Assembly: GCF_905475395.1 (NCBI RefSeq)
Contig: NC_058337.1
Location: 132,887,960 to 132,951,959, forward strand
Reading direction: 5' to 3'
DNA length: 64,000 nt
From: Chrysoperla carnea
Lineage: Eukaryota; Arthropoda; Insecta; Neuroptera; Chrysopidae
Within the stretch, counting starts at the first letter, position 1, and every line of letters starts with the position of its first letter. Both the position numbers and the translations under genes were made by a program. The notes beneath the pieces were generated by a model that was not told the origin of the DNA, ran no database searches, and worked only from the letters and a program-made list of their open reading frames with translations. Of the stretch, positions 1 to 64,000 are shown piece after piece.

Positions 1-660
1 AAATACCTATCAAATTTAGTTATGGTATCAAATCTACTTTTCAAATTCGATATAATTCATCTACCTAATTCGGATTTAATTTTTTTGGGAGTAAATGCAT
101 CCAAATTTGGACTAAAATCGGTGGCCATCGATAAATAAAATGTATATTAAGTTCATATGTGTGATTGTAGTGTAGTGTGAATAAATAAATCATTTATATA
201 CTTAATTTTGATTTTTCCTTGTTGATATGAAAAATTATAATTATATTTTGTATATTTTTTATATTTTATTTTATACCTACAGCTACTGTTGTTGTTGTTG
301 TTATACGATTATAATTTATGTTTTTAAATGGAGTGTAATGACATTTATTTCGATTTTTATTTAACAAAATAAACATGAAATCATTTTAAAAAATAGACAA
401 CTATAATATTCAATAATTCTGAGATTTCAACTTGACAATTTGTTGTTTTTGACATATATTTCGATATTTTCGATGAAAAAAAAATGTATGATAAATATCA
501 ATCAATGATAAGAATGTTGACTATTACATGGAAAATATTTTTTATACGAAAGAAAACAGGAAAATGATATAGATGATGATATATTTCACTCGACAGTTGC
601 CTACCTCCGAAAATACTGAAAGATGCGTAGAACAATTATAGGAAAGATTTAAAAGAACTG
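1..660. other. AT-rich intergenic, nothing recognised
   Basis: No convincing ORF, splice-site pair or RNA gene is visible. A short (GTT)n run lies near 287-301. The region ends where the ~316-bp repeat array begins. Confidence 0.6.
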
Positions 661-1350
661 AAAATGAACTGTGTTATCAAAAACATCAAACTTTTTAGCT
701 TTTTGACGTCAGAATCCAAAATATTTAACTTTGTTTCATCACACCCAAATTTTATAAAGTTTTGATAAACCAAGTATATAATCCTACCAAATTTGGGACA
801 TACTTTTCAAATTTGTAATCGAAATTAACCTAGCATTAATAGGTTTCAAGAATGTGGAGTCCTGGTTCCGAAATTAAAGATAAAATTGATAGCTAGCGAA
901 AAACTGACATTACAGATGAAAGGAATTACCCTAATTAAGTGGGTTTCAAAAAAAATACCAATAAGATCGAATCAAATTTGCCTGTGTTATCAAAAACACA
1001 AATTTTTTAACTTTATGACCTCATCAAAATCCAAAAAATTTTATTTTGCTCTATCAAATCTAAACTTTATCCAATTTCAATAAACTAAGTATGTAATCCT
1101 ACTAAATTTGAGTCATACTTTTAAATAAATTAGTGATCAAAATTAATCTAGCCCTAATAGGATTCAAGAATGTGGAGCCTTGGTTATAAAATTATTCACA
1201 AAAGTGATAGCTAGCGAAAAACTGATACACCATCTGAAAAGAATGACCCAAAATTAGTGGGTTTCAAAAAAAATTCCAATAAGATCGGATCAAATTTGCC
1301 TGGGTTACGAATTTTTTACCTTTATGACGTCATCAGAATAAAAAATTAAT
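660..1350 (+). repeat. Satellite-like tandem array 1, ~316-bp unit
   Basis: About 2.2 units are in direct tandem. The phrase around 'gtgttatcaaaaac' recurs at about 670 and 983, and 'cctac(c/t)aaatttg' at about 782 and 1098, giving a period near 316 bp. Each unit contains a conserved TGACGTCA-like palindrome (perfect at 704-711 and 1325-1332; changed to TGACCTCA near 1017). The same unit forms a second array at 15590-16315 beside the histone gene. The short ORF at 886-1083 lies entirely in this repeat and is not a gene. Confidence 0.75.
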
Positions 1351-2405
1351 TTAATTGATCTTTATCAGTGTCTTTACTCAAAGTTATTACAAATTTCTTG
1401 AAATATTTGAGTACATAACATTAAAATTTCAAATCTATTTTCCTATAAATAACGAAAAATGAGGGTGTCTTCATCTTAAATGCGACACACTGTATGATAA
1501 GACTCATGATCAAAAAGCTGTAATTTATTTTTTTTTAAAATTATAAATCATTACGAGAACGCGGGATTTTTGTCTTTTGAATTTAAGTATTTTGATTCTC
1601 CTTTAAAAATGGTAAGTACAAGAATTGTCATCTGGTAGTCAAAATTGCAATCTCTTTAACACCAGGGCCCACCTATTCCTGCGTATTTTGTTTTCAAAAA
1701 AAATTTGACCCCGAACCAAAAAATTAAAACTCATGAAATTGTGAACAAAAAAAAAAGGTGATAGGTAAGTTAGTCCTAGGCAGTAAAAGCTATAGCGCGG
1801 TTTTTTTTTGTTTTTAATGTAGAAATTTTCCAGCAAAGCAGGAGAGTAATTACTCGTATAAATATATCGTTTTAAAATTAGTCAAGTGTTTCTATTGGTC
1901 TATTAATTAGGGTTAAAACTACTAAGAATAGAGAAAAATGATTGTTACGTGTAAATTCTAGTATTTTTTTTCTAGTTTTATAACACGTTCGACTGGAGCT
2001 AGAATATTGTTTGTTTGTTTTTTCAATTAATAGTAAAAAGAACAATTTATCAAGCTTAATGAATTTAGTTGTCTAATTAAAAACTTGTGTATAAAAATAT
2101 TTTTTAATCCTTACTTTACCCATAAAATAATATTTCATTTTACGACAGAATACTTTTTTCTATTCCATATATGTGCTAGTTTATATCTTTCGAGAATATT
2201 TTTATAGGCTAGGCGTTAAATTTTTCGGAGAAGACATTTTCTGATAATAACGGGGACAAAAGAGCATTGGGAATCATTTAAAGGCATCTTAATTCTGTGA
2301 TTTTTTGTAAATTCCCAAAATCTACTAAATCAAGAAATGTACGACTTTAGTCTCCGTGTCATACGTATTCGTGGCACACCAAAAATAACAATATATTAAG
2401 AAAAA
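1351..2405. other. AT-rich intergenic, nothing recognised
   Basis: Poly-T and poly-A rich sequence with no supported gene. The short minus-strand ORF at 1639-1836 has low-complexity composition and no family resemblance. Confidence 0.6.
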
Positions 2406-2950
2406 ACAAGTGAAAACAAACAATTGACTGAGTTACTTGTTGAAATACCATGTATACACAGTGTTGATGACGCAATCGTTTGTTTTTTGATGTCACGTAA
2501 GTAAAGAAAGATAGCCACTCTTAAATAGCCACACACACATAAATGATATTCCCATATTAATACATACTTGAAAAATTTATACCTAATTTGCACCCTTCTA
2601 ATTAAACAGGGATGTTTACAAATAAATATTTCAAACAAAAGTTGTTCATTTTATTTATAAGGAACATTTTTAAATTTAAACTTTTGGTATCTCTAACGGT
2701 TTACAAGATCCTACGTCCGTAGAACCCAAGACCCAATTGACCTATGTTGCTCATTTACGAACTTGACCTCAATTTTTACGGCCTAAGCACGCTATAAAAA
2801 TTTCAGCATGATATCTCTTTTCCTTTTTGAGTTATCGTGATTCAATGAGCACCTATACCCAAATTTTGTTCGTAGCATCAATATTTTTAAGCGTTAAAAA
2901 CTTGGGATTAAACATAATATACTATGATATATTTCATATATACATGGTAT
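2406..2950 (+). mobile_element. HINE/mini-me-like element, copy 1
   Basis: Begins ACAAGTGAAAACAAACAATT and ends in an AT-rich hairpin closing with CATGGTAT. These are the two ends shared by all full copies here (35761, 37495, 41095, 43400, 50782, 59737, 62046). Orientation is set with the terminal hairpin as the 3' end. This copy has lost the central GACG microsatellite: the text jumps from 'gttatcgtg' to 'attcaatgag'. The family resembles Drosophila DINE-1/mini-me (Helentron-derived) elements in its central GTCY repeat, 3' hairpin and subterminal inverted repeat (ATACCATGCATA near the 5' end versus TATGCATGGTAT at the 3' end). Family assignment is by structure only. Confidence 0.8.
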
Positions 2951-2961
2951 GATGAGTGAGA

Positions 2962-3114
2962 GGTTTCGTGGGACATCCGGTAGGAACGATATCCTTTGCG
3001 CTGTAATTGACATATTTTATTTTTTTATTTTTTCTCATTGGCATGGATGGTTTTTAACCTGACGACCTTCTCCATGAGTAGCGAGCCGTAATCACAAGAC
3101 CACGACCTCATTGA
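2962..3114 (-). mobile_element. tRNA-derived SINE-like fragment
   Basis: On the minus strand the head reads like a degenerate tRNA (A-box-like 'cttgtgattacggctcgc', then 'ggtcgtcaggttaaaaacc' in place of a B box). The distal end reads 'gttcctaccggatgtcccac'. The same head and tail pair occurs in plus orientation at 35305-35462, which supports a dispersed SINE rather than a tRNA gene. It lies directly beside HINE copy 1. Confidence 0.6.
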
Positions 3115-3184
3115 GTATACTATTAATTATAAATATATTAAACTTAATTCATTTAAATTAAAAATTAAATAAAAATCCCTATTG

Positions 3185-3270
3185 ATGTGAGTGGGTTTCG
3201 AACTGACGACCTTCTGTAAGAGAAGCTATCATCGTAGCCACAAGATCTCGGCCACATTGAGGGCATTATT
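3185..3270 (-). mobile_element. tRNA-derived SINE head
   Basis: On the minus strand an A-box-like 'gtggctacgatgatagc' is followed by a B-box-like 'cagttcgaaaccc', the layout of an RNA polymerase III promoter. No acceptor stem pairs, so it is not a functional tRNA. It is related to the neighbouring SINE at 2962-3114. Confidence 0.6.
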
Positions 3271-3980
3271 AATATTTCAAAATAAAACTATTAAAAAAGT
3301 ATAGGAGTAGTTTTCCTTTTCAAGGACTTTTTAAATACTAATATGTCAATTTTGACATGAATTCATTTGGTTAAAAATTTTGTCAAAAGTATGTCACATA
3401 TCGTCAAAAATATGAGAATGGTTTTTAACCATCTTTCATTCTTGAAAAAGATTGCTCGCCCAGTAACTATTACCCCAAATATGTGATAAAATTGATATTT
3501 TTCATCTGAATTATTTCCGATTTCCAATAAACTATCAAATATCAAATTTCGCGTCTGATCTAATGATTGTTTTAAAAACAACAAGCAAACAGTTCTGTTT
3601 TTTATACTGTTTATTAATATTTCATTTCAAATAAACAATAAATCATTTATTTATTGTATTTGTCTATATGTATGTCCGTCCGATAGTCCCAATAAGTTCT
3701 GTTCTTTTTTTTCTGTTATTTTATTTTCAAAAATAATTTTATTATTTTTATATAAAACAATAATATCTATTACTATTTTTTTTTATTGTTTCGATACTTC
3801 AATGAAAGCTGATTTTGTATATACAGAGTATACAGTATTGGCAACTTTTTAGTTTTTTAGATAAAAAATTGACGTTTCTTGGAGAAATTTCATTATTTAT
3901 CACAAAAACAATTTATTTATGGATTGTTTTTTGTGGAAACGTTATTATTTATGGCAAAAAAACAAGTATTCAAGAGAAGA
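3271..3980. other. AT-rich intergenic, nothing recognised
   Basis: Contains only short low-complexity ORFs (for example 3363-3584, minus). No family resemblance or splice structure was found. Confidence 0.55.
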
Positions 3981-3986
3981 GAGATG

Positions 3987-4580
3987 TATGGCACGCCATT
4001 TTACTATTTAATAGGCTAATTTTTATAGAGAAAAAAATTAATTAATTATTTTTTTTCAATCAGAAATTTTATATTTTATATTTTATATTTTATATTTTGT
4101 AAAATAAATCTTAAAAGTTTCTTTGTAAAAGAGAGATTGATATAAGATAAGATGAGAAAAGAGAGATGAGAATTAAAATTATGATGATAACATAATAAAA
4201 ATGTATTATTATTATTATGTTATCATCATAATAAAAATGTATTATTATTATGATGATACATAATAATAAATCAGTTAATTTTATTTGAATTAGATTTAAA
4301 AAAAAATGATTGAATTAAAATTATGTACATAATGGAAATAGAGAATTAAAATTATGTACATAATAAAAATGATTGAATTAAAATTATGTACATAATGGAA
4401 ATATATGGCACGCCGTTTTACTATTTAATATGAATTAAAATTATGTACATAATAAAAATGATTGAATTAAAATTATGTACATAATGAAAATGATTATTAT
4501 TATGATGATAACATAATAATAATGTATTATTATTACGATCATTTTTTTTCGGACATTAAATAGTAAAATGGCGTGCCATA
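3987..4580 (+). mobile_element. TIR MITE with 6-bp target duplication, copy 1
   Basis: Bounded by an inverted repeat beginning TATGGCACGCCATTTTACTA (26 bp or more) and flanked by GAGATG at 3981-3986 and 4581-4586. The interior is a low-complexity mosaic of ATTATGTACATAAT blocks, (ATTTT)n-like and (ATT)n runs, and inverted ATGATGATAACATAAT segments. An extra internal copy of the terminal repeat lies near 4406-4431. The near-identical partner at 25526-26154 is inverted relative to this one and has its own 6-bp duplication (AAAATA). No coding capacity is seen. A 6-bp duplication does not fit the common mariner (TA), piggyBac (TTAA) or hAT (8 bp) classes. Confidence 0.85.
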
Positions 4581-4586
4581 GAGATG

Positions 4587-5450
4587 TTAATTTTTTCGAC
4601 TTAAAACACAAATAACTATAAAATGAGGTGCGAATTTCGTCCCATTCTAGCATCTTTTTCAGTGGCAGAAATAAAAAAATTACTGTAATATTTGCTAGTA
4701 ATATCTTCTTCTAGCCCCCAAATATCAAAATTGGTCATTTATACAAAACAAAACAAGTTGATTTTTTTGTGAAAGACAACATTTTTTGGTAACAAAATGG
4801 CTATGGTAAAATTTTTGGATTTATTGTTATAAAAGATGTTAGGGGCCCAAGCAGAGGTCCCATCCATTTTTCGAGCTTGAGACATGTCAAAAAAATGGGA
4901 CGATTCTAATAGAAAAAGGGAATGGCAGAACACAGTCTCCTTTTCAATACTCAAAATAGGCAAAATAGCACATGTTTGTAATTGATAACAAATCCGACAA
5001 AAATAATATAGCAAAATTTCCAATAAAACTCGAATGGAAAAACACGTTTTTTGGTTTTTTTTATAACACTTTGTGTTAACGACCGATACAAATTTTCTAA
5101 AAAATAAGAACAACCCTATTTTGAGTAATTTTTACCCGACTACGTCGAAGGTTTTGATTTTGACCGGTATACATTTGAGTATATATATGTATGTTCATCT
5201 GTTCTCTCATTATATATTAACTACTTATCATAATTTGACGAATGATGTTTTGTTGGCAGCATCTTGATCGTCCGCTGGTTATAGTCATTATTGACGTCAG
5301 ACTAAATTGAATATGACATCCTCTAGATATAAAGTCATGAACTAAACAAAAAATTTTTAAATAGTTCCGTGTTGGGTATTAAAGGAAATGGCACAATTTT
5401 CACATTTTACAAAAATATAAATATTATAATACATATAATTTACAAAATTA
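4587..5450. other. AT-rich intergenic, nothing recognised
   Basis: The minus-strand ORF at 4739-5113 (124 codons) does not start with a conserved domain and has no recognisable motif. It is probably chance. Confidence 0.5.
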
Positions 5451-5469
5451 AACAAACCCCCGATATATT

Positions 5470-5800
5470 TTTGGTTACGGAACCCAAAACTCGCACTAGA
5501 AACGTATCTTAGAACACTCTCCATTAAATTACCTTTTGCCTTAGAGTCTTCTCCAAACTGAACTGATTTTGAGGATCTTCGCCTTTTTTTAGTTGTTCCG
5601 GGAAACGAACCGTAAACTCGCACTAGATACATACCTAAGAACACTCCCCATAAAAGAACCTTTCAAATGAAACAAAAAAATCAAAATTGGTTTAATCGTT
5701 CAGGCGCTAAGATGACACAGACAGACACACAGACAGACATACACACATAGTGGTCAAACTTATGAAACCCCTTTTTTTGATTCGGGAGACAAAAACACAA
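5470..5800. repeat. Dispersed 'CAAAATCGGTT' repeat family, copy
   Basis: A degenerate repeat containing 'tcaaaattggtttaatcgttcaggcgctaagatgacacagacag' in shorter recognisable blocks. Related copies lie at 14404-14752, 20700-21250, 40335-40500 and 45600-45800. All share the theme of a CAAACAAACAAA stretch, a CAAAATCGGTTCAT core, a 'gagctacgatgccacaaac' block and GACA-type microsatellites. The minus-strand ORF at 5357-5644 crosses it and is not supported. Confidence 0.55.
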
Positions 5801-6720
5801 AATCACGCCTTAAAAGTAGAAAATGATAAAATATTCAAACATAATTTTGTTTTGATAAATTAAACTATCGTTACAGTTGTTTAAATTTTGATACATAATT
5901 TCTTTACGACTTCCTACGTTTTCCAGTACTGTTCGAAACATTACGAAACATAATATACAACATTTTCAATACAAAAATTATACTGCCCCATACCCATTTA
6001 CACACAAAATAACTGATTGTACTGTATGTCAAATTATTGAAACGCCACAGGGTGTATTTTTCACTGGGTTGCATGAAACCCTCTATATAAAGATATATAA
6101 ATAAATATTACTATATATTGTGATATATGTATATATATTGTTTAAAGGGCGGTAGTGTAAAAACGAGCGTTGATTAATGCCGTTATATTGCCGGAAGCTC
6201 TTTGTACTAACATCAGCCCGGAAGTTACAATTACAGTTAAAAGCATTTGATAAGTAAAGTAAGGTATATTGGATGTGCTACATACAATAATAATATACGT
6301 ATCGTATGTTACGTAGTTGTTCTATAGATAGATAGATTCGTAGAGCTACGAATTGATTGTAGTACTACGAGAACGTAGGGTTTTATAATCAAACTCTTGT
6401 TACTTTGTGTGTGTATGTATGTATTAAATATATATCATCAAATTCAATATATAAATAGGATGACAAGAAAATATAGGATGGTTAGTTATAGAAAGTTCAC
6501 GAGCTCGAAAATTGTGTTTAAATCTGTTTTTGCTAAGCGATTTTCAAGCCAATATCTTTGGATACTAAAGAATATGCAAAAACTAGTATTTTTGAAAGGA
6601 AATTTGAAAACCACCATCTCTAACCCCTGATCTACGCTCTCACGGAGTATCGAGTATACCCGTCAAAGTTAGCCGAAACTTCGCTATCTCATTGCTATGG
6701 ATGACAAGCTAGTACAATTA
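5800..6720. other. AT-rich intergenic, nothing recognised
   Basis: TATATA-rich tracts near 6080-6135. No gene is supported. The ORF at 6397-6630 has no recognisable features. Confidence 0.5.
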
Positions 6721-7092
6721 TAAAATCACCTAATTGACGTAAAAGGTAAGATAGAGTTCGTAAATTAGCACCATAGGTCAATTGGGTCTTGGGTTGGATC
6801 TCTAGGATCGGTAGGACTCATCTTGTAAGCCATTAGAGATAGAACAAAAGTTTAAATGCAAAAAATGTTCGTTAAATAAAAAATAAACAACTTTTGTTTG
6901 AAATATTTTTTCGTAAGGCGCAAATTAGGTTCGAGAACATATAGTATGTATACACTCATTGTATTTGTCTGTAAGAGGAGTGGACATCTTTCTTTACTTA
7001 CGTGACGTAAACAAATGAACAATTGTATAATCTACACAATCTATACATGATATTTCAACAATTAACTCAGTCAATTGTTTGTTTTCACTTGT
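6721..7092 (-). mobile_element. HINE/mini-me-like element, copy 2 (3'-truncated)
   Basis: Runs from about 'aaaatcacctaattgacg' through the conserved middle ('cataggtcaattgggtcttg', 'gttagagatagaacaaaag' blocks) to the ACAAGTG end, read here as acttgt at 7087-7092. The terminal hairpin and the GTCY microsatellite of full copies are missing. Confidence 0.7.
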
Positions 7093-9500
7093 TTTTTAAT
7101 AAACTTATCAATGACGGTTATTGGTTTATAGAAAAAACATTAAATAAGAATTTAACTGTTTTCAATTACTATAACTTTTTGAAAAACAATGCTTTTTTAA
7201 TACAAGCCACAAAAGGTACTGAACTACACAAACAATCGCGAAAATGTGGCGATTAAGTTGACGTGTACGCTTCTTGGTGCCTAGTGTTTTTTTTTGTCTC
7301 GGGTAAAAATAAATATCATTTCAAGCGAAGCCGGGAAAAAGCAAAGAGATGGCAGGTAAGACGTCACAAGTGTCACATTCACAGCCTCGATACACACTCA
7401 ATTTCATGCTACGTCGCAAGAGTCTAATAATTAGCCGTTGATAAAAAAGAACTGGACAAGAAGCTTTAAACGTGTGTCTGTAGCATTTGGCATTTGGAAA
7501 ATCTTCTTTTCCATTTGAAGATAATCATTTTCTTTTCTAGATATGTTGGAGTCTGATGTTATAGAGACGTTGGGAAGATTAAAAAAAAGTTGAGTAAAAT
7601 CCAAATATTCTTACTTGAACTTTCATAAGCTCAATGTAAAAACATTCATTATTTTGCTGCCGAAGATCAAATACAAACTTCAGAAGACTTGGAGGGCCAA
7701 TAGATCATCGTGATCGTTGAGATTTCCGCACTCCAAAATTTAATCGAATGAAATAAACGAAATAAGGAAAAAAAAGCATCTTTTTAATCATTCCCTATAA
7801 AACATATACGTTGTTTGAACGCGTTGTTTTTGCATTAAAATCACCTAGGGGAGATTTTTACAGAGAGATTACTTTTGTGTAGTCATTTTTTTCTTTTAAA
7901 TAACAATACAAAATTCTTTACAATCTTATTTTTATTTTTTTTTTTAAAGATAATAATGATAACAAATTTGTTATTAAATTTAATGATATTGAAAGGAATT
8001 CTCTTTTTAAGCAATAAAAAATTCAAATTTATTTTAATAATTTATTTAATTTTTATTTACTTCGATATGGCACGAAGTACCATATTTAAGTTACGGGAAT
8101 ATTGCCGGAAATTTTTGGTAATACATCGTAATCATTATACTGACATCGATTTAAAGAAAGATGTTAGAATGTGAAGTGCATGTTATTCAATACTTTTCTG
8201 AAAATCGTAAATAAATCCTTTGGAATTGTAACTTTTTTTCATATTGATATCAATCCATTAAGGTTACCAAGCCTGTTTCGAATTTACTTTGACCAAAGTC
8301 ATCTTAAAAATATCCGCAATTCTTTTTCAGATATGGTGTTCCATACTCGAAAATTTTTCAACAAAGTTACGCATTATTTTATACCAAATTATTAAGAAGT
8401 AAAGCTATTTCCTAAGACCTTGTGTAGTGTTACAAGATTTTACAAAAAAATTTCAACCAAATTTTTTCTTATAGTTTTTGATCCGTAACAGTTCAGCTCA
8501 CACCTGGAAACTTCTGGGATATATTAAAAGCTATTAAAAAAAAGGAATCGGTCGGATAGAACTTTGCAAGTAATCGAGAATTAGTTTAGAGAAAAACGCG
8601 TTTTAAGTTTGAGAGACAATTCCGACAGAGTAACTCGAATAATAATAGTTAACTCACTTTGGATTAATCAGCGATCCCAGAGTTACTGACAAGAACAAAT
8701 CCCCAAGTCGTCCGTCAACATTATGCCGCGTCAAAAATCCACTGTAGCTCCGAAAATAAGCCGTATTTTGAAAAATCCGTTTAAGGACATATTCTTAAGA
8801 GTCTAAACTTTGAAAATATGGTAATAAAAGATCGATTTTATCAAAGTTCTAAACTAGAATACCGCCTTTAAGTATAATTTATTACCACTAAAGTTTAAGT
8901 CATGATAAGATAACTTAAAATTTCCGTTTTAGTACAGTTACTTGAGTTTCAACGAGTTTCAAATTAATTTAAATAAATTTTTTTTATTTACATTTTGCAT
9001 AAAATATTACCCTAAATAATTGTACCACATAATATTTTCAACAACAACAACAACAAAATTTTATAAATTGAATAATTAATTATTATCCAAAAAGTTTTAA
9101 AGTTATTACTGTGCTCTAAAATTTATAAAACCAAAAATTAATTAATAGCAGCAGAGTAACTAAACTATGTATATGTAGTATACACTTGTATGGCTGTTTG
9201 TCATGGTTGCTTGGAATGAGCTAACTGTTTAAGAAGAGAAGTACTCTTGGCTGCTTGCTGTATTAAAATATTCGTAATTTTGTCTTAATTAAAATAATTG
9301 AAGTATAATTTTAATTTAAAATATGTTTGTTGTATATATTATCATATATATATATTGTATGCATACATAGAAGTTATATACAGTGTGTTTAAAAAGTATG
9401 AAACCCTCTCCGAAGTGAGATGTTAAAAGTCAAGTAAATAAATGAGTTGAAGAATTTAAAAAAATAAACAAATATGTGTATAAAAAACTAAAAAACACGA
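7093..9500. other. AT-rich intergenic, nothing recognised
   Basis: Includes ORFs at 7875-8174 and 8171-8395 made mainly of F/I/L/N/K residues, as expected from translating AT-rich DNA. I found no domain, signal peptide with matching downstream exon, or RNA gene. Confidence 0.5.
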
Positions 9501-9504
9501 TTTT

Positions 9505-9645
9505 TCATGTGGTAATAATTTAAATTTAAATGTAAAATTCAAAGCGTGGGGTTCTCTCTGCATTCATTCTTTAAATTAGCAAATTTGATAGTTATCGAGC
9601 ACCCCGCACTTTGGAATTTCCAAAAAATTTAAATTATTATCAACT
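9505..9645. mobile_element. MITE with 'AAAGCGTGGGG' inverted arms
   Basis: Imperfect inverted arms at about 9511-9556 and 9597-9641 carry TAATAATTTAAATTT and the CAAAGCGTGGGGTTCTC motif. Relatives: 63312-63459 (both arms) and a half copy near 38428-38490. No target duplication could be assigned. Confidence 0.55.
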
Positions 9646-10962
9646 TTTTATTTTCTCCACGGTAGAAAAACAAAACACTCTTCTCGCTATTTTATTATTA
9701 AATCAGTAGAGCTCACTTCAGTATTTTGGAGTCGCGAATTGGAAAAATATACAATTCCAGATCGAAAAAGTAAAGATTTTCTTTAATTAAGACAATTATA
9801 CAGCTATCAACTAAATTTTATCAAGATGCATTATAAAAGTATGTTACACTACAAGGGCAGATAGTTTGAGATTCCTGCACTGCGCAAAAGGTGAGAGCAT
9901 CGTGGCGCGTAGGGCTCTTAAACTCTCTGCTGGTGTGACGTATGCATACTTTTTTTTCAGCTGAAAGTACGTACTTGCTGTTTGTGTTGGGAGACCAAAA
10001 ATACGTACTTTTGGCCGTGGATTAAAAGCATATAATTTTTCATCCTTGTTTTCCAAGATTATGTGCCTTTACCTTTTCTGCCTTTCAATAAGCTATTCAA
10101 ATCTTTGCATTTTTAATAGTTTTGTATTTTAAAATCAACCAACTTGATATTACAACAATAAGCACTTGGTAACCTACTAAATTGTGGATTATAGACACAA
10201 TTTTATTAAGACGTCAGCATACATAAATTTAGGCCACTAGTGGTTGAACTAGACTTACTTTACACATAAATAAAAAAATCACCTATAGGTTACGAGGTTG
10301 CCACAATATGGTAACGCGGTTGCTGAGTTGAGGAAAAGGAGAAGTCTTTATGGTTTGCTAAAAATAAATTCACCAAGAAGGATAATAAAATATTCTTGAA
10401 AAAAAGGTCTGAAACTTTCGGAATCCGCAAAGCTGTGTGTTGTTAACTAATTTTCACTAAACAGATTTAACAGAAGCAAATTCGATGAGAGACAGTTTAC
10501 TAGAAAAAGAGAGGTGTCGTGGGACACCCGGTAGGAACTATGTTCCTATAGTGTCTTTTACATTATAAATGTAGAGCTGACTTTTTTACTCAGATATGCT
10601 TTGATTTTTTTTGCTGGTTTGAATGATTGATTATGCACATGTTCAGTTTTGTAAGATCATTTTGAACTTTTATCTTCAGTATGTATTTTTAAAGATATTC
10701 ATAAAACTTCCTTGTACTTACTTTAAATTATCACTATCATATTCTAGTAGCTCACAACTCATTTTCTTTTTAATGAAAAAAACATAAATTTTGAACAAAA
10801 AATACAAATTGACAGATTTTTGCATGTTCTCAAAATTCATGGCAAGCTGAATCGATTAAAACAGTTTCCTAGGTAACCGACATATTGGATTTTAGGAACG
10901 TTTTTATTTGTTGCACTTTTTTTGGTTTAACCTCCCAACCAGCAAACAAATCCTAACGTGCA
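9646..10962. other. Intergenic with SINE tail fragment
   Basis: Near 10512-10545 a fragment ('gtgtcgtgggacacccggta') matches the tail of the SINE family seen at 2962 and 35305. The minus-strand ORF at 9844-10056 lies in a patch that is GC-richer than its surroundings and resembles no protein I know. It may be part of an unidentified repeat. Confidence 0.45.
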
Positions 10963-10966
10963 TTAA

Positions 10967-11315
10967 GGAGGGTCCCTCACCAGTAATAGAAAAAATAAAT
11001 TAGTAGAAAATGATAAAAATTTTTAGTATGTTGTAGTTAACGATACATATTAAATAAAAAAAAAAATTTGGGTATCTTATCGATCAATTAAAAGAGTAAT
11101 TAATTAATTCAAAATACACTAAATAACATAGCATGATATGAGGATATGATTGTTATTTAGTGTATTTTTAATTAATTAATTACTCTCTTAATTGATCGAT
11201 AAGATACCCAAATTTTTTTTTGATTTAATAATATGTATCGTTAACTACAACATACTAAAAATTTGGATCATTTTCTACTAATTTATTTTTTTCTATTACT
11301 GGTGAGGGAACTTCC
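10967..11315. mobile_element. Near-perfect foldback MITE flanked by TTAA
   Basis: Two inverted arms of about 162 and 165 bp (10967-11128 and 11151-11315) are almost identical and separated by a 22-bp loop. TTAA occurs immediately outside both ends (10963-10966 and 11316-11319), the duplication typical of piggyBac and Kolobok transposons. The ends read GGAGGGTCCCTCACC and, inverted, GGAAGTTCCCTCACC. High arm identity suggests a recent insertion or gene conversion. It has no coding capacity. Confidence 0.8.
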
Positions 11316-11319
11316 TTAA

Positions 11320-12121
11320 GGAACATAGTTCCAATAGTTCCAACTGGTCTGATAGTCAATTTTCTTAATTTCACTAAATGCCTACCATCTTATATGCATA
11401 AATATACATATATATGTTAATACTTAATTCAATATACGTTAACATATTATATTTGTAGAAATGCTTGTTTGAAATTTAAACTCAATACATGTATATTGTG
11501 TTAACATACTACCAATGCAAGTATTAGAAGGTGAACTGTAATAGTAAGTATTGATTCATTGAATAAATAATGTTGTATAGATCGAATATATATTTATATT
11601 ATGTAAGTATATAATATATAACATATGCAACGTTGCGTTGCTATTGTAATAGAAGTGTAAATGTTCATACAATTACTTATTGTATAAATGTTATATATTC
11701 CTTGCATATTATATTATATACAATGTAAGTCTAGTACTAAACTAACTAGTTTGTTGTATAGTCTATATTCTAGACTCTAAATAAGGAAATTGTTGCATAT
11801 GTGTATACAATTTGATTACTTATTATTAATTAATTTGGTCTGTTTTACTTAATAATAGAACATTTCAGCACTCCATTGGACACATTTGATTTTAGTGGCA
11901 TTACTTGGAAAATTTCTTCAAATTTTTGGTGCCCTGGTATTAAACATAAGGTACTCATTGATCTATAAAATCCAACTTATTCTTTTTTATTCTTTTTGTG
12001 CGTTTGATCAAAAATGGTCTTTATAGAAAATTTAAATGTATACTTTCACCAACAATGTATTGGTACCATTTAAGAAACTGGGTGCCAATAAATACACGAA
12101 AATTTAAAAAAACCATCAAAA
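11320..12121. other. AT-rich intergenic, nothing recognised
   Basis: Dense TATATA-like sequence. No ORF or RNA gene is supported. Confidence 0.55.
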
Positions 12122-12514
12122 GGTAAAGGTTCAGTTTTAGCACTTTTTCTTATAAAACAGATTTTTTGACATATACGCCATATTGTATTTTTAATAATTG
12201 CATATTTAAACAACAAATAACAATATTATATTGAACAAATTTTCATAATTTTTGTATTTTTTTAATATATTCAATAATAATTACAGTAAATAACGACGTC
12301 TTTTTAATTAATATAATATATTTATTCAATTTTAGCCTTGAAAATATTAACCAGGAAAATTGAATATATTTTCCTAAATTAAAGAAAAACTATAAGTTTT
12401 TCGGTATCGTCGCATACGGATTCATAATCTACATGAAAAATGCTTGAAAATGTTTTTTTTTCCTGATGTTCTAGGATGTTTTATAAGAAAAAGTGCTAAA
12501 ACTGAACCTTTACC
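12122..12514. mobile_element. TIR MITE, ~38-bp terminal repeats
   Basis: Left end GGTAAAGGTTCAGTTTTAGC, continuing as cactttttcttataaaaca, is repeated inverted at 12477-12514 with essentially no mismatch over about 38 bp. The ~315-bp interior is AT-rich and non-coding. No clear target duplication is seen, so the superfamily is open. Confidence 0.7.
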
Positions 12515-14403
12515 CCGACTTATTTTATAAATTTATTGTTAAATTTACATATAGACAATCGGTTATTAGAAAAGAGGCCTGTACAATTTCAGCACCGATA
12601 TAAGCTTCTTTCCTCTATCTTTCTTATAACTATTTTGTAGATATTTAGCAGTGCAACAGAAGCAAATCAATTAAAATTCAATGCAGAAATTCAAACCACA
12701 ATCTGTCTATTCGCTCCGAGCGTGAATTTCGTTTCCATGACAACGATACACTACTTTAATTATAGAATTAATGGATGCATATATAATTGTGTGGATTGCA
12801 TTGAAAACTTACATTTAAAATTTAATATTCTTGTTTCACAAATTTAAATAAATAATTACGATAATTAACATTTGAAAAATAATATTTGTACAATTTGATT
12901 TCTTATTTTCACAATTTTTAATGCATTAAGTTTAATTAATTAGTGTTTTTCAATCATTTTAATTTGACAGTTTCTATATCATTAACATGTAAATAATTGC
13001 AAATTAGTCATAACAGCCCACTTTATCTCCAAAATTTTTCACTTAAAGCGCTGGCATCGATTTTATTATCCCCACCATGACTACGCACACAACGAATACA
13101 GCATGTAATTAACGTTTGACAATGGAATATAATATTGAGGTAATAATTTTCCATAGAATCATGACTTCTATTTGTTAATTATAATGAACAATTACAAACA
13201 ATTGTTATTCACAATATAAAATAATCAAGTATTATATATAGGTGATTTAAAAAACTTACTTCGAAAAACTTCAGTCAGGGTAATTTATACGATACTCCAG
13301 CACAACATGTTCACAACAACATCAAAACACTTGCCAATAGCAAAAAAATTTGCCAATGTTTGTTAGTTTTTCTTTCCAAGGAAACAAAATTGTTTTTTTT
13401 TTCTAAATATTTTATTAAAACTTTTTTTCTAAATATTTGTCAAAACATTTCATAAATAAAACGGTTAGGTACGTTTTGAACTGTCAAAAATTAGAAAACA
13501 ATAGTTATTTGTCATAATTATTAAAAAATTTTGAATTTTTTTTATAAAAATGATTTACTAGGCCAGATGCAAAAAATAAAAAACAATATATTTGTGTCAT
13601 CAGGGAAGTTAAAAATAAGAATAAATATGTTATAAATACATTTGGTCAAATTACTCTTTATTTTTGAGAAATTCAAAGTTCTGAAACAACTTTCTGAAAA
13701 GTTTATGATCGCGTAAGGATTTTCAAAACAAAAATAATTTTCTTACAATTATCACATTTTTTTATGAAAAATATCAATGTATGTCGTATATATCCCCAAA
13801 ATCAAAAGTTTTCGACTATATGTTCAAATAAACTTGTTTGATTGTTTTGATATAAAGAACCAAAGTTTGTTAGCATATTTTTGAATGACCTGTATATTAT
13901 TTATTAGTTAAATATATATTTGTATTTGTATGCATTAATAATTATAAGATATCATGCTTTCATTTCTAATATAACCTATCAGGCAATTCAAGAATGCAAT
14001 ATTGTAAATAGTTTTATCTAAATTAATTAACTTCATTTCAAAATTAACGAACATCGATGCATTTTTATTAATTTCCAATATATACTCTCCATTTCTTCAC
14101 CCTCTTGCCCTGGTTGTATATACCTTCCATAGGCTATACAAGGGGGAAAAGTCGTATTTTTGTTATTCTAATAATAAATAGTATCATAGTATCATCTACG
14201 GAGCAAAACAAACAGAATGTCTCAGTCATACTCGACTTAACTTGAGATCTGAGACCTTTTTTACTTGCTCCCATAGTGTGTATATGATTCTGCTCAACGG
14301 AGGCGAGAATCGGCAACTTCATTTAGCACAGTGGAACAAAAGTTGACACTTTCCTCCCGGATGAGAGGAAATAATACTAATTTAAAAATTTAAAGAAACT
14401 CCG
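12515..14403. other. AT-rich intergenic, nothing recognised
   Basis: No ORF of note and no RNA gene. Sequence is mixed A/T tracts with occasional short unique patches. Confidence 0.55.
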
Positions 14404-14752
14404 GACATAAAATCACGTCTTATCGATTTGTTTGTGGCATCGTAGGTCTCAAACGGATGAACCGATTTTGATTTTTGTTGGAGAGGAACCGGTTTTGAAT
14501 TTGAACAAAAGTATCTTTAGCAGTTTCAAGAAAATCTACCCAGCCGTTTGAAGATCATTGCCTCTTTTCTAGTTTTTTCGGGTATGAAACTCCAAACTCT
14601 CACTTCAAACATAGTTAAGAACATTCTCGATCAAGATAACTTTCAAACAAACAAAAATTCAAAATCAGTTCATTCGCTTAGGAGCCACAAAGCCACAAAC
14701 AGACACACAGACACGTTATGCATAGAACGCCTCTATTTTAGTCGGGGGTTAA
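14404..14752. repeat. Dispersed 'CAAAATCGGTT' family, foldback copy
   Basis: The left part contains 'catcgtaggtctcaaacgga' and 'aaccgattttgatttttgtt'; the right part contains the inverted equivalents (caaaatcagttcattcgctt, aggagccacaaagccacaaa) followed by an ACAGACACACAGACACG tract. The arms could therefore fold back. The short ORFs at 14134-14322 and 14548-14760 fall in or near it and are not genes. Confidence 0.6.
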
Positions 14753-15113
14753 TAATTTAATTATGAAATGAAAGTCTTAGTTGCTATGAAAATTTATTTT
14801 GGTAGCTATGAAAATGCATTTTTAACATCCAGTGACATTTCGTACACTTTATATATTCATTTATTATTTATATTATGAACCCAAAAACACTAATTGTCTA
14901 ATTTTTTTAAACTGTGCTCGGGATTTTAAAGATCAAACAGCTTTTACTCTTTTTTTAAATTTACAAATGATATACTGTTTTTTTTTTTTTTGGTTCGGAT
15001 TTTTATCACTTCAAACAAACAAATCTCACCTGATTCAGTTAAAATAGTTAATTTAGAGAATCAGTGAAGCCGTTTGTTAAAGTATTGTTAAAGTTTGTTA
15101 AAAATTTATAAAC

Positions 15114-15431
15114 ATGACTGGTAGAGGGCAAGGTGAACAGGCTAATGGAAACAGGAGAGTAGTACAACGACAAAGAAGAGTTTTACGAGATCCTATCCAG
15201 GGTATAAGAAAACCTGCGATTCGTCGTTTAGCACGACGAGCTGGAATAAAACGTATCTCTGGTTTAGTTTATGAAGAAACTCGTGGTTTAATGAAAGTCT
15301 TCCTTGAAAATGTTATTGGAGATGCTGTTAAGTACACTGAACACGGAAAACGTAAAACAGTTACTGATATGGATGTTGTACATGCATTAAAACGGCAAGG
15401 TTTTATATTGTACGGTTTTGGTAGAGTGTAA
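15114..15431 (+). CDS. Divergent histone H4 variant
   Basis: A complete 105-residue H4 (canonical 103 with Met) encoded without an intron. H4 should form the H3-H4 dimer in the nucleosome. The histone fold is clear: '[20 protein letters not shown]', '[15 protein letters not shown]', '[18 protein letters not shown]', 'LYGFG'. Changes from canonical H4 include N25P, T30R, R67G, T71K, A83D, Y88H, R95F and T96I, one extra tail residue and an altered C-terminus (GFGRV). The tail ([20 protein letters not shown]) has no lysine: K5, K8, K12 and K16 align with Q, Q, N and Q, and K20 with R. The first lysine is mature residue 32. No histone 3' stem-loop is seen; a poly(A) signal AATAAA lies at 15509-15514. 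This points to a polyadenylated, replication-independent gene. TCAGT initiator-like motifs occur at 15035 and 15061. A decaying pseudogene is possible but the frame is fully open. Confidence 0.93.
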
Positions 15432-15508
15432 TTTACCTAATTAAACAATAGTTAATTTTTATTTCTGTTAAAGAGATTTTATACTAAAAAATGTAAGTAA
15501 AAATATAC

Positions 15509-15514
15509 AATAAA
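15509..15514 (+). terminator. Poly(A) signal of H4 variant
   Basis: AATAAA 78 nt after the stop codon. It replaces the stem-loop 3' end expected of replication-dependent histone genes, which I could not find between the stop and this site. Confidence 0.65.
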
Positions 15515-15589
15515 CATATTTTTTAAATTCAATAAGTTTTTTTCATAACCTGCTCTGTGAATTACAAAGAAAATATTTCGATAAGATTG

Positions 15590-16315
15590 GTTGATAATGT
15601 AAAATTTTATTATGTTCTATCACATCCAAATTTGGGCCAGTTTTGATAAACCAAGTAAGTAATTCTACTAAATTTGGGTCATAATTTTCAAATTTAAGAT
15701 CAAAATTAACCTAGCTCTAATAGTTTTCTAGAATGTGGTGAGTGTCCTTGTCCCCGAATTATGCAAACAAGGGATAGGTAGCGAAAAACTGACATCACAG
15801 CTGAAAAGAATGGCCCAAAATTAGTGGGTTTCAAAAAAAAATTCCAGTAAGATCGGATCAAATTTGCCTGTGTTATCAAAAAAATTGAATTTTTTATCTT
15901 TATGACGTCATCAAAATCCGAAAAAATTAATTTTGCTCTATCACACCCAATTTTTATCGAATTTCGATAAACCAAGTATGTAATCCTACTAAATTTGAGC
16001 CATACTTTTCAAATTTGTGATCAAAATTAACTTAGCTCTAATAGATCTCAAGAATGTTGTGTCTTGGTCCCGCAATTAAGCAAATAAGTGAAAGCTAGCG
16101 AAAAACTGACATCACAGCTGAAAAGAATGGCCCAAAATTAGTGGGTTTGAAAAAAAATTCCAGTAAGATCGGATCAAATTTGCTTGTGCTATCAAAAAAA
16201 TTGAATTTTTTTACTTTATGATGTCATCAAAATCAAAAAAATTAATTGATTTTGCTCTATCCCATCCAAATTTTATGCAATTTTGATAAACCAAGTATGT
16301 AATCCTACTAAAGTT
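15590..16315 (+). repeat. Satellite-like tandem array 2, ~316-bp unit
   Basis: About 2.3 units related to array 1 at 660-1350: 'cctactaaattt'-type text recurs near 15663, 15985 and 16303, and 'ttgaattttt' blocks near 15885 and 16200. TGACGTCA is at 15903-15910 and becomes TGATGTCA in the next unit. It begins about 80 bp past the poly(A) signal of the H4 variant. The minus ORF at 15706-15975 is a by-product of the repeat. Confidence 0.75.
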
Positions 16316-16955
16316 ATTTCGGAGTTCGGAGAATTCTCTATAGTATTTTTTTTCTACAAATAATATTTATAATATTGTAACTTAATTAGCGCCTTTTACA
16401 TGATTCGTTAATAACTTTTTTGGTTTACGTACAAAACATACGTTTTGTTTTGCGCCTCGATTTCTGTTGCGCCGATGGCAGGGGCTTCCTGTGACACGGT
16501 CTAGTTACGGACCTGTTAATTTATTTGATTTTAAGATGCACATAAGATTATCCACATATTCTTGTCCTTCGATTAGTTACCAGATTTCTTCTCTTATACA
16601 TACCCTTATAAATAAACGTCATATGTGTTATATTTTGTTTTGTTTATATAAATACCCTGCAGTGTATTTAACAAAATGTTCATCTTACAAGTTTTAGTAG
16701 GTAAGTATCATCTTAGAAGTTAGATAGTGAGTAAGGATTACCCATCTACCCACGTATGTAGATACCAATTAGTGGTTGAATAATTTTATGTATCTAATAA
16801 TATTGTTATGTATATAAATTTGTATTATATATAATTAAGTTTAAATGCATTTACGTTTATATAATTATAATTCTTTGATGTTAGGTTGAAAGGTATCAAG
16901 TCAAAATTGTTGAAAATTTCAAGATTTGTTTCAGTTAAAAATTTTTTTTTCAAAA
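16316..16955. other. Intergenic, possible unproven first exon
   Basis: Near 16676 a short ATG stretch (about eight codons, hydrophobic start MFILQVLV) runs into a GTAAGT donor-like sequence, and TATATAAATA lies at 16645. The TATA-to-ATG spacing leaves no room for a leader and I found no matching acceptor exon, so no gene is called. Otherwise nothing is recognised. Confidence 0.35.
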
Positions 16956-17570
16956 TTATATCATCTATAGATGTAATATATATCAAGGTATACTAAGTTT
17001 AGTCCCAAGTTTGTTACGCTTAAAAATATTGATGCTACGAACAAATTTCTGGTATAGGTGTTCATAAAATCACCTAATAAGTCCACTTTCTGTCCTGTCA
17101 GTGGACACGATAACTCAAAAACGAAATGAAATATCAAGCTGAAATTTTTAAAGCGATGCTCAGTACGTAAAAAAGTTGAGTCAAAGTTCATAAATGAGCA
17201 ACACAGGCCAATTTAGTCTTGGGTCCATAGGACTCATCTTTTAAACCGTTAGAGATAGAACAAAAATTTATATGTAAAAAATGTTTCTTATAAAAAAAAT
17301 TAACAACTTGTAATGTTATTTCGTAAAAGTCACTGTTTATCCGTGAGGGCGCAAATTTGGACAAAACTTTAGTGTCCGTTTTCTCCAAAACTATAAAACA
17401 AAAAGAAATTTTTCGAAAACTAATTAAACGGCAGTCGAAAGGCTGCCATAATTGTGTTGGTTTTTTAAACTCTTCTCATTTATAAAGAAACAATGTAAAC
17501 ACTAATATTAAACATTTTCTATACAGGGTATTTCAACAATTAACTCAGTCAATTGTTTGTTTGCACTTCT
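16956..17570 (-). mobile_element. HINE/mini-me-like element, copy 3
   Basis: Starts with a diverged terminal hairpin (atatcatctatagatgtaat region), then the family core ('gtttagtcccaagtttgt', 'aaaaatattgatgctacga', 'gataactcaaaaacga' blocks), and ends in a diverged ACAAGTG end (gcacttct). The central GTCY microsatellite is reduced to a short 'tgtcctgtca' remnant. Two minus ORFs (16961-17191, 17188-17388) are products of the repeat. Confidence 0.7.
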
Positions 17571-18450
17571 TTTCATATTAATTTTGTTTAGTCCGTCAGT
17601 TTTAGTCGCGTTACATAGATTTATTATTCTTTAACTTTGTAAACATACTCTTTGCATAATTTTATATAAATTAATTGTTTGATGCACTGGCTAATTAAAA
17701 ATAATATTAAAGCAGAGAAATAATCCAACTAATGTCACCGTAATTATATCCCCTGTTCTTTATTAATTTACTGAGTTTGAATTGAATGAAACACGAACAA
17801 GCACGAAAAATTACGAAGTTTAAATTTTTTTGCTTACACATTTTCTCTCGTGATGAAATTTCTCACAATTTCTAAAAGACTGGGTCAAAAATACTATTTT
17901 AAAAACTGTAGATAAATTCATAATTCAAAAATTGATAAAATTATATGAAGATATAGAAAAAGTTTCAACTTCATATACCATTTAAAAAAAAACAATTATT
18001 TATGTTTGAAATCAAGTGTAGAAAATGCGTCGAATAGTTTTCCCAGCATTATAGAAATAGACATAGCCTTCTTATCTAAAAAAATTCCCCATTTTCACGT
18101 ACTCCAACCCCTTTATACCTGACTTAGAGATACAACATTAATTTGTAGGTTGATTAAATTTTCGTAATAATTTCAGTAAACATACATAGTTTGATATGGT
18201 TAGAGGTACCTTATACAGTTATAACATGTATGTTATATTATATACATATAGACAACACCAACCAATGTTATATGCTTTGATAATGTTATATTAGCATATT
18301 ATAATAATATGTTGTTGAGAACAGTAACGTATTACTTAACTATTTAATTAAATACCTGTAAACGTCATAGAATATTGTGAATCATTCTTAGAATTAGGTC
18401 ATATACAGTCTTAAATTAAATACCGTAAGTTAATGAGTCATTGTTGCAGT
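17571..18450. other. AT-rich intergenic, nothing recognised
   Basis: No supported gene, RNA or clear repeat. Confidence 0.55.
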
Positions 18451-18454
18451 TTAA

Positions 18455-19073
18455 GGATGTATGAGCATGGTAGTGGGGGCACAAATTTAAAAATAGATAT
18501 TTTCAATTTTGATGATAAATTTATATTATTACTTGACGATATAAGACGAAAAGTAAGAATAAAATTTTTCGATATCTGGCTTAATTTTCAAAATATCGAA
18601 AATTTTGTTTAATTATTTAGCTTTCGATATTTCGAAAACCAAGACACATATCGAAAAATTTTATTCTTATTTTTCGTCTACATTCATGAAGTTATAACAA
18701 AATTCATCATCAAAGTTGAAAGTAAGATAAAATAATTTCAACCCTTAATCTACCCTGCTCTTACATCCCTTATATGGACGGTGACACTTAGTTTTTTTCT
18801 TTTCAAATTCATTGCTTTCTATTAAAAAGTTTTTTTAAAATTTGTTTTCATTCATTCCAAATGAAAATTATCAAAAACTTCCAAAATATGTCGTTTTTTG
18901 AGATTCCTCCATAAGAGCCAATGTATTTTATATCGATTTTTAATGACTTTTTTCTTAAAAATTTGCACGGATATCTAAGCTGAAATTTTAACCACATATT
19001 CTTTGAGTAATAGACTACCTACAAACAAATTTTGAGCCTTTAAATCAAACATTGTTGTCATGCTCATACATCC
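18455..19073. mobile_element. TTAA-flanked TIR/foldback element, copy A
   Basis: Ends GGATGTATGAGCATG and its inverse at about 19059-19073, with TTAA just outside both (18451-18454, 19074-19077). The first half (about 18455-18770) is itself a palindrome: arms with 'aaaattttattcttatttttcg'-type blocks and a repeated TTTCGATATTTCGAAA centre. Related foldback copies lie at 24011-24314 and 26930-27196, where only the inner palindrome is present. Confidence 0.65.
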
Positions 19074-19077
19074 TTAA

Positions 19078-19357
19078 GGTTGATCTAGCATTCAGATAAC
19101 AATAAAATTCTTCAAATGTTGAAAGAAAGTATTCCTTTTCTATAATATTGTTTGTTCCATCTTCTACAGATTAAAAAGTTAAGAACTTCTACTTTTATAA
19201 TTCAAATAACGTTAAGTTAAAATAGGGTATTATCGTTAGTCAAAAATAAATCATAAAATTTGAAAAAAGTTAAAATTTATGTAAAAATATACTTAAATAT
19301 TCTGATTTCGAGTCATAAAAGCACTTTTTTTCTTTTAAAATATTAAAATTAAAAATC
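19078..19357. other. AT-rich spacer
   Basis: Nothing recognised between the foldback element and the next MITE. Confidence 0.5.
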
Positions 19358-19625
19358 GTAATTTTTAAACTGTATATAACGTGACCTAAAACGCGGGTAA
19401 GCTCTGCTGTGATGTCATAGCGGTATGAGTCATAGACCATCAGTTAATTCAGTGTAGACAGTTGGGTATAATATATACATAGATAAGTATTTATATTTAT
19501 ATTATAACCAGATGTCTATGAATATATCTGTCAAAATTATTTGTGTTTTTTCGTATAGTGATACCCATATTACGTCATCAAATTGGATGCCCGCGTTTTT
19601 GACAGTTTAAAAAAGGTTTAAAATT
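19358..19625. mobile_element. MITE with 'AAACGCGGG' inverted ends
   Basis: Left end TTTTAAACTGT...AAAACGCGGGTA and right end the inverse (CCCGCGTTTTTGACAGTTTAAAA) form imperfect TIRs of about 35 bp. Internally, TGATGTCA and TACGTCATCA also pair. No protein is encoded. The boundary may be wider because flanking A/T tracts also pair weakly. Confidence 0.5.
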
Positions 19626-20699
19626 TAAGTTTTTGGCAAGTGTGTGTATTTTTCCGAAATAAATTTTTGGTGGTTTTTTATTAGCAAAATCAACATTTTG
19701 AAGTACTTTTTCAAAAATAGTGGAATAGCATATTAAAAAAAAAATTTGACGAAGAATTTTGTTAATATTTTAATTAAAAAGAAAAAAATTCACAAGAAAA
19801 AAAATCACCAAAACGGACGAAGGCCAAAGATGGATATTTATTTCTTAAATAATTACATAAACCCGATTGCTAGTGATATTAAAACACCATAATTAAGTAA
19901 ATGATCATATTTAAGTCATATTTATACTTTTGAAACAATTATTTCTGATGTAAATTTTTATTTTTTTTCTCAAAATCGTAAGCCCATTGTGATTTTAACG
20001 TATTTAAGTTTTAATGCTTGCACACAATGAAAATGCTTGCACACAAAGGTTCTTTTTTCATCATCATTAAAATAACACATTGGACCTTTTTAGTTAATGT
20101 TGACACTGCCGAAAGAGGCCCTTAATCCTTCAATCGAACCTAATTTTTATTATCTTCTTTTTCATAGAGCGATAAGAAAATATAATTTCTTAGTTTATGC
20201 AATATGCAAAAAAGTTAAGTCTGGAGATTATTAAAAAAATTTAATGTCAAATTTTTTCTGTTTAATAAAATAACAGTTTCTTTTTAATTACAAGGTTGAT
20301 TTTAAATGTACAGAAATGCAAAAATATGTAACAATATATGAATAATCAAAATAATTTTTGGTTTAAAATTCCAAAAATTATCAAACAAAAAATGCATAGC
20401 GATGTTCTTCAAAGTAAATGAATGTATACGCTGGAATCACACCAAAAAGTTTTTGAAAAATCATTCTACTAATTAAATATTTTTTGTCATTTCTCCAGGA
20501 AACTTGTTGAGCAATCAACGTTACAATCACAGTTATATGAAAAAATATCTATGTATGTTAAAAATAATTATTTTCTCCCATTAAACACTTTTAATTACAA
20601 AATTTAAATAAAAAATTTTGTGTTGTATCTGATACTTCGATGCCTTTACATTTTTGTGAAAAAATTTTTAAAAAGAATTTATCATACATTTGTGTAATA
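19626..20699. other. AT-rich intergenic, nothing recognised
   Basis: Contains a short direct duplication near 20013-20047 ('atgcttgcacaca' twice). No gene is supported. Confidence 0.5.
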
Positions 20700-21260
20700 T
20701 TTTTCACGTATCTTTGTGTCTGTCTGTGTCGTCGTTGCTTCAAAACGAATGAACCGATTTTGATTTTTGTTTGTTTGAAAGCTTATCGAATCGATAGTGT
20801 TCTTAGTTATGATTCAAGATTGAGTTTGGAGTTCCTTACCCGACAATAACTAGAAATGAGATGCTGACCTTCTAGCAGCTGAGCTGATTTTCTTGAAGCA
20901 AAGTTATAAGAACATTATCGATGAAACTATCTTTCAAACAAACAAAAAATAAATCAAAATCGGTTTATAGATTTAGAAGCTACGATGTCACAAACAAATC
21001 GATCAAGTCTGATTTAGTTGCATCGTAGCTCCTTAACGGATGGATCGATTTTGATTTAATCGAGAGTGTTCTAAGGTAGGTAGGTTTCGAGATTTGCGTT
21101 CCGTACCCAATAACAACTAGAAAAGATGTGATGATCTTCAAACGCCTGAGCAGATTTTCTTAATACATGGGAAAAAATCGTTAAATCAGTTCAAAAGAAA
21201 AAATCGTTAATTCAGTTTGGGGACTCACGATGCCACAAACGAATTGACCAGAATCAACCA
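20700..21260. repeat. Dispersed 'CAAAATCGGTT' family, foldback copies
   Basis: The left arm ('tgaaccgattttgatttttg', then 'tttgtttgaaagc') is mirrored by 'ctttcaaacaaacaaa' and 'atcaaaatcggtt' near 20931-20966, followed by a second partial copy at about 20980-21245 ending in 'gatgccacaaacgaat'. The ORF at 20640-20849 reads through this repeat and is not a gene. Confidence 0.6.
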
Positions 21261-21495
21261 TACGTTAAATTACGTCAATAGGTCGAATTATTAGTTTGTT
21301 CTCTCAAGGAAAATGCCTTACTCAATTAGAAGATTTTTTTTTGTAATCTCAAATTGCAACTCTGATGAAGCTAGAGCTTTGAAATTTTTTTTGTCCATGC
21401 GTCGGATATTCAAGAAAATCGTGATTGCAAAATATACGATTAAGCAGACAAACAAAAAATCTTGAAAAAAATTAAACATGCAATGTTTATCTCAA

Positions 21496-21529
21496 TATAT
21501 AAATATTTGGCACAAGTAGCACCTTCAGT
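21496..21529 (+). promoter_or_regulatory. Core promoter of CSP gene (TATA and TCAGT initiator)
   Basis: TATATAAA at 21496-21503 and the arthropod initiator TCAGT at 21525-21529. The initiator A at 21527 is 31 bp from the start of the TATA box, the expected spacing. This predicts a 5' leader of about 41 nt before the ATG at 21568. Confidence 0.7.
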
Positions 21530-21567
21530 ATCAAAATCTCATTCGATTAATCATCATCAATTCAAAA

Positions 21568-22685
21568 ATGAAATTCGTAACAATAGTTTTTGCATTTGTA
21601 GTTTTAGCTACAAATGTTTTGGCATCACCAAAACCCGATGGATATACGACCAAGTTCGACAACATCAATATTGATGAATATTTGAATAATCCAATTTTAT
21701 TGAAAAATAATTGTAATTGTCTTTTGGATAAAGGAGCTTGTACGCCAGAAATGGAAGAATTGAAAAGTAAGTGCGTTATTTTATATATTAAAGCAGAATT
21801 ATGATAACAGGCTTAAAATGAGTTACAGCTACCAATAGAGCTATGTTAAGAAACCATAATAATTTATAACAATACTGTTCAAATATATGAATGAACTGTA
21901 GCTTGGGTTGTATGTAAAGAGTGGGCTACTAAAAATAGTCCAATATTTTCATGATTTAGTTATTCCACAGACTAATCCCGCCTATGACTGCCATATTGAA
22001 TGCTTTACGTCATTAGTGATTTTTCTAATAATGGGCACCATCTTTATGGCAATATAAGATCTTGAGTCCAAAAAAAAGTACTTTAGAAAGAGCAAGCTAT
22101 CAAGAGAACGCTTGTCCGTGTGCTTTAGTTTTTAAGTAGTCATTTTACTTGTGTTTTGTATTTTAAATCATATTTCACTTAATCACTTTCTCTGGTATTT
22201 CTTGGAGTGTGATCTGTAAAAATTAAATATTGTGGTTCCTGGTATAATCAGGAATGTGGATGTGGGTATAGTTTGGTAATCCATGGTACAATTACAGCAC
22301 TCTCTTATACCTACAGTAATAAAAAATTACAGGGTTGAAGTAAATATGACTGGAAGATCTCAATACTTAAATCAAAAAACTAAGTTACTTGATTGCTTAA
22401 CAATTTTCTTGAACCAAGAAAAATTACTATGTTCAGAACATATTTCGTGGTAACTAACACTTTTTTTCGTTTATAAATTTCGGTATTGTATTTTTCTTAG
22501 GTCATTTACCTGAGGCTATAGAAACTGGATGTGCAAAATGTTCATCTAAACAGAAAGAAGTAGCAGAAAAAGTGATGAAAAATTTAGAAGAACATCATTT
22601 GGAAGATTGCTACAAACCATTATTAGAAAAATATGATTCAACTGGAGAATATCAAAAGAAATATGGAGCGTCCGGGGGTTATTAG
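21568..22685 (+). CDS. Chemosensory protein (CSP/OS-D family), two exons
   Basis: Exon 1 is 21568-21766 and exon 2 is 22501-22685; the intron (21767-22500, GTAAGT...TTCTTAG) interrupts a codon one nucleotide after a lysine codon, the position conserved in insect CSP genes. The product has 127 residues: signal peptide 1-19 (cut after NVLA), then the family pattern YTTKFDNINIDEYLNN and four cysteines spaced C-X6-C-X18-C-X2-C. CSPs are secreted six-helix carriers of small hydrophobic ligands. Two extra cysteines are unusual: one in 'NNCNC' before the first conserved cysteine, and one in 'LEDCYKPLLEKYD' where a tryptophan is common. The start was chosen for the signal peptide; the longer ATG frame at 21462 would put 5' leader in a different frame. 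A TATA/TCAGT promoter precedes it. Poly(A) signals occur downstream. No other CSP gene is in the window. Confidence 0.95.
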
Positions 22686-22974
22686 GGTATATGACGGCAG
22701 CATCCATAATCCGAGACGTATAAAAACCAGGGAAAATAATTCAAAAAAACATTAACCCATGACAAAAAAAAACTGAGAAAACGGTTTTCCTAACTGGAAA
22801 AATGAAACCTTACAAATTCGATAAAATATGTCGGTTTACATTGTATGTCCTTGTCATGTGTTATTTTGGTTGGGGGTAAATTATTTTCTTTGGTTAGTTT
22901 TGTTCGGATTATTATTATTAGATTATATATAATACGGTAATTTTTGGCAGGTCAGTTTTGATCGAGCATCATGT

Positions 22975-22989
22975 GGGGGGGGGGGGGGG
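22975..22989 (+). repeat. G15 homopolymer
   Basis: Fifteen consecutive G in the region downstream of the CSP stop, exceptional in this AT-rich window. Its length may be uncertain because of sequencing error. Confidence 0.8.
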
Positions 22990-23091
22990 TCTTTTTAGCT
23001 AATAAAATATACATGTGCATATAAAATGCAGTTATATTATGAAAAATTTTGTTTTATATCTTCTTGTTACAAAATTTAATTGTTTTCATTA

Positions 23092-23097
23092 AATAAA
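23092..23097 (+). terminator. Candidate poly(A) signal of CSP gene
   Basis: AATAAA about 410 nt past the CSP stop. An earlier AATAAA occurs near 23001 and could be used instead. The choice cannot be made from sequence alone. Confidence 0.4.
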
Positions 23098-23489
23098 TGT
23101 TTTAAATTAAAATTTTTATATTATTTTTCAATGAACCAAGGGATTATGAAATGAACCTAATATTTAACAGTCGATTAGGTGAACTAGGTGAATATAATTT
23201 TAAAAAAATTTCACCATAAGACCGTCGATATTTCACCCAAAAAGATCTCAATGCAAACATCTTAGTACGATAACATCTGAAACGCAACATATTGGTAAAA
23301 AAAAATCTCGGGTCAGTTTTGTAATAAATTAAATTCGACTTAGTAACGACTGTGGTGTAATTACTAAGCAAGGCATTAAATAGTGGAATTGGTTATTTTT
23401 TTCACAGCACATCGAAAATTACCACTAATTGGTTATTGGTAATTTCTGATGTTTGCTATTTTTTCGCGGCTTGAAAGTGAATATGTAAA

Positions 23490-23975
23490 ACATTCTTTCG
23501 TTCTGTCAGAGTTGTTTCCTTGGCTGCCACCAACTCCAAAAATAACAATAATTTTAACTCCATTATATTATCATTATTTGTTTACTTTTCAGTGCATTTT
23601 AATTTGTTTTGGAAAAATTTTTCTTTTGAAGTCGGTTTTCTTTTTGTTAAAAGTTTTTTTTATTTTGTGATTTTTAGTAAATCTGAAGTACACTAACTAA
23701 TTTTTCACTAAAAAGAGAATCTTCGAAGTGATATTGAGTTATTCGTCCTCTTGTCGTGCATACTTAATGCAAATTCAAGACTTTTATGATTTTCTCATGG
23801 ATGCCGTTGTCAAAAATAGACCAAAATGAAATGGGACCAAACGGGAAGCACCAGCTTTCAAACAGATAAAGAATCATCAAAATCGGTTCACCCAGTCAAA
23901 AGTTCTGAGGTAACCAAAAAAAAAATACATTCGAATTGATAACCTCCTCCGTTTTTGTTTGAAGTCGGTTAATAA
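23490..23975 (+). repeat. Dispersed 'GAAGTCGGTT' repeat, copy 1
   Basis: Shares with 24755-25236 the blocks 'ccaaaaataacaataatttt', 'cttttgaagtcggttttctt', 'ctcatggatgccgttgtca', 'ggttcacccagtcaaaagtt' and the end 'gaattgataacctcctc' plus 'tttgtttgaagtcggtt'. Endings of this type (GAGGAGGTTATCAATTC...) are widespread in insect genomes as part of a non-autonomous repeat. The ORF at 23449-23670 is a by-product. Confidence 0.7.
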
Positions 23976-24010
23976 AATAGAAAAAAACCAAGTGACTACA
24001 TCCATATAAT

Positions 24011-24314
24011 GGATGTACGAGCAGGGTAGATTTTGAGTTTTAAATTAGTTTTATCTGATTCGTAACTTTGATGATGAAGTTTATCACAACTTCATGAATG
24101 TAGACGAAAAATAAGAATTAATTTTTTTCGATATCTGCGTCGGATTTCGAAATATCGAAAGCTGATTAATTAAACAAAATTTTCAATTTTTGAATATTTT
24201 TAAATTACACCAGATATCGAAAAAATGTTATTCATATTTCCGTCTTATATCGTTCAGTTACATTTTTTTAAATTTATTTACCTGTAATTACTTCATCATG
24301 CACTCTCATACATT
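24011..24314. mobile_element. Foldback element, copy B of the 18455 family
   Basis: Arms from 'ggatgtacgagcag' to 'gcactctcatacattc' with internal pairing of TTTCGATATCTG and CAGATATCGAAA. It matches the inner palindrome of 18455-18770. The TTAA flank is not preserved. Confidence 0.6.
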
Positions 24315-24587
24315 CGGAATAACTATTAATAATACAACCCTGACATAAATATGATAATTTTGACAACCAAATATCAAATACATATTCAGAGAGTAATAAG
24401 ATGATCAGTTCATGTGTATAAACGTAACTTAGATTATCGGAACACTAAAACCAAGAATAAACATCTTGAGGTAGTAAAGATTATGACAAGCCTTAAACAA
24501 ACAAAAAAATTGCAAATAGTGGATTGAAACTAAAAGTTAAAAAAAAATGGTTAAATTTTCGATTTGGTTTTATTTCTTCTATTCCAA

Positions 24588-24752
24588 TAAAAAAACTTTT
24601 AACAAAAGGAAAACCGACTTCAAAAGAAAAACTTTTACAAAACAAATTAGTATGCACTAAAAAGTGAAAAAAAAAACGATAATATAATGTAGTTAAAATT
24701 ATTATTATTTTTGGAATCGGTGTCAGCAAAGATAACATCTCTGACAGAACAG
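24588..24752 (-). repeat. Dispersed 'GAAGTCGGTT' repeat, inverted partial copy
   Basis: Reverse complement of the first ~165 bp of the repeat at 23490-23975, ending in 'ctctgacagaacagttt'. Together with the direct copy starting near 24770 it makes an inverted pair. The minus ORF at 24493-24738 lies within it and is not a gene. Confidence 0.7.
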
Positions 24753-24769
24753 TTTGCTACATTAGCTTG

Positions 24770-25236
24770 GCTGATATCGACTCCAAAAATAACAATAATT
24801 TTAACTAGATTATATTATCGTCATTTTTTCACTTTTTAGTGCATATTAATTTGTTTTGGAAAAGTTTTTCTTTTGAAGTCGGTTTTCTTTTTGTTAAAAG
24901 TTTTTTTATTTTGTGTTTTTTAATGAACCTGAAGTACACTAACTAATTTGTCACTAAAAAAAGAATTAACGAAATCGGTTGGCGTGATATTGAGTTATTT
25001 GTCCTTTTGTCGTGTATACTTAATGCAAATTTAAGATTTTATGGTTTTCTCATGGATGCCGTTGTCAGAACTGAACCAAAATGAAATGGGACTACACGGG
25101 AAACACCAGCTTTCAAATAGATAAAGAATCATCAAAATCTGTTCACCCAGTCAAAAGTTTGGAGGTAACAAACATTAAAAAAAAAAAAATACAGCCGAAT
25201 TGATAACCTCCTCGTTTTTGTTTGAAGTCGGTTAAA
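24770..25236 (+). repeat. Dispersed 'GAAGTCGGTT' repeat, copy 2
   Basis: Direct copy of 23490-23975 with scattered substitutions. It ends at the same 'tttgtttgaagtcggtta' block. Confidence 0.7.
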
Positions 25237-25525
25237 AAATGTGACTTTATAATGACTATTGAATGATGTCTTAGAGCAAAACTATTTAAACAGAGAAATA
25301 ATCTCAATAATTAAATTCATTTTTAATACTTTCTCCATATTTCTATCACAAGTTTCTCTAAATATACTGTACGACTTATATGAAACTAACGAGAGTACAC
25401 GAACAGGCCTGAAAATTTCCGAAGTTCATATTTTTTTGCCTGTACAACAACTTCAAAAGAACTTATATATTTTTTAAAACTGTAGATAGGTTGAAAAAAT
25501 TTATAAAATTCATAATTTGAAAATA

Positions 25526-26154
25526 TATGGCACGCCATTTTACTATTTAATGTCCGAAAAAAAATTATCGTAATAATAATACATTATTATTATGTTATCA
25601 TCATAATAATAATCATTTTCATTATGTACATAATTTTAATTCAATCATTTTTATTATGTACATAATTTTAATTCATATTAAATAGTAAAACGGCGTGCCA
25701 TATATTTCCATTATGTACATAATTTTAATTCAATCATTTTTATTATGTACATAATTTCAATTCTCTATTTCCATTATGTACATAATTTTAATTCAATCAT
25801 TTTTATTATGTACATAATTTTAATTCTCTATTTCCATTATGTACATAATTTTAATTCAATCATTTTTTTAAAATCTAATTCAAATAAAATTAACTGATTT
25901 ATTATTATGTATCATCATAATAATAATACATTTTTATTATGATGATAACATAATAATAATACATTTTTATTATGTTATCATCATAATTTTAATTCTCATC
26001 TCTCTTTTCTCATCTTATATCAATCTCTCTTTTAGTAAGATTTATTTTACAAAATATAAAATATAAAATATAAAATTTCTGATTGAAAAAAAAAATTAAT
26101 TAATTTTTGTCTCGATAAAAATTAGCCTATTAAATAGTAAAATGGCGTGCCATA
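25526..26154 (-). mobile_element. TIR MITE with 6-bp target duplication, copy 2
   Basis: Inverted relative to the copy at 3987-4580, with the same TATGGCACGCCATTTTACTA termini. AAAATA flanks both ends (25520-25525 and 26155-26160). It contains several ATTATGTACATAATTTTAAT units and an internal terminal-repeat copy near 25678-25704. Both copies have their own, different duplication, so they are independent insertions. Confidence 0.85.
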
Positions 26155-26160
26155 AAAATA

Positions 26161-26929
26161 GATAAAATTTAAGAAAAATAGATAAATAAAAGTTATTTAT
26201 GTTGTAAATCAAGCATGAGAAAAATGCTCATAACGCGAGTGCTGATGGGTTAATTGCATTTCAATCAATATAATATTATTACAACATGATTCATGAGTAA
26301 AATGCTTATGATCGATCCATCAATTATAATCATTTGGAGTTAGAATAATTAGAATAGAATAGAATTAATACACCTTAATATTGTTAGGTTATGTAATTTA
26401 ATAGTTGATTTACATAACACAACTAGAATGTTGAGGATGATGATGTAATTATTCAAAATCTAAACTAATATATTATACAATTATTATTATTAATTAAACT
26501 AAACTATATGTCCATGTAATATTATTGTGATTGAAGGATCGTCATAGACATGGTCCTAGTTTAAAAAATGGGTCAGTGATGATTCGGTTGGTCATACTAA
26601 AGTGGATGCAAAAGCAGAGCTGTCTGTGCCTTAAGGATGTCCAAATGCCAGGGCAATTTTGGATAAAAGGCTTGATTTCTTTAATGTGAAGTTGGACTAA
26701 GTTTAAATCAATTCTGAAAATTTTAGGTTGGGGACAAGGTTTTGCTCGATTATTTAAATAAATTATGACTTCAAATGTAGGCATATTTAACATTGGTTTT
26801 ATGGGAAAACGGTAGATGGATGATATGATTCCATAGATTTCCCCAAAGCTAGTTCTCTAACGCTAACTCTTAAAGCTGAAACCTTAATAAATAATTGAAA
26901 AAAAAAAAAAAAACGTTGTGCCCGACTAA
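26161..26929. other. AT-rich intergenic with poly(A) tract
   Basis: A run of about 16 A near 26896-26912. The minus ORFs at 26542-26793 and 26799-27017 have no recognisable domain. Confidence 0.45.
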
Positions 26930-27196
26930 TTAAGGATGAAGGAGCACGGTAGTGTGGATATAGTTTTAAAAAATAATTTTTTCTATTTTGATGGTGAGTT
27001 ATGTTATAACTTGACAAAATAAGACAAAACGTAAGAATAAAACTTTTTGATATCTGGATTAGTTTTCAAAAAAAATATCGAAAGTTGGAAATCTTCTTTA
27101 ATTATTTAGCTTTCGATACTTCGAAAACCAAACCCACATTCATGAAGTTAATAACAAAACAAATCGTCATCAAGTATAATTGTTCTTGCCTACTTG
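26930..27196. mobile_element. Foldback element, copy C of the 18455 family
   Basis: Starts 'ttaaggatgaaggagcacgg', contains the TTTTGATATCTGG and TAGCTTTCGATACTTCGAAA blocks and fades near 'gcgtccttat'. The right arm is degenerate. Confidence 0.55.
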
Positions 27197-28220
27197 CGTC
27201 CTTATCTCACACAGCTTTCAAACGTGGTTTTTCTTTTAAAAAGTTTGCATTGTGTGCTAGGTTTCCAAATTTTTTTCAGCAGCTCTTTTGGCAATATTCA
27301 CAATAATGTAATATCCCACCTCTCGCAGGTTCGAAACTAAACTAGGCGAATTTTTTGATAGACTTTGCGATACTTTAATGTTTAACACAAAAGCATTAAT
27401 TGTTTCACAGAAAATCAATTTACAATCTTGATTTCCAAATATATTCATAACCAATTTATGTAATAATAATTCAATTATTTTTAACCACACTGTAATAATT
27501 TTCGTTCACAATGTCTGTCCGTACAGAACTGATTTGGTATTTCAACAGCACCCATAACATACACATATTTTGATACATGTCTCTTCGATGGAATCCATGT
27601 TCTTTGGTGTGCTTGGATGACTCTGTATGTATTTGGTCATTTGATTTGTAAAGAGCTGCATCCTGTACTTATATATGTGGACAGAAATCAATTTTTATTT
27701 TATTCTTATATGCAATAAAAGTGTTAGTAAATAAATTTGATATAATGTTTATATATATTATTAGAAAATACCCTTAAAAACTGGTATCAAAAATTTATGT
27801 GTATACATTTTACCCAAAAAACTATAAAAGTAAACACAATAATATATCCCAAAGAATTGATAGTTCCTGTTTTGAGGGTGAAAATTTTACAATATATAAA
27901 TATTACAACAATGTATGTATTATATATAGGCAGCTACGGCGGCTACGGGGCTACAAACTCATGAATCGGAAAGTTTGATATTTGTTGTTTGTAGGTATTT
28001 TTCATCATGATCTTTTATTTTTATTTTATATGTTTTTTAGTATTCCGTTGCAAACTTTCATTCTCTAAAAATAAAAACAACGACAGATGTCGTGGATAAC
28101 CAGTAGGAACTATGTTCTTTTCACTGTATTTTTCAAGTTTTCATTTATCAAGTTATGAAAATAGAAATTTCATTATTAATTATTCGAATCAGAAGGATAC
28201 TTAATGTGCCTAAATCCTTT
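27197..28220. other. Intergenic, SINE tail fragment near 28083
   Basis: 'gtcgtggataaccagtagga' near 28088 resembles the tail of the SINE family. Nothing else is recognised. Confidence 0.45.
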
Positions 28221-28224
28221 TAAT

Positions 28225-28325
28225 CACTCAAATTAAAAGGGAGGCTAGTTTTAACAGCGTATTAGATAGACTGGATCTTTGTATAACGATAAGTTCTTGG
28301 TTCAAACCCTAAGAGAGAGTTTATA
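28225..28325 (+). mobile_element. tRNA-derived SINE-like fragment
   Basis: 'cttggttcaaaccctaagag' near 28296-28315 is a good B-box match, preceded by 'ggatctttgtataacgataag' as a weak A box. There is no paired acceptor stem, so this is not a tRNA gene. Confidence 0.4.
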
Positions 28326-28344
28326 TATAGTTTTTTATACTATA

Positions 28345-29140
28345 CTAACGCGATACCCACCCGCTCCGCAGGGCTAAAAAGTAAAGACCGCCGCATTTTA
28401 GTTTTCGTCTTATATTCTCTCGCAAATAGTCATAATTCATTAAGTATATCAGAACAAATGACCATAAATTGTATCTCGTTCACCATTTTTAGAGAAAACT
28501 TTAATTTAGCTTCAAAATGATGTTCATAGTTGGCGCAGAGAAATATCCAAGGCAAGTTTAATTTTTTTAAATACAGTTAAACCTGGATATGCGAGAGTTC
28601 AAGGGAGCACAATCTCATTCTCGCTTATAGAGGTTTCTCATTAACTCGAGTTTCTCGCTAATGGAGGTACATGGGTAGCGTTTCTCTCTTATAGAGGTAC
28701 GCAGTAATAACAAGTCACAGCAAGTACGAATGTAGTAAATATGTAATATGATAAAATTATATTCCTTCTAAATAATATAAATAATTAAAGCTCGACTGCC
28801 CGCTTATAGAGGTATAGATAAGTAGCAGTCTCACTTACGGAGGTCCATGGGGGAAAAACGAGTCTCTCTCGAGAGGTTTCTGTTTCTAGCTAATAGAGGT
28901 TTTGGAAGCTTAAAATTACGGGTCCTGGCTATTACCATCACTTATAGAGTTTTCTCATTTATCCAGTTCTCACTTACCCAGGTTTGACTTTATATCTTTT
29001 TAATTATGGCTCACGTGTTAGTCTGATAAATGAGCTATATTATTGTAAAGATTTATTCAAATCCATTCAGTATTTTTTTCGTGAAAGCGTAACAAACAAA
29101 CAAACAAACAAACAACCTTACTTTCACATTTGAAACAATA
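28345..29140 (-). mobile_element. Helitron copy 1 (degenerate)
   Basis: Read on the minus strand, it ends with a GC-rich hairpin (ctgcggagcgggtgggtat) followed by CTAG-like TTAG. The body matches the Helitrons at 30899 and 50622, including 'aatagtcataattcattaag' and the AACAAACAAACAAAC tract near 29094-29116. It lacks the insertions found at the central site of the other two copies, so it serves as an empty-site reference, but it carries a nested Tigger-like MITE (28574-28990). Confidence 0.65.
28574..28990. mobile_element. Tigger/pogo-like MITE nested in Helitron 1
   Basis: Ends CAGTTAAACCTGGATATGCG and, inverted, AAGTCAAACCTGGGTAAGTG, the CAGT(C/T)AAACCT terminus known from pogo/Tigger elements. 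TA flanks both ends (28572-28573 and 28991-28992). The interior holds repeated 'cgcttatagaggt' type subterminal motifs. 417 bp, with no transposase. Confidence 0.8.
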
Positions 29141-29423
29141 ATTTTCACGGCATCTCTTAGTAATTAAAAAAATTGTGCTCTGTGATACAAGTAATTCATA
29201 TTTCGTGTTCTAAAAGCAGTAATATGTTTGCAATATTACAATTAAAAATTTAGATTTGAGAAAAGTTTCTAATTTAATTTTTAAGGTTTATGCCAGCGTA
29301 GTGTTTCAAAGGCATCATGAAACCGTTTCATACTTAGCCGGTACCTTTTTTTATCATTGTTTTTTATGATTATTTATTTTTTATGATTCTAGTCTACAAA
29401 TAATAAATAAAAATCAGTAATAT

Positions 29424-29506
<83 letters not shown>

Positions 29507-30898
29507 CGTAAAAAAGTCGTACGTACAACACGAATAAATACTAACTCGACTAACTCATTATTTCCATTGGTAGTGCTATATACGATTGTTTAAAAATATA
29601 CTTTATGTTCTATGCCCTCTATTATTGATACTTCTATTAAAACTCTGTATAGAATCGATGATAAAAAGTTTAAATTTCTTCGAATGATATTAAAATCAGC
29701 TAAACAAAGTGTATTGCAAGTTTCCAATTGATTTTGATTCCTGATGTTCTAAAAACTTAAACGCTGCGATCAAAAGTCTCGCCAGACTCAAAGACCAAAG
29801 AAAAAACATAATTGTGACTCAAATTACTTGGGAGCTGTCGTTATCTGACATAAACTATTAGAACAATTGAGATTTTTCCCCAAAGTTTGAAAAATTTCAC
29901 GAAAAACTGTAGGGAATACGTGGAGTACTTTAAAGTAAGATAGGTTTTGGAGATTCGTGTGTTGAATTTATCTTTCGATGTATCAACTTTGGGCAATTAT
30001 TTTCAAACCGTCCCCAATTTGACATCCATGACCAAAATTTGAGCCAAGGTTGTTAAACTGAGGCCAGGTTGATTAACCAATGCTGGCCCTGCCTCGTTTC
30101 CAATAACAGATTTGTAGATACTATTTGAATATTTTGAAATGTTTGGTTTTTTTAAATTACCAATTTTGTTGGACACTAAGTCCGTGCTAGGATACAGTTC
30201 TTCCAAGAAAAAAATATGTGAAACTATCTGTGAACTACTCGCTCCGCTGGACAACTTCAATTTTAAATTCAAAGATTATTGTATTATATCCTTTACTTTA
30301 TATGCCGCCAATTACCCTCCTTTTGTTCACAATTTTTCTAACCAATAAAATTATCAGTGTTTCTCTACTATATTTTGCGTCTCTAGTAGTTTTAAAGTTC
30401 TAAGCATACATAAAGACATAGGGGCAGACATCGGTAAGCGAATTTGTTTTATCCTATGTATTGAAGAAAATCTCTGGGGAAAAATATTCAACCCGATTAT
30501 GTTAGGTTGATCTTGGTTATCTATGTAAGCCTTGCTTTTTTATTAGGCCAATAGATAATTCTCAAAATATAAAATCTACGTGAATAATGGAAGTAACGAT
30601 TTCCTTTAGTGATTTTTATACGAATATATTTATATATGACTACAATTCGTTTCCAAACCATATAACAGTTTCAATAAACCAAAATTGAATGAGCAAAAAG
30701 TGAAACTTTTTTTTTATATTTATATTTTAACACATTTCATGGATATTTTTTAAACATTATTTGAATTATGTGTCTTTTTTTTTGTCTGTAAACAATGTTT
30801 CTCCATTCAAACATTATTAGCTTCTGTATTATTTGATTTTATTTTTCAAGTTCATAGGTACCTCTGGACTACGTTTGTCAGAAAAATACATAAAATTA
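29141..30898. other. AT-rich intergenic with microsatellite
   Basis: Holds the (TA)n run listed separately. ORFs at 30003-30272 (minus), 30139-30348 and 30218-30403 (plus) overlap each other in different frames and match nothing I recognise. Confidence 0.45.
29427..29503. repeat. (TA)n microsatellite
   Basis: About 38 uninterrupted TA/AT dinucleotides. Confidence 0.95.
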
Positions 30899-31054
30899 CT
30901 AGAGGAATACCCACCCGCTTTGTTGGGTTTAAAAGTTAAGATTGATAAAGATTTCTCTCGCTTATCTCCTTTCTATAACACTCGAAATAATGGTTAGGAT
31001 TGTTTTACACAAGTATAATATATGTATGTTTTCTATTTTTTTAAATATATAATA

Positions 31055-31066
31055 GTCGTAATTATT
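31055..31066. repeat. Target-site duplication of PLE, left
   Basis: GTCGTAATTATT, identical to 33832-33843. The length falls in the 9-15 bp range reported for Penelope-like elements. Confidence 0.85.
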
Positions 31067-31159
31067 GTTATTTTGTTTAAAGGTAAAATAAATTAATTTT
31101 ACAACTTTTTGTTTTAAGTTTGCAATTCCACTTTTTATTTAAAATTATTTAAATTTAGT

Positions 31160-31190
31160 TGACATGTTTCGGGTTTTATCCCATTGTCGA
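31160..31190 (-). ncRNA. Degenerate hammerhead-ribozyme-like motif in PLE 3' region
   Basis: On the minus strand a GGG-ATAAAA-CCC stem-loop is followed by GAAAC ATGTC, the arrangement of stem II, GAAA core and GUC cleavage site with a minimal stem III, as known for PLE-associated hammerheads. The other conserved core (CTGATGA) is replaced by TCGACAA, so self-cleavage is unlikely in this copy. Confidence 0.45.
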
Positions 31191-31479
31191 AACTGTGAAG
31201 ACATCGTTACAGGTGGCTCTTATTTATACAAAAATTTTTTTAACAATTTTTTGAAAAACAAAATACGTCATATTATATTAAAAACAAATTACGTAACAAA
31301 TAGTTAGTAAAATATAATATTCAATAAAGTGTATTAGAATATACCTTCATTGAATAAGTCAAAAAATAAAAATAAAAAACAGTGAATATTGATAAAAAAT
31401 TCTTGGAATTGTCTACAAATAAATAAATAAATATAAATAAATATTTAGAATATTTCTTCCGTGTCTGAAAATATAAAAT

Positions 31480-32130
31480 TTAGATTAGTGAAAATAACTT
31501 TGATGGGAAACATTCGATTTGTTCATTCAATAGAATGTTGGGTCTTTTTTTATGTTTATGGATTTCCAAACCTTCCAACACATCCAGTCTTTGACCTTTT
31601 TTTGCTATGTGCAGTATTTCTAGCTTACTGTTTGGAATGTGATCATTTTCTATCAGGTGGTTGGCAAAAGCCGAATCTGTTCTTTTTAACCTGAAAGAGC
31701 GTAGGTGTTCTGCTTTTCGAATTTCAAACGATCGACCTGATTGTCCAACGTAGCTAGCATCACATTGGGCACAAGAAAGTTTGTACACACCTGATCTGTG
31801 TTTTTTGTCAATTTTGTCTTTATTATTGATAATCAGGTTGCCCAATTTTAGTGGTGGTTTGAAAGCTGTGTTAATGTCTTGATTTTTAAGAATATTGGAG
31901 ACCCTCTCGGATGACTCACCAAAATAGGTAATGACTTTGAAATTTTCTTTGGTTAAAAGTTTTTGATGTGGAAATACCGTGTTTAAAGTTATTTTTCGCC
32001 TTCTTTTACGTAACAAGTAATCCACCCTGTTCGGATCATAACCATTATTAATAGCAATGGTTTTAATTGTGCTAATTTCTTCCATAAAATTGGATTTTGA
32101 TAATGGTATTTGTAACGCTCTGTTTACCAT
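31480..32130 (-). pseudogene. PLE C-terminal part with GIY-YIG endonuclease domain
   Basis: Continues the RT reading frame after one in-frame stop. The domain starts at about residue 115 of this segment: GVYKL...SYVG is the GIY-YIG pair, with a CAQC (CX2C) between them as in PLE endonucleases, followed by 'QSGRSFEIRKAEH' and an FANHL helix. The endonuclease would nick target DNA to prime reverse transcription. The start used here is only the first ATG after the stop, not a real initiation site. Confidence 0.9.
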
Positions 32131-32136
32131 TGATTG

Positions 32137-33087
32137 TTAAGCAGCCAATTTATGGTTAATGGGATGAACCGAGTCTGAGTGGATCGTTGTGTCCGTGAAA
32201 GTAGGCTTACGGTAGATGTTGAAATCCAATTTGTTCTTTGTTTTTTTGATGTTCAAATCCAGAAAATTTAATTGGTCCTCACATTCAATTTCTAAGGTGA
32301 ATTGAATTTTCTTACTGAAAGAGTTAGCCATGTCCAAGAAAGTCTCCAATTGTCTTTGTGTACCATCAAAGCATATGATGATGTCATCCACATAGCGATA
32401 CCAAAACTTGATGTGCTGGGTGGCTTTGTGAGCAGTTAATATTTTCGTTTCGAAAGCGTCCATAAACAACTCAGCAAGAAATGGACTGAGTGGGGAACCC
32501 ATAGCGAGGCCAGATGTTTGTTTGTACACTTTTTTGTTGAAAGAGAAGTAATTTTGTCCCAAAATAATTCTTAGCATGTTTGCTAGTTCAGAAATTATTA
32601 AGGGATTGACATTTTTTTGTTCCAATCTCTCTTCAACAATTGTTATACATTCACTAGCTGGTATGTTTCCATACATGTTCGTTATGTCTAGTGACGCCAG
32701 TTTGTATGTATTATTGAATTTGAATTTATCGAGTCTCCCAATTAAGTCTAAGGAGTCCTTTATATGGTCATTTGATAGATTTATTTTGTTTCTCAAAAAC
32801 ACGTTTAAAAACTTTGATAACTTGTAGTTTGGACAGTCAATATATGAAACCACAGGTCTTATTGGTAAGTCATCTTTGTGTATTTTTATGAGCCCATAAA
32901 GTACAGGTGATCTTGGATTCATTTCTGCCATGTTCAGTTTCTCCAAGTTACTCAAAACAGCGGTCGAATTTTTAATGCAATTTTTAATTTCTTTTTGGAA
33001 TTTGTTTGTGGGGTCCTTAGATACTCTTTGAATTTTTTCTTTATGAAAAAAGTCACCAACTTTATTGATGTAATCTTGTTTTTTCAT
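32137..33087 (-). pseudogene. PLE reverse transcriptase core
   Basis: RT motifs are in order: 'SLDITNMYGNIP' (motif A, catalytic Asp), 'GLAMGSPLSPFLAELFMD' (motif B), 'YVDDIIICF' (motif C, catalytic Asp pair) and 'LNFLDL' (motif D/E region). Upstream in the same frame, just before the first ATG, is the PLE-typical VTKADKGNSIVIM. The frame ends in TAA at 32137-32139, two codons before the in-frame continuation (31480-32130); related elements read through here. Catalytic residues are intact. Confidence 0.92.
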
Positions 33088-33125
33088 TATTACTATCGAA
33101 TTGCCTTTATCCGCTTTTGTGACAG

Positions 33126-33353
33126 TTATGTTAATTTGTGTTCATCAATTTTTTTGTTGATTTCTTTAATTGTATTGGTATCGGTTGTTTTGTTGTAGAT
33201 CGGGATATTAGTTAGTTCTTTTTTTATTAATTCCACTGTCAGAGAGTCTTTATGGTTTTTGAGCGCAAGTTCTGAGTCTACAATTAAATTTTCAACTTGC
33301 TTATGAAATTTTATTTTTGGTGTGTATTTGGGTCCTTTGTTCAGTATCTCCAT
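33126..33353 (-). pseudogene. PLE N-terminal/linker segment
   Basis: In frame with the segment 33381-33809 across a TAA at 33381-33383. It contains 'LNKGPKYTPK', a block typical just N-terminal to PLE RT domains. At its 3' end the reading frame shifts by one nucleotide relative to the RT segment (near 33125-33135), consistent with a one-base deletion in an A-rich run. Confidence 0.75.
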
Positions 33354-33380
33354 TTCTTTGTTATTGAAGACAACATCCGT

Positions 33381-33850
33381 TTATAAGATGGTTCGTTTTC
33401 CAAAAACGAAGTTGGTTTTGGGTTGATGTTTTTGTGTTGGATGATTGAGCTCACAAAGTTTTTCGAGTTTCTTCTTTTGTGCCAAGTATTTCGAACGGAT
33501 TTTAGTATTCACTTCCCGTTGTATTTGAAATGTTAATTGATCAAATTCCAAAGGATGTAGTTTGGAACCAAGCTCGGTGTGTAAAATTTTTAAATAAATA
33601 AAAATATTATTTCGTTTGATGAACCATGACCGAGATTCTTCTTTTACCCAGATTAATTTTGCAGCATTTAAGGCCTTTGTCGATGCTATGCTATTTGTCT
33701 TTGTTTTCAATTGAACGTATTTTGGAATAACTTTTCTTCTCAGACATTCTTGGTTGAACCATATGTTCTGGGAACATTTTCGTGATTTGAGTTTCAGCCT
33801 GTAGTACAATCTTTTTTGCTCCGATAAATTCGTCGTAATTATTCATTGAG
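33381..33850 (-). pseudogene. PLE N-terminal segment
   Basis: Open from a TGA near 33850 to a TAA at 33381. No ATG is required: the segment merely continues the element's ORF, and there is no ATG near its beginning. It is Lys-rich, with predicted helical KLxxL-type sequence (AQKKKLEKLCEL), as in other PLE N-terminal regions. Confidence 0.65.
33832..33843. repeat. Target-site duplication of PLE, right
   Basis: GTCGTAATTATT, identical to 31055-31066. Confidence 0.85.
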
Positions 33851-34162
33851 TATATTAGAAAAGAAGGCCGTAAAATATTGTATATTGACTATTTTTACAG
33901 GAATCCGTAATTTATGGCAATGCCAAGTGACTACTTTTACAGAAATCTGTAATTTATGGTTATGTCAAATTAAATTAAATTTTTAAATTTTTTATTAATA
34001 TATCTTTATAAATTATATCTTATGTGTTATTCTGAAGTATGAGCTATATTGCTGTACAGTTTTATTAAAAACCATTCGCTAGTTTTAGCGTGAAAGCGTA
34101 ATAAACAAACAAATAAACAAACAAACAAACATGCTTACTTTGGCATTTATAATATATAGAGA

Positions 34163-35300
34163 TTTCATCTTATTACGTTGTTTACCATCAAAGCTGAAAC
34201 TTTCTCAACCATCTCTGGTCTCCCATACAACTCAGATACTCAACGCTCCTAGGTATTGGGTAGGTTGGCTCATTTTTCCAACTGTTTTACTTTTTGTTTT
34301 TCATTTTTAAAGATGAATTATTATTTTATTGGATAAATTATTATTTCATTTATATACGAATTAGTGGCAAAAAAATTTAATGCAACTTCTCTATTTTTGT
34401 CGAAAAATCTTTTTTTTTAAACAGGTTTCTGTTTAAAGAACAAAAAATAATAATTTCGATAATTTTATTACAACAACTGACGTTAATTTAAATCGAAAAA
34501 ATATTTACCAATAGGCATGAAATCGGTACCTACACGTATACCGAAATTAGTATAAATATAAAAAAAAAACAAACAAATATGTCGAATTGAATGCGTTTTT
34601 TATGTAGCCAGTTAAAAAACATGAATAAAAGGGATCCATTTGAAAAAAATAAAATTAATTTATCATAATAAAAAGAAAATAAACCCGAAAAAGAAAGGAA
34701 AAAAAATGAATGAGGTAGGAGTGTTTGTTATAACACTACACACACCGTAAAAAGTTAAGATAAAAAAAAAAGGGGTTTTGTGGGCATAATATTACTTTTA
34801 ATTTTAATATTTATGGGTAAATTTTATTTCATTTGAAACCCTTTGCAACAAAAATTTCCAAACTTGAAGAGGAAAGTAATTTTTTGATGTCCTAATTTAA
34901 CACTTTCGAAAATGGAATTCATGAACTAATAAAACATTTCATCTGTAAAGTATGATGGAATTTAATTATACATTTAAATTCCCTTTACCTAAAAATTTCG
35001 CATTGAAACACAAAAACGTCGATCTAGAAACTAGAGAAAAAAACAATCTTAGACAGAAAAAACTAAAAAGGGTTTTACTTAATCCAAGTCATTTCCTTGG
35101 GTTTTATCGATAAAATTATAGATATTTCAGTGGTTTTAGTGAATCGTTAAACAAAATTTGCAGATTGGGACATTTTTCTTTGACTGTTACATAAGTACAA
35201 GTTAAGCATTGATGGTTTGCATAGATGGTAGATTTTGAAACTAAACCCTTAACGGTATGGAATTAATACTGGACACAGTTTATTATCTTGAACTATTATT
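34163..35300. other. AT-rich intergenic, nothing recognised
   Basis: Poly(A)-rich, with no ORF of interest. Confidence 0.55.
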
Positions 35301-35304
35301 GGTA

Positions 35305-35462
35305 TTCTCAATGATGACGTGGTCTTGTGGTTACGTTGTTCGCTCTTCAAAGGGAAGGTGTTCAGATCAAAACCTATCCACGTTAATGTAAAAAATCTTT
35401 AACTTTTTGTCTAAAATTAAAAATTTATAACAAGTTCCAATCGGGTGACCACGACACCTTTG
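35305..35462 (+). mobile_element. tRNA-derived SINE
   Basis: The head 'gtggtcttgtggttacgttg' (A-box-like) and 'ggtgttcagatcaaaacc' (B-box-like) are followed by an AT-rich body. The end, 'gttccaatcgggtgaccacg' and then 'acacct', matches the inverted copy at 2962-3114. It has pol III promoter layout without a cloverleaf. Confidence 0.6.
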
Positions 35463-35760
35463 GTATTTTTGCTAGATTTTCTATTATTTTTCTTTCGTAT
35501 CTATTCCAAACTTTTTTAAATAAGTGTACGTATATGTATAAAGTGTCGTAATGTCGTGATCGTCAGCGTTCTTTCCATAAAAATAGTTAGTTTAAGAAGA
35601 TGATGGTACGTGACACAAAGCTATTGACTGTATAGAATTAGTTTTTTTCTTATATTTTATTTAGTTTATATATGTACTTTGTACATGTGCTTGTTGGTAT
35701 AAAGCTACTTAACTTTCTACAGCTATAAGCAGGTACATTGATACTATACAGGTATATTTT

Positions 35761-36315
35761 TATACCATGCATATATGAAATATACATAGTATATTAAGTT
35801 TCGTCCCAAGTCTGTAACGCTTAAAAATATTGATGCTACAAACAATATTTTGGTATAGGTAGTCATAGAATCACCTAATTAGTCCATTTCCGGTTGTCCG
35901 TCCGTCCGTCCGTCTGCGGACACGATAACTCAAAAACGAAAAAAGATATCAAGCTGAAATTTTTACAGCGTACTCAGGTTGTAAAAAGTGAGGTCATGTT
36001 TGTAAATGAGCATCATAGGTCAATTGGGTCTTGGGTCCGTTGGACCCATCTTGTAAACCGTTAGAGGTAGAACAAAAGTTTAAATGTAAAAAATGTTCGT
36101 TATCAAAAATTAAACAACTTTTGTTTGAAACATTTTTTCGTAAACATCACTGTTTACCCGTGAGGACGCCAATTAGGCGGAATATGTACTATACTTGATT
36201 AATTATCAGTTATGTATGTGTCACATGTTTGTATGTGTAATGTGATAAAGAAATCAACACTGACTATGCATGGTATTTCAACAATTAACTCAGTCAAATG
36301 TTTGTTTTCACTTGT
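35761..36315 (-). mobile_element. HINE/mini-me-like element, copy 4 (full)
   Basis: Full copy with the terminal hairpin (ATACCATGCATATATGAAAT...ATAGTAT), a GTCCGTCCGTCCGTC microsatellite near 35896-35914, the conserved core and the ACTTGT end. A good reference copy for the family. Confidence 0.85.
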
Positions 36316-37494
36316 TTTCATAATTTAATTGCACATCATCGAAAATAATTCTACAGATAAATTTCAAAATCCTTGTTGAGATTCTTCTTCCCACATTGGC
36401 AAACATTTACGCAAACATGGTCGTAAGAATCCGCTTGTCAATGTGTCGACAAATCTGAGAAGTTAGGACCGTGATTGTTGGTTCTATTTAACAAATGATT
36501 GTGTACTTGATAATTGAGTCAATTAGAAAAAGTTATTTGAAAAACTTTTAATAATAACTGAAAAAGGAGACACCTAGATGTTAGATAAATTCTGAAAATT
36601 TTCTATTGAAATTTATGTTTGCATTCAATTTCAGATAAGGTTAAGAATTACATGAAGTTTACCCTAATTTAAAGAGGATTTATTTTCCTGTTCAAAAGAA
36701 ATTGAAAAACAACTGAAAATTTTTGTAATCCAAAAAGCTTTTATTGATTTGCATTAAATGCATTTAGTATAATTAATTGTTTTTTGACATGTAATTTGGT
36801 ATCTGAAACAATACAAAACTATTCCATTAAATAATTAATGAACAAAATACTACTGCAGTAGTATTTTTAATGTTAATAAGAGACTCCAAACGACCTATAT
36901 ATACACCATGGTTTGCTTTCAAACCTTTAATAGCTTTAAAAACATCTAAAAGAAAATTAATAACGAGATTATTTGGATCTTTTGAATTCTAGCTCAATTT
37001 TTATTTGTAAATTTAAAAATCTTGGCCTGGCATCTTCATTCAAATGTTTGTTTTCACCTTGGTTCTTAAGTTAGTTTTCACCTTCTCTCTTAAGTTCTAG
37101 ACAGATATAACAGATTCTTATAAGTGTTGAATTTGGAATGGATCTCATCTATGATAATTTCGTCGTTGTGACGGTAAGATCCCGGCGAAACGATATGCTT
37201 CGGAAGTGCAAAATTGATAATATATAGAAGTAATAATCAATAATAAAATAGAGTATTTTTTTTTTAAATTTATAATATTAAAACAAAACGAGATATAACT
37301 AATATTTCATTACGATTTGGTTTTTGGTTGTATTCATTGAAATATGTATGTAATGTGATGGTACAATGTATGAGTGATTCTGATATCTGATTTAAAATTA
37401 TTTGTATAGTTATTCAATGTTAAAATTTAACTACATATTATTTTAAAAATAGAGTGTGTCATCTATCTATTGTGGCTACAAAAGAAAATAAAAA
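36316..37494. other. AT-rich intergenic, nothing recognised
   Basis: Nothing recognised in this interval between HINE copies 4 and 5. Confidence 0.5.
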
Positions 37495-38032
37495 ACAAGT
37501 GAAAACAAAGAATTGACTGAGTTAATTATTGAAATACCATGCATAGTCAGTTTTGATTTCTTTATCACATTACACATTCAAAGATGTGACACATACATAA
37601 CTGATAATCAAGTATAGTACATATTATAAAATTTCCGCCTAATTGGCATCCTCACGGGTAAACAGTGATGTTTACGAAAAAATGTTTCAAACAAAAGTTG
37701 ATTTTTGATTAGTTAATTTTTGATAAGGAACATTTTTTACATTTAAACTTTTGTTCTATCTCTAACGGTTTACAAGATGGGTCCTACGGACCCAAGACCC
37801 AATTGGCCTATGATGCTCATTTACGAACTTGACCTCACTTTTTACGTCCTAAGTACGCTGTAAAAATTTCAGCTCGATATCTATGACAAAATTTTTTTCC
37901 TAGCATCATTATTTTTAAGCGTTACAAACTTGGGACTAAACTTAATATACTATGTATATTTCATATATACATGGTATAAAAACTTGGGACTAAACTTTAT
38001 ATACTATGTATATTTCATATATACATGGTATA
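37495..38032 (+). mobile_element. HINE/mini-me-like element, copy 5 with duplicated 3' terminus
   Basis: Starts ACAAGTGAAAACAAAG and reaches the usual hairpin end CATGGTAT at 37977. It is followed at once by a second copy of the last ~55 bp (37978-38032) including the hairpin. The microsatellite segment is deleted ('gatatct' runs into 'atgacaaaat'). Confidence 0.8.
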
Positions 38033-41094
<3,062 letters not shown>

Positions 41095-41662
41095 AATGAA
41101 CACTTGATTGAGTTAGTTGTTTAAATACCCTCCTATGTAGACAATTTGAATATCAGTGCTTGCAATATTTATATTAAATTAGAGAATATAAAAAAACAAA
41201 CAAACACATTTGTGGCCTTCCAACCTCTATTTATTCTAGTTTTGAAGATTTCGAAAATTTTTTCCAAGAGTGTTTTTGTTTTTCTCTATCTTTTATAGTT
41301 TTGGAGAAAATGGGCACCCAAATTGTTTTCTGATTTGCTCCCAGCAAAAGTTGTTTGTTTTTTCATAACAAACATTTTTGGTTTATAAAATGGGTCTACG
41401 GAGCCAAGATTCAATTGATCTACGTTGCTCATTTACGAACTCAACCCCACTTTTTATTTACTGTGTGAAATTTCAGCTTGATATTTCTTTTCGTTTTTGA
41501 ATTATCGTGTTGACAGACAGACAGACGGAGGAACAGTCGAAAATGAACTAATTGGATGATTTTATGAACACCTATACCAACATTTTGTTTGTAGCATGAA
41601 TTTTACAAACTCGGGGCTAAAATAAGTATACCTTGATGAATATTTCATATATACAGGGTATA
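41095..41662 (+). mobile_element. HINE/mini-me-like element, copy 6
   Basis: A diverged copy: 'agtgaaaatgaacacttgat' at the 5' end, core blocks, a 'gacagacagacagacggagg' microsatellite near 41513-41531, and a terminal hairpin ending CAGGGTAT. Confidence 0.75.
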
Positions 41663-42891
41663 AAAAATGGAAATTTTTTCACCGTCTGAGGAATGAGATA
41701 TTAACTATCAAAATTTATATAATTAACATGATGAAGGGATACCGAATATAAAAAAATTGATAATTTTGTTGAAAGACGAGACAAACCTGTTCTGAGATAA
41801 TCTTTTCGATTTTTTAAGAGGTACCCCATTTGAAAAATATAAAATTTTGAAAAAAAAACTACTTTACCCCAAAATCACGAAAATTTCATTTATTTGGACG
41901 TAAGATTCGCATATATTACTTCATTAATTCTCTAAATTTTTCAACTTGAGGCCTATTGAAACTTATATCTCGAAAACAGTATGATGAATCAATTTTTCAC
42001 TATTGGCATTGATTTCGTTGGGGTCAAATTTGTCTGACACAATGTTATTAATTGAAGACAAAAAAATTATATTATAATTTTTCGATTTTTTACGGGATGG
42101 TACCTACCACTTTAGAAAATGTCCAAAGTTTGAGAGACTGATCGTATAAGACTTCCAGCCAGTCAACGTTTCAGTAAATAGTTTTAAAATAAGAAAAGCT
42201 GAAGTACATTTGAATTTTTATACAAATAGTTTTTTCACGTTGTAAGAAATTCAGTAGAAGATACATAATTTTTAAATAAACAAAAATAAACTCTCATTAC
42301 ATAATTCTTTTCCTTCATTAATTTTTATTTATTCATATTGATTGCTAAAAATAATAATATTTGTCTTGAAGGAATACTTCAAGATCAAAGAACATCTCAT
42401 CACGTTTAAGTGATACGTTAGTTTTCAACACTATCAATGTCTTATACAAAATAAAACATTTGTAACTTCTTCATGTCACGATATCTTTCATCGCCTAACG
42501 TAGAATCGCTATACGAATTGCCTAACATATGTAGTTATATTATAACGACTATGTTAAATTTCCAAATGTTTCACAGCGTTGAATAAGACAATATTCAGAT
42601 TCTTTTCTGGTAATTGCTATGTCGGATCTAGTTTGAGTTGGACCATATATCCGTTTTCTCTTAGGCTCCTAGGCCTTTTCCGACCCTAGAAAACAAATTG
42701 GCAAAAATAAAGAAATTATAATTGTGATGCTACAATATCAACCAATATTTGGACAAATTAAAAACAAACTAAACGGAGAAATTGTTACGAAAAGGTGAAA
42801 CTTGAACATCGAGATCGAAGTCATATTTAATCATTTATTGCTTCATACAAACATTTAAGATTATATTTCCAATAAAGTTCCTTTCATTGAT
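41663..42891. other. AT-rich intergenic, nothing recognised
   Basis: No gene is supported. Confidence 0.5.
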
Positions 42892-43393
42892 ATTAACGCT
42901 TAAAAATATTGATGCTACGAACAAAATTTTGGTAAAGGTGTTCATTAAATCATCTAGTTAGTCCGGTTGTCTGTCTGTCTGTACGTAAACAAGATAACTC
43001 AAAAACGAAAAGATATATCAGGCTGAAATTTTTGTAGCGTGCTCACGACGTTAAAGTGAGTTTAAGATCGTAAATGAGCAACATAGGTCAATTTCATCTT
43101 AGGTCCGTTAGACTCATCTTATAAACCGTTCGAGATAGGACAACAGTTTAAATGTAAAAAAATATTTCTTATTTAAAAATTAACAACTATTGTTTGAAAT
43201 ATTTTTTCGTAAACATTACTGTTATAAGGGAATATCAGTTATGTGTGTGTGATACCACAGTCGTGCAATACATACATGACTGTCTATCTTAGATTGACTT
43301 ACATAACGTAAAAAGACAAACGATTGCATAATCAAGACTGTCTAAACATGCTATTTCAACTATTAACTCAGTCAATTGTTTGTTTTCACTTGT
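42892..43393 (-). mobile_element. HINE/mini-me-like element, copy 7 (hairpin end missing)
   Basis: Begins at the 'aacgcttaaaaatattgatg' block, so the terminal hairpin is lost. It contains 'gtctgtctgtctgtacg' near 42966-42984 and ends in CACTTGT. It lies 6 bp from copy 8 in the same orientation. Confidence 0.75.
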
Positions 43394-43399
43394 ATTATT

Positions 43400-43913
43400 A
43401 TACCATGCATATATGTAATATGCAAGGTATACTAAATTTAGTCCCAAGTTTGTAACGCTTAAAAATATTGATGCTACGCTCAAAATTTTGCTATATGTGT
43501 TCATAGAATCACCTAATTAGTCCATTTCCGGTTGTCCGTCCGTCCGTCCGTGGACACGATAACTCAAAAACGAAAAAAGATATCGAGCTGAATCATAGGT
43601 CAATTGGGTCTTGGGTCCGTAGGACTCATCTTGTAAACCGTTAGAGATAGAACAAAAGTTTAATTGTAAAAAATTTTCCTTATCAAATAAACAACTTTTG
43701 TTTGATACATTTTTTCGTAAACATCACTGTTTACCCGTGAGGGCGCCAATTAGGTAGAAATTTTATAGTATGTACTATACTTGAATATCAGTTATGTATC
43801 TATGTGTCACATGCATGTATGTGTTATGTGATAAAGAAATCAACACTGATTATGCATGGTATTTCAACAATTAACTTTTTTTTTTGGTAAGTCATTTGTT
43901 TGTTTTCACTTGT
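43400..43913 (-). mobile_element. HINE/mini-me-like element, copy 8
   Basis: Has the terminal hairpin (ATACCATGCATATATGTAAT), GTCCGTCCGTCCGTCCG near 43534-43552, an internal deletion around 'gagctgaatcataggtcaat' and a T-rich insertion near 43875-43890 that breaks the conserved 5' end. The ORF at 43289-43504 (minus) is a by-product. Confidence 0.8.
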
Positions 43914-45325
43914 TTTAATTCAAAATTGTGAACATCGCAGTTTTTTAATTCTTCATGATTTTCTTCAATTAAATATTCCAAAATTCAGGAATTCTTTCAT
44001 TTTCATTTCACCAGGAAGTTAGTTTAAAATCCATATCAAACTATTTTTATATTTTAGCCATCATATTACCAACGGAATGCCGATTCTTGATAAAATAATT
44101 TTAGGGTTAGAATAACTCTGTTTTTTCCAATTTTCGCTTTATTTTTTAAATTCATCCTTGCTTCTTGTTTTACAAAACACGAAGTGTAAAAGTTACGCCG
44201 TTTGATTGCAATTTTAAAGCGTATTTCAGGGAATATGTTATAAATATGTTATATTTATAACATATTCCCTGAAATATCCTACCAAAAAGTATATCCAACT
44301 CTATCTTGGATAATAAGGATGCGACGACTGACAAACAGTAAAGAAGCAACATCATCGTTGTTTGTTTGTAAGTTCGTTTGTTTATATGTTCTTCTGTATT
44401 TCGTTTACCAAACACCATACTTTCTCTTTTGGTATGATATCACACCAATTTACCCATGTACCAACTACCAAGCAACCAACCAAACAGACCGACCCCATTA
44501 AAGTAGTTAAAGACAGGCATAACATCAAAATGAAAATATAGGTAAAACACCTCCCATTTTGTATTAGCAATAAGCAGCATAGAGCATCATCTCATCGTAC
44601 AGATGCTTTTAAGTACCGCTATAACACCACTATCATCATGATCATCATCATCAACTGTGGAAGTCCACGACCCTTCCCTACTACGGGGTGGAACACCGAA
44701 ACTGACTCTATTTCTATTTTTCTAACATCCTTCGATTTTATTTTGAAAATTCTGGTCTCATTCTTGAAAAAGGTTTACAATTTTAAATTGAAATCGATAG
44801 AGGAGATAACTTTTGACATTTAAAAAAAAAAGTCTTTTGACGACAAATCTATTTAAAACCATCGATCAGATGGATTGTTTGCCACTGCAATTGTTTTCCT
44901 GCGAATCTCTAGAGCAGTCGTATGCTTTTTAACCAAGCGCTGAGGAGTTTACACAACCAAGTATTGATTCATCTTTGATTCTGCGTGTGTTGTTAATCTA
45001 AATTTCCATTTACATCTTTTCACCTTGAAGCTATTTTTCCAGCCTGAAGTGGGGGCCACAGGTTACAATGGAAACTTTCAATGTGAATCTCTTCCTAGTT
45101 CAACGGCTGAAATGAAACTAAATAAACAAACATATAAGGGTGGTCTTTTGAATGAGACAGACTTCATTCTTACCCCTACTCGCTGTGGCAAATTTAATTT
45201 TGAAATATTTTATATTGCACTTTGTAAGACGCTGAAAATTTGAGAATATTATAATGAAAATTGAATAATATCATATGATGGATCAAAAATATTCTCTTTT
45301 TATGGCTTGAGCAGGCTATAGAAAC
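43914..45325. other. Intergenic with one perfect hairpin
   Basis: Contains the 44222-44276 hairpin (listed). ORFs at 44170-44418, 44319-44501, 44382-44570, 44638-44823 and 45025-45243 overlap on both strands, and none resembles a known protein. Confidence 0.4.
44222..44276. repeat. Perfect 26-bp hairpin
   Basis: TATTTCAGGGAATATGTTAT (continuing to 44247) is repeated as a perfect inverse at 44251-44276 with a 3-base GTT loop. No T-run follows. It could be a small foldback or an RNA hairpin; the function is unknown. Confidence 0.8.
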
Positions 45326-45328
45326 CTT

Positions 45329-45487
45329 AATCACAATTTGTACGCAAATTAAACACGCCATTTTTAGTCAAAGCAATAGCATTGGATTAGCGGAAGATTC
45401 TTAATATGACCGGTGTCTGCAGTGGATGTGAGAACAGTAATCATTTTTGACTAAATATGGCGCACTCATCATAATTTGTTCCCGCTT
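45329..45487. mobile_element. Small MITE with 'CGCCATTTTTAGTCAAA' arms
   Basis: Left arm (about 45332-45373: 'acaatttgtacg...acgccatttttagtcaaa') and right arm (45444-45487) pair with a few mismatches over about 40 bp. 159 bp, non-coding. Confidence 0.5.
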
Positions 45488-45589
45488 AATCAGAAATTTT
45501 AACAGTATCCACCGCTATATTTATTTTTATAGACATTTGCAGCAACCAACCAAAAAATATTAACAAAAAGAGGTGTTATACGGGTGTTT

Positions 45590-45810
45590 CCAGCTATGTT
45601 TCCGGTTCGTGTTTAAGGTTCCGTATCCTATATCAACTAGAAATGAGGTGATGATCTTCAAACGGCTGGCCAGATTTTCTTGAATTATAGCTAAGAACAT
45701 TCTCGACAAACTACCTTCCTAACAAACAGCAAATCAAAATCGGTTCATCCGTTTAGGAGCTACGATACCACAAACGAATCGATCAGACTAAATTTTATGA
45801 CGGTGGTTTC
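45590..45810. repeat. Dispersed 'CAAAATCGGTT' family, copy
   Basis: Contains 'tcaaaatcggttcatccgtt' and 'aggagctacgataccacaaa', the best-preserved version of the family core in the window. Confidence 0.6.
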
Positions 45811-46660
45811 TTTAAATTTTTAATTTAATATCACATAAACATGACTTGGCGAAGATTTTCAAAACTCATTTCCACTGCCCGTTTTCCATTCTGTATCTAA
45901 GCATCTTCCTTGTTGAAGACGTTATACACTGTCGTCATTGACACATAGACATAAGTGTAGCTGTAAGTGAAACAGCACCATTTTTATTTATGTTCCATTT
46001 CAACTATAAAATTCACTAAATCCCCGTATTCACAACTGGGAAGTAGAAAAAACACGGTAATATGTTGTTGTGTGAGTGTTTCATACAATTTTTTTAAAGT
46101 AGGATAACGTATGCATCTATATATAGCTGTTATAAACACCATTGAAGAACATTTACCTAAGAGGTTTTTTTTCTCTTTTTTTTTTTAAACTCTTAATACT
46201 CTTTTTTTTTTTTTTTATTAAAACAAATTTTTGTATTTGAATTGTAAATGGTATACTTTTTTTCAACTACGAGTAAAATGTGAAATTCGATAATAACCGT
46301 TGATAAGAATTATTTTGCCCTGATTAAGCTATCAAGGAAGTGCTTCTTGTTGGAGTAGACCGTGGCTTGAAAGTTCTACATCGATGAAAGTCTAGTTTTT
46401 AGAACACTAGCAAATTGTGGTGGAGGGCACATACCCGAACCCATTCCACTGATTTTTATCTGCAGTGGCACGAATGTCGGCTTGCATGTCAGTGCTTATT
46501 CAACAAACTAAAAATAATTGTATTTACATTAAAATAGTGTATTATCTCCTATATTCTAAGAAATTTTATTTGGGACAAAGTGTTTATAAAATAATGAGGG
46601 TGATTAATTTGTTGAAAACAAGAAGTAATAATTATATTTTTTAAATAAATTTTCATAGTA
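45811..46660. other. AT-rich intergenic, nothing recognised
   Basis: Long T-runs near 46170-46220. Nothing else is recognised. Confidence 0.5.
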
Positions 46661-46662
46661 AA

Positions 46663-46857
46663 ATGGGTTATATCCTCGAAAAGGAGTATTTGCGAAATAC
46701 TTTATCAAAGATTTCAAATCCAGACATTAACTTTGCTTTCTCTAACCACTATGCAAGAGGTTCAATTGATAACACTCTTTTGTTTTACACAAATTTCATC
46801 GCAGGCACTTTCTTTATGCTTATTTTGTTCATAATAGATAGACTGACGCCAGAGTAA
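46663..46857 (+). CDS. Hypothetical 64-residue membrane protein (weak candidate)
   Basis: Single-exon ORF starting 'aaaATGG' (a fair initiation context), with a hydrophilic N-terminal half, one predicted membrane segment (about residues 43-58, FIAGTFFMLILFIIDR) and a short polar end. AATAAA occurs at about 46934, 77 nt past the stop. Composition is more balanced than most chance ORFs here (charged, aromatic and Ser/Asn residues mixed). I recognise no family. It may be chance; no promoter is evident. Confidence 0.25.
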   Translation: MGYILEKEYLRNTLSKISNPDINFAFSNHYARGSIDNTLLFYTNFIAGTFFMLILFIIDRLTPE

Positions 46858-46944
46858 CGAGTGCAAAAAATGGTTCTATTTCGCAACAAAACCGAATTTA
46901 TACTCAAACGTTAATTGCAAAAATATTTTTCCAATAAATATAGT

Positions 46945-48915
46945 GTCATTGATATTAAAATTAATTTTCTTTTAAAGTCGTGAACCTGTAAAAACAAACA
47001 GCCTTTATGGGCCGTAATTTTTTTGCCATACTCTACTTAAATTTTTGAAATAGGAAACTCGTCGCCATGTTCGTTATTTGAATCATCCCAAAAGAAGAAC
47101 AGGTAAAACAAAAACAAAAGAATACTTTGAATAAATCAACCTGTATCAGAATTAGTTTCAACATTTTTTAAACATTCTGTACTTCGAACACTTTTAAGAA
47201 TACACCTGGAAATAAATAAAACTGTTATTCAATTGATGAACATCAGAAAATGAACATTTTTATTGCTAAAAGAAAGAAAACTAGATAGATCGTTTCTCTC
47301 AGTGTTTCAATAATATAATAAATTTAAAATACTATTATAGTAGTTTTATATACAGGATGATTGAAAAATATGAAATAAATGACAATCAGTTTCTTGCTGT
47401 ATTAATAAACAGTGATCAGATAAGGATTGTGTATCTTTAGATTGGAATAAAAACAAAACGGCATAAGACATTAATCAATAATTCTTATTCCCATTAACAG
47501 ATAGCGCTCGTTTACTCAAATTTAACAATAGTTCTATTTCCCATTCTAAGATGGCACTCGTGTAGGTACTATTCCAATACTCATTCACAGTTGAAGTACA
47601 TAGTCAATTATAAATATTAATAATTTATATAAAATTTTGTTTCAATATAAAACGATTGAAGTTTCACTCATAACCTGGTCTCCAATTTTTCTAAATTCAA
47701 ATATCCATATTGTACCTAGAAGGCGTTCATTTACAAGAAATCATTTATACATTAAAAAGCCATGATCCAATGTCTAAAATTAAAAAGAAATCTTATAGAT
47801 AGCTCTCATAATGATTTTTTTTTATTCTTAATAAAAAATGTAAACACCTAATTGGATCACCATATATATATATATGTTTTCTAGAACACCAAATAATTCG
47901 TTAGAATACCTTATAGTACTAAAAGTACTTTACTATCAAATACATGTAGTTAAAAGATTTTATGTACAATTTCAATTACATTGAAAATTTCGATTTTAAT
48001 TATAAAATTTTTATTTATACTCTTTATTCTTCTTTATCAGTAAAATGTATCATTTTCTGTCACGTTCAGAGAAAAGGTTTGATGTTTTTAAAGTCGATTT
48101 ACTGATTGGTTTTTATAGCTATTTTCGTAGAATAACTGTGCGGGGGCGTAAATACTTTAAATCTAACGTATGATGTTGATATATTTTATATGTGTAAACC
48201 TATGTATCGTAAAAATTAACGTCTGCCAATTTTGGTAAGTCCTCGAACTTGTCCTGAATCTTGGAAATTATTGTAAAGAATTTAGACGAAACTTCGTAGG
48301 TATGATCCTCAATTGATTGAGTTGAAATTTTGCATACACTTTTAGTTTGGATGGCAATGTATGGTTAGCTAAGTGACGTCATTCGAAATCCAATATGGCA
48401 AACCACGCAAGATGGCGAATTAGATAATTTTTATGCACTCTCATAATATACCAGTACCAAAGAAAAAGGTTTGCTTAGAAGAATACAAATAATATAATAA
48501 ATCTGATGTCAAGAGTTTTAATGGTAAACGTGGCCTGATTTTCTCGTCGCTTCTATTATATTTTACGTACATACTTTTTTTAGTTTTAAATAAAATGTTC
48601 AATTAAAAAAGTACTCTTTTAAAACCAAGCTTTTATTGTACTAAAAAGTAGTAAATAATTATTTATCATTCTTGATATTTTAAATTTAACACGTCCATCT
48701 TTTAAAAATAGTCAGGCATGAGTGACTCATAGAAATAATTATTTTCTACTTTTCAGTACAAAAGTAATTTTTACTAAAGTTTTTATCATTAGTTTGGTAT
48801 AAAAACTGAACTAAGCGATCTCACGAAAAAGTTGATTTTAATTGCCAGACAGTTTTGCCGTTGCTACGCCAGTTATAAAAATCGTTTTCAAATCAGTTTT
48901 GCCAGAAATTAAAGA
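46945..48915. other. AT-rich intergenic, nothing recognised
   Basis: No gene is supported. A TGACGTCA-containing patch ('agtgacgtcattcgaaatcc', then 'caatatggcaaac') near 48374-48402 looks repeat-like. Confidence 0.45.
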
Positions 48916-49669
48916 ATGATAGAAATGATACACGAAAATGAAAAATACCGTGTTTTCATTTCCTTAGATGAAAATCGTTGCCCCATCTGCAAAAAATTTG
49001 GGCACGACTCTGACAACTGCAAAATTCTGACTGATACCACAGCTCAGATTCCAACACCTCCCTCAAACCCAATATTCAAAGCAAGCAACATTAATGAATC
49101 AGAAGAAACTATTCCTTCAAAACAAACCAATACAAACGACGCTTCATTAATATCAGTAGAAATGGATTTAACAACTTCAATCGTAAACTCTAAACAAAAA
49201 AGACATTTATCAGCTAGTTTTCAAGAAGCCGACTCTGATCCTTCCCCAGTTCAAAAAAAACCTCTACAAGTCACTCAAGATTATACCATCCCAGTCAATA
49301 ACCATAGAACCAGCACCAAAAACCACCATCAAAACTACTTCTCTTAAAACCAAAAAAACAAAAGTGGGAAATACTAAGAAGAGCCTTAACGAATTAATTG
49401 AGCCTCTAAGAATATATATTGAAAATGATCCACATAGTTACCCACTAAGCTTTGATCAACTACAAAAATTTATTTCGGACTCAAAAGGAAATACATAGAT
49501 TTCACATCTACTAACCAAATATTCAACCCAACCAGATCATCTATCAGAAATGATACAAACAATCCACTCCATGTCCTCAGATAGAATTGCAAAAACGCAA
49601 TTAACCAATTTAATGCACAAATTAGAAGCAGAAACAGTCTCCACGGACTCCGAAATCACAACTGATTAA
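48916..49669 (+). pseudogene. Gag-like ORF1 remnant of a non-LTR retrotransposon
   Basis: The first frame (48916-49347) contains one zinc knuckle near residues 22-35 (CPICKKFGHDSDNC, C-X2-C-X4-H-X4-C) followed by a low-complexity Ser/Pro/Thr/Asn region. The plausible continuation is in another frame from about 49290: a Lys-rich stretch, then 'LNELIEPLRIYIENDPHSYP', a TAG at 49496-49498 and about 57 more open codons to TAA at 49667-49669. So one frameshift and one stop break the gene. Such knuckles occur in ORF1 proteins of Jockey/R1-type LINEs, which bind element RNA; no reverse transcriptase follows. A cellular CCHC protein is less likely. Confidence 0.6.
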
Positions 49670-50621
49670 CTTAAATAAACCAAAAAGAAAAACAAAGAAC
49701 ACCAAAAATAATCCAATTCAAAATAATATTTCGACCCTTCAACGAAATTTAAACTGACTTCTGACTTCGCAAACTCTCTTGAACACTGGCAAACTTACGC
49801 AATTCTCAACAGCAAATGGAAAATTTACAGCTATAGATCTTAAGAAAACTATATCAATAATAACAATAAATTTAATTTGACAATATATTACCTACTGACA
49901 CTGCGTATATGACCATAGTAGTTAAACACGCAGTATAATATTCAAAAAAAAAGAATGATATTTTAATTGGTCGGACCAATATTTGTTTTACTAGTCTACA
50001 TTCCGCGTTAGATACACAAGTGGTCCCAGATGTAAGACGTACTTCATCCCTACCCAAGTTCAATATGGAAAGAAATATCTGAAATTCAGCTGTCTTACCG
50101 TAAATATTGAAATCTCTCGTACCATTATTTAATACGTCATTTAATACATCTTTTCATTAGTAAATTTCTCTAATTGAACAAAATCTACCCCTTTTATTAA
50201 ACAGAATTTGTTTTAAGGATTTTCAAAGATATTTTTGTGTATGCATATCATGTTTTCCCCCACCCCTCATCCCCCTAAAATCTTCCATTGTTTTTGTTGT
50301 AACTGATTAAGATTTATGTATCGTATGTAAGTATTTAATTTAAGCATACAATAAAGTTACATAACAAAAGCATATAAAATTTCTTTTCAAAAAAGGAAGT
50401 TTTCACGAATAATAAAAGATTCTTGGTGTGTGTGTATTATTTTCCCTAATTGTCTTGAAAATTTTGATAGACATTTTCATTTCTTTACCTTAAAATATTT
50501 AATAAATATATAATAATGTAAAATAATATACTTTGTAACAAATTTTACCATTAACAAAATATTTGAAACTAATTAAAATTAATTATTATAAAATTAATGT
50601 AAAAATTAGTTTTATTCTTAA
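49670..50621. other. Intergenic, nothing recognised
   Basis: If the ORF1 remnant had a downstream ORF2, it is absent here. The minus ORF at 49872-50063 is not supported. Confidence 0.45.
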
Positions 50622-51762
50622 CTAGAGTGATACTCACCCGCTTCGCTGGGTTTAAAAGTAAAGATTGATAAAGATTGCTCTCGTTTATACCCTTTCTATA
50701 ACACTCGAAATAATGGTAAGGATTGTTTTACACAGGTAAAATATATGTATGGTTTTTTATTTTTTTAAATGTATGATAGTAACAAGTGAAAACAAACAAT
50801 TGACTGAGTTAATTGTTGAAATACCATGCATAGTCAGTGTTGATCACATAACTCATACAAACATGTGACACATATATAACTAATAAAGTACAGTACATAT
50901 GTAAATGACTTTATAGGTTTCTGCATTACCGACCGACATTTAGTGTATAGTTTGTACACATATTATAAAATTTCCGCCTAATTGGCGCCCTCACGGGTAA
51001 ACAGTGATGTTTACGAAAAAATGTTTCAAACAAAAGTTGTTTAATTTTTGATAAGGAACATTTTTTACAATTAAACTTTTGTTCTATCTCTAACGGTTTA
51101 CAAGATGGGTCCTACGGACCCAAGACCCGATTGGCCTATGATGCTCATTAACGAACTTGACCTCACTTTTTACGTCCTGAGTACGCTGTAAAAATTTCAA
51201 AATTTCAAAATTTCAGCTCGATATCTTTTTTCGTTTTTGAGTTATCGTGTCCACAGACGGACGGACGGACGGACGGGCGGACGGACGGACGGACGGACGG
51301 ACAACCGGAAATGGACTAATTAGGTGATTCTATGAACACCTATGACAAAATTTTTTTCCTAGCATCATTATTTTTAAGCGTTACAAACTTAGGACTAAAC
51401 TTAATATACTATGTATATTTCATATATATGCATGGTATAATTATTCATTGAGTATATCAGTGAAGATGGCCGTGAAATATTTTAAATTGACTATTTTTAC
51501 AAAAATCTGTAATTTATGGTAATGTCAAATGACTACTTTAACAGATTATAATTTATGGTAATGTCATATTCAATTTTTTATATTTTTTATTAATATATCT
51601 TTATAAATTATATCTCATGTGTTATTCTGATAGATATATCAGCTATATTGCTGTACAGTTTCATTAAAAACCATTCGCTAGTTTTAGCGTGAAAACGTAA
51701 CAAACAAACAAACAAATAAACAAACATGCTTACTTTCGCATTTAAATTTTTAGAAATAGAGA
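50622..51762 (-). mobile_element. Helitron copy 3, interrupted by HINE copy 9
   Basis: On the minus strand it ends with the hairpin ACCCAGCGAAGCGGGTGAGT followed by CTAG|T (50622-50625, flanking A at 50621). Its 5' end is near 51762 (A|TCTCTATTTC). The left part (50622-50780) matches 30899-31060 and the right part (51439-51740) matches 33836-34140. The interruption lies at essentially the same internal position as the PLE insertion of copy 2. It is non-autonomous. The minus ORF at 51608-51847 is a by-product. Confidence 0.75.
50782..51438 (+). mobile_element. HINE/mini-me-like element, copy 9 (full, nested)
   Basis: Full length, with both ends and the longest microsatellite of the family (about 12 GACG units, 51254-51302, one GGGC variant). 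No target duplication is seen at its ends, in keeping with rolling-circle-type insertion. Confidence 0.85.
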
Positions 51763-52849
51763 TAGAGATAAGTAATATTTTGGGGTAATTTAATTTTTCA
51801 GTTGATTTCATTTCAACTGAAAAAAATTGTTTACCAATTTTTTTCAATAGTGTTAATACGTCTGTACTAACAATTATAAATTCGTATTAATATACACCTA
51901 TTTAAACTTTTCGGACTAAACTTATCTAAAGGTAACTGGCTACTATATAGTAATTGATATTCTAGTAGCTAATACCTAATTGATGTACACCTATCTAGTA
52001 TGTTAGTTTTAAGTACATAGATAAATGTTAGTTAATATACATAAAGTTACTGCTGCATATATAGTTCTGTTATTAAAACATTAAATAGAACATACTGAAA
52101 TTCAATCAATAGTCCAGAGGATAAAGAATACAATCAACAAGAATTTCTAGCGACAAAATTCTAATCTTTGAACACGTAAGGTATTTCTAATAATATGAGA
52201 AAAGAACGCGGTATCTTAGAAAAAGAAAAAATGTAATTTCCGTAATGTAGTTGTATTAGCACATTCAATCTGTCAACGCTACAATCAATACTATCATATA
52301 TTGCTCCTCTTTATACACAGTGCAATTGTCACAGAAAGCAGGTAAATCTTCTGGATTAAATATTTGTCAAAAAGTAACCTCTGTTCATTGTTTTTTCGAA
52401 GACTAAACGATCAATTACATCCTAATTTGACTAAAAGCATTCCTAACTTGTTTATTTACAAACTAGTTTTGTTTATAAAGTTACTTTCTTTTTGCAAAAA
52501 CTCGAACTACTGGAATTGTTCAAATTGTCTTCTAGATAGTATGGATTCTTATTCTTTATAAGATCAATATTGGCAGCTTTGAAAATTTGTATAGCAATTA
52601 ACAGACCTTCAATAGTCCTAAACATTTTTTACAAATACCTAAACAATATTTTCCTTGTTTTCTATAATATCAAAACGATAAAAATAAAAACTTAACAATA
52701 TATCGCGATAAATCCTAATATTATCGATGCAACAAGTCCGGAAAACAATTATTTGGTAAGTATTGGTTTTAGTTGAGAAAATTCAAGAAAATGTTAAATA
52801 ATTTTTAAATCGCTAGCAATAAGAGAGAGTCTTTATAATAATAATAGAA
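51763..52849. other. AT-rich intergenic, nothing recognised
   Basis: The ORF at 52364-52561 has no ATG context or domain. Confidence 0.5.
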
Positions 52850-52990
52850 ATGGTCTTAAACCTCCGTTTTTCTGACATATATGCCTATAACAGAGGCCAC
52901 GCACATCATTATTTGTTAATCTTTATTTATTTAACTACACCCATATTTTCAATTATATTTATGATGTGGAGTCTTATAATTACGATTTAG
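52850..52990 (-). mobile_element. SINE-like fragment (3' part)
   Basis: Matches the 3' two-thirds of the SINE at 57583-57817 ('cctataacagaggccacgca', 'catcattatttgttaatctt' blocks) and is likewise preceded by an (ATA)n tract. The tRNA-like head is missing. Confidence 0.65.
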
Positions 52991-54914
52991 CATATTTCAA
53001 TTACAGAAAACCTACATTGAAATTTATATGTTAGTTTATATTGAACTTAAAAGCTTTATAAACATTTCAAAAGCTTATAAAAACGATATTTTTAAGATTG
53101 TGCCTTAAGAATTAAACCAGAAAACTTATTCTCTGGACTAGTTTCCTATTAATGGTCAAATGAAAGCTTTCTACACTTTCTATTCATGTTTTAAATGCTT
53201 TTGGATGTGATAAATATAAAGTTGACTTAGCTCCTATAAATATAGTACAACTTTTAAATATTACTACAGTTGGTACAACCAACTAAACTATCAATGTTGA
53301 TTTTAACTATGTTAAATATTTACATAAAACTATCATCACTCATCAAAATACAAAAATATATATGTATGGTATGTATGTTGGAGGGCAAATACAATCTGTC
53401 ATAGAATCTTATTCCTAGATCCCTAAAACGTTTTATAAATTAAAAATTTCACTAGATTTACTATAACTTATTTATTTTCAGAGGCCTTTTCAGTAAAAAA
53501 AAAATTATATTTTTTGCATAATTGCATATCTATATTACTTAAGAAGATATGCAAGGATTTAATAATACTAGGGATTTCAATAAAACTTTATAAATACATT
53601 TTTTGATTAACAAAGTTTCCAAAAATCTCAAAAAATTCCTAGGTCATCGGACTTCTTATTATTATTATATCGTTCAAAGTTGGTTGAAAAAATGATGAAT
53701 TATATAGATTATTCTTCTCAATTGGATATTTCCTATATCAAAAAATCTAGAAAATCTATTAATTTAATTATGAGTTCATCGAAGATCCATCATTTGATGA
53801 ACAGGGACGACTATAATTAGAGAATTCATGATTGAAGAGTGATATCTATATTATCAAATTTATAAGCATCACTTCCACACAATATATTATATATTTTTGT
53901 AGTTGCGTGGTATTGTAAAGCCAAAAATAACTCCTTATGTATGTACCGTGTAATAAGTCAAAACTTTTTTTCAATACTGTATGTTTACAATCACCTTAAT
54001 TAAAAATAGCCATGGACATTTTGCGATAGAAAACCTATGATAGGCGTGTTTATAAATCAATAAAATTTCATTAAAAATATGTCTCATTTGGTTATCATAT
54101 AGATAAATTTCAACCTTATACCGTCTCCTGTACAACTAGAAAATGTCTAGGCTAACGAAAAAATGCCTGAGGCTACTATTAGCCTTCGATACATTTATAA
54201 TTTAGTTTCTATTTATGCATTACTCGAAAAATATCTTTACTACCTAGAAAGGTGTAACATGTTAATTTACATTTGTACAAGACAACTTGCATGTTTTAAA
54301 TTACTCAAAGTTTTTACAAAAAAAAAAAAATTAAAATAAAAAATTCATTCTTCAGAATTTTTAATATAAATAAAAAAATAAAAATTGAGTTCTTAGAAAT
54401 AATTGGAAAAGAAAAGAAACTATGTAAAAATAACATTTCTATAAAAACTATGTGAAAATTCTGGGCTAGTTGGAACCGTTTTTCAATCACAAATTTAAGA
54501 GATAAAAATCAGTTGAGAACTGCACTCTATTTGCACCGTATACACATATTATTCATTGGATGTGTATTTATGGCAGGGACAATCAAATCAAACCCAGCGC
54601 TTCTGGTGGATAACTTTGGCGTTAAAGGGGGTTGTTATAACTAATGTTCAATTCTCTATGTTGGTATATTAAATGTCAAATTAAAAATATTGAAAAATAA
54701 CAATTAGTTAAACTTGTTGCATTAGAAATTGTGAAAATAAGAATAAATGTCAATTAATATAATGACTTGTTTAAATTAGTTTGAAAATAACATTAAATTT
54801 TCAATGTAAACCATATATGCAATACATAGAATGTATGTCATTCCATAAAATTATATTAATAAAGTATTGTTTACTATTAATTTAGTATTGTAAATTATAT
54901 TAATATAGAAAAGT
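52991..54914. other. AT-rich intergenic, nothing recognised
   Basis: No gene or repeat was recognised. Confidence 0.5.
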
Positions 54915-54924
54915 ATCGTCGCCA

Positions 54925-55399
54925 TTTGCGAACTGCAAGTTTCTCCTGAAAGAGGATATTCTGAAAAAGGCCAATCTTAGATGGAGGGAAGAACGTGCTT
55001 GTGGTACTACAAGACAGAAATGGTCTGAGTTCAATCGCAGGCGTTCCGAAGTTCTCATATCACTTCCAAGGGCCTCTGTTCGCAAACTTGTTGCGGCTAT
55101 CACAGGACACTGGCTGGGCGGCAAGCATGCTGAACGCTTAGGCCTGGCAGTGTATCATGACTACTGCAGGAGCTATCACAGTGGTGACGAGAAGATGGAC
55201 TTACTTGAGCCAGCCTCTCTTTGACGACCTCTCCGACCTAAAGTCAGTCGACGTCAAAGCCCTCCTGCTGTTCTTAAACAGCTCCAAATGGTTCATGGAG
55301 TAGTGGCCGGGGATAGTCCAACCCATTTACGCTATCACAACGGACCCTATGGTCTAAGTGTGTCCCACCCAAGGACAGCCACTCTAATCTAACCTAACC
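54925..55399 (+). mobile_element. 5'-truncated LINE (R1/Jockey-type 3' end) with 10-bp duplication
   Basis: Clearly GC-richer than its surroundings. Translated, it gives the C-terminal end of a LINE ORF2: 'KWSEFNRRRSEVLISLPRAS', then 'VRKLVAAITGHWLGGKHAER' and 'LGLAVYHDYCRSYHSGDEKM' (the pattern LVxxxTGHxxLxxHxxxLGL). After a frame change it reads 'DDLSDLKSVDVKALLLFLNS' and 'SKWF'. The normal Cys-rich stretch between them is partly lost. It ends in a TAACC-type tail (ctaatctaacctaacc). ATCGTCGCCA lies on both sides (54915-54924, 55400-55409). This is a dead-on-arrival insertion. The minus ORF at 54900-55124 is its shadow. Confidence 0.85.
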
Positions 55400-55409
55400 A
55401 TCGTCGCCA

Positions 55410-57560
55410 AGGAAACGCCTCCAATAAAACTCATGTACGGTACGAATGAACTAATCAAAATTACCATCAGCTAACTTAAACGACTTATTCCGTCTTAGAA
55501 AATGACTCAACAATATTTCTTATAATTCAGAAATTTTTAATTTATTAAAATATTTCTATGAAAATCAGTGATTGTATTCTGAAGTGTCACGATATTTTGA
55601 AAATAACATTCGTGACTACGTAAAAGTTAATCAAATCGTCATAAAGTTTTTTTTTTCTTTTTATTCTTATAAAAACTTTTTATATAAAAATTTAAATAAA
55701 ATAAAATTATTATATAAAATAAATAATTTATCATTTAATTTATTTAATTTATCAATTCAATCGTAGTATTACGGCAATACATATATAATACAGCAGGATG
55801 CATAAGGAAGTGTACAAGTAGTTGTAAAAGTTATAATTAGACTTAAATTTCTTGGTTCATATACAATCTCTTTATGGATTTTTTTGGTAAAATCGATTTG
55901 TCTAAGAATAAGTATCTAAGAATATTTCCAATTTTTGAAATGATCGGTATAGATATTTCCAAATATATATCCTACCTAGAATCACAACTATTTTTTAAGA
56001 TTCTTAAGCATTTTTATGTTTTTGGAATTTTTGAATATCGATTGATCTTTTAATTTGAATCTATTTAGTCCATGATGAGTTTTTTTAATTTGAATCTATT
56101 TAGTTCATGATGAGTCAAAAGTAACAAAGTCAAATAAATGGTCGCAAATTATTAATGATTGATAAGTAATCCATCAAGAATGTAATAGCTATTATATTGT
56201 ATATCTCCTTATACACCACCTTGTATATTTTATAAATTATTTAATTGTATAAATATTTATTTCAAATATTACACAATTTATTTTGTTGATTTTAATAAAC
56301 TTTTTTTAAAGATTTTATTGAAGAAAATAAAAATAACAATAAAAAATACATACCAATATTATATTGTATATAAAATGATGCAAAAATTGAATCACTATTG
56401 AAACAAAAGTTGCGTAGCCTAGACAGAATCGAACTTATATCTAATTCGATATCTAATTTGATTTAGCCAAACAATAGGATTACACAGTTTCGACATGAGA
56501 TGATGAAATGTTATAAAAGTGATAAAAGTGAGGTACAGAAATGATTAGCTAATTAACTGTTGTTAAACTTATTCAACCGGTAAAGTGTATGTGTATGGCC
56601 ATGGCTTTTTTTAGGCACAACTTCAGACTCTTATGAATCTGCCCGTCTTTGGGAGTAAACTTTCTTGAGTTTTTTAATTTTTATCTTTGGATATTTTCTA
56701 AATTCTACGCCAAACTCTTTTCTTTAATTTCAACGTTAATGTACGAGATTTAATTTATAAAAGTAGCAGTGTTTTACTTTTTAATGTAGGTATAGAATTT
56801 TGAGCGATTATCATTAATATATCCCTTCTATCAACATTTGTTATTCGCAACGAGCTAAAATTCCAAATTTTAATGATTAATTAAGATTTTACCCATAAAT
56901 TTCCGTAAGGTCCAACTAACCTTAGATATTTGATATTCTATTTTACTTACAAGTTAGACAAGTTTACTAGAATTACGAACAGCTATACTATCACAAATAG
57001 CAAATCGTTTTCGATTGTCTCATTTATAATGTCAATCAGTATATAAAAATATTTAAATAAAATCTTTTTAAATAAACATTTATCTTATTGAATGCTCATT
57101 TGTATTTAATTTATAAAAAGTAAATTGTAATTCGAATGTCATAAACTTTTTAATAATAATAACTTTCTTTTACACGACAATAATTGTTCGTAAATGTTTT
57201 TCCTTTTAATTTACGGTTCTTAAAGTCTGCATCATTACTCATTACTGTGATTTTTTTTTGCTTAGAAAACCTTTTAACTTTTCAAGGCGTTGCGTTTGTT
57301 TTGGGAGAAGTAGTATCTCTGTTTTGAAATATTTTTCTTTTATAATTTAAAAAAAGTATTCATTTCTAAGTTCTAAAATCATTAAGGTTGGTTTGACAGT
57401 ATTTACCCAAGTCATAATAAATTTTCTCTTAAAGGAATTAAACTTTCAACCTGTTATTTCAATTTATTATTTAAATTTAAATAGCATCTTCAAGAACTTA
57501 ATCTGATTTATGTAATTATGCAATTACTGCAAATTATAAATTATCATCTTTTGTACTTAA
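55410..57560. other. AT-rich intergenic, nothing recognised
   Basis: Includes a 21-bp direct duplication near 56050-56110 ('tttttaatttgaatctattt' twice). No gene is supported. Confidence 0.5.
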
Positions 57561-57582
57561 TAATAATAATAATAATAATAAT
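57561..57582. repeat. (AAT)n tail of SINE
   Basis: (AAT)n microsatellite at the 3' end of the minus-strand SINE. Confidence 0.7.
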
Positions 57583-57817
57583 GGGGTTTAACCTCCGTTT
57601 CTCTGACATATACGCCTATAACAGAGGCCACCCACATCATTATTTGTGAATCTTTATTTATTTAATTACAAATTATATTTACAATTACATTTTTGATGTG
57701 TGTGGAGTCGGTTACTACGTTCTTCTCCAAGCGACGACAATGTGATCAATTCTGCACTCCCATTAATTATAATTGTTCACACTGCCGCTGCCTGGATTCG
57801 AACCCGCAACCTAAGTC
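57583..57817 (-). mobile_element. tRNA-derived SINE
   Basis: On the minus strand it starts with GGTTGCGGGTTCGAATCCAG, which contains a perfect B box. A ~200-bp unique body follows, ending in GGTTAAACCCC and an (ATT)n tail, as in insect SINEs. The A box is degenerate. A second, head-less copy is at 52850-52990. Confidence 0.7.
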
Positions 57818-58609
57818 TAAGTAAACTTACATCTTTTGTACTTTTGAAGTATGACGAACGGTTTTCCTGAAATTTTAATCTTTTTATAATATACCAGATT
57901 TAATTTATAGAGGCAGAACTTTTTTACTTTAAGTTGACGATTGTTTAAGTTAGCTCTTCCAACTTTTTGAATCGTTATATCCCAGAAACGGTGACTCTTA
58001 GGAAAAAAATATTCAGACATTTTTATATTTAATTATCTGATCTCTACAATTTTCATCTGAGCTAATTTTGTGATAAAACTTGCCATTTTGTTGAAAATCA
58101 CGAAAAACTTGTTTTTGTGACATTTGACTTCGCTTAATTTTTTTCCACATCTCAGATCGATGAGAACTTTTTAGATTTCATTTAAGATGGCATTTTGATC
58201 AATCTCACCAAATTTCAGCCGTGTACGAATTTTTGTACCTTCGGATGTTTAAATTGACCGACTAAACTAGAGAAAAACAGTATATATTTCATACAGGTGA
58301 AAAACCGAATGGTTATTAAATAAAACTTAAATAAATCTTTGTTAATCTATATATATAAAAAGAGAGTGTTTGTTTGTATGTCCCCGATTTTCCCTAAAAC
58401 TAACCATTGACCTTCGGTAGGGGATTATGTCATTGGGTAGCCCTTAGGCTTCCATTGTGAATAAGGGAGTTTGGTGGGGGTGGAATTAAAAATGATCTAG
58501 GAATTCATAGAAAATAGATTAAAAAAATAGTTCTAATAATTTTCAATAGATGGCGCCACTGTCAATAGTACAATTTTCACTGGATGGCGCTACTGGCGCA
58601 AATGTCTTT

Positions 58610-59130
58610 CGATTTTTCTCGAAAATTCTGGAATGTTCCATGGATTTCTATCGAATTTTCTAGAATTTTCTCGAACATTCTGGAATGTTCTATGGATTTC
58701 TATCGAATTTTCTAGAACTTTCTCGAATATTCTCGAATGTTGTATGGATTTTTATTCAATTTTCTCAAACTTTCTCGAACAATCTGGAATGTTCCATGGG
58801 TTTCTGTCGAATTTTCTAGAATTTTCTCGAACATTCTGGAATGTTCTATGGATTTCTATCGAATTTTCTAGAATTTAGAACTTTCTCGAATATTCTCGAA
58901 TGTTGTATGGATTTTTATTCAATTTTCTCAAACTTTCTCGAACAATCTGGAATGTTCCATGGGTTTCTGTCGAATTTTCTAGAATTTTCTCGAACATTCT
59001 GGAATGTTCTATGGATTTCTATCGAATTTTCTAGAATTTTCTCGAACATTCTGGAATGTTCTATGGATTTCTATCGAATTTTCTAGAACTTTATCGAATA
59101 TTCTGGAATGTTCCATGGGTTTCTATCGAT
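58610..59130 (+). promoter_or_regulatory. Ten 52-bp repeats of heat-shock-element (HSE) pentamers
   Basis: The period is 52 bp (attctgg at 58625 and 58677, and so on). At 58651-58690 the text reads in 10-bp blocks tcGAAttTTC, taGAAttTTC, tcGAAcaTTC, tgGAAtgTTC: eight contiguous alternating nGAAn/nTTCn pentamers, all perfect. The second unit has seven of eight; several later units are equally complete (58807-58846, 59023-59062) and others have 1-3 mismatches. Three or more pentamers are enough for trimeric HSF binding. The ORFs at 58633-58878, 58841-59086 and 59004-59258 are translations of this repeat and not genes. Confidence 0.8.
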
Positions 59131-59188
59131 CTTTCCCTTACTTTCCCGTACACACAGAGAGTGTAGACATAATATTGGGATCGGTAAA

Positions 59189-59236
59189 AAATTCGATAGA
59201 AATCCATAGAACATTCCAGAATGTTCGAGAAAGTTC
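59189..59236 (-). promoter_or_regulatory. Isolated inverted HSE unit
   Basis: GAAcaTTCcaGAAtgTTCgaGAAagTTC: six perfect alternating pentamers, the inverse of the array unit, lying outside the main array but inside the Helitron. Confidence 0.7.
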
Positions 59237-59736
59237 ATTTAACAATTTTGATATTTAAATGTGCAAATACAACCCAGCGAAGCGGGTTTAACAGCTAGTA
59301 AAACAATAAAATGAAATATATATAATGTGGTTTAAGCAAATAATGAGGATAAATTGTGTATAAACGTTGTCAGTTTAATAAAAGCTTTATACGAACAAAC
59401 ACAAGACCATCCAAGAACCCTTTTTTTACTGTTTTTAAATTAACTCCAGATTAAACACTGTAAGATTAACGTTTAAAAACGTACGCATTGAATGTACAGT
59501 TAATTTTTTATATTTGATGAAATGTTTTGAGAGTGAAAAGATCCATTTGTTTCCAATGGGACCATTACGAAGAAATAAGAATATCCTATTTAAGGGAAAC
59601 GTCAATTAAATCAGATCACACACAAATCTAACCAATCTCAGAGAAAAATAAATATAAAAAAAAACATTATTATACTTTTTAATTCAGTTAGGCTTACGCT
59701 TTTTATTCAGTTTAGGCTTCTTCATCATCTATTTTT

Positions 59737-60264
59737 ATACCATACATATATGTAATATGCAAGGTATACTAAGTTTAATCCCAAGTTTGTAACGCTTAAA
59801 AATATTGATGCTACGAACAAAATTTTGGTATAGGTGTTCATAAAATCACCTAATTAGTCCATTTCCGGTTGTCCGTCCGTCTGTGGACACGATAACTCAA
59901 AAACGAAAGATATCAAGTTGAAATTTTTACAGCGTATTCAGGACGTAAAAAGGGAGGTCGAGTTCGTAAATGAGCAATATAAGTCAATTGGCTCTTGACC
60001 TATGGGTCCGTAGGACCCATCTTGTAAACCGTTAGAGATAGAACAAAAGTTGAATAACTGTTCCTTATAAAAAAATAAGCAACTTTTGTTTGAAACATTT
60101 TTTTGTAAACATCACTGTTTACCCGTGACGGCGCAAATTAGGCGTAAATTGTATAGTATGTATTATATAAATTGTATATGTATGTGCAATGTGATGTGAT
60201 GAGTAATCAACACTATGCATGGTATTTCAACAATTAATTCAGTCAATTGTTTGTTTTCACTTGT
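59737..60264 (-). mobile_element. HINE/mini-me-like element, copy 10 (full)
   Basis: Hairpin ATACCATACATATATGTAAT, a short GTCCGTCCGTCTG microsatellite near 59871-59883, the core and the CACTTGT end. Confidence 0.85.
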
Positions 60265-60910
60265 TTAATAAATTGAAATCACTTTTTGCTAAAATTTCAT
60301 GATCGAAGAAGTCTAGACGAAGAGATTAAGCTTCGGAAACCGTTTTACCATAATTCCTCGACCAATAGGAAAGTTTTTTCAAAAGGAGTTTTTATTTGGT
60401 AAAAAAACATAGGGATTTGCGAGCCTATTACTCATAACTTCACCAAATATCAACTTTAAAATCGAAAAAAAGTTATAACTAAATGTAAAAACGACTATTT
60501 TTCAAGTTTTCTCGGTATCTATGCAACCAAATCGGACTTACCAGACCTCAATCAATAGAATTTTATCGATTATCTTAGCCATTGATTAGCCGTAAACAAA
60601 AACATGTTTCTTACCTTATTTTCTTCTATAACACCGTATTTTTTGTTTTCTGATAGCAATTTTGTCTAATTTAACATAGATTCTCCTTCATAGATTCATT
60701 TGATTAGAATGTGAAGAAGTGTCTTTTATTTATAAAATCCGTAGTATTCTTTTAAACACGAAATCATTGAGAATTTTTTAAAGTTTTAAAAAGCACCCTG
60801 TAATATGTTAAACAAAAATGAGTTATTATTAAAAATTACTGGTTATTCGATTACTAACAAATTCATACTTAGGTTTGCCACCAAATTCCAAATTCATGCT
60901 GGAGAAGAAC
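60265..60910. other. AT-rich intergenic, nothing recognised
   Basis: No gene is supported. Confidence 0.5.
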
Positions 60911-61584
60911 CAGTAGCGGATTAAGGCTGAATGCCGCCCTAGGCCCGGTTTGATATGCCGCCCTCTCAGCCGTTATTTATAGGAAGATTTTTAACATTTA
61001 AACTTTTGTTCTATCTCTAACAATTACAAGACCCCAATTGATCTATGTTGCTCGTTTACGAACTCAAACTCACTTATTACGTCCTGAGCACGCTATAGAT
61101 TGATATCTCTTTTTGTTTTGAGTTATCGTGTTGACAGAGAGACAGATAGACAACCGGAAGTAGATTAATTAGGTAAATTAATGAAGAACTATATAAATAA
61201 AAATTGTTTCAGGGTTATGTACATTGTAAAATGAGATTAATTATACTGAAAATACAAAAATTTCACTGAAAATACAAAAAAGGTACATAAGTTCTCAAAA
61301 TTTTTCAATTCAGCATTCTGTTTTTATTTTTTTAATAATCCATAATATTTATGGATAAAACTAATATTGATAAAAGCCAATTGATCTATTAAAAAATTAA
61401 CATTGCGGCACATTAAAAAGTAACTTCAATCATTAGATTATTCAATAAACTTTATTGAAAAAAATTGGGATTGCCTTTGAAATGGTTTGCTTTTAAAATT
61501 TTGACGTTTCGAATATTTTGCCGCCCCTAAAATTGTGCCGCCCTAGGCCCGGGCCTCACGGGCCTAAGCCTAAATCCAGCACTG
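60911..61584. mobile_element. hAT-like non-autonomous element
   Basis: Left end CAGTAGCGGATTAAGGCTGA; right end, inverted, CAGTGCTGGATTTAGGCTTA, the CAGNG terminus of hAT transposons. GC-rich CCGCCCTAGGCCCGG subterminal blocks lie at both ends. An 8-bp duplication with one mismatch flanks it (AGAAGAAC 60903-60910, AAAAGAAC 61585-61592). It has no transposase and includes a fragment of the HINE family. Confidence 0.8.
60982..61196 (+). mobile_element. HINE/mini-me-like fragment, copy 11 (nested in hAT)
   Basis: Only the middle of the family ('aaacttttgttctatctcta' to 'agtagattaattaggt'), with a 'gacagagagacagatagaca' microsatellite. Both ends are missing. Confidence 0.7.
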
Positions 61585-61592
61585 AAAAGAAC

Positions 61593-62045
61593 TTTTTGTG
61601 ACTTTTTTTATGACTAATAGTGTCCTTGTTTTTGAATATAATGAATATAAAAATTAAACTATACAAAACTATATACAATGTATCATTAAATATTTTTTTT
61701 TATAAAACAAGTTCTGTTTCTCATAGATTAAAATTTTTTTTTTTTTAAATAATATTAAAACAGTATAAGCAATAAAACAGTAGATAATTTTTTTAACATA
61801 AATATTATATTTAATATTTTAGTATTATATTACATATTATATTCATATAATATATATTGTATGCCTTTTATACCATTTATCATTTATAGAGTCAACATTT
61901 CATACTTATAAATATAATAGATTATATTGTACAAATTAATCATTATAGAAAATTATATATAATGGGTAAGTGTGTATAACGTGATTATAAACGAATATAT
62001 AAGGGTTCGAATTAGTTGAACAATTTAGTCATAATTCGATTTAAA
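61593..62045. other. AT-rich intergenic, nothing recognised
   Basis: No gene is supported. Confidence 0.5.
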
Positions 62046-62618
62046 ACAAGTGAAAACAAACAATTGACTGAGTTAGTTGTTGAAATACCTTGTATAGACA
62101 GTATTGATGAAGCAATCGTTGGTTTTTTGACGTCACGTTAATTAAAAAAGATATCCACTTTTAAATAGCTGATACACACACTGATATTCCCATATTAATG
62201 CATACTATAAAATTTGCACCTAATAAGCGCCCTCGTGGGTAAACGTGATGTTTACAAAAAAATTTTTCAAACAAAAGTTGTTTATAAAGAACATTTTTTA
62301 CATTTAAACTTTTGTTCTATCTCTAACGGTTTACAAGATGGGTCCTACGGACCCAATTGACCCATATTGCTCATTTACGAACTCGACCTCAGTTTTTAGG
62401 TCCTGAGTACGCTATATATCTTGAGATATCTTGATATCTCTTTTCGTTTTTGAGTTATCGTGTCCACAGACGGACGGACGGACGGACAACCGGAAATGGA
62501 CTAATTAGGTGATTCAATGACCTATACCAAAATTTTTTTCGTAGCATGAATATTTTTAGGCGTTACAAACTTTGGACTAAACATAATATACTATGTATAT
62601 TTCATATATACATGGTAT
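62046..62618 (+). mobile_element. HINE/mini-me-like element, copy 12 (full)
   Basis: ACAAGTGAAAACAAACAATT start, 'gacggacggacggacg' near 62469-62484 and the terminal hairpin ending CATGGTAT. Well preserved. Confidence 0.85.
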
Positions 62619-63311
62619 AATAATGGAGATCGTTTTTTCATTGGATAGGACAAAAAAAAAGAATTTTACGTAAAAGAAGAACGAAGAGATCGTGAAAAAT
62701 CTATCCATTACCAAATTTCATACCCATATATATAGTCCACTAGTCCACATATACAATAGTCCACAAGCCCACGACTCAAAATTTACTATTGTTATTGTGT
62801 TCTTCATGCTCTGGTATTCTTTTCTTTCTGTCCATGCTTCGAACTGTAAGGTACCGGTTTTTTTGCTCAGACAGGTAATCGATTAATAAATGAGAAAACA
62901 TTTATATTGTAAAACTTTCCACATAACACGATCAATCAAAATTCATTGGCAAATTTTACGGTGTCACTCGACGCCTGGTTTTATAGAAGGCAGGGGGCTT
63001 ATTAACAGGCTTTTATTCGCTGTACTTGTAAATAACTAACAATGTTATAAAATCAAAGAAGTCAATTTTAACCTACTTTTAGTTGTCTGCTAATATTATT
63101 TTTATTAATTTAATAATATTATCTTAAAATATTAATTGTACTCAAAACAAAGAGATGTAGCTAGAGTGTCCGCTACTCATGTAAAAAGTATCGAAACTCA
63201 TCCTCGCTATTAAAATTTATTTTATTATATTTTGTTACTCAAAGAGTACACAATCTTTAACTTAACGAGACTAAAAAATAATAAAATAAATTAAAGTTTA
63301 AGAAATACGCC
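62619..63311. other. AT-rich intergenic, nothing recognised
   Basis: The ORF at 62692-62886 begins with an ATG and has a hydrophobic middle, but nothing supports it as a gene. Confidence 0.45.
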
Positions 63312-63459
63312 TTATTGTACAAAAAACTGGACAATCATTTCATTGTAATTGTTATGTAAAATTAAAAGCGTGGGGTGGTCGATATCTATCAAATCAGATA
63401 ATTTATATCCCACGCTTTGAATTTTAATTAAAATTATTAATCACTTCTTAGTGCAATAA
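63312..63459. mobile_element. MITE with 'AAAGCGTGGGG' inverted arms, copy 2
   Basis: Left arm 63312-63376 (ttattgtac...aaaagcgtgggg) and right arm 63408-63459 (the inverse). Same family as 9505-9645. Confidence 0.55.
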
Positions 63460-64000
63460 AGTTTTTATAGTTTTCTAAACTATAAATTATATTTCATTTG
63501 TTATTCGCTTATCTTTTTGCTAGAATAACAAACTAAAATGTTTTTCAATTTCAGGCTTGGAGACCATAATCTTAAATTTGGGAAAAGAACGCCCCACTTT
63601 GAGAATTCTTCACATAAGACGCTAATCACCAGGACATAATGAACGTATAAACGTGTTTTGGGAGTATGCTTGCGGACTACTTGGAAACGTTACCTACAGC
63701 AAATACTAATTTCACTAATTTCAGGAAACAACGTACTTTGTACGACGTCCTTTTAAAACTTGTTGCAAATAATAACCAAAAACGTAAGAATGGCTTTCTT
63801 TTTGATAATTATTCGAATTAAAATCCATTTTAAACAATTAGTTTCTCCAGCACGTTAATTGACATTTTGCCTACGGACCATTTAAAACATTATAATTCCT
63901 GAATGTGCTAAGCAATAATAAAACATATTAGTAAGGCACGTGACTCTATTTAAACATTTGATGCCAAGTAGTAACTTTACCCTCTTAAGCTTTTTTTTTG
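63460..64000. other. Intergenic, nothing recognised
   Basis: A TTTCAG acceptor-like site near 63555 is followed by 26 open codons, and ATG at 63667 opens 51 codons. Neither resembles a known protein. Confidence 0.4.

Follow-up and report, generated by a model that had tools for sequence, protein, structure and literature searches.

The window, by which we mean the whole stretch of 64,000 nucleotides of Chrysoperla carnea DNA that was analysed, contains a 953-bp Helitron whose central part is a minisatellite built from heat-shock elements (HSEs) (Table 1). The 5' terminus of the element at 58346 is TCTATATATATA, with the TC start, and its 3' terminus at 59298 is AACAGCTAG, with CTAG at 59295-59298. 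At this one occupied site the junctions read ...TTAA/TC...CTAG/TAAAAC (slashes mark the junctions), with A on the left, T on the right and no target duplication. Canonical Helitrons are defined by a 5' TC, a 3' CTRR and insertion between A and T without target duplication (PMC4067079); for the palindrome, a length of 16-20 nt and a position about 11 nt from the 3' end were taken as the criterion. TC/CTRR termini, a 3' palindrome and an A-T site without target duplication are all found at 58346-59298, and by its ends the element is a canonical non-autonomous Helitron. The original prediction of a 953-bp Helitron with a TC start, a hairpin followed by CTAG and an A-T target agrees with both the ends and the flanks. 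The 3' hairpin (AACCC-A-GC/GAA/GC-GGGTT) comprises 18 nt with seven pairs and one bulge, and its folding z-score is just -0.97 to -1.50, which places its energy close to that of shuffled sequences.

No ORF of at least 130 aa was found in the Helitron when ATG, GTG and TTG starts were listed, the stop-to-stop frames spanning the HSE array (112, 88 and 91 aa) look like by-products of the repeat, and no further copy of the 5' or 3' end is present within the window; the element is therefore regarded as non-autonomous. A search for translated copies with one ORF across the array returned 204 candidates, none of them at E<=0.001, and a second such ORF returned no candidate. The similarity of an array ORF to the Pfam family PHB_acc (20.1 bits, against a cut-off of 27) was likewise set aside as a by-product of repetition. 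In the viral contig collection (viral_contigs), neither end of the element (the 3' end taken in full) nor a linker-specific HSE pattern had an exact match, and looking for other copies in phages and plasmids gave no match. A relaxed 3'-end pattern matched one viral contig (L001), which lacks Helitron context at 1-2000, and this was taken as a chance occurrence in phage-like coding DNA.

Table 1. Coordinates of the Helitron, its HSE array and the dispersed repeat in the window.
Feature	Position	Strand	Basis or remark
Non-autonomous Helitron, 953 bp, TC...CTAG, between A and T	58346..59298	+	Ends; without coding evidence
Central minisatellite of HSE arrays, 52-bp period, 9.8 copies	58614..59129	+	Tandem Repeats Finder
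Run of 5 alternating pentamers	58616..58638		Partial first unit
Run of 8 pentamers, perfect	58653..58690		
Run of 7 pentamers	58705..58737		
Second perfect run of 8 pentamers	58809..58846		
Runs of 3 (58861-58873) and 5 (58878-58900) pentamers	58861..58900		59-bp unit
Third perfect run of 8 pentamers	58972..59009		
Fourth perfect run of 8 pentamers	59024..59061		
Runs of 3 (59076-59088) and 4 (59096-59113) pentamers	59076..59113		
Duplication within the array (58713-58876, 58876-59039)	58713..59039	+	Exact 164-bp match at offset 163
Inverted unit copy, run of 6 pentamers at 59209-59236	59185..59236	-	96% over 52 bp
3' hairpin, Helitron-type, 10 nt before the terminus	59271..59288	+	Folding
Copies of the ~0.6-kb repeat (approximate)	2401-2953, 6736-7098, 16955-17583, 35755-36328, 37488-38038		
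Further copies of the ~0.6-kb repeat (approximate)	42893-43876, 50765-51442, 59724-60277, 62035-62630		

The array has ten unit starts (58640, 58692, 58744, 58796, 58848, 58907, 58959, 59011, 59063 and 59115), the unit at 58848 being 59 bp long and that at 59115 partial, and another partial unit lies ahead of 58640. Its consensus consists of eight contiguous pentamers, GAA-tt-TTC-ta-GAA-tt-TTC-tc-GAA-ca-TTC-tg-GAA-tg-TTC, and a short spacer. HSF trimers bind such GAA/TTC pentamers, of which the Helitron holds 65 within alternating runs of at least three; the runs have lengths of 5, 8, 7, 8, 3, 5, 8, 8, 3, 4 and 6 and can seat 17 non-overlapping three-pentamer (HSF trimer) sites. Three cores are lost in each of the units at 58744 and 58907, which are two copies of one unit type. 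In 22 of the 24 TTC-nn-GAA linkers a T follows directly after TTC, giving AGAA, the preferred HSF pentamer, on the opposite strand. The two halves of the internal duplication are identical over 164 bp, and the array has therefore been duplicated recently. The outline of the array had been predicted largely as found: about ten 52-bp repeats were expected, in accordance with the copy number in Table 1, whereas two coordinates need correction. The eight-pentamer unit placed at 58651-58690 is indeed perfect, but its cores occupy 58653-58690, and the unit placed at 59189-59236 is inverted and has six pentamers, but the run begins at 59209 and the copy at 59185.

The Helitron contains 43 three-pentamer HSE sites in 953 bp, compared with one in the other ~63 kb of the window, where the only run of three pentamers lies at 52777. 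The array accounts for 39 such sites, whereas 2000 dinucleotide shuffles of it contained 0.08 on average and never more than 4. When the unit is tandemised, the longest run is 8, as opposed to at most 4 in dinucleotide and single-base shuffles (50,000 each) and at most 5 when every GAA and TTC triplet is kept whole (0/50,000 reach 8). The comparison of pentamers with shuffled units, suggested along with the original prediction, hence yields for this copy a density and a run length that the shuffles never reach. As far as bases, dinucleotides and triplets are concerned, these shuffles also rule out the alternative raised at the same time, that the repeats resemble HSEs through their composition. 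High-density HSE clusters have been defined as more than 10 HSEs per 1 kb, using that paper's own HSE pattern (PMC6927752), and the 43 sites in 953 bp, counted as three-pentamer sites rather than by that pattern, exceed this density.

The shuffles leave room for an array that may have originated by slippage from a 10-bp TTCnnGAAnn repeat. The closest competitor to an array of HSF-binding sites is accordingly a neutral minisatellite, in which such a repeat was expanded by slippage within the Helitron, the match to HSEs is accidental and any HSF binding is inconsequential; we consider this rather unlikely. Tandem arrays are common in Helitron-like elements, and internal ones are well documented in DINE-1/HINE and the oyster Cg_HINE (PMC4067079, PMC7492417). 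Neutral expansion would also fit the period of 10 that is detectable beneath the 52-bp period, as well as the pattern of variation between units. When eight units of five types from this one element are compared, leaving aside the inverted copy, the partial units and the unit of 59 bp, variation affects 5 of 24 columns in the cores and 6 of 16 in the linkers. The difference in conservation between cores and linkers is not significant (P=0.21, or P=0.27 with the spacer added), and therefore no core constraint is demonstrated between the 52-bp units. The consensus itself comprises four 10-bp sub-units, and these vary at linker positions only (P=0.033, post hoc).

The rule of eight alternating pentamers is satisfied by 11 loci in a 257-Gb prokaryotic collection and by three matches in viral contigs, two of which have identical sequence around the run. 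To our knowledge, eukaryotic HSF is absent from prokaryotes, and the occurrence of 10-bp TTCnnGAAnn repeats there favours a neutral origin. However, the prokaryotic loci are plain, near-homogeneous 10-bp tandem repeats: the first run uses one repeated TTC-nn-GAA linker in 11/11 and a single GAAnnTTC word in 8/11, whereas in the Helitron three linkers (TA, TC and TG) and three GAAnnTTC words alternate with the cores intact. Two phage-like contigs (L003:4004-4051 and L004:1103-1140) carry at least eight alternating GAA/TTC pentamers within long ORFs, with coding repeats such as NIPENSRKF and KIPENSGR. The linkers in these two runs are mixed too, and mixed linkers are therefore no proof of selection by HSF. 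A further point against a neutral minisatellite is that HelitronY4_CE of C. elegans, which has the same kind of array, is bound by HSF-1 (PMC6927752).

In Caenorhabditis, HSF-1 ChIP peaks, gain of Pol II and induction of nearby genes have been described at HSE-bearing Helitrons (Garrigues et al. 2019, PMC6927752), and HelitronY4_CE contributes 86 HSEs at col-52 (PMC6927752). The DNA-binding domains of C. elegans HSF-1 bind cooperatively to most tested HSEs, and the authors regard the tetrameric and pentameric sites among their probes as heat-inducible (PMC9148306). A survey of every UCSC genome in which Helitrons are annotated reported HSE enrichment in three Caenorhabditis species only, and its authors inferred that HSE-dense Helitrons may be confined to this genus (PMC6927752). 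Section 9 of that paper prints the HSE pattern of the survey outside C. elegans as NGAANNTCCNNGGAN, versus the usual nGAAnnTTCnnGAAn, possibly through a misprint; if it is not a misprint, arrays like the present one went uncounted and the negative outcome of the survey is less informative. Within the openly licensed PMC literature, reports of an HSE-packed Helitron layout were found from roundworms only, and an HSE-bearing insect Helitron was encountered neither in searches of that literature nor in the consulted passages of PMC13104882, PMC8896005 and PMC3071340, although one may be in print elsewhere.

The 40-bp unit of HelitronY4_CE, as printed in PMC4039745, holds six pentamers in a row, or seven if the count continues across the unit junction. 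Both elements are Helitrons with an internal tandem array and a phased block of GAA/TTC pentamers in each unit, which bears out the parallel with Caenorhabditis HSE Helitrons drawn in the original prediction. They differ in that the present unit is 52 bp long, reaches a run of 8 and has another spacer. Both units contain ATTCTGGAATGTTC, but beyond the cores no homology above the null was found between them (205 of 2000 linker shuffles reach the score), in a comparison confined to the 40-bp unit of HelitronY4_CE, to the exclusion of its second repeat (15 bp) and the rest of that element. The two arrays resemble each other because both are HSE arrays, and with the similarity beyond the cores lying within the null, convergence would be a simpler reading than common descent. 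For the 40-bp unit compared, the predicted convergence with nematodes is thus favoured over shared ancestry on these alignments, though common descent could still apply.

Other mobile elements offer partial parallels. LTR elements of the ONSEN type are mobile and carry HSF sites; they are retrotransposons with these sites in the LTR and, unlike the present Helitron, are not known to have an HSE minisatellite. Central-repeat Helentrons (DINE-1/HINE, Cg_HINE) are likewise non-autonomous rolling-circle elements with tandem repeats in the centre, but they insert at TT, whereas the present element has an A-T insertion and a CTAG end; no mention of HSE content was found in the consulted passages of their descriptions, and the word 'heat' is absent from PMC7492417. 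In its insertion site, which is A-T and not TT, the element departs from the Helentron/DINE-1/HINE group. Insect Hel1 Helitrons (Csup_Hel1-like, PMC6544945), compared here by description, share the TC...CTRR ends and the 3' hairpin, and the consulted passages of that description mention no HSE array.

In Drosophila virilis, the 154-bp tandem repeats of Helitron-2 are transcribed and yield piRNAs (PMC12910113), and the present array could similarly be a transcribed repeat that feeds piRNA production. We regard this as improbable, since it would account for an array but not for HSE-grade content, and it is not exclusive of HSF binding to the same array. It is very improbable, on the other hand, that the array serves the DNA mechanics of the element, such as hairpins or rolling-circle replication, instead of HSF. 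The GAAnnTTC cores are palindromic, GAACATTCTGGAATGTTC is able to make a 7-bp stem, and the inverted unit is close to the 3' end, all of which would suit such a role. The eight-pentamer stretch, however, folds just modestly better than its shuffles (z -1.73; 10/200 equal it), and palindromy by itself requires neither the strict five-base phase nor GAA/TTC identity.

Our preferred reading, which we hold to be moderately probable, is that the element is a non-autonomous Helitron with an array of HSF-binding sites in its middle, and that putative HSF recruitment benefits the element first, with incidental effects on the host. It is supported by the 43 sites in 953 bp against one in ~63 kb, the four perfect runs of 8 and the shortfall of the shuffles, and further by the linker-only variation of the sub-units (P=0.033, post hoc), the T after TTC in 22 of 24 linkers and the Caenorhabditis precedent. 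Against it stand the single copy, the lack of significantly greater conservation of the cores (P=0.21), the unit type missing three cores and the phage-like coding runs of eight pentamers, which have mixed linkers where no HSF is expected. Upon heat shock, HSF trimers would bind cooperatively to the array, and the bound trimers would open chromatin and recruit polymerase. The likeliest beneficiary would be the element itself or an autonomous partner, through expression or access during stress, while any heat-inducibility that an insertion conferred on neighbouring genes would arise as a by-product, open to selection in the host. As a mobile element with a dense HSE array, the Helitron may therefore spread heat-responsiveness around the genome. 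More broadly, and more tentatively, it is possible that non-nematode Helitrons independently turned a central minisatellite into a platform for HSF, the family spreading heat-inducible enhancers within the genome of an insect and timing its own mobilisation by the heat-shock response. An HSE-dense Helitron with a different unit in a second phylum would mean that HSF recruitment by rolling-circle transposons is recurrent, and it would provide a second lineage in which to test whether stress regulators of the host are co-opted by transposons for their own mobilisation, with stress responses rewired along the way.

The region at 45-64 kb has ten stop-to-stop frames with a length of 75 aa or more, and six of these were scanned against Pfam, a procedure that short exons would escape; no host gene near the Helitron emerged from them, and therefore no regulated target can be named. 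Scans of the window with Rfam (gathering scores) and ARAGORN (bacterial code) gave no hits. In the self-comparison of the window, a single match to the Helitron outside its own limits reached E<=0.01: a 60-bp segment on the minus strand (29847-29906) that shares 72% identity with a portion of the HSE array (E 6.6e-05). A broken retroelement, presumably Penelope-like, occupies 31480-33809 on the minus strand; its ORF at 32137-33087 matches RVT_1 (E 3.9e-13), and the adjoining ORFs at 31480-32130 and 33381-33809 are without a Pfam match. Among the matches listed for its reverse transcriptase (120 of 1114), the organism-named ones are insects in 12/12 cases. This makes the insect host named in the original prediction probable, although retroelements are able to pass from one host to another.

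Several other repeats are found in the window. An interspersed family of ~0.6 kb occurs many times, in either orientation, its copies being about 74-98% alike where they match, and one copy begins about 430 bp to the right of the Helitron. The segments at 3987-4580 and 25526-26154 are inverted repeats, 85% identical and about 21 kb apart, both with AT-rich 31-33-bp minisatellites, and they could mark the two termini of a single, very large element. A self-complementary segment of 357 bp (10963-11319), 90% identical to its own reverse complement, is a possible fold-back element. Finally, 669-1363 and 15601-16312 are related to each other (about 79-86% alike), each consisting of about two copies of a ~320-bp tandem repeat.
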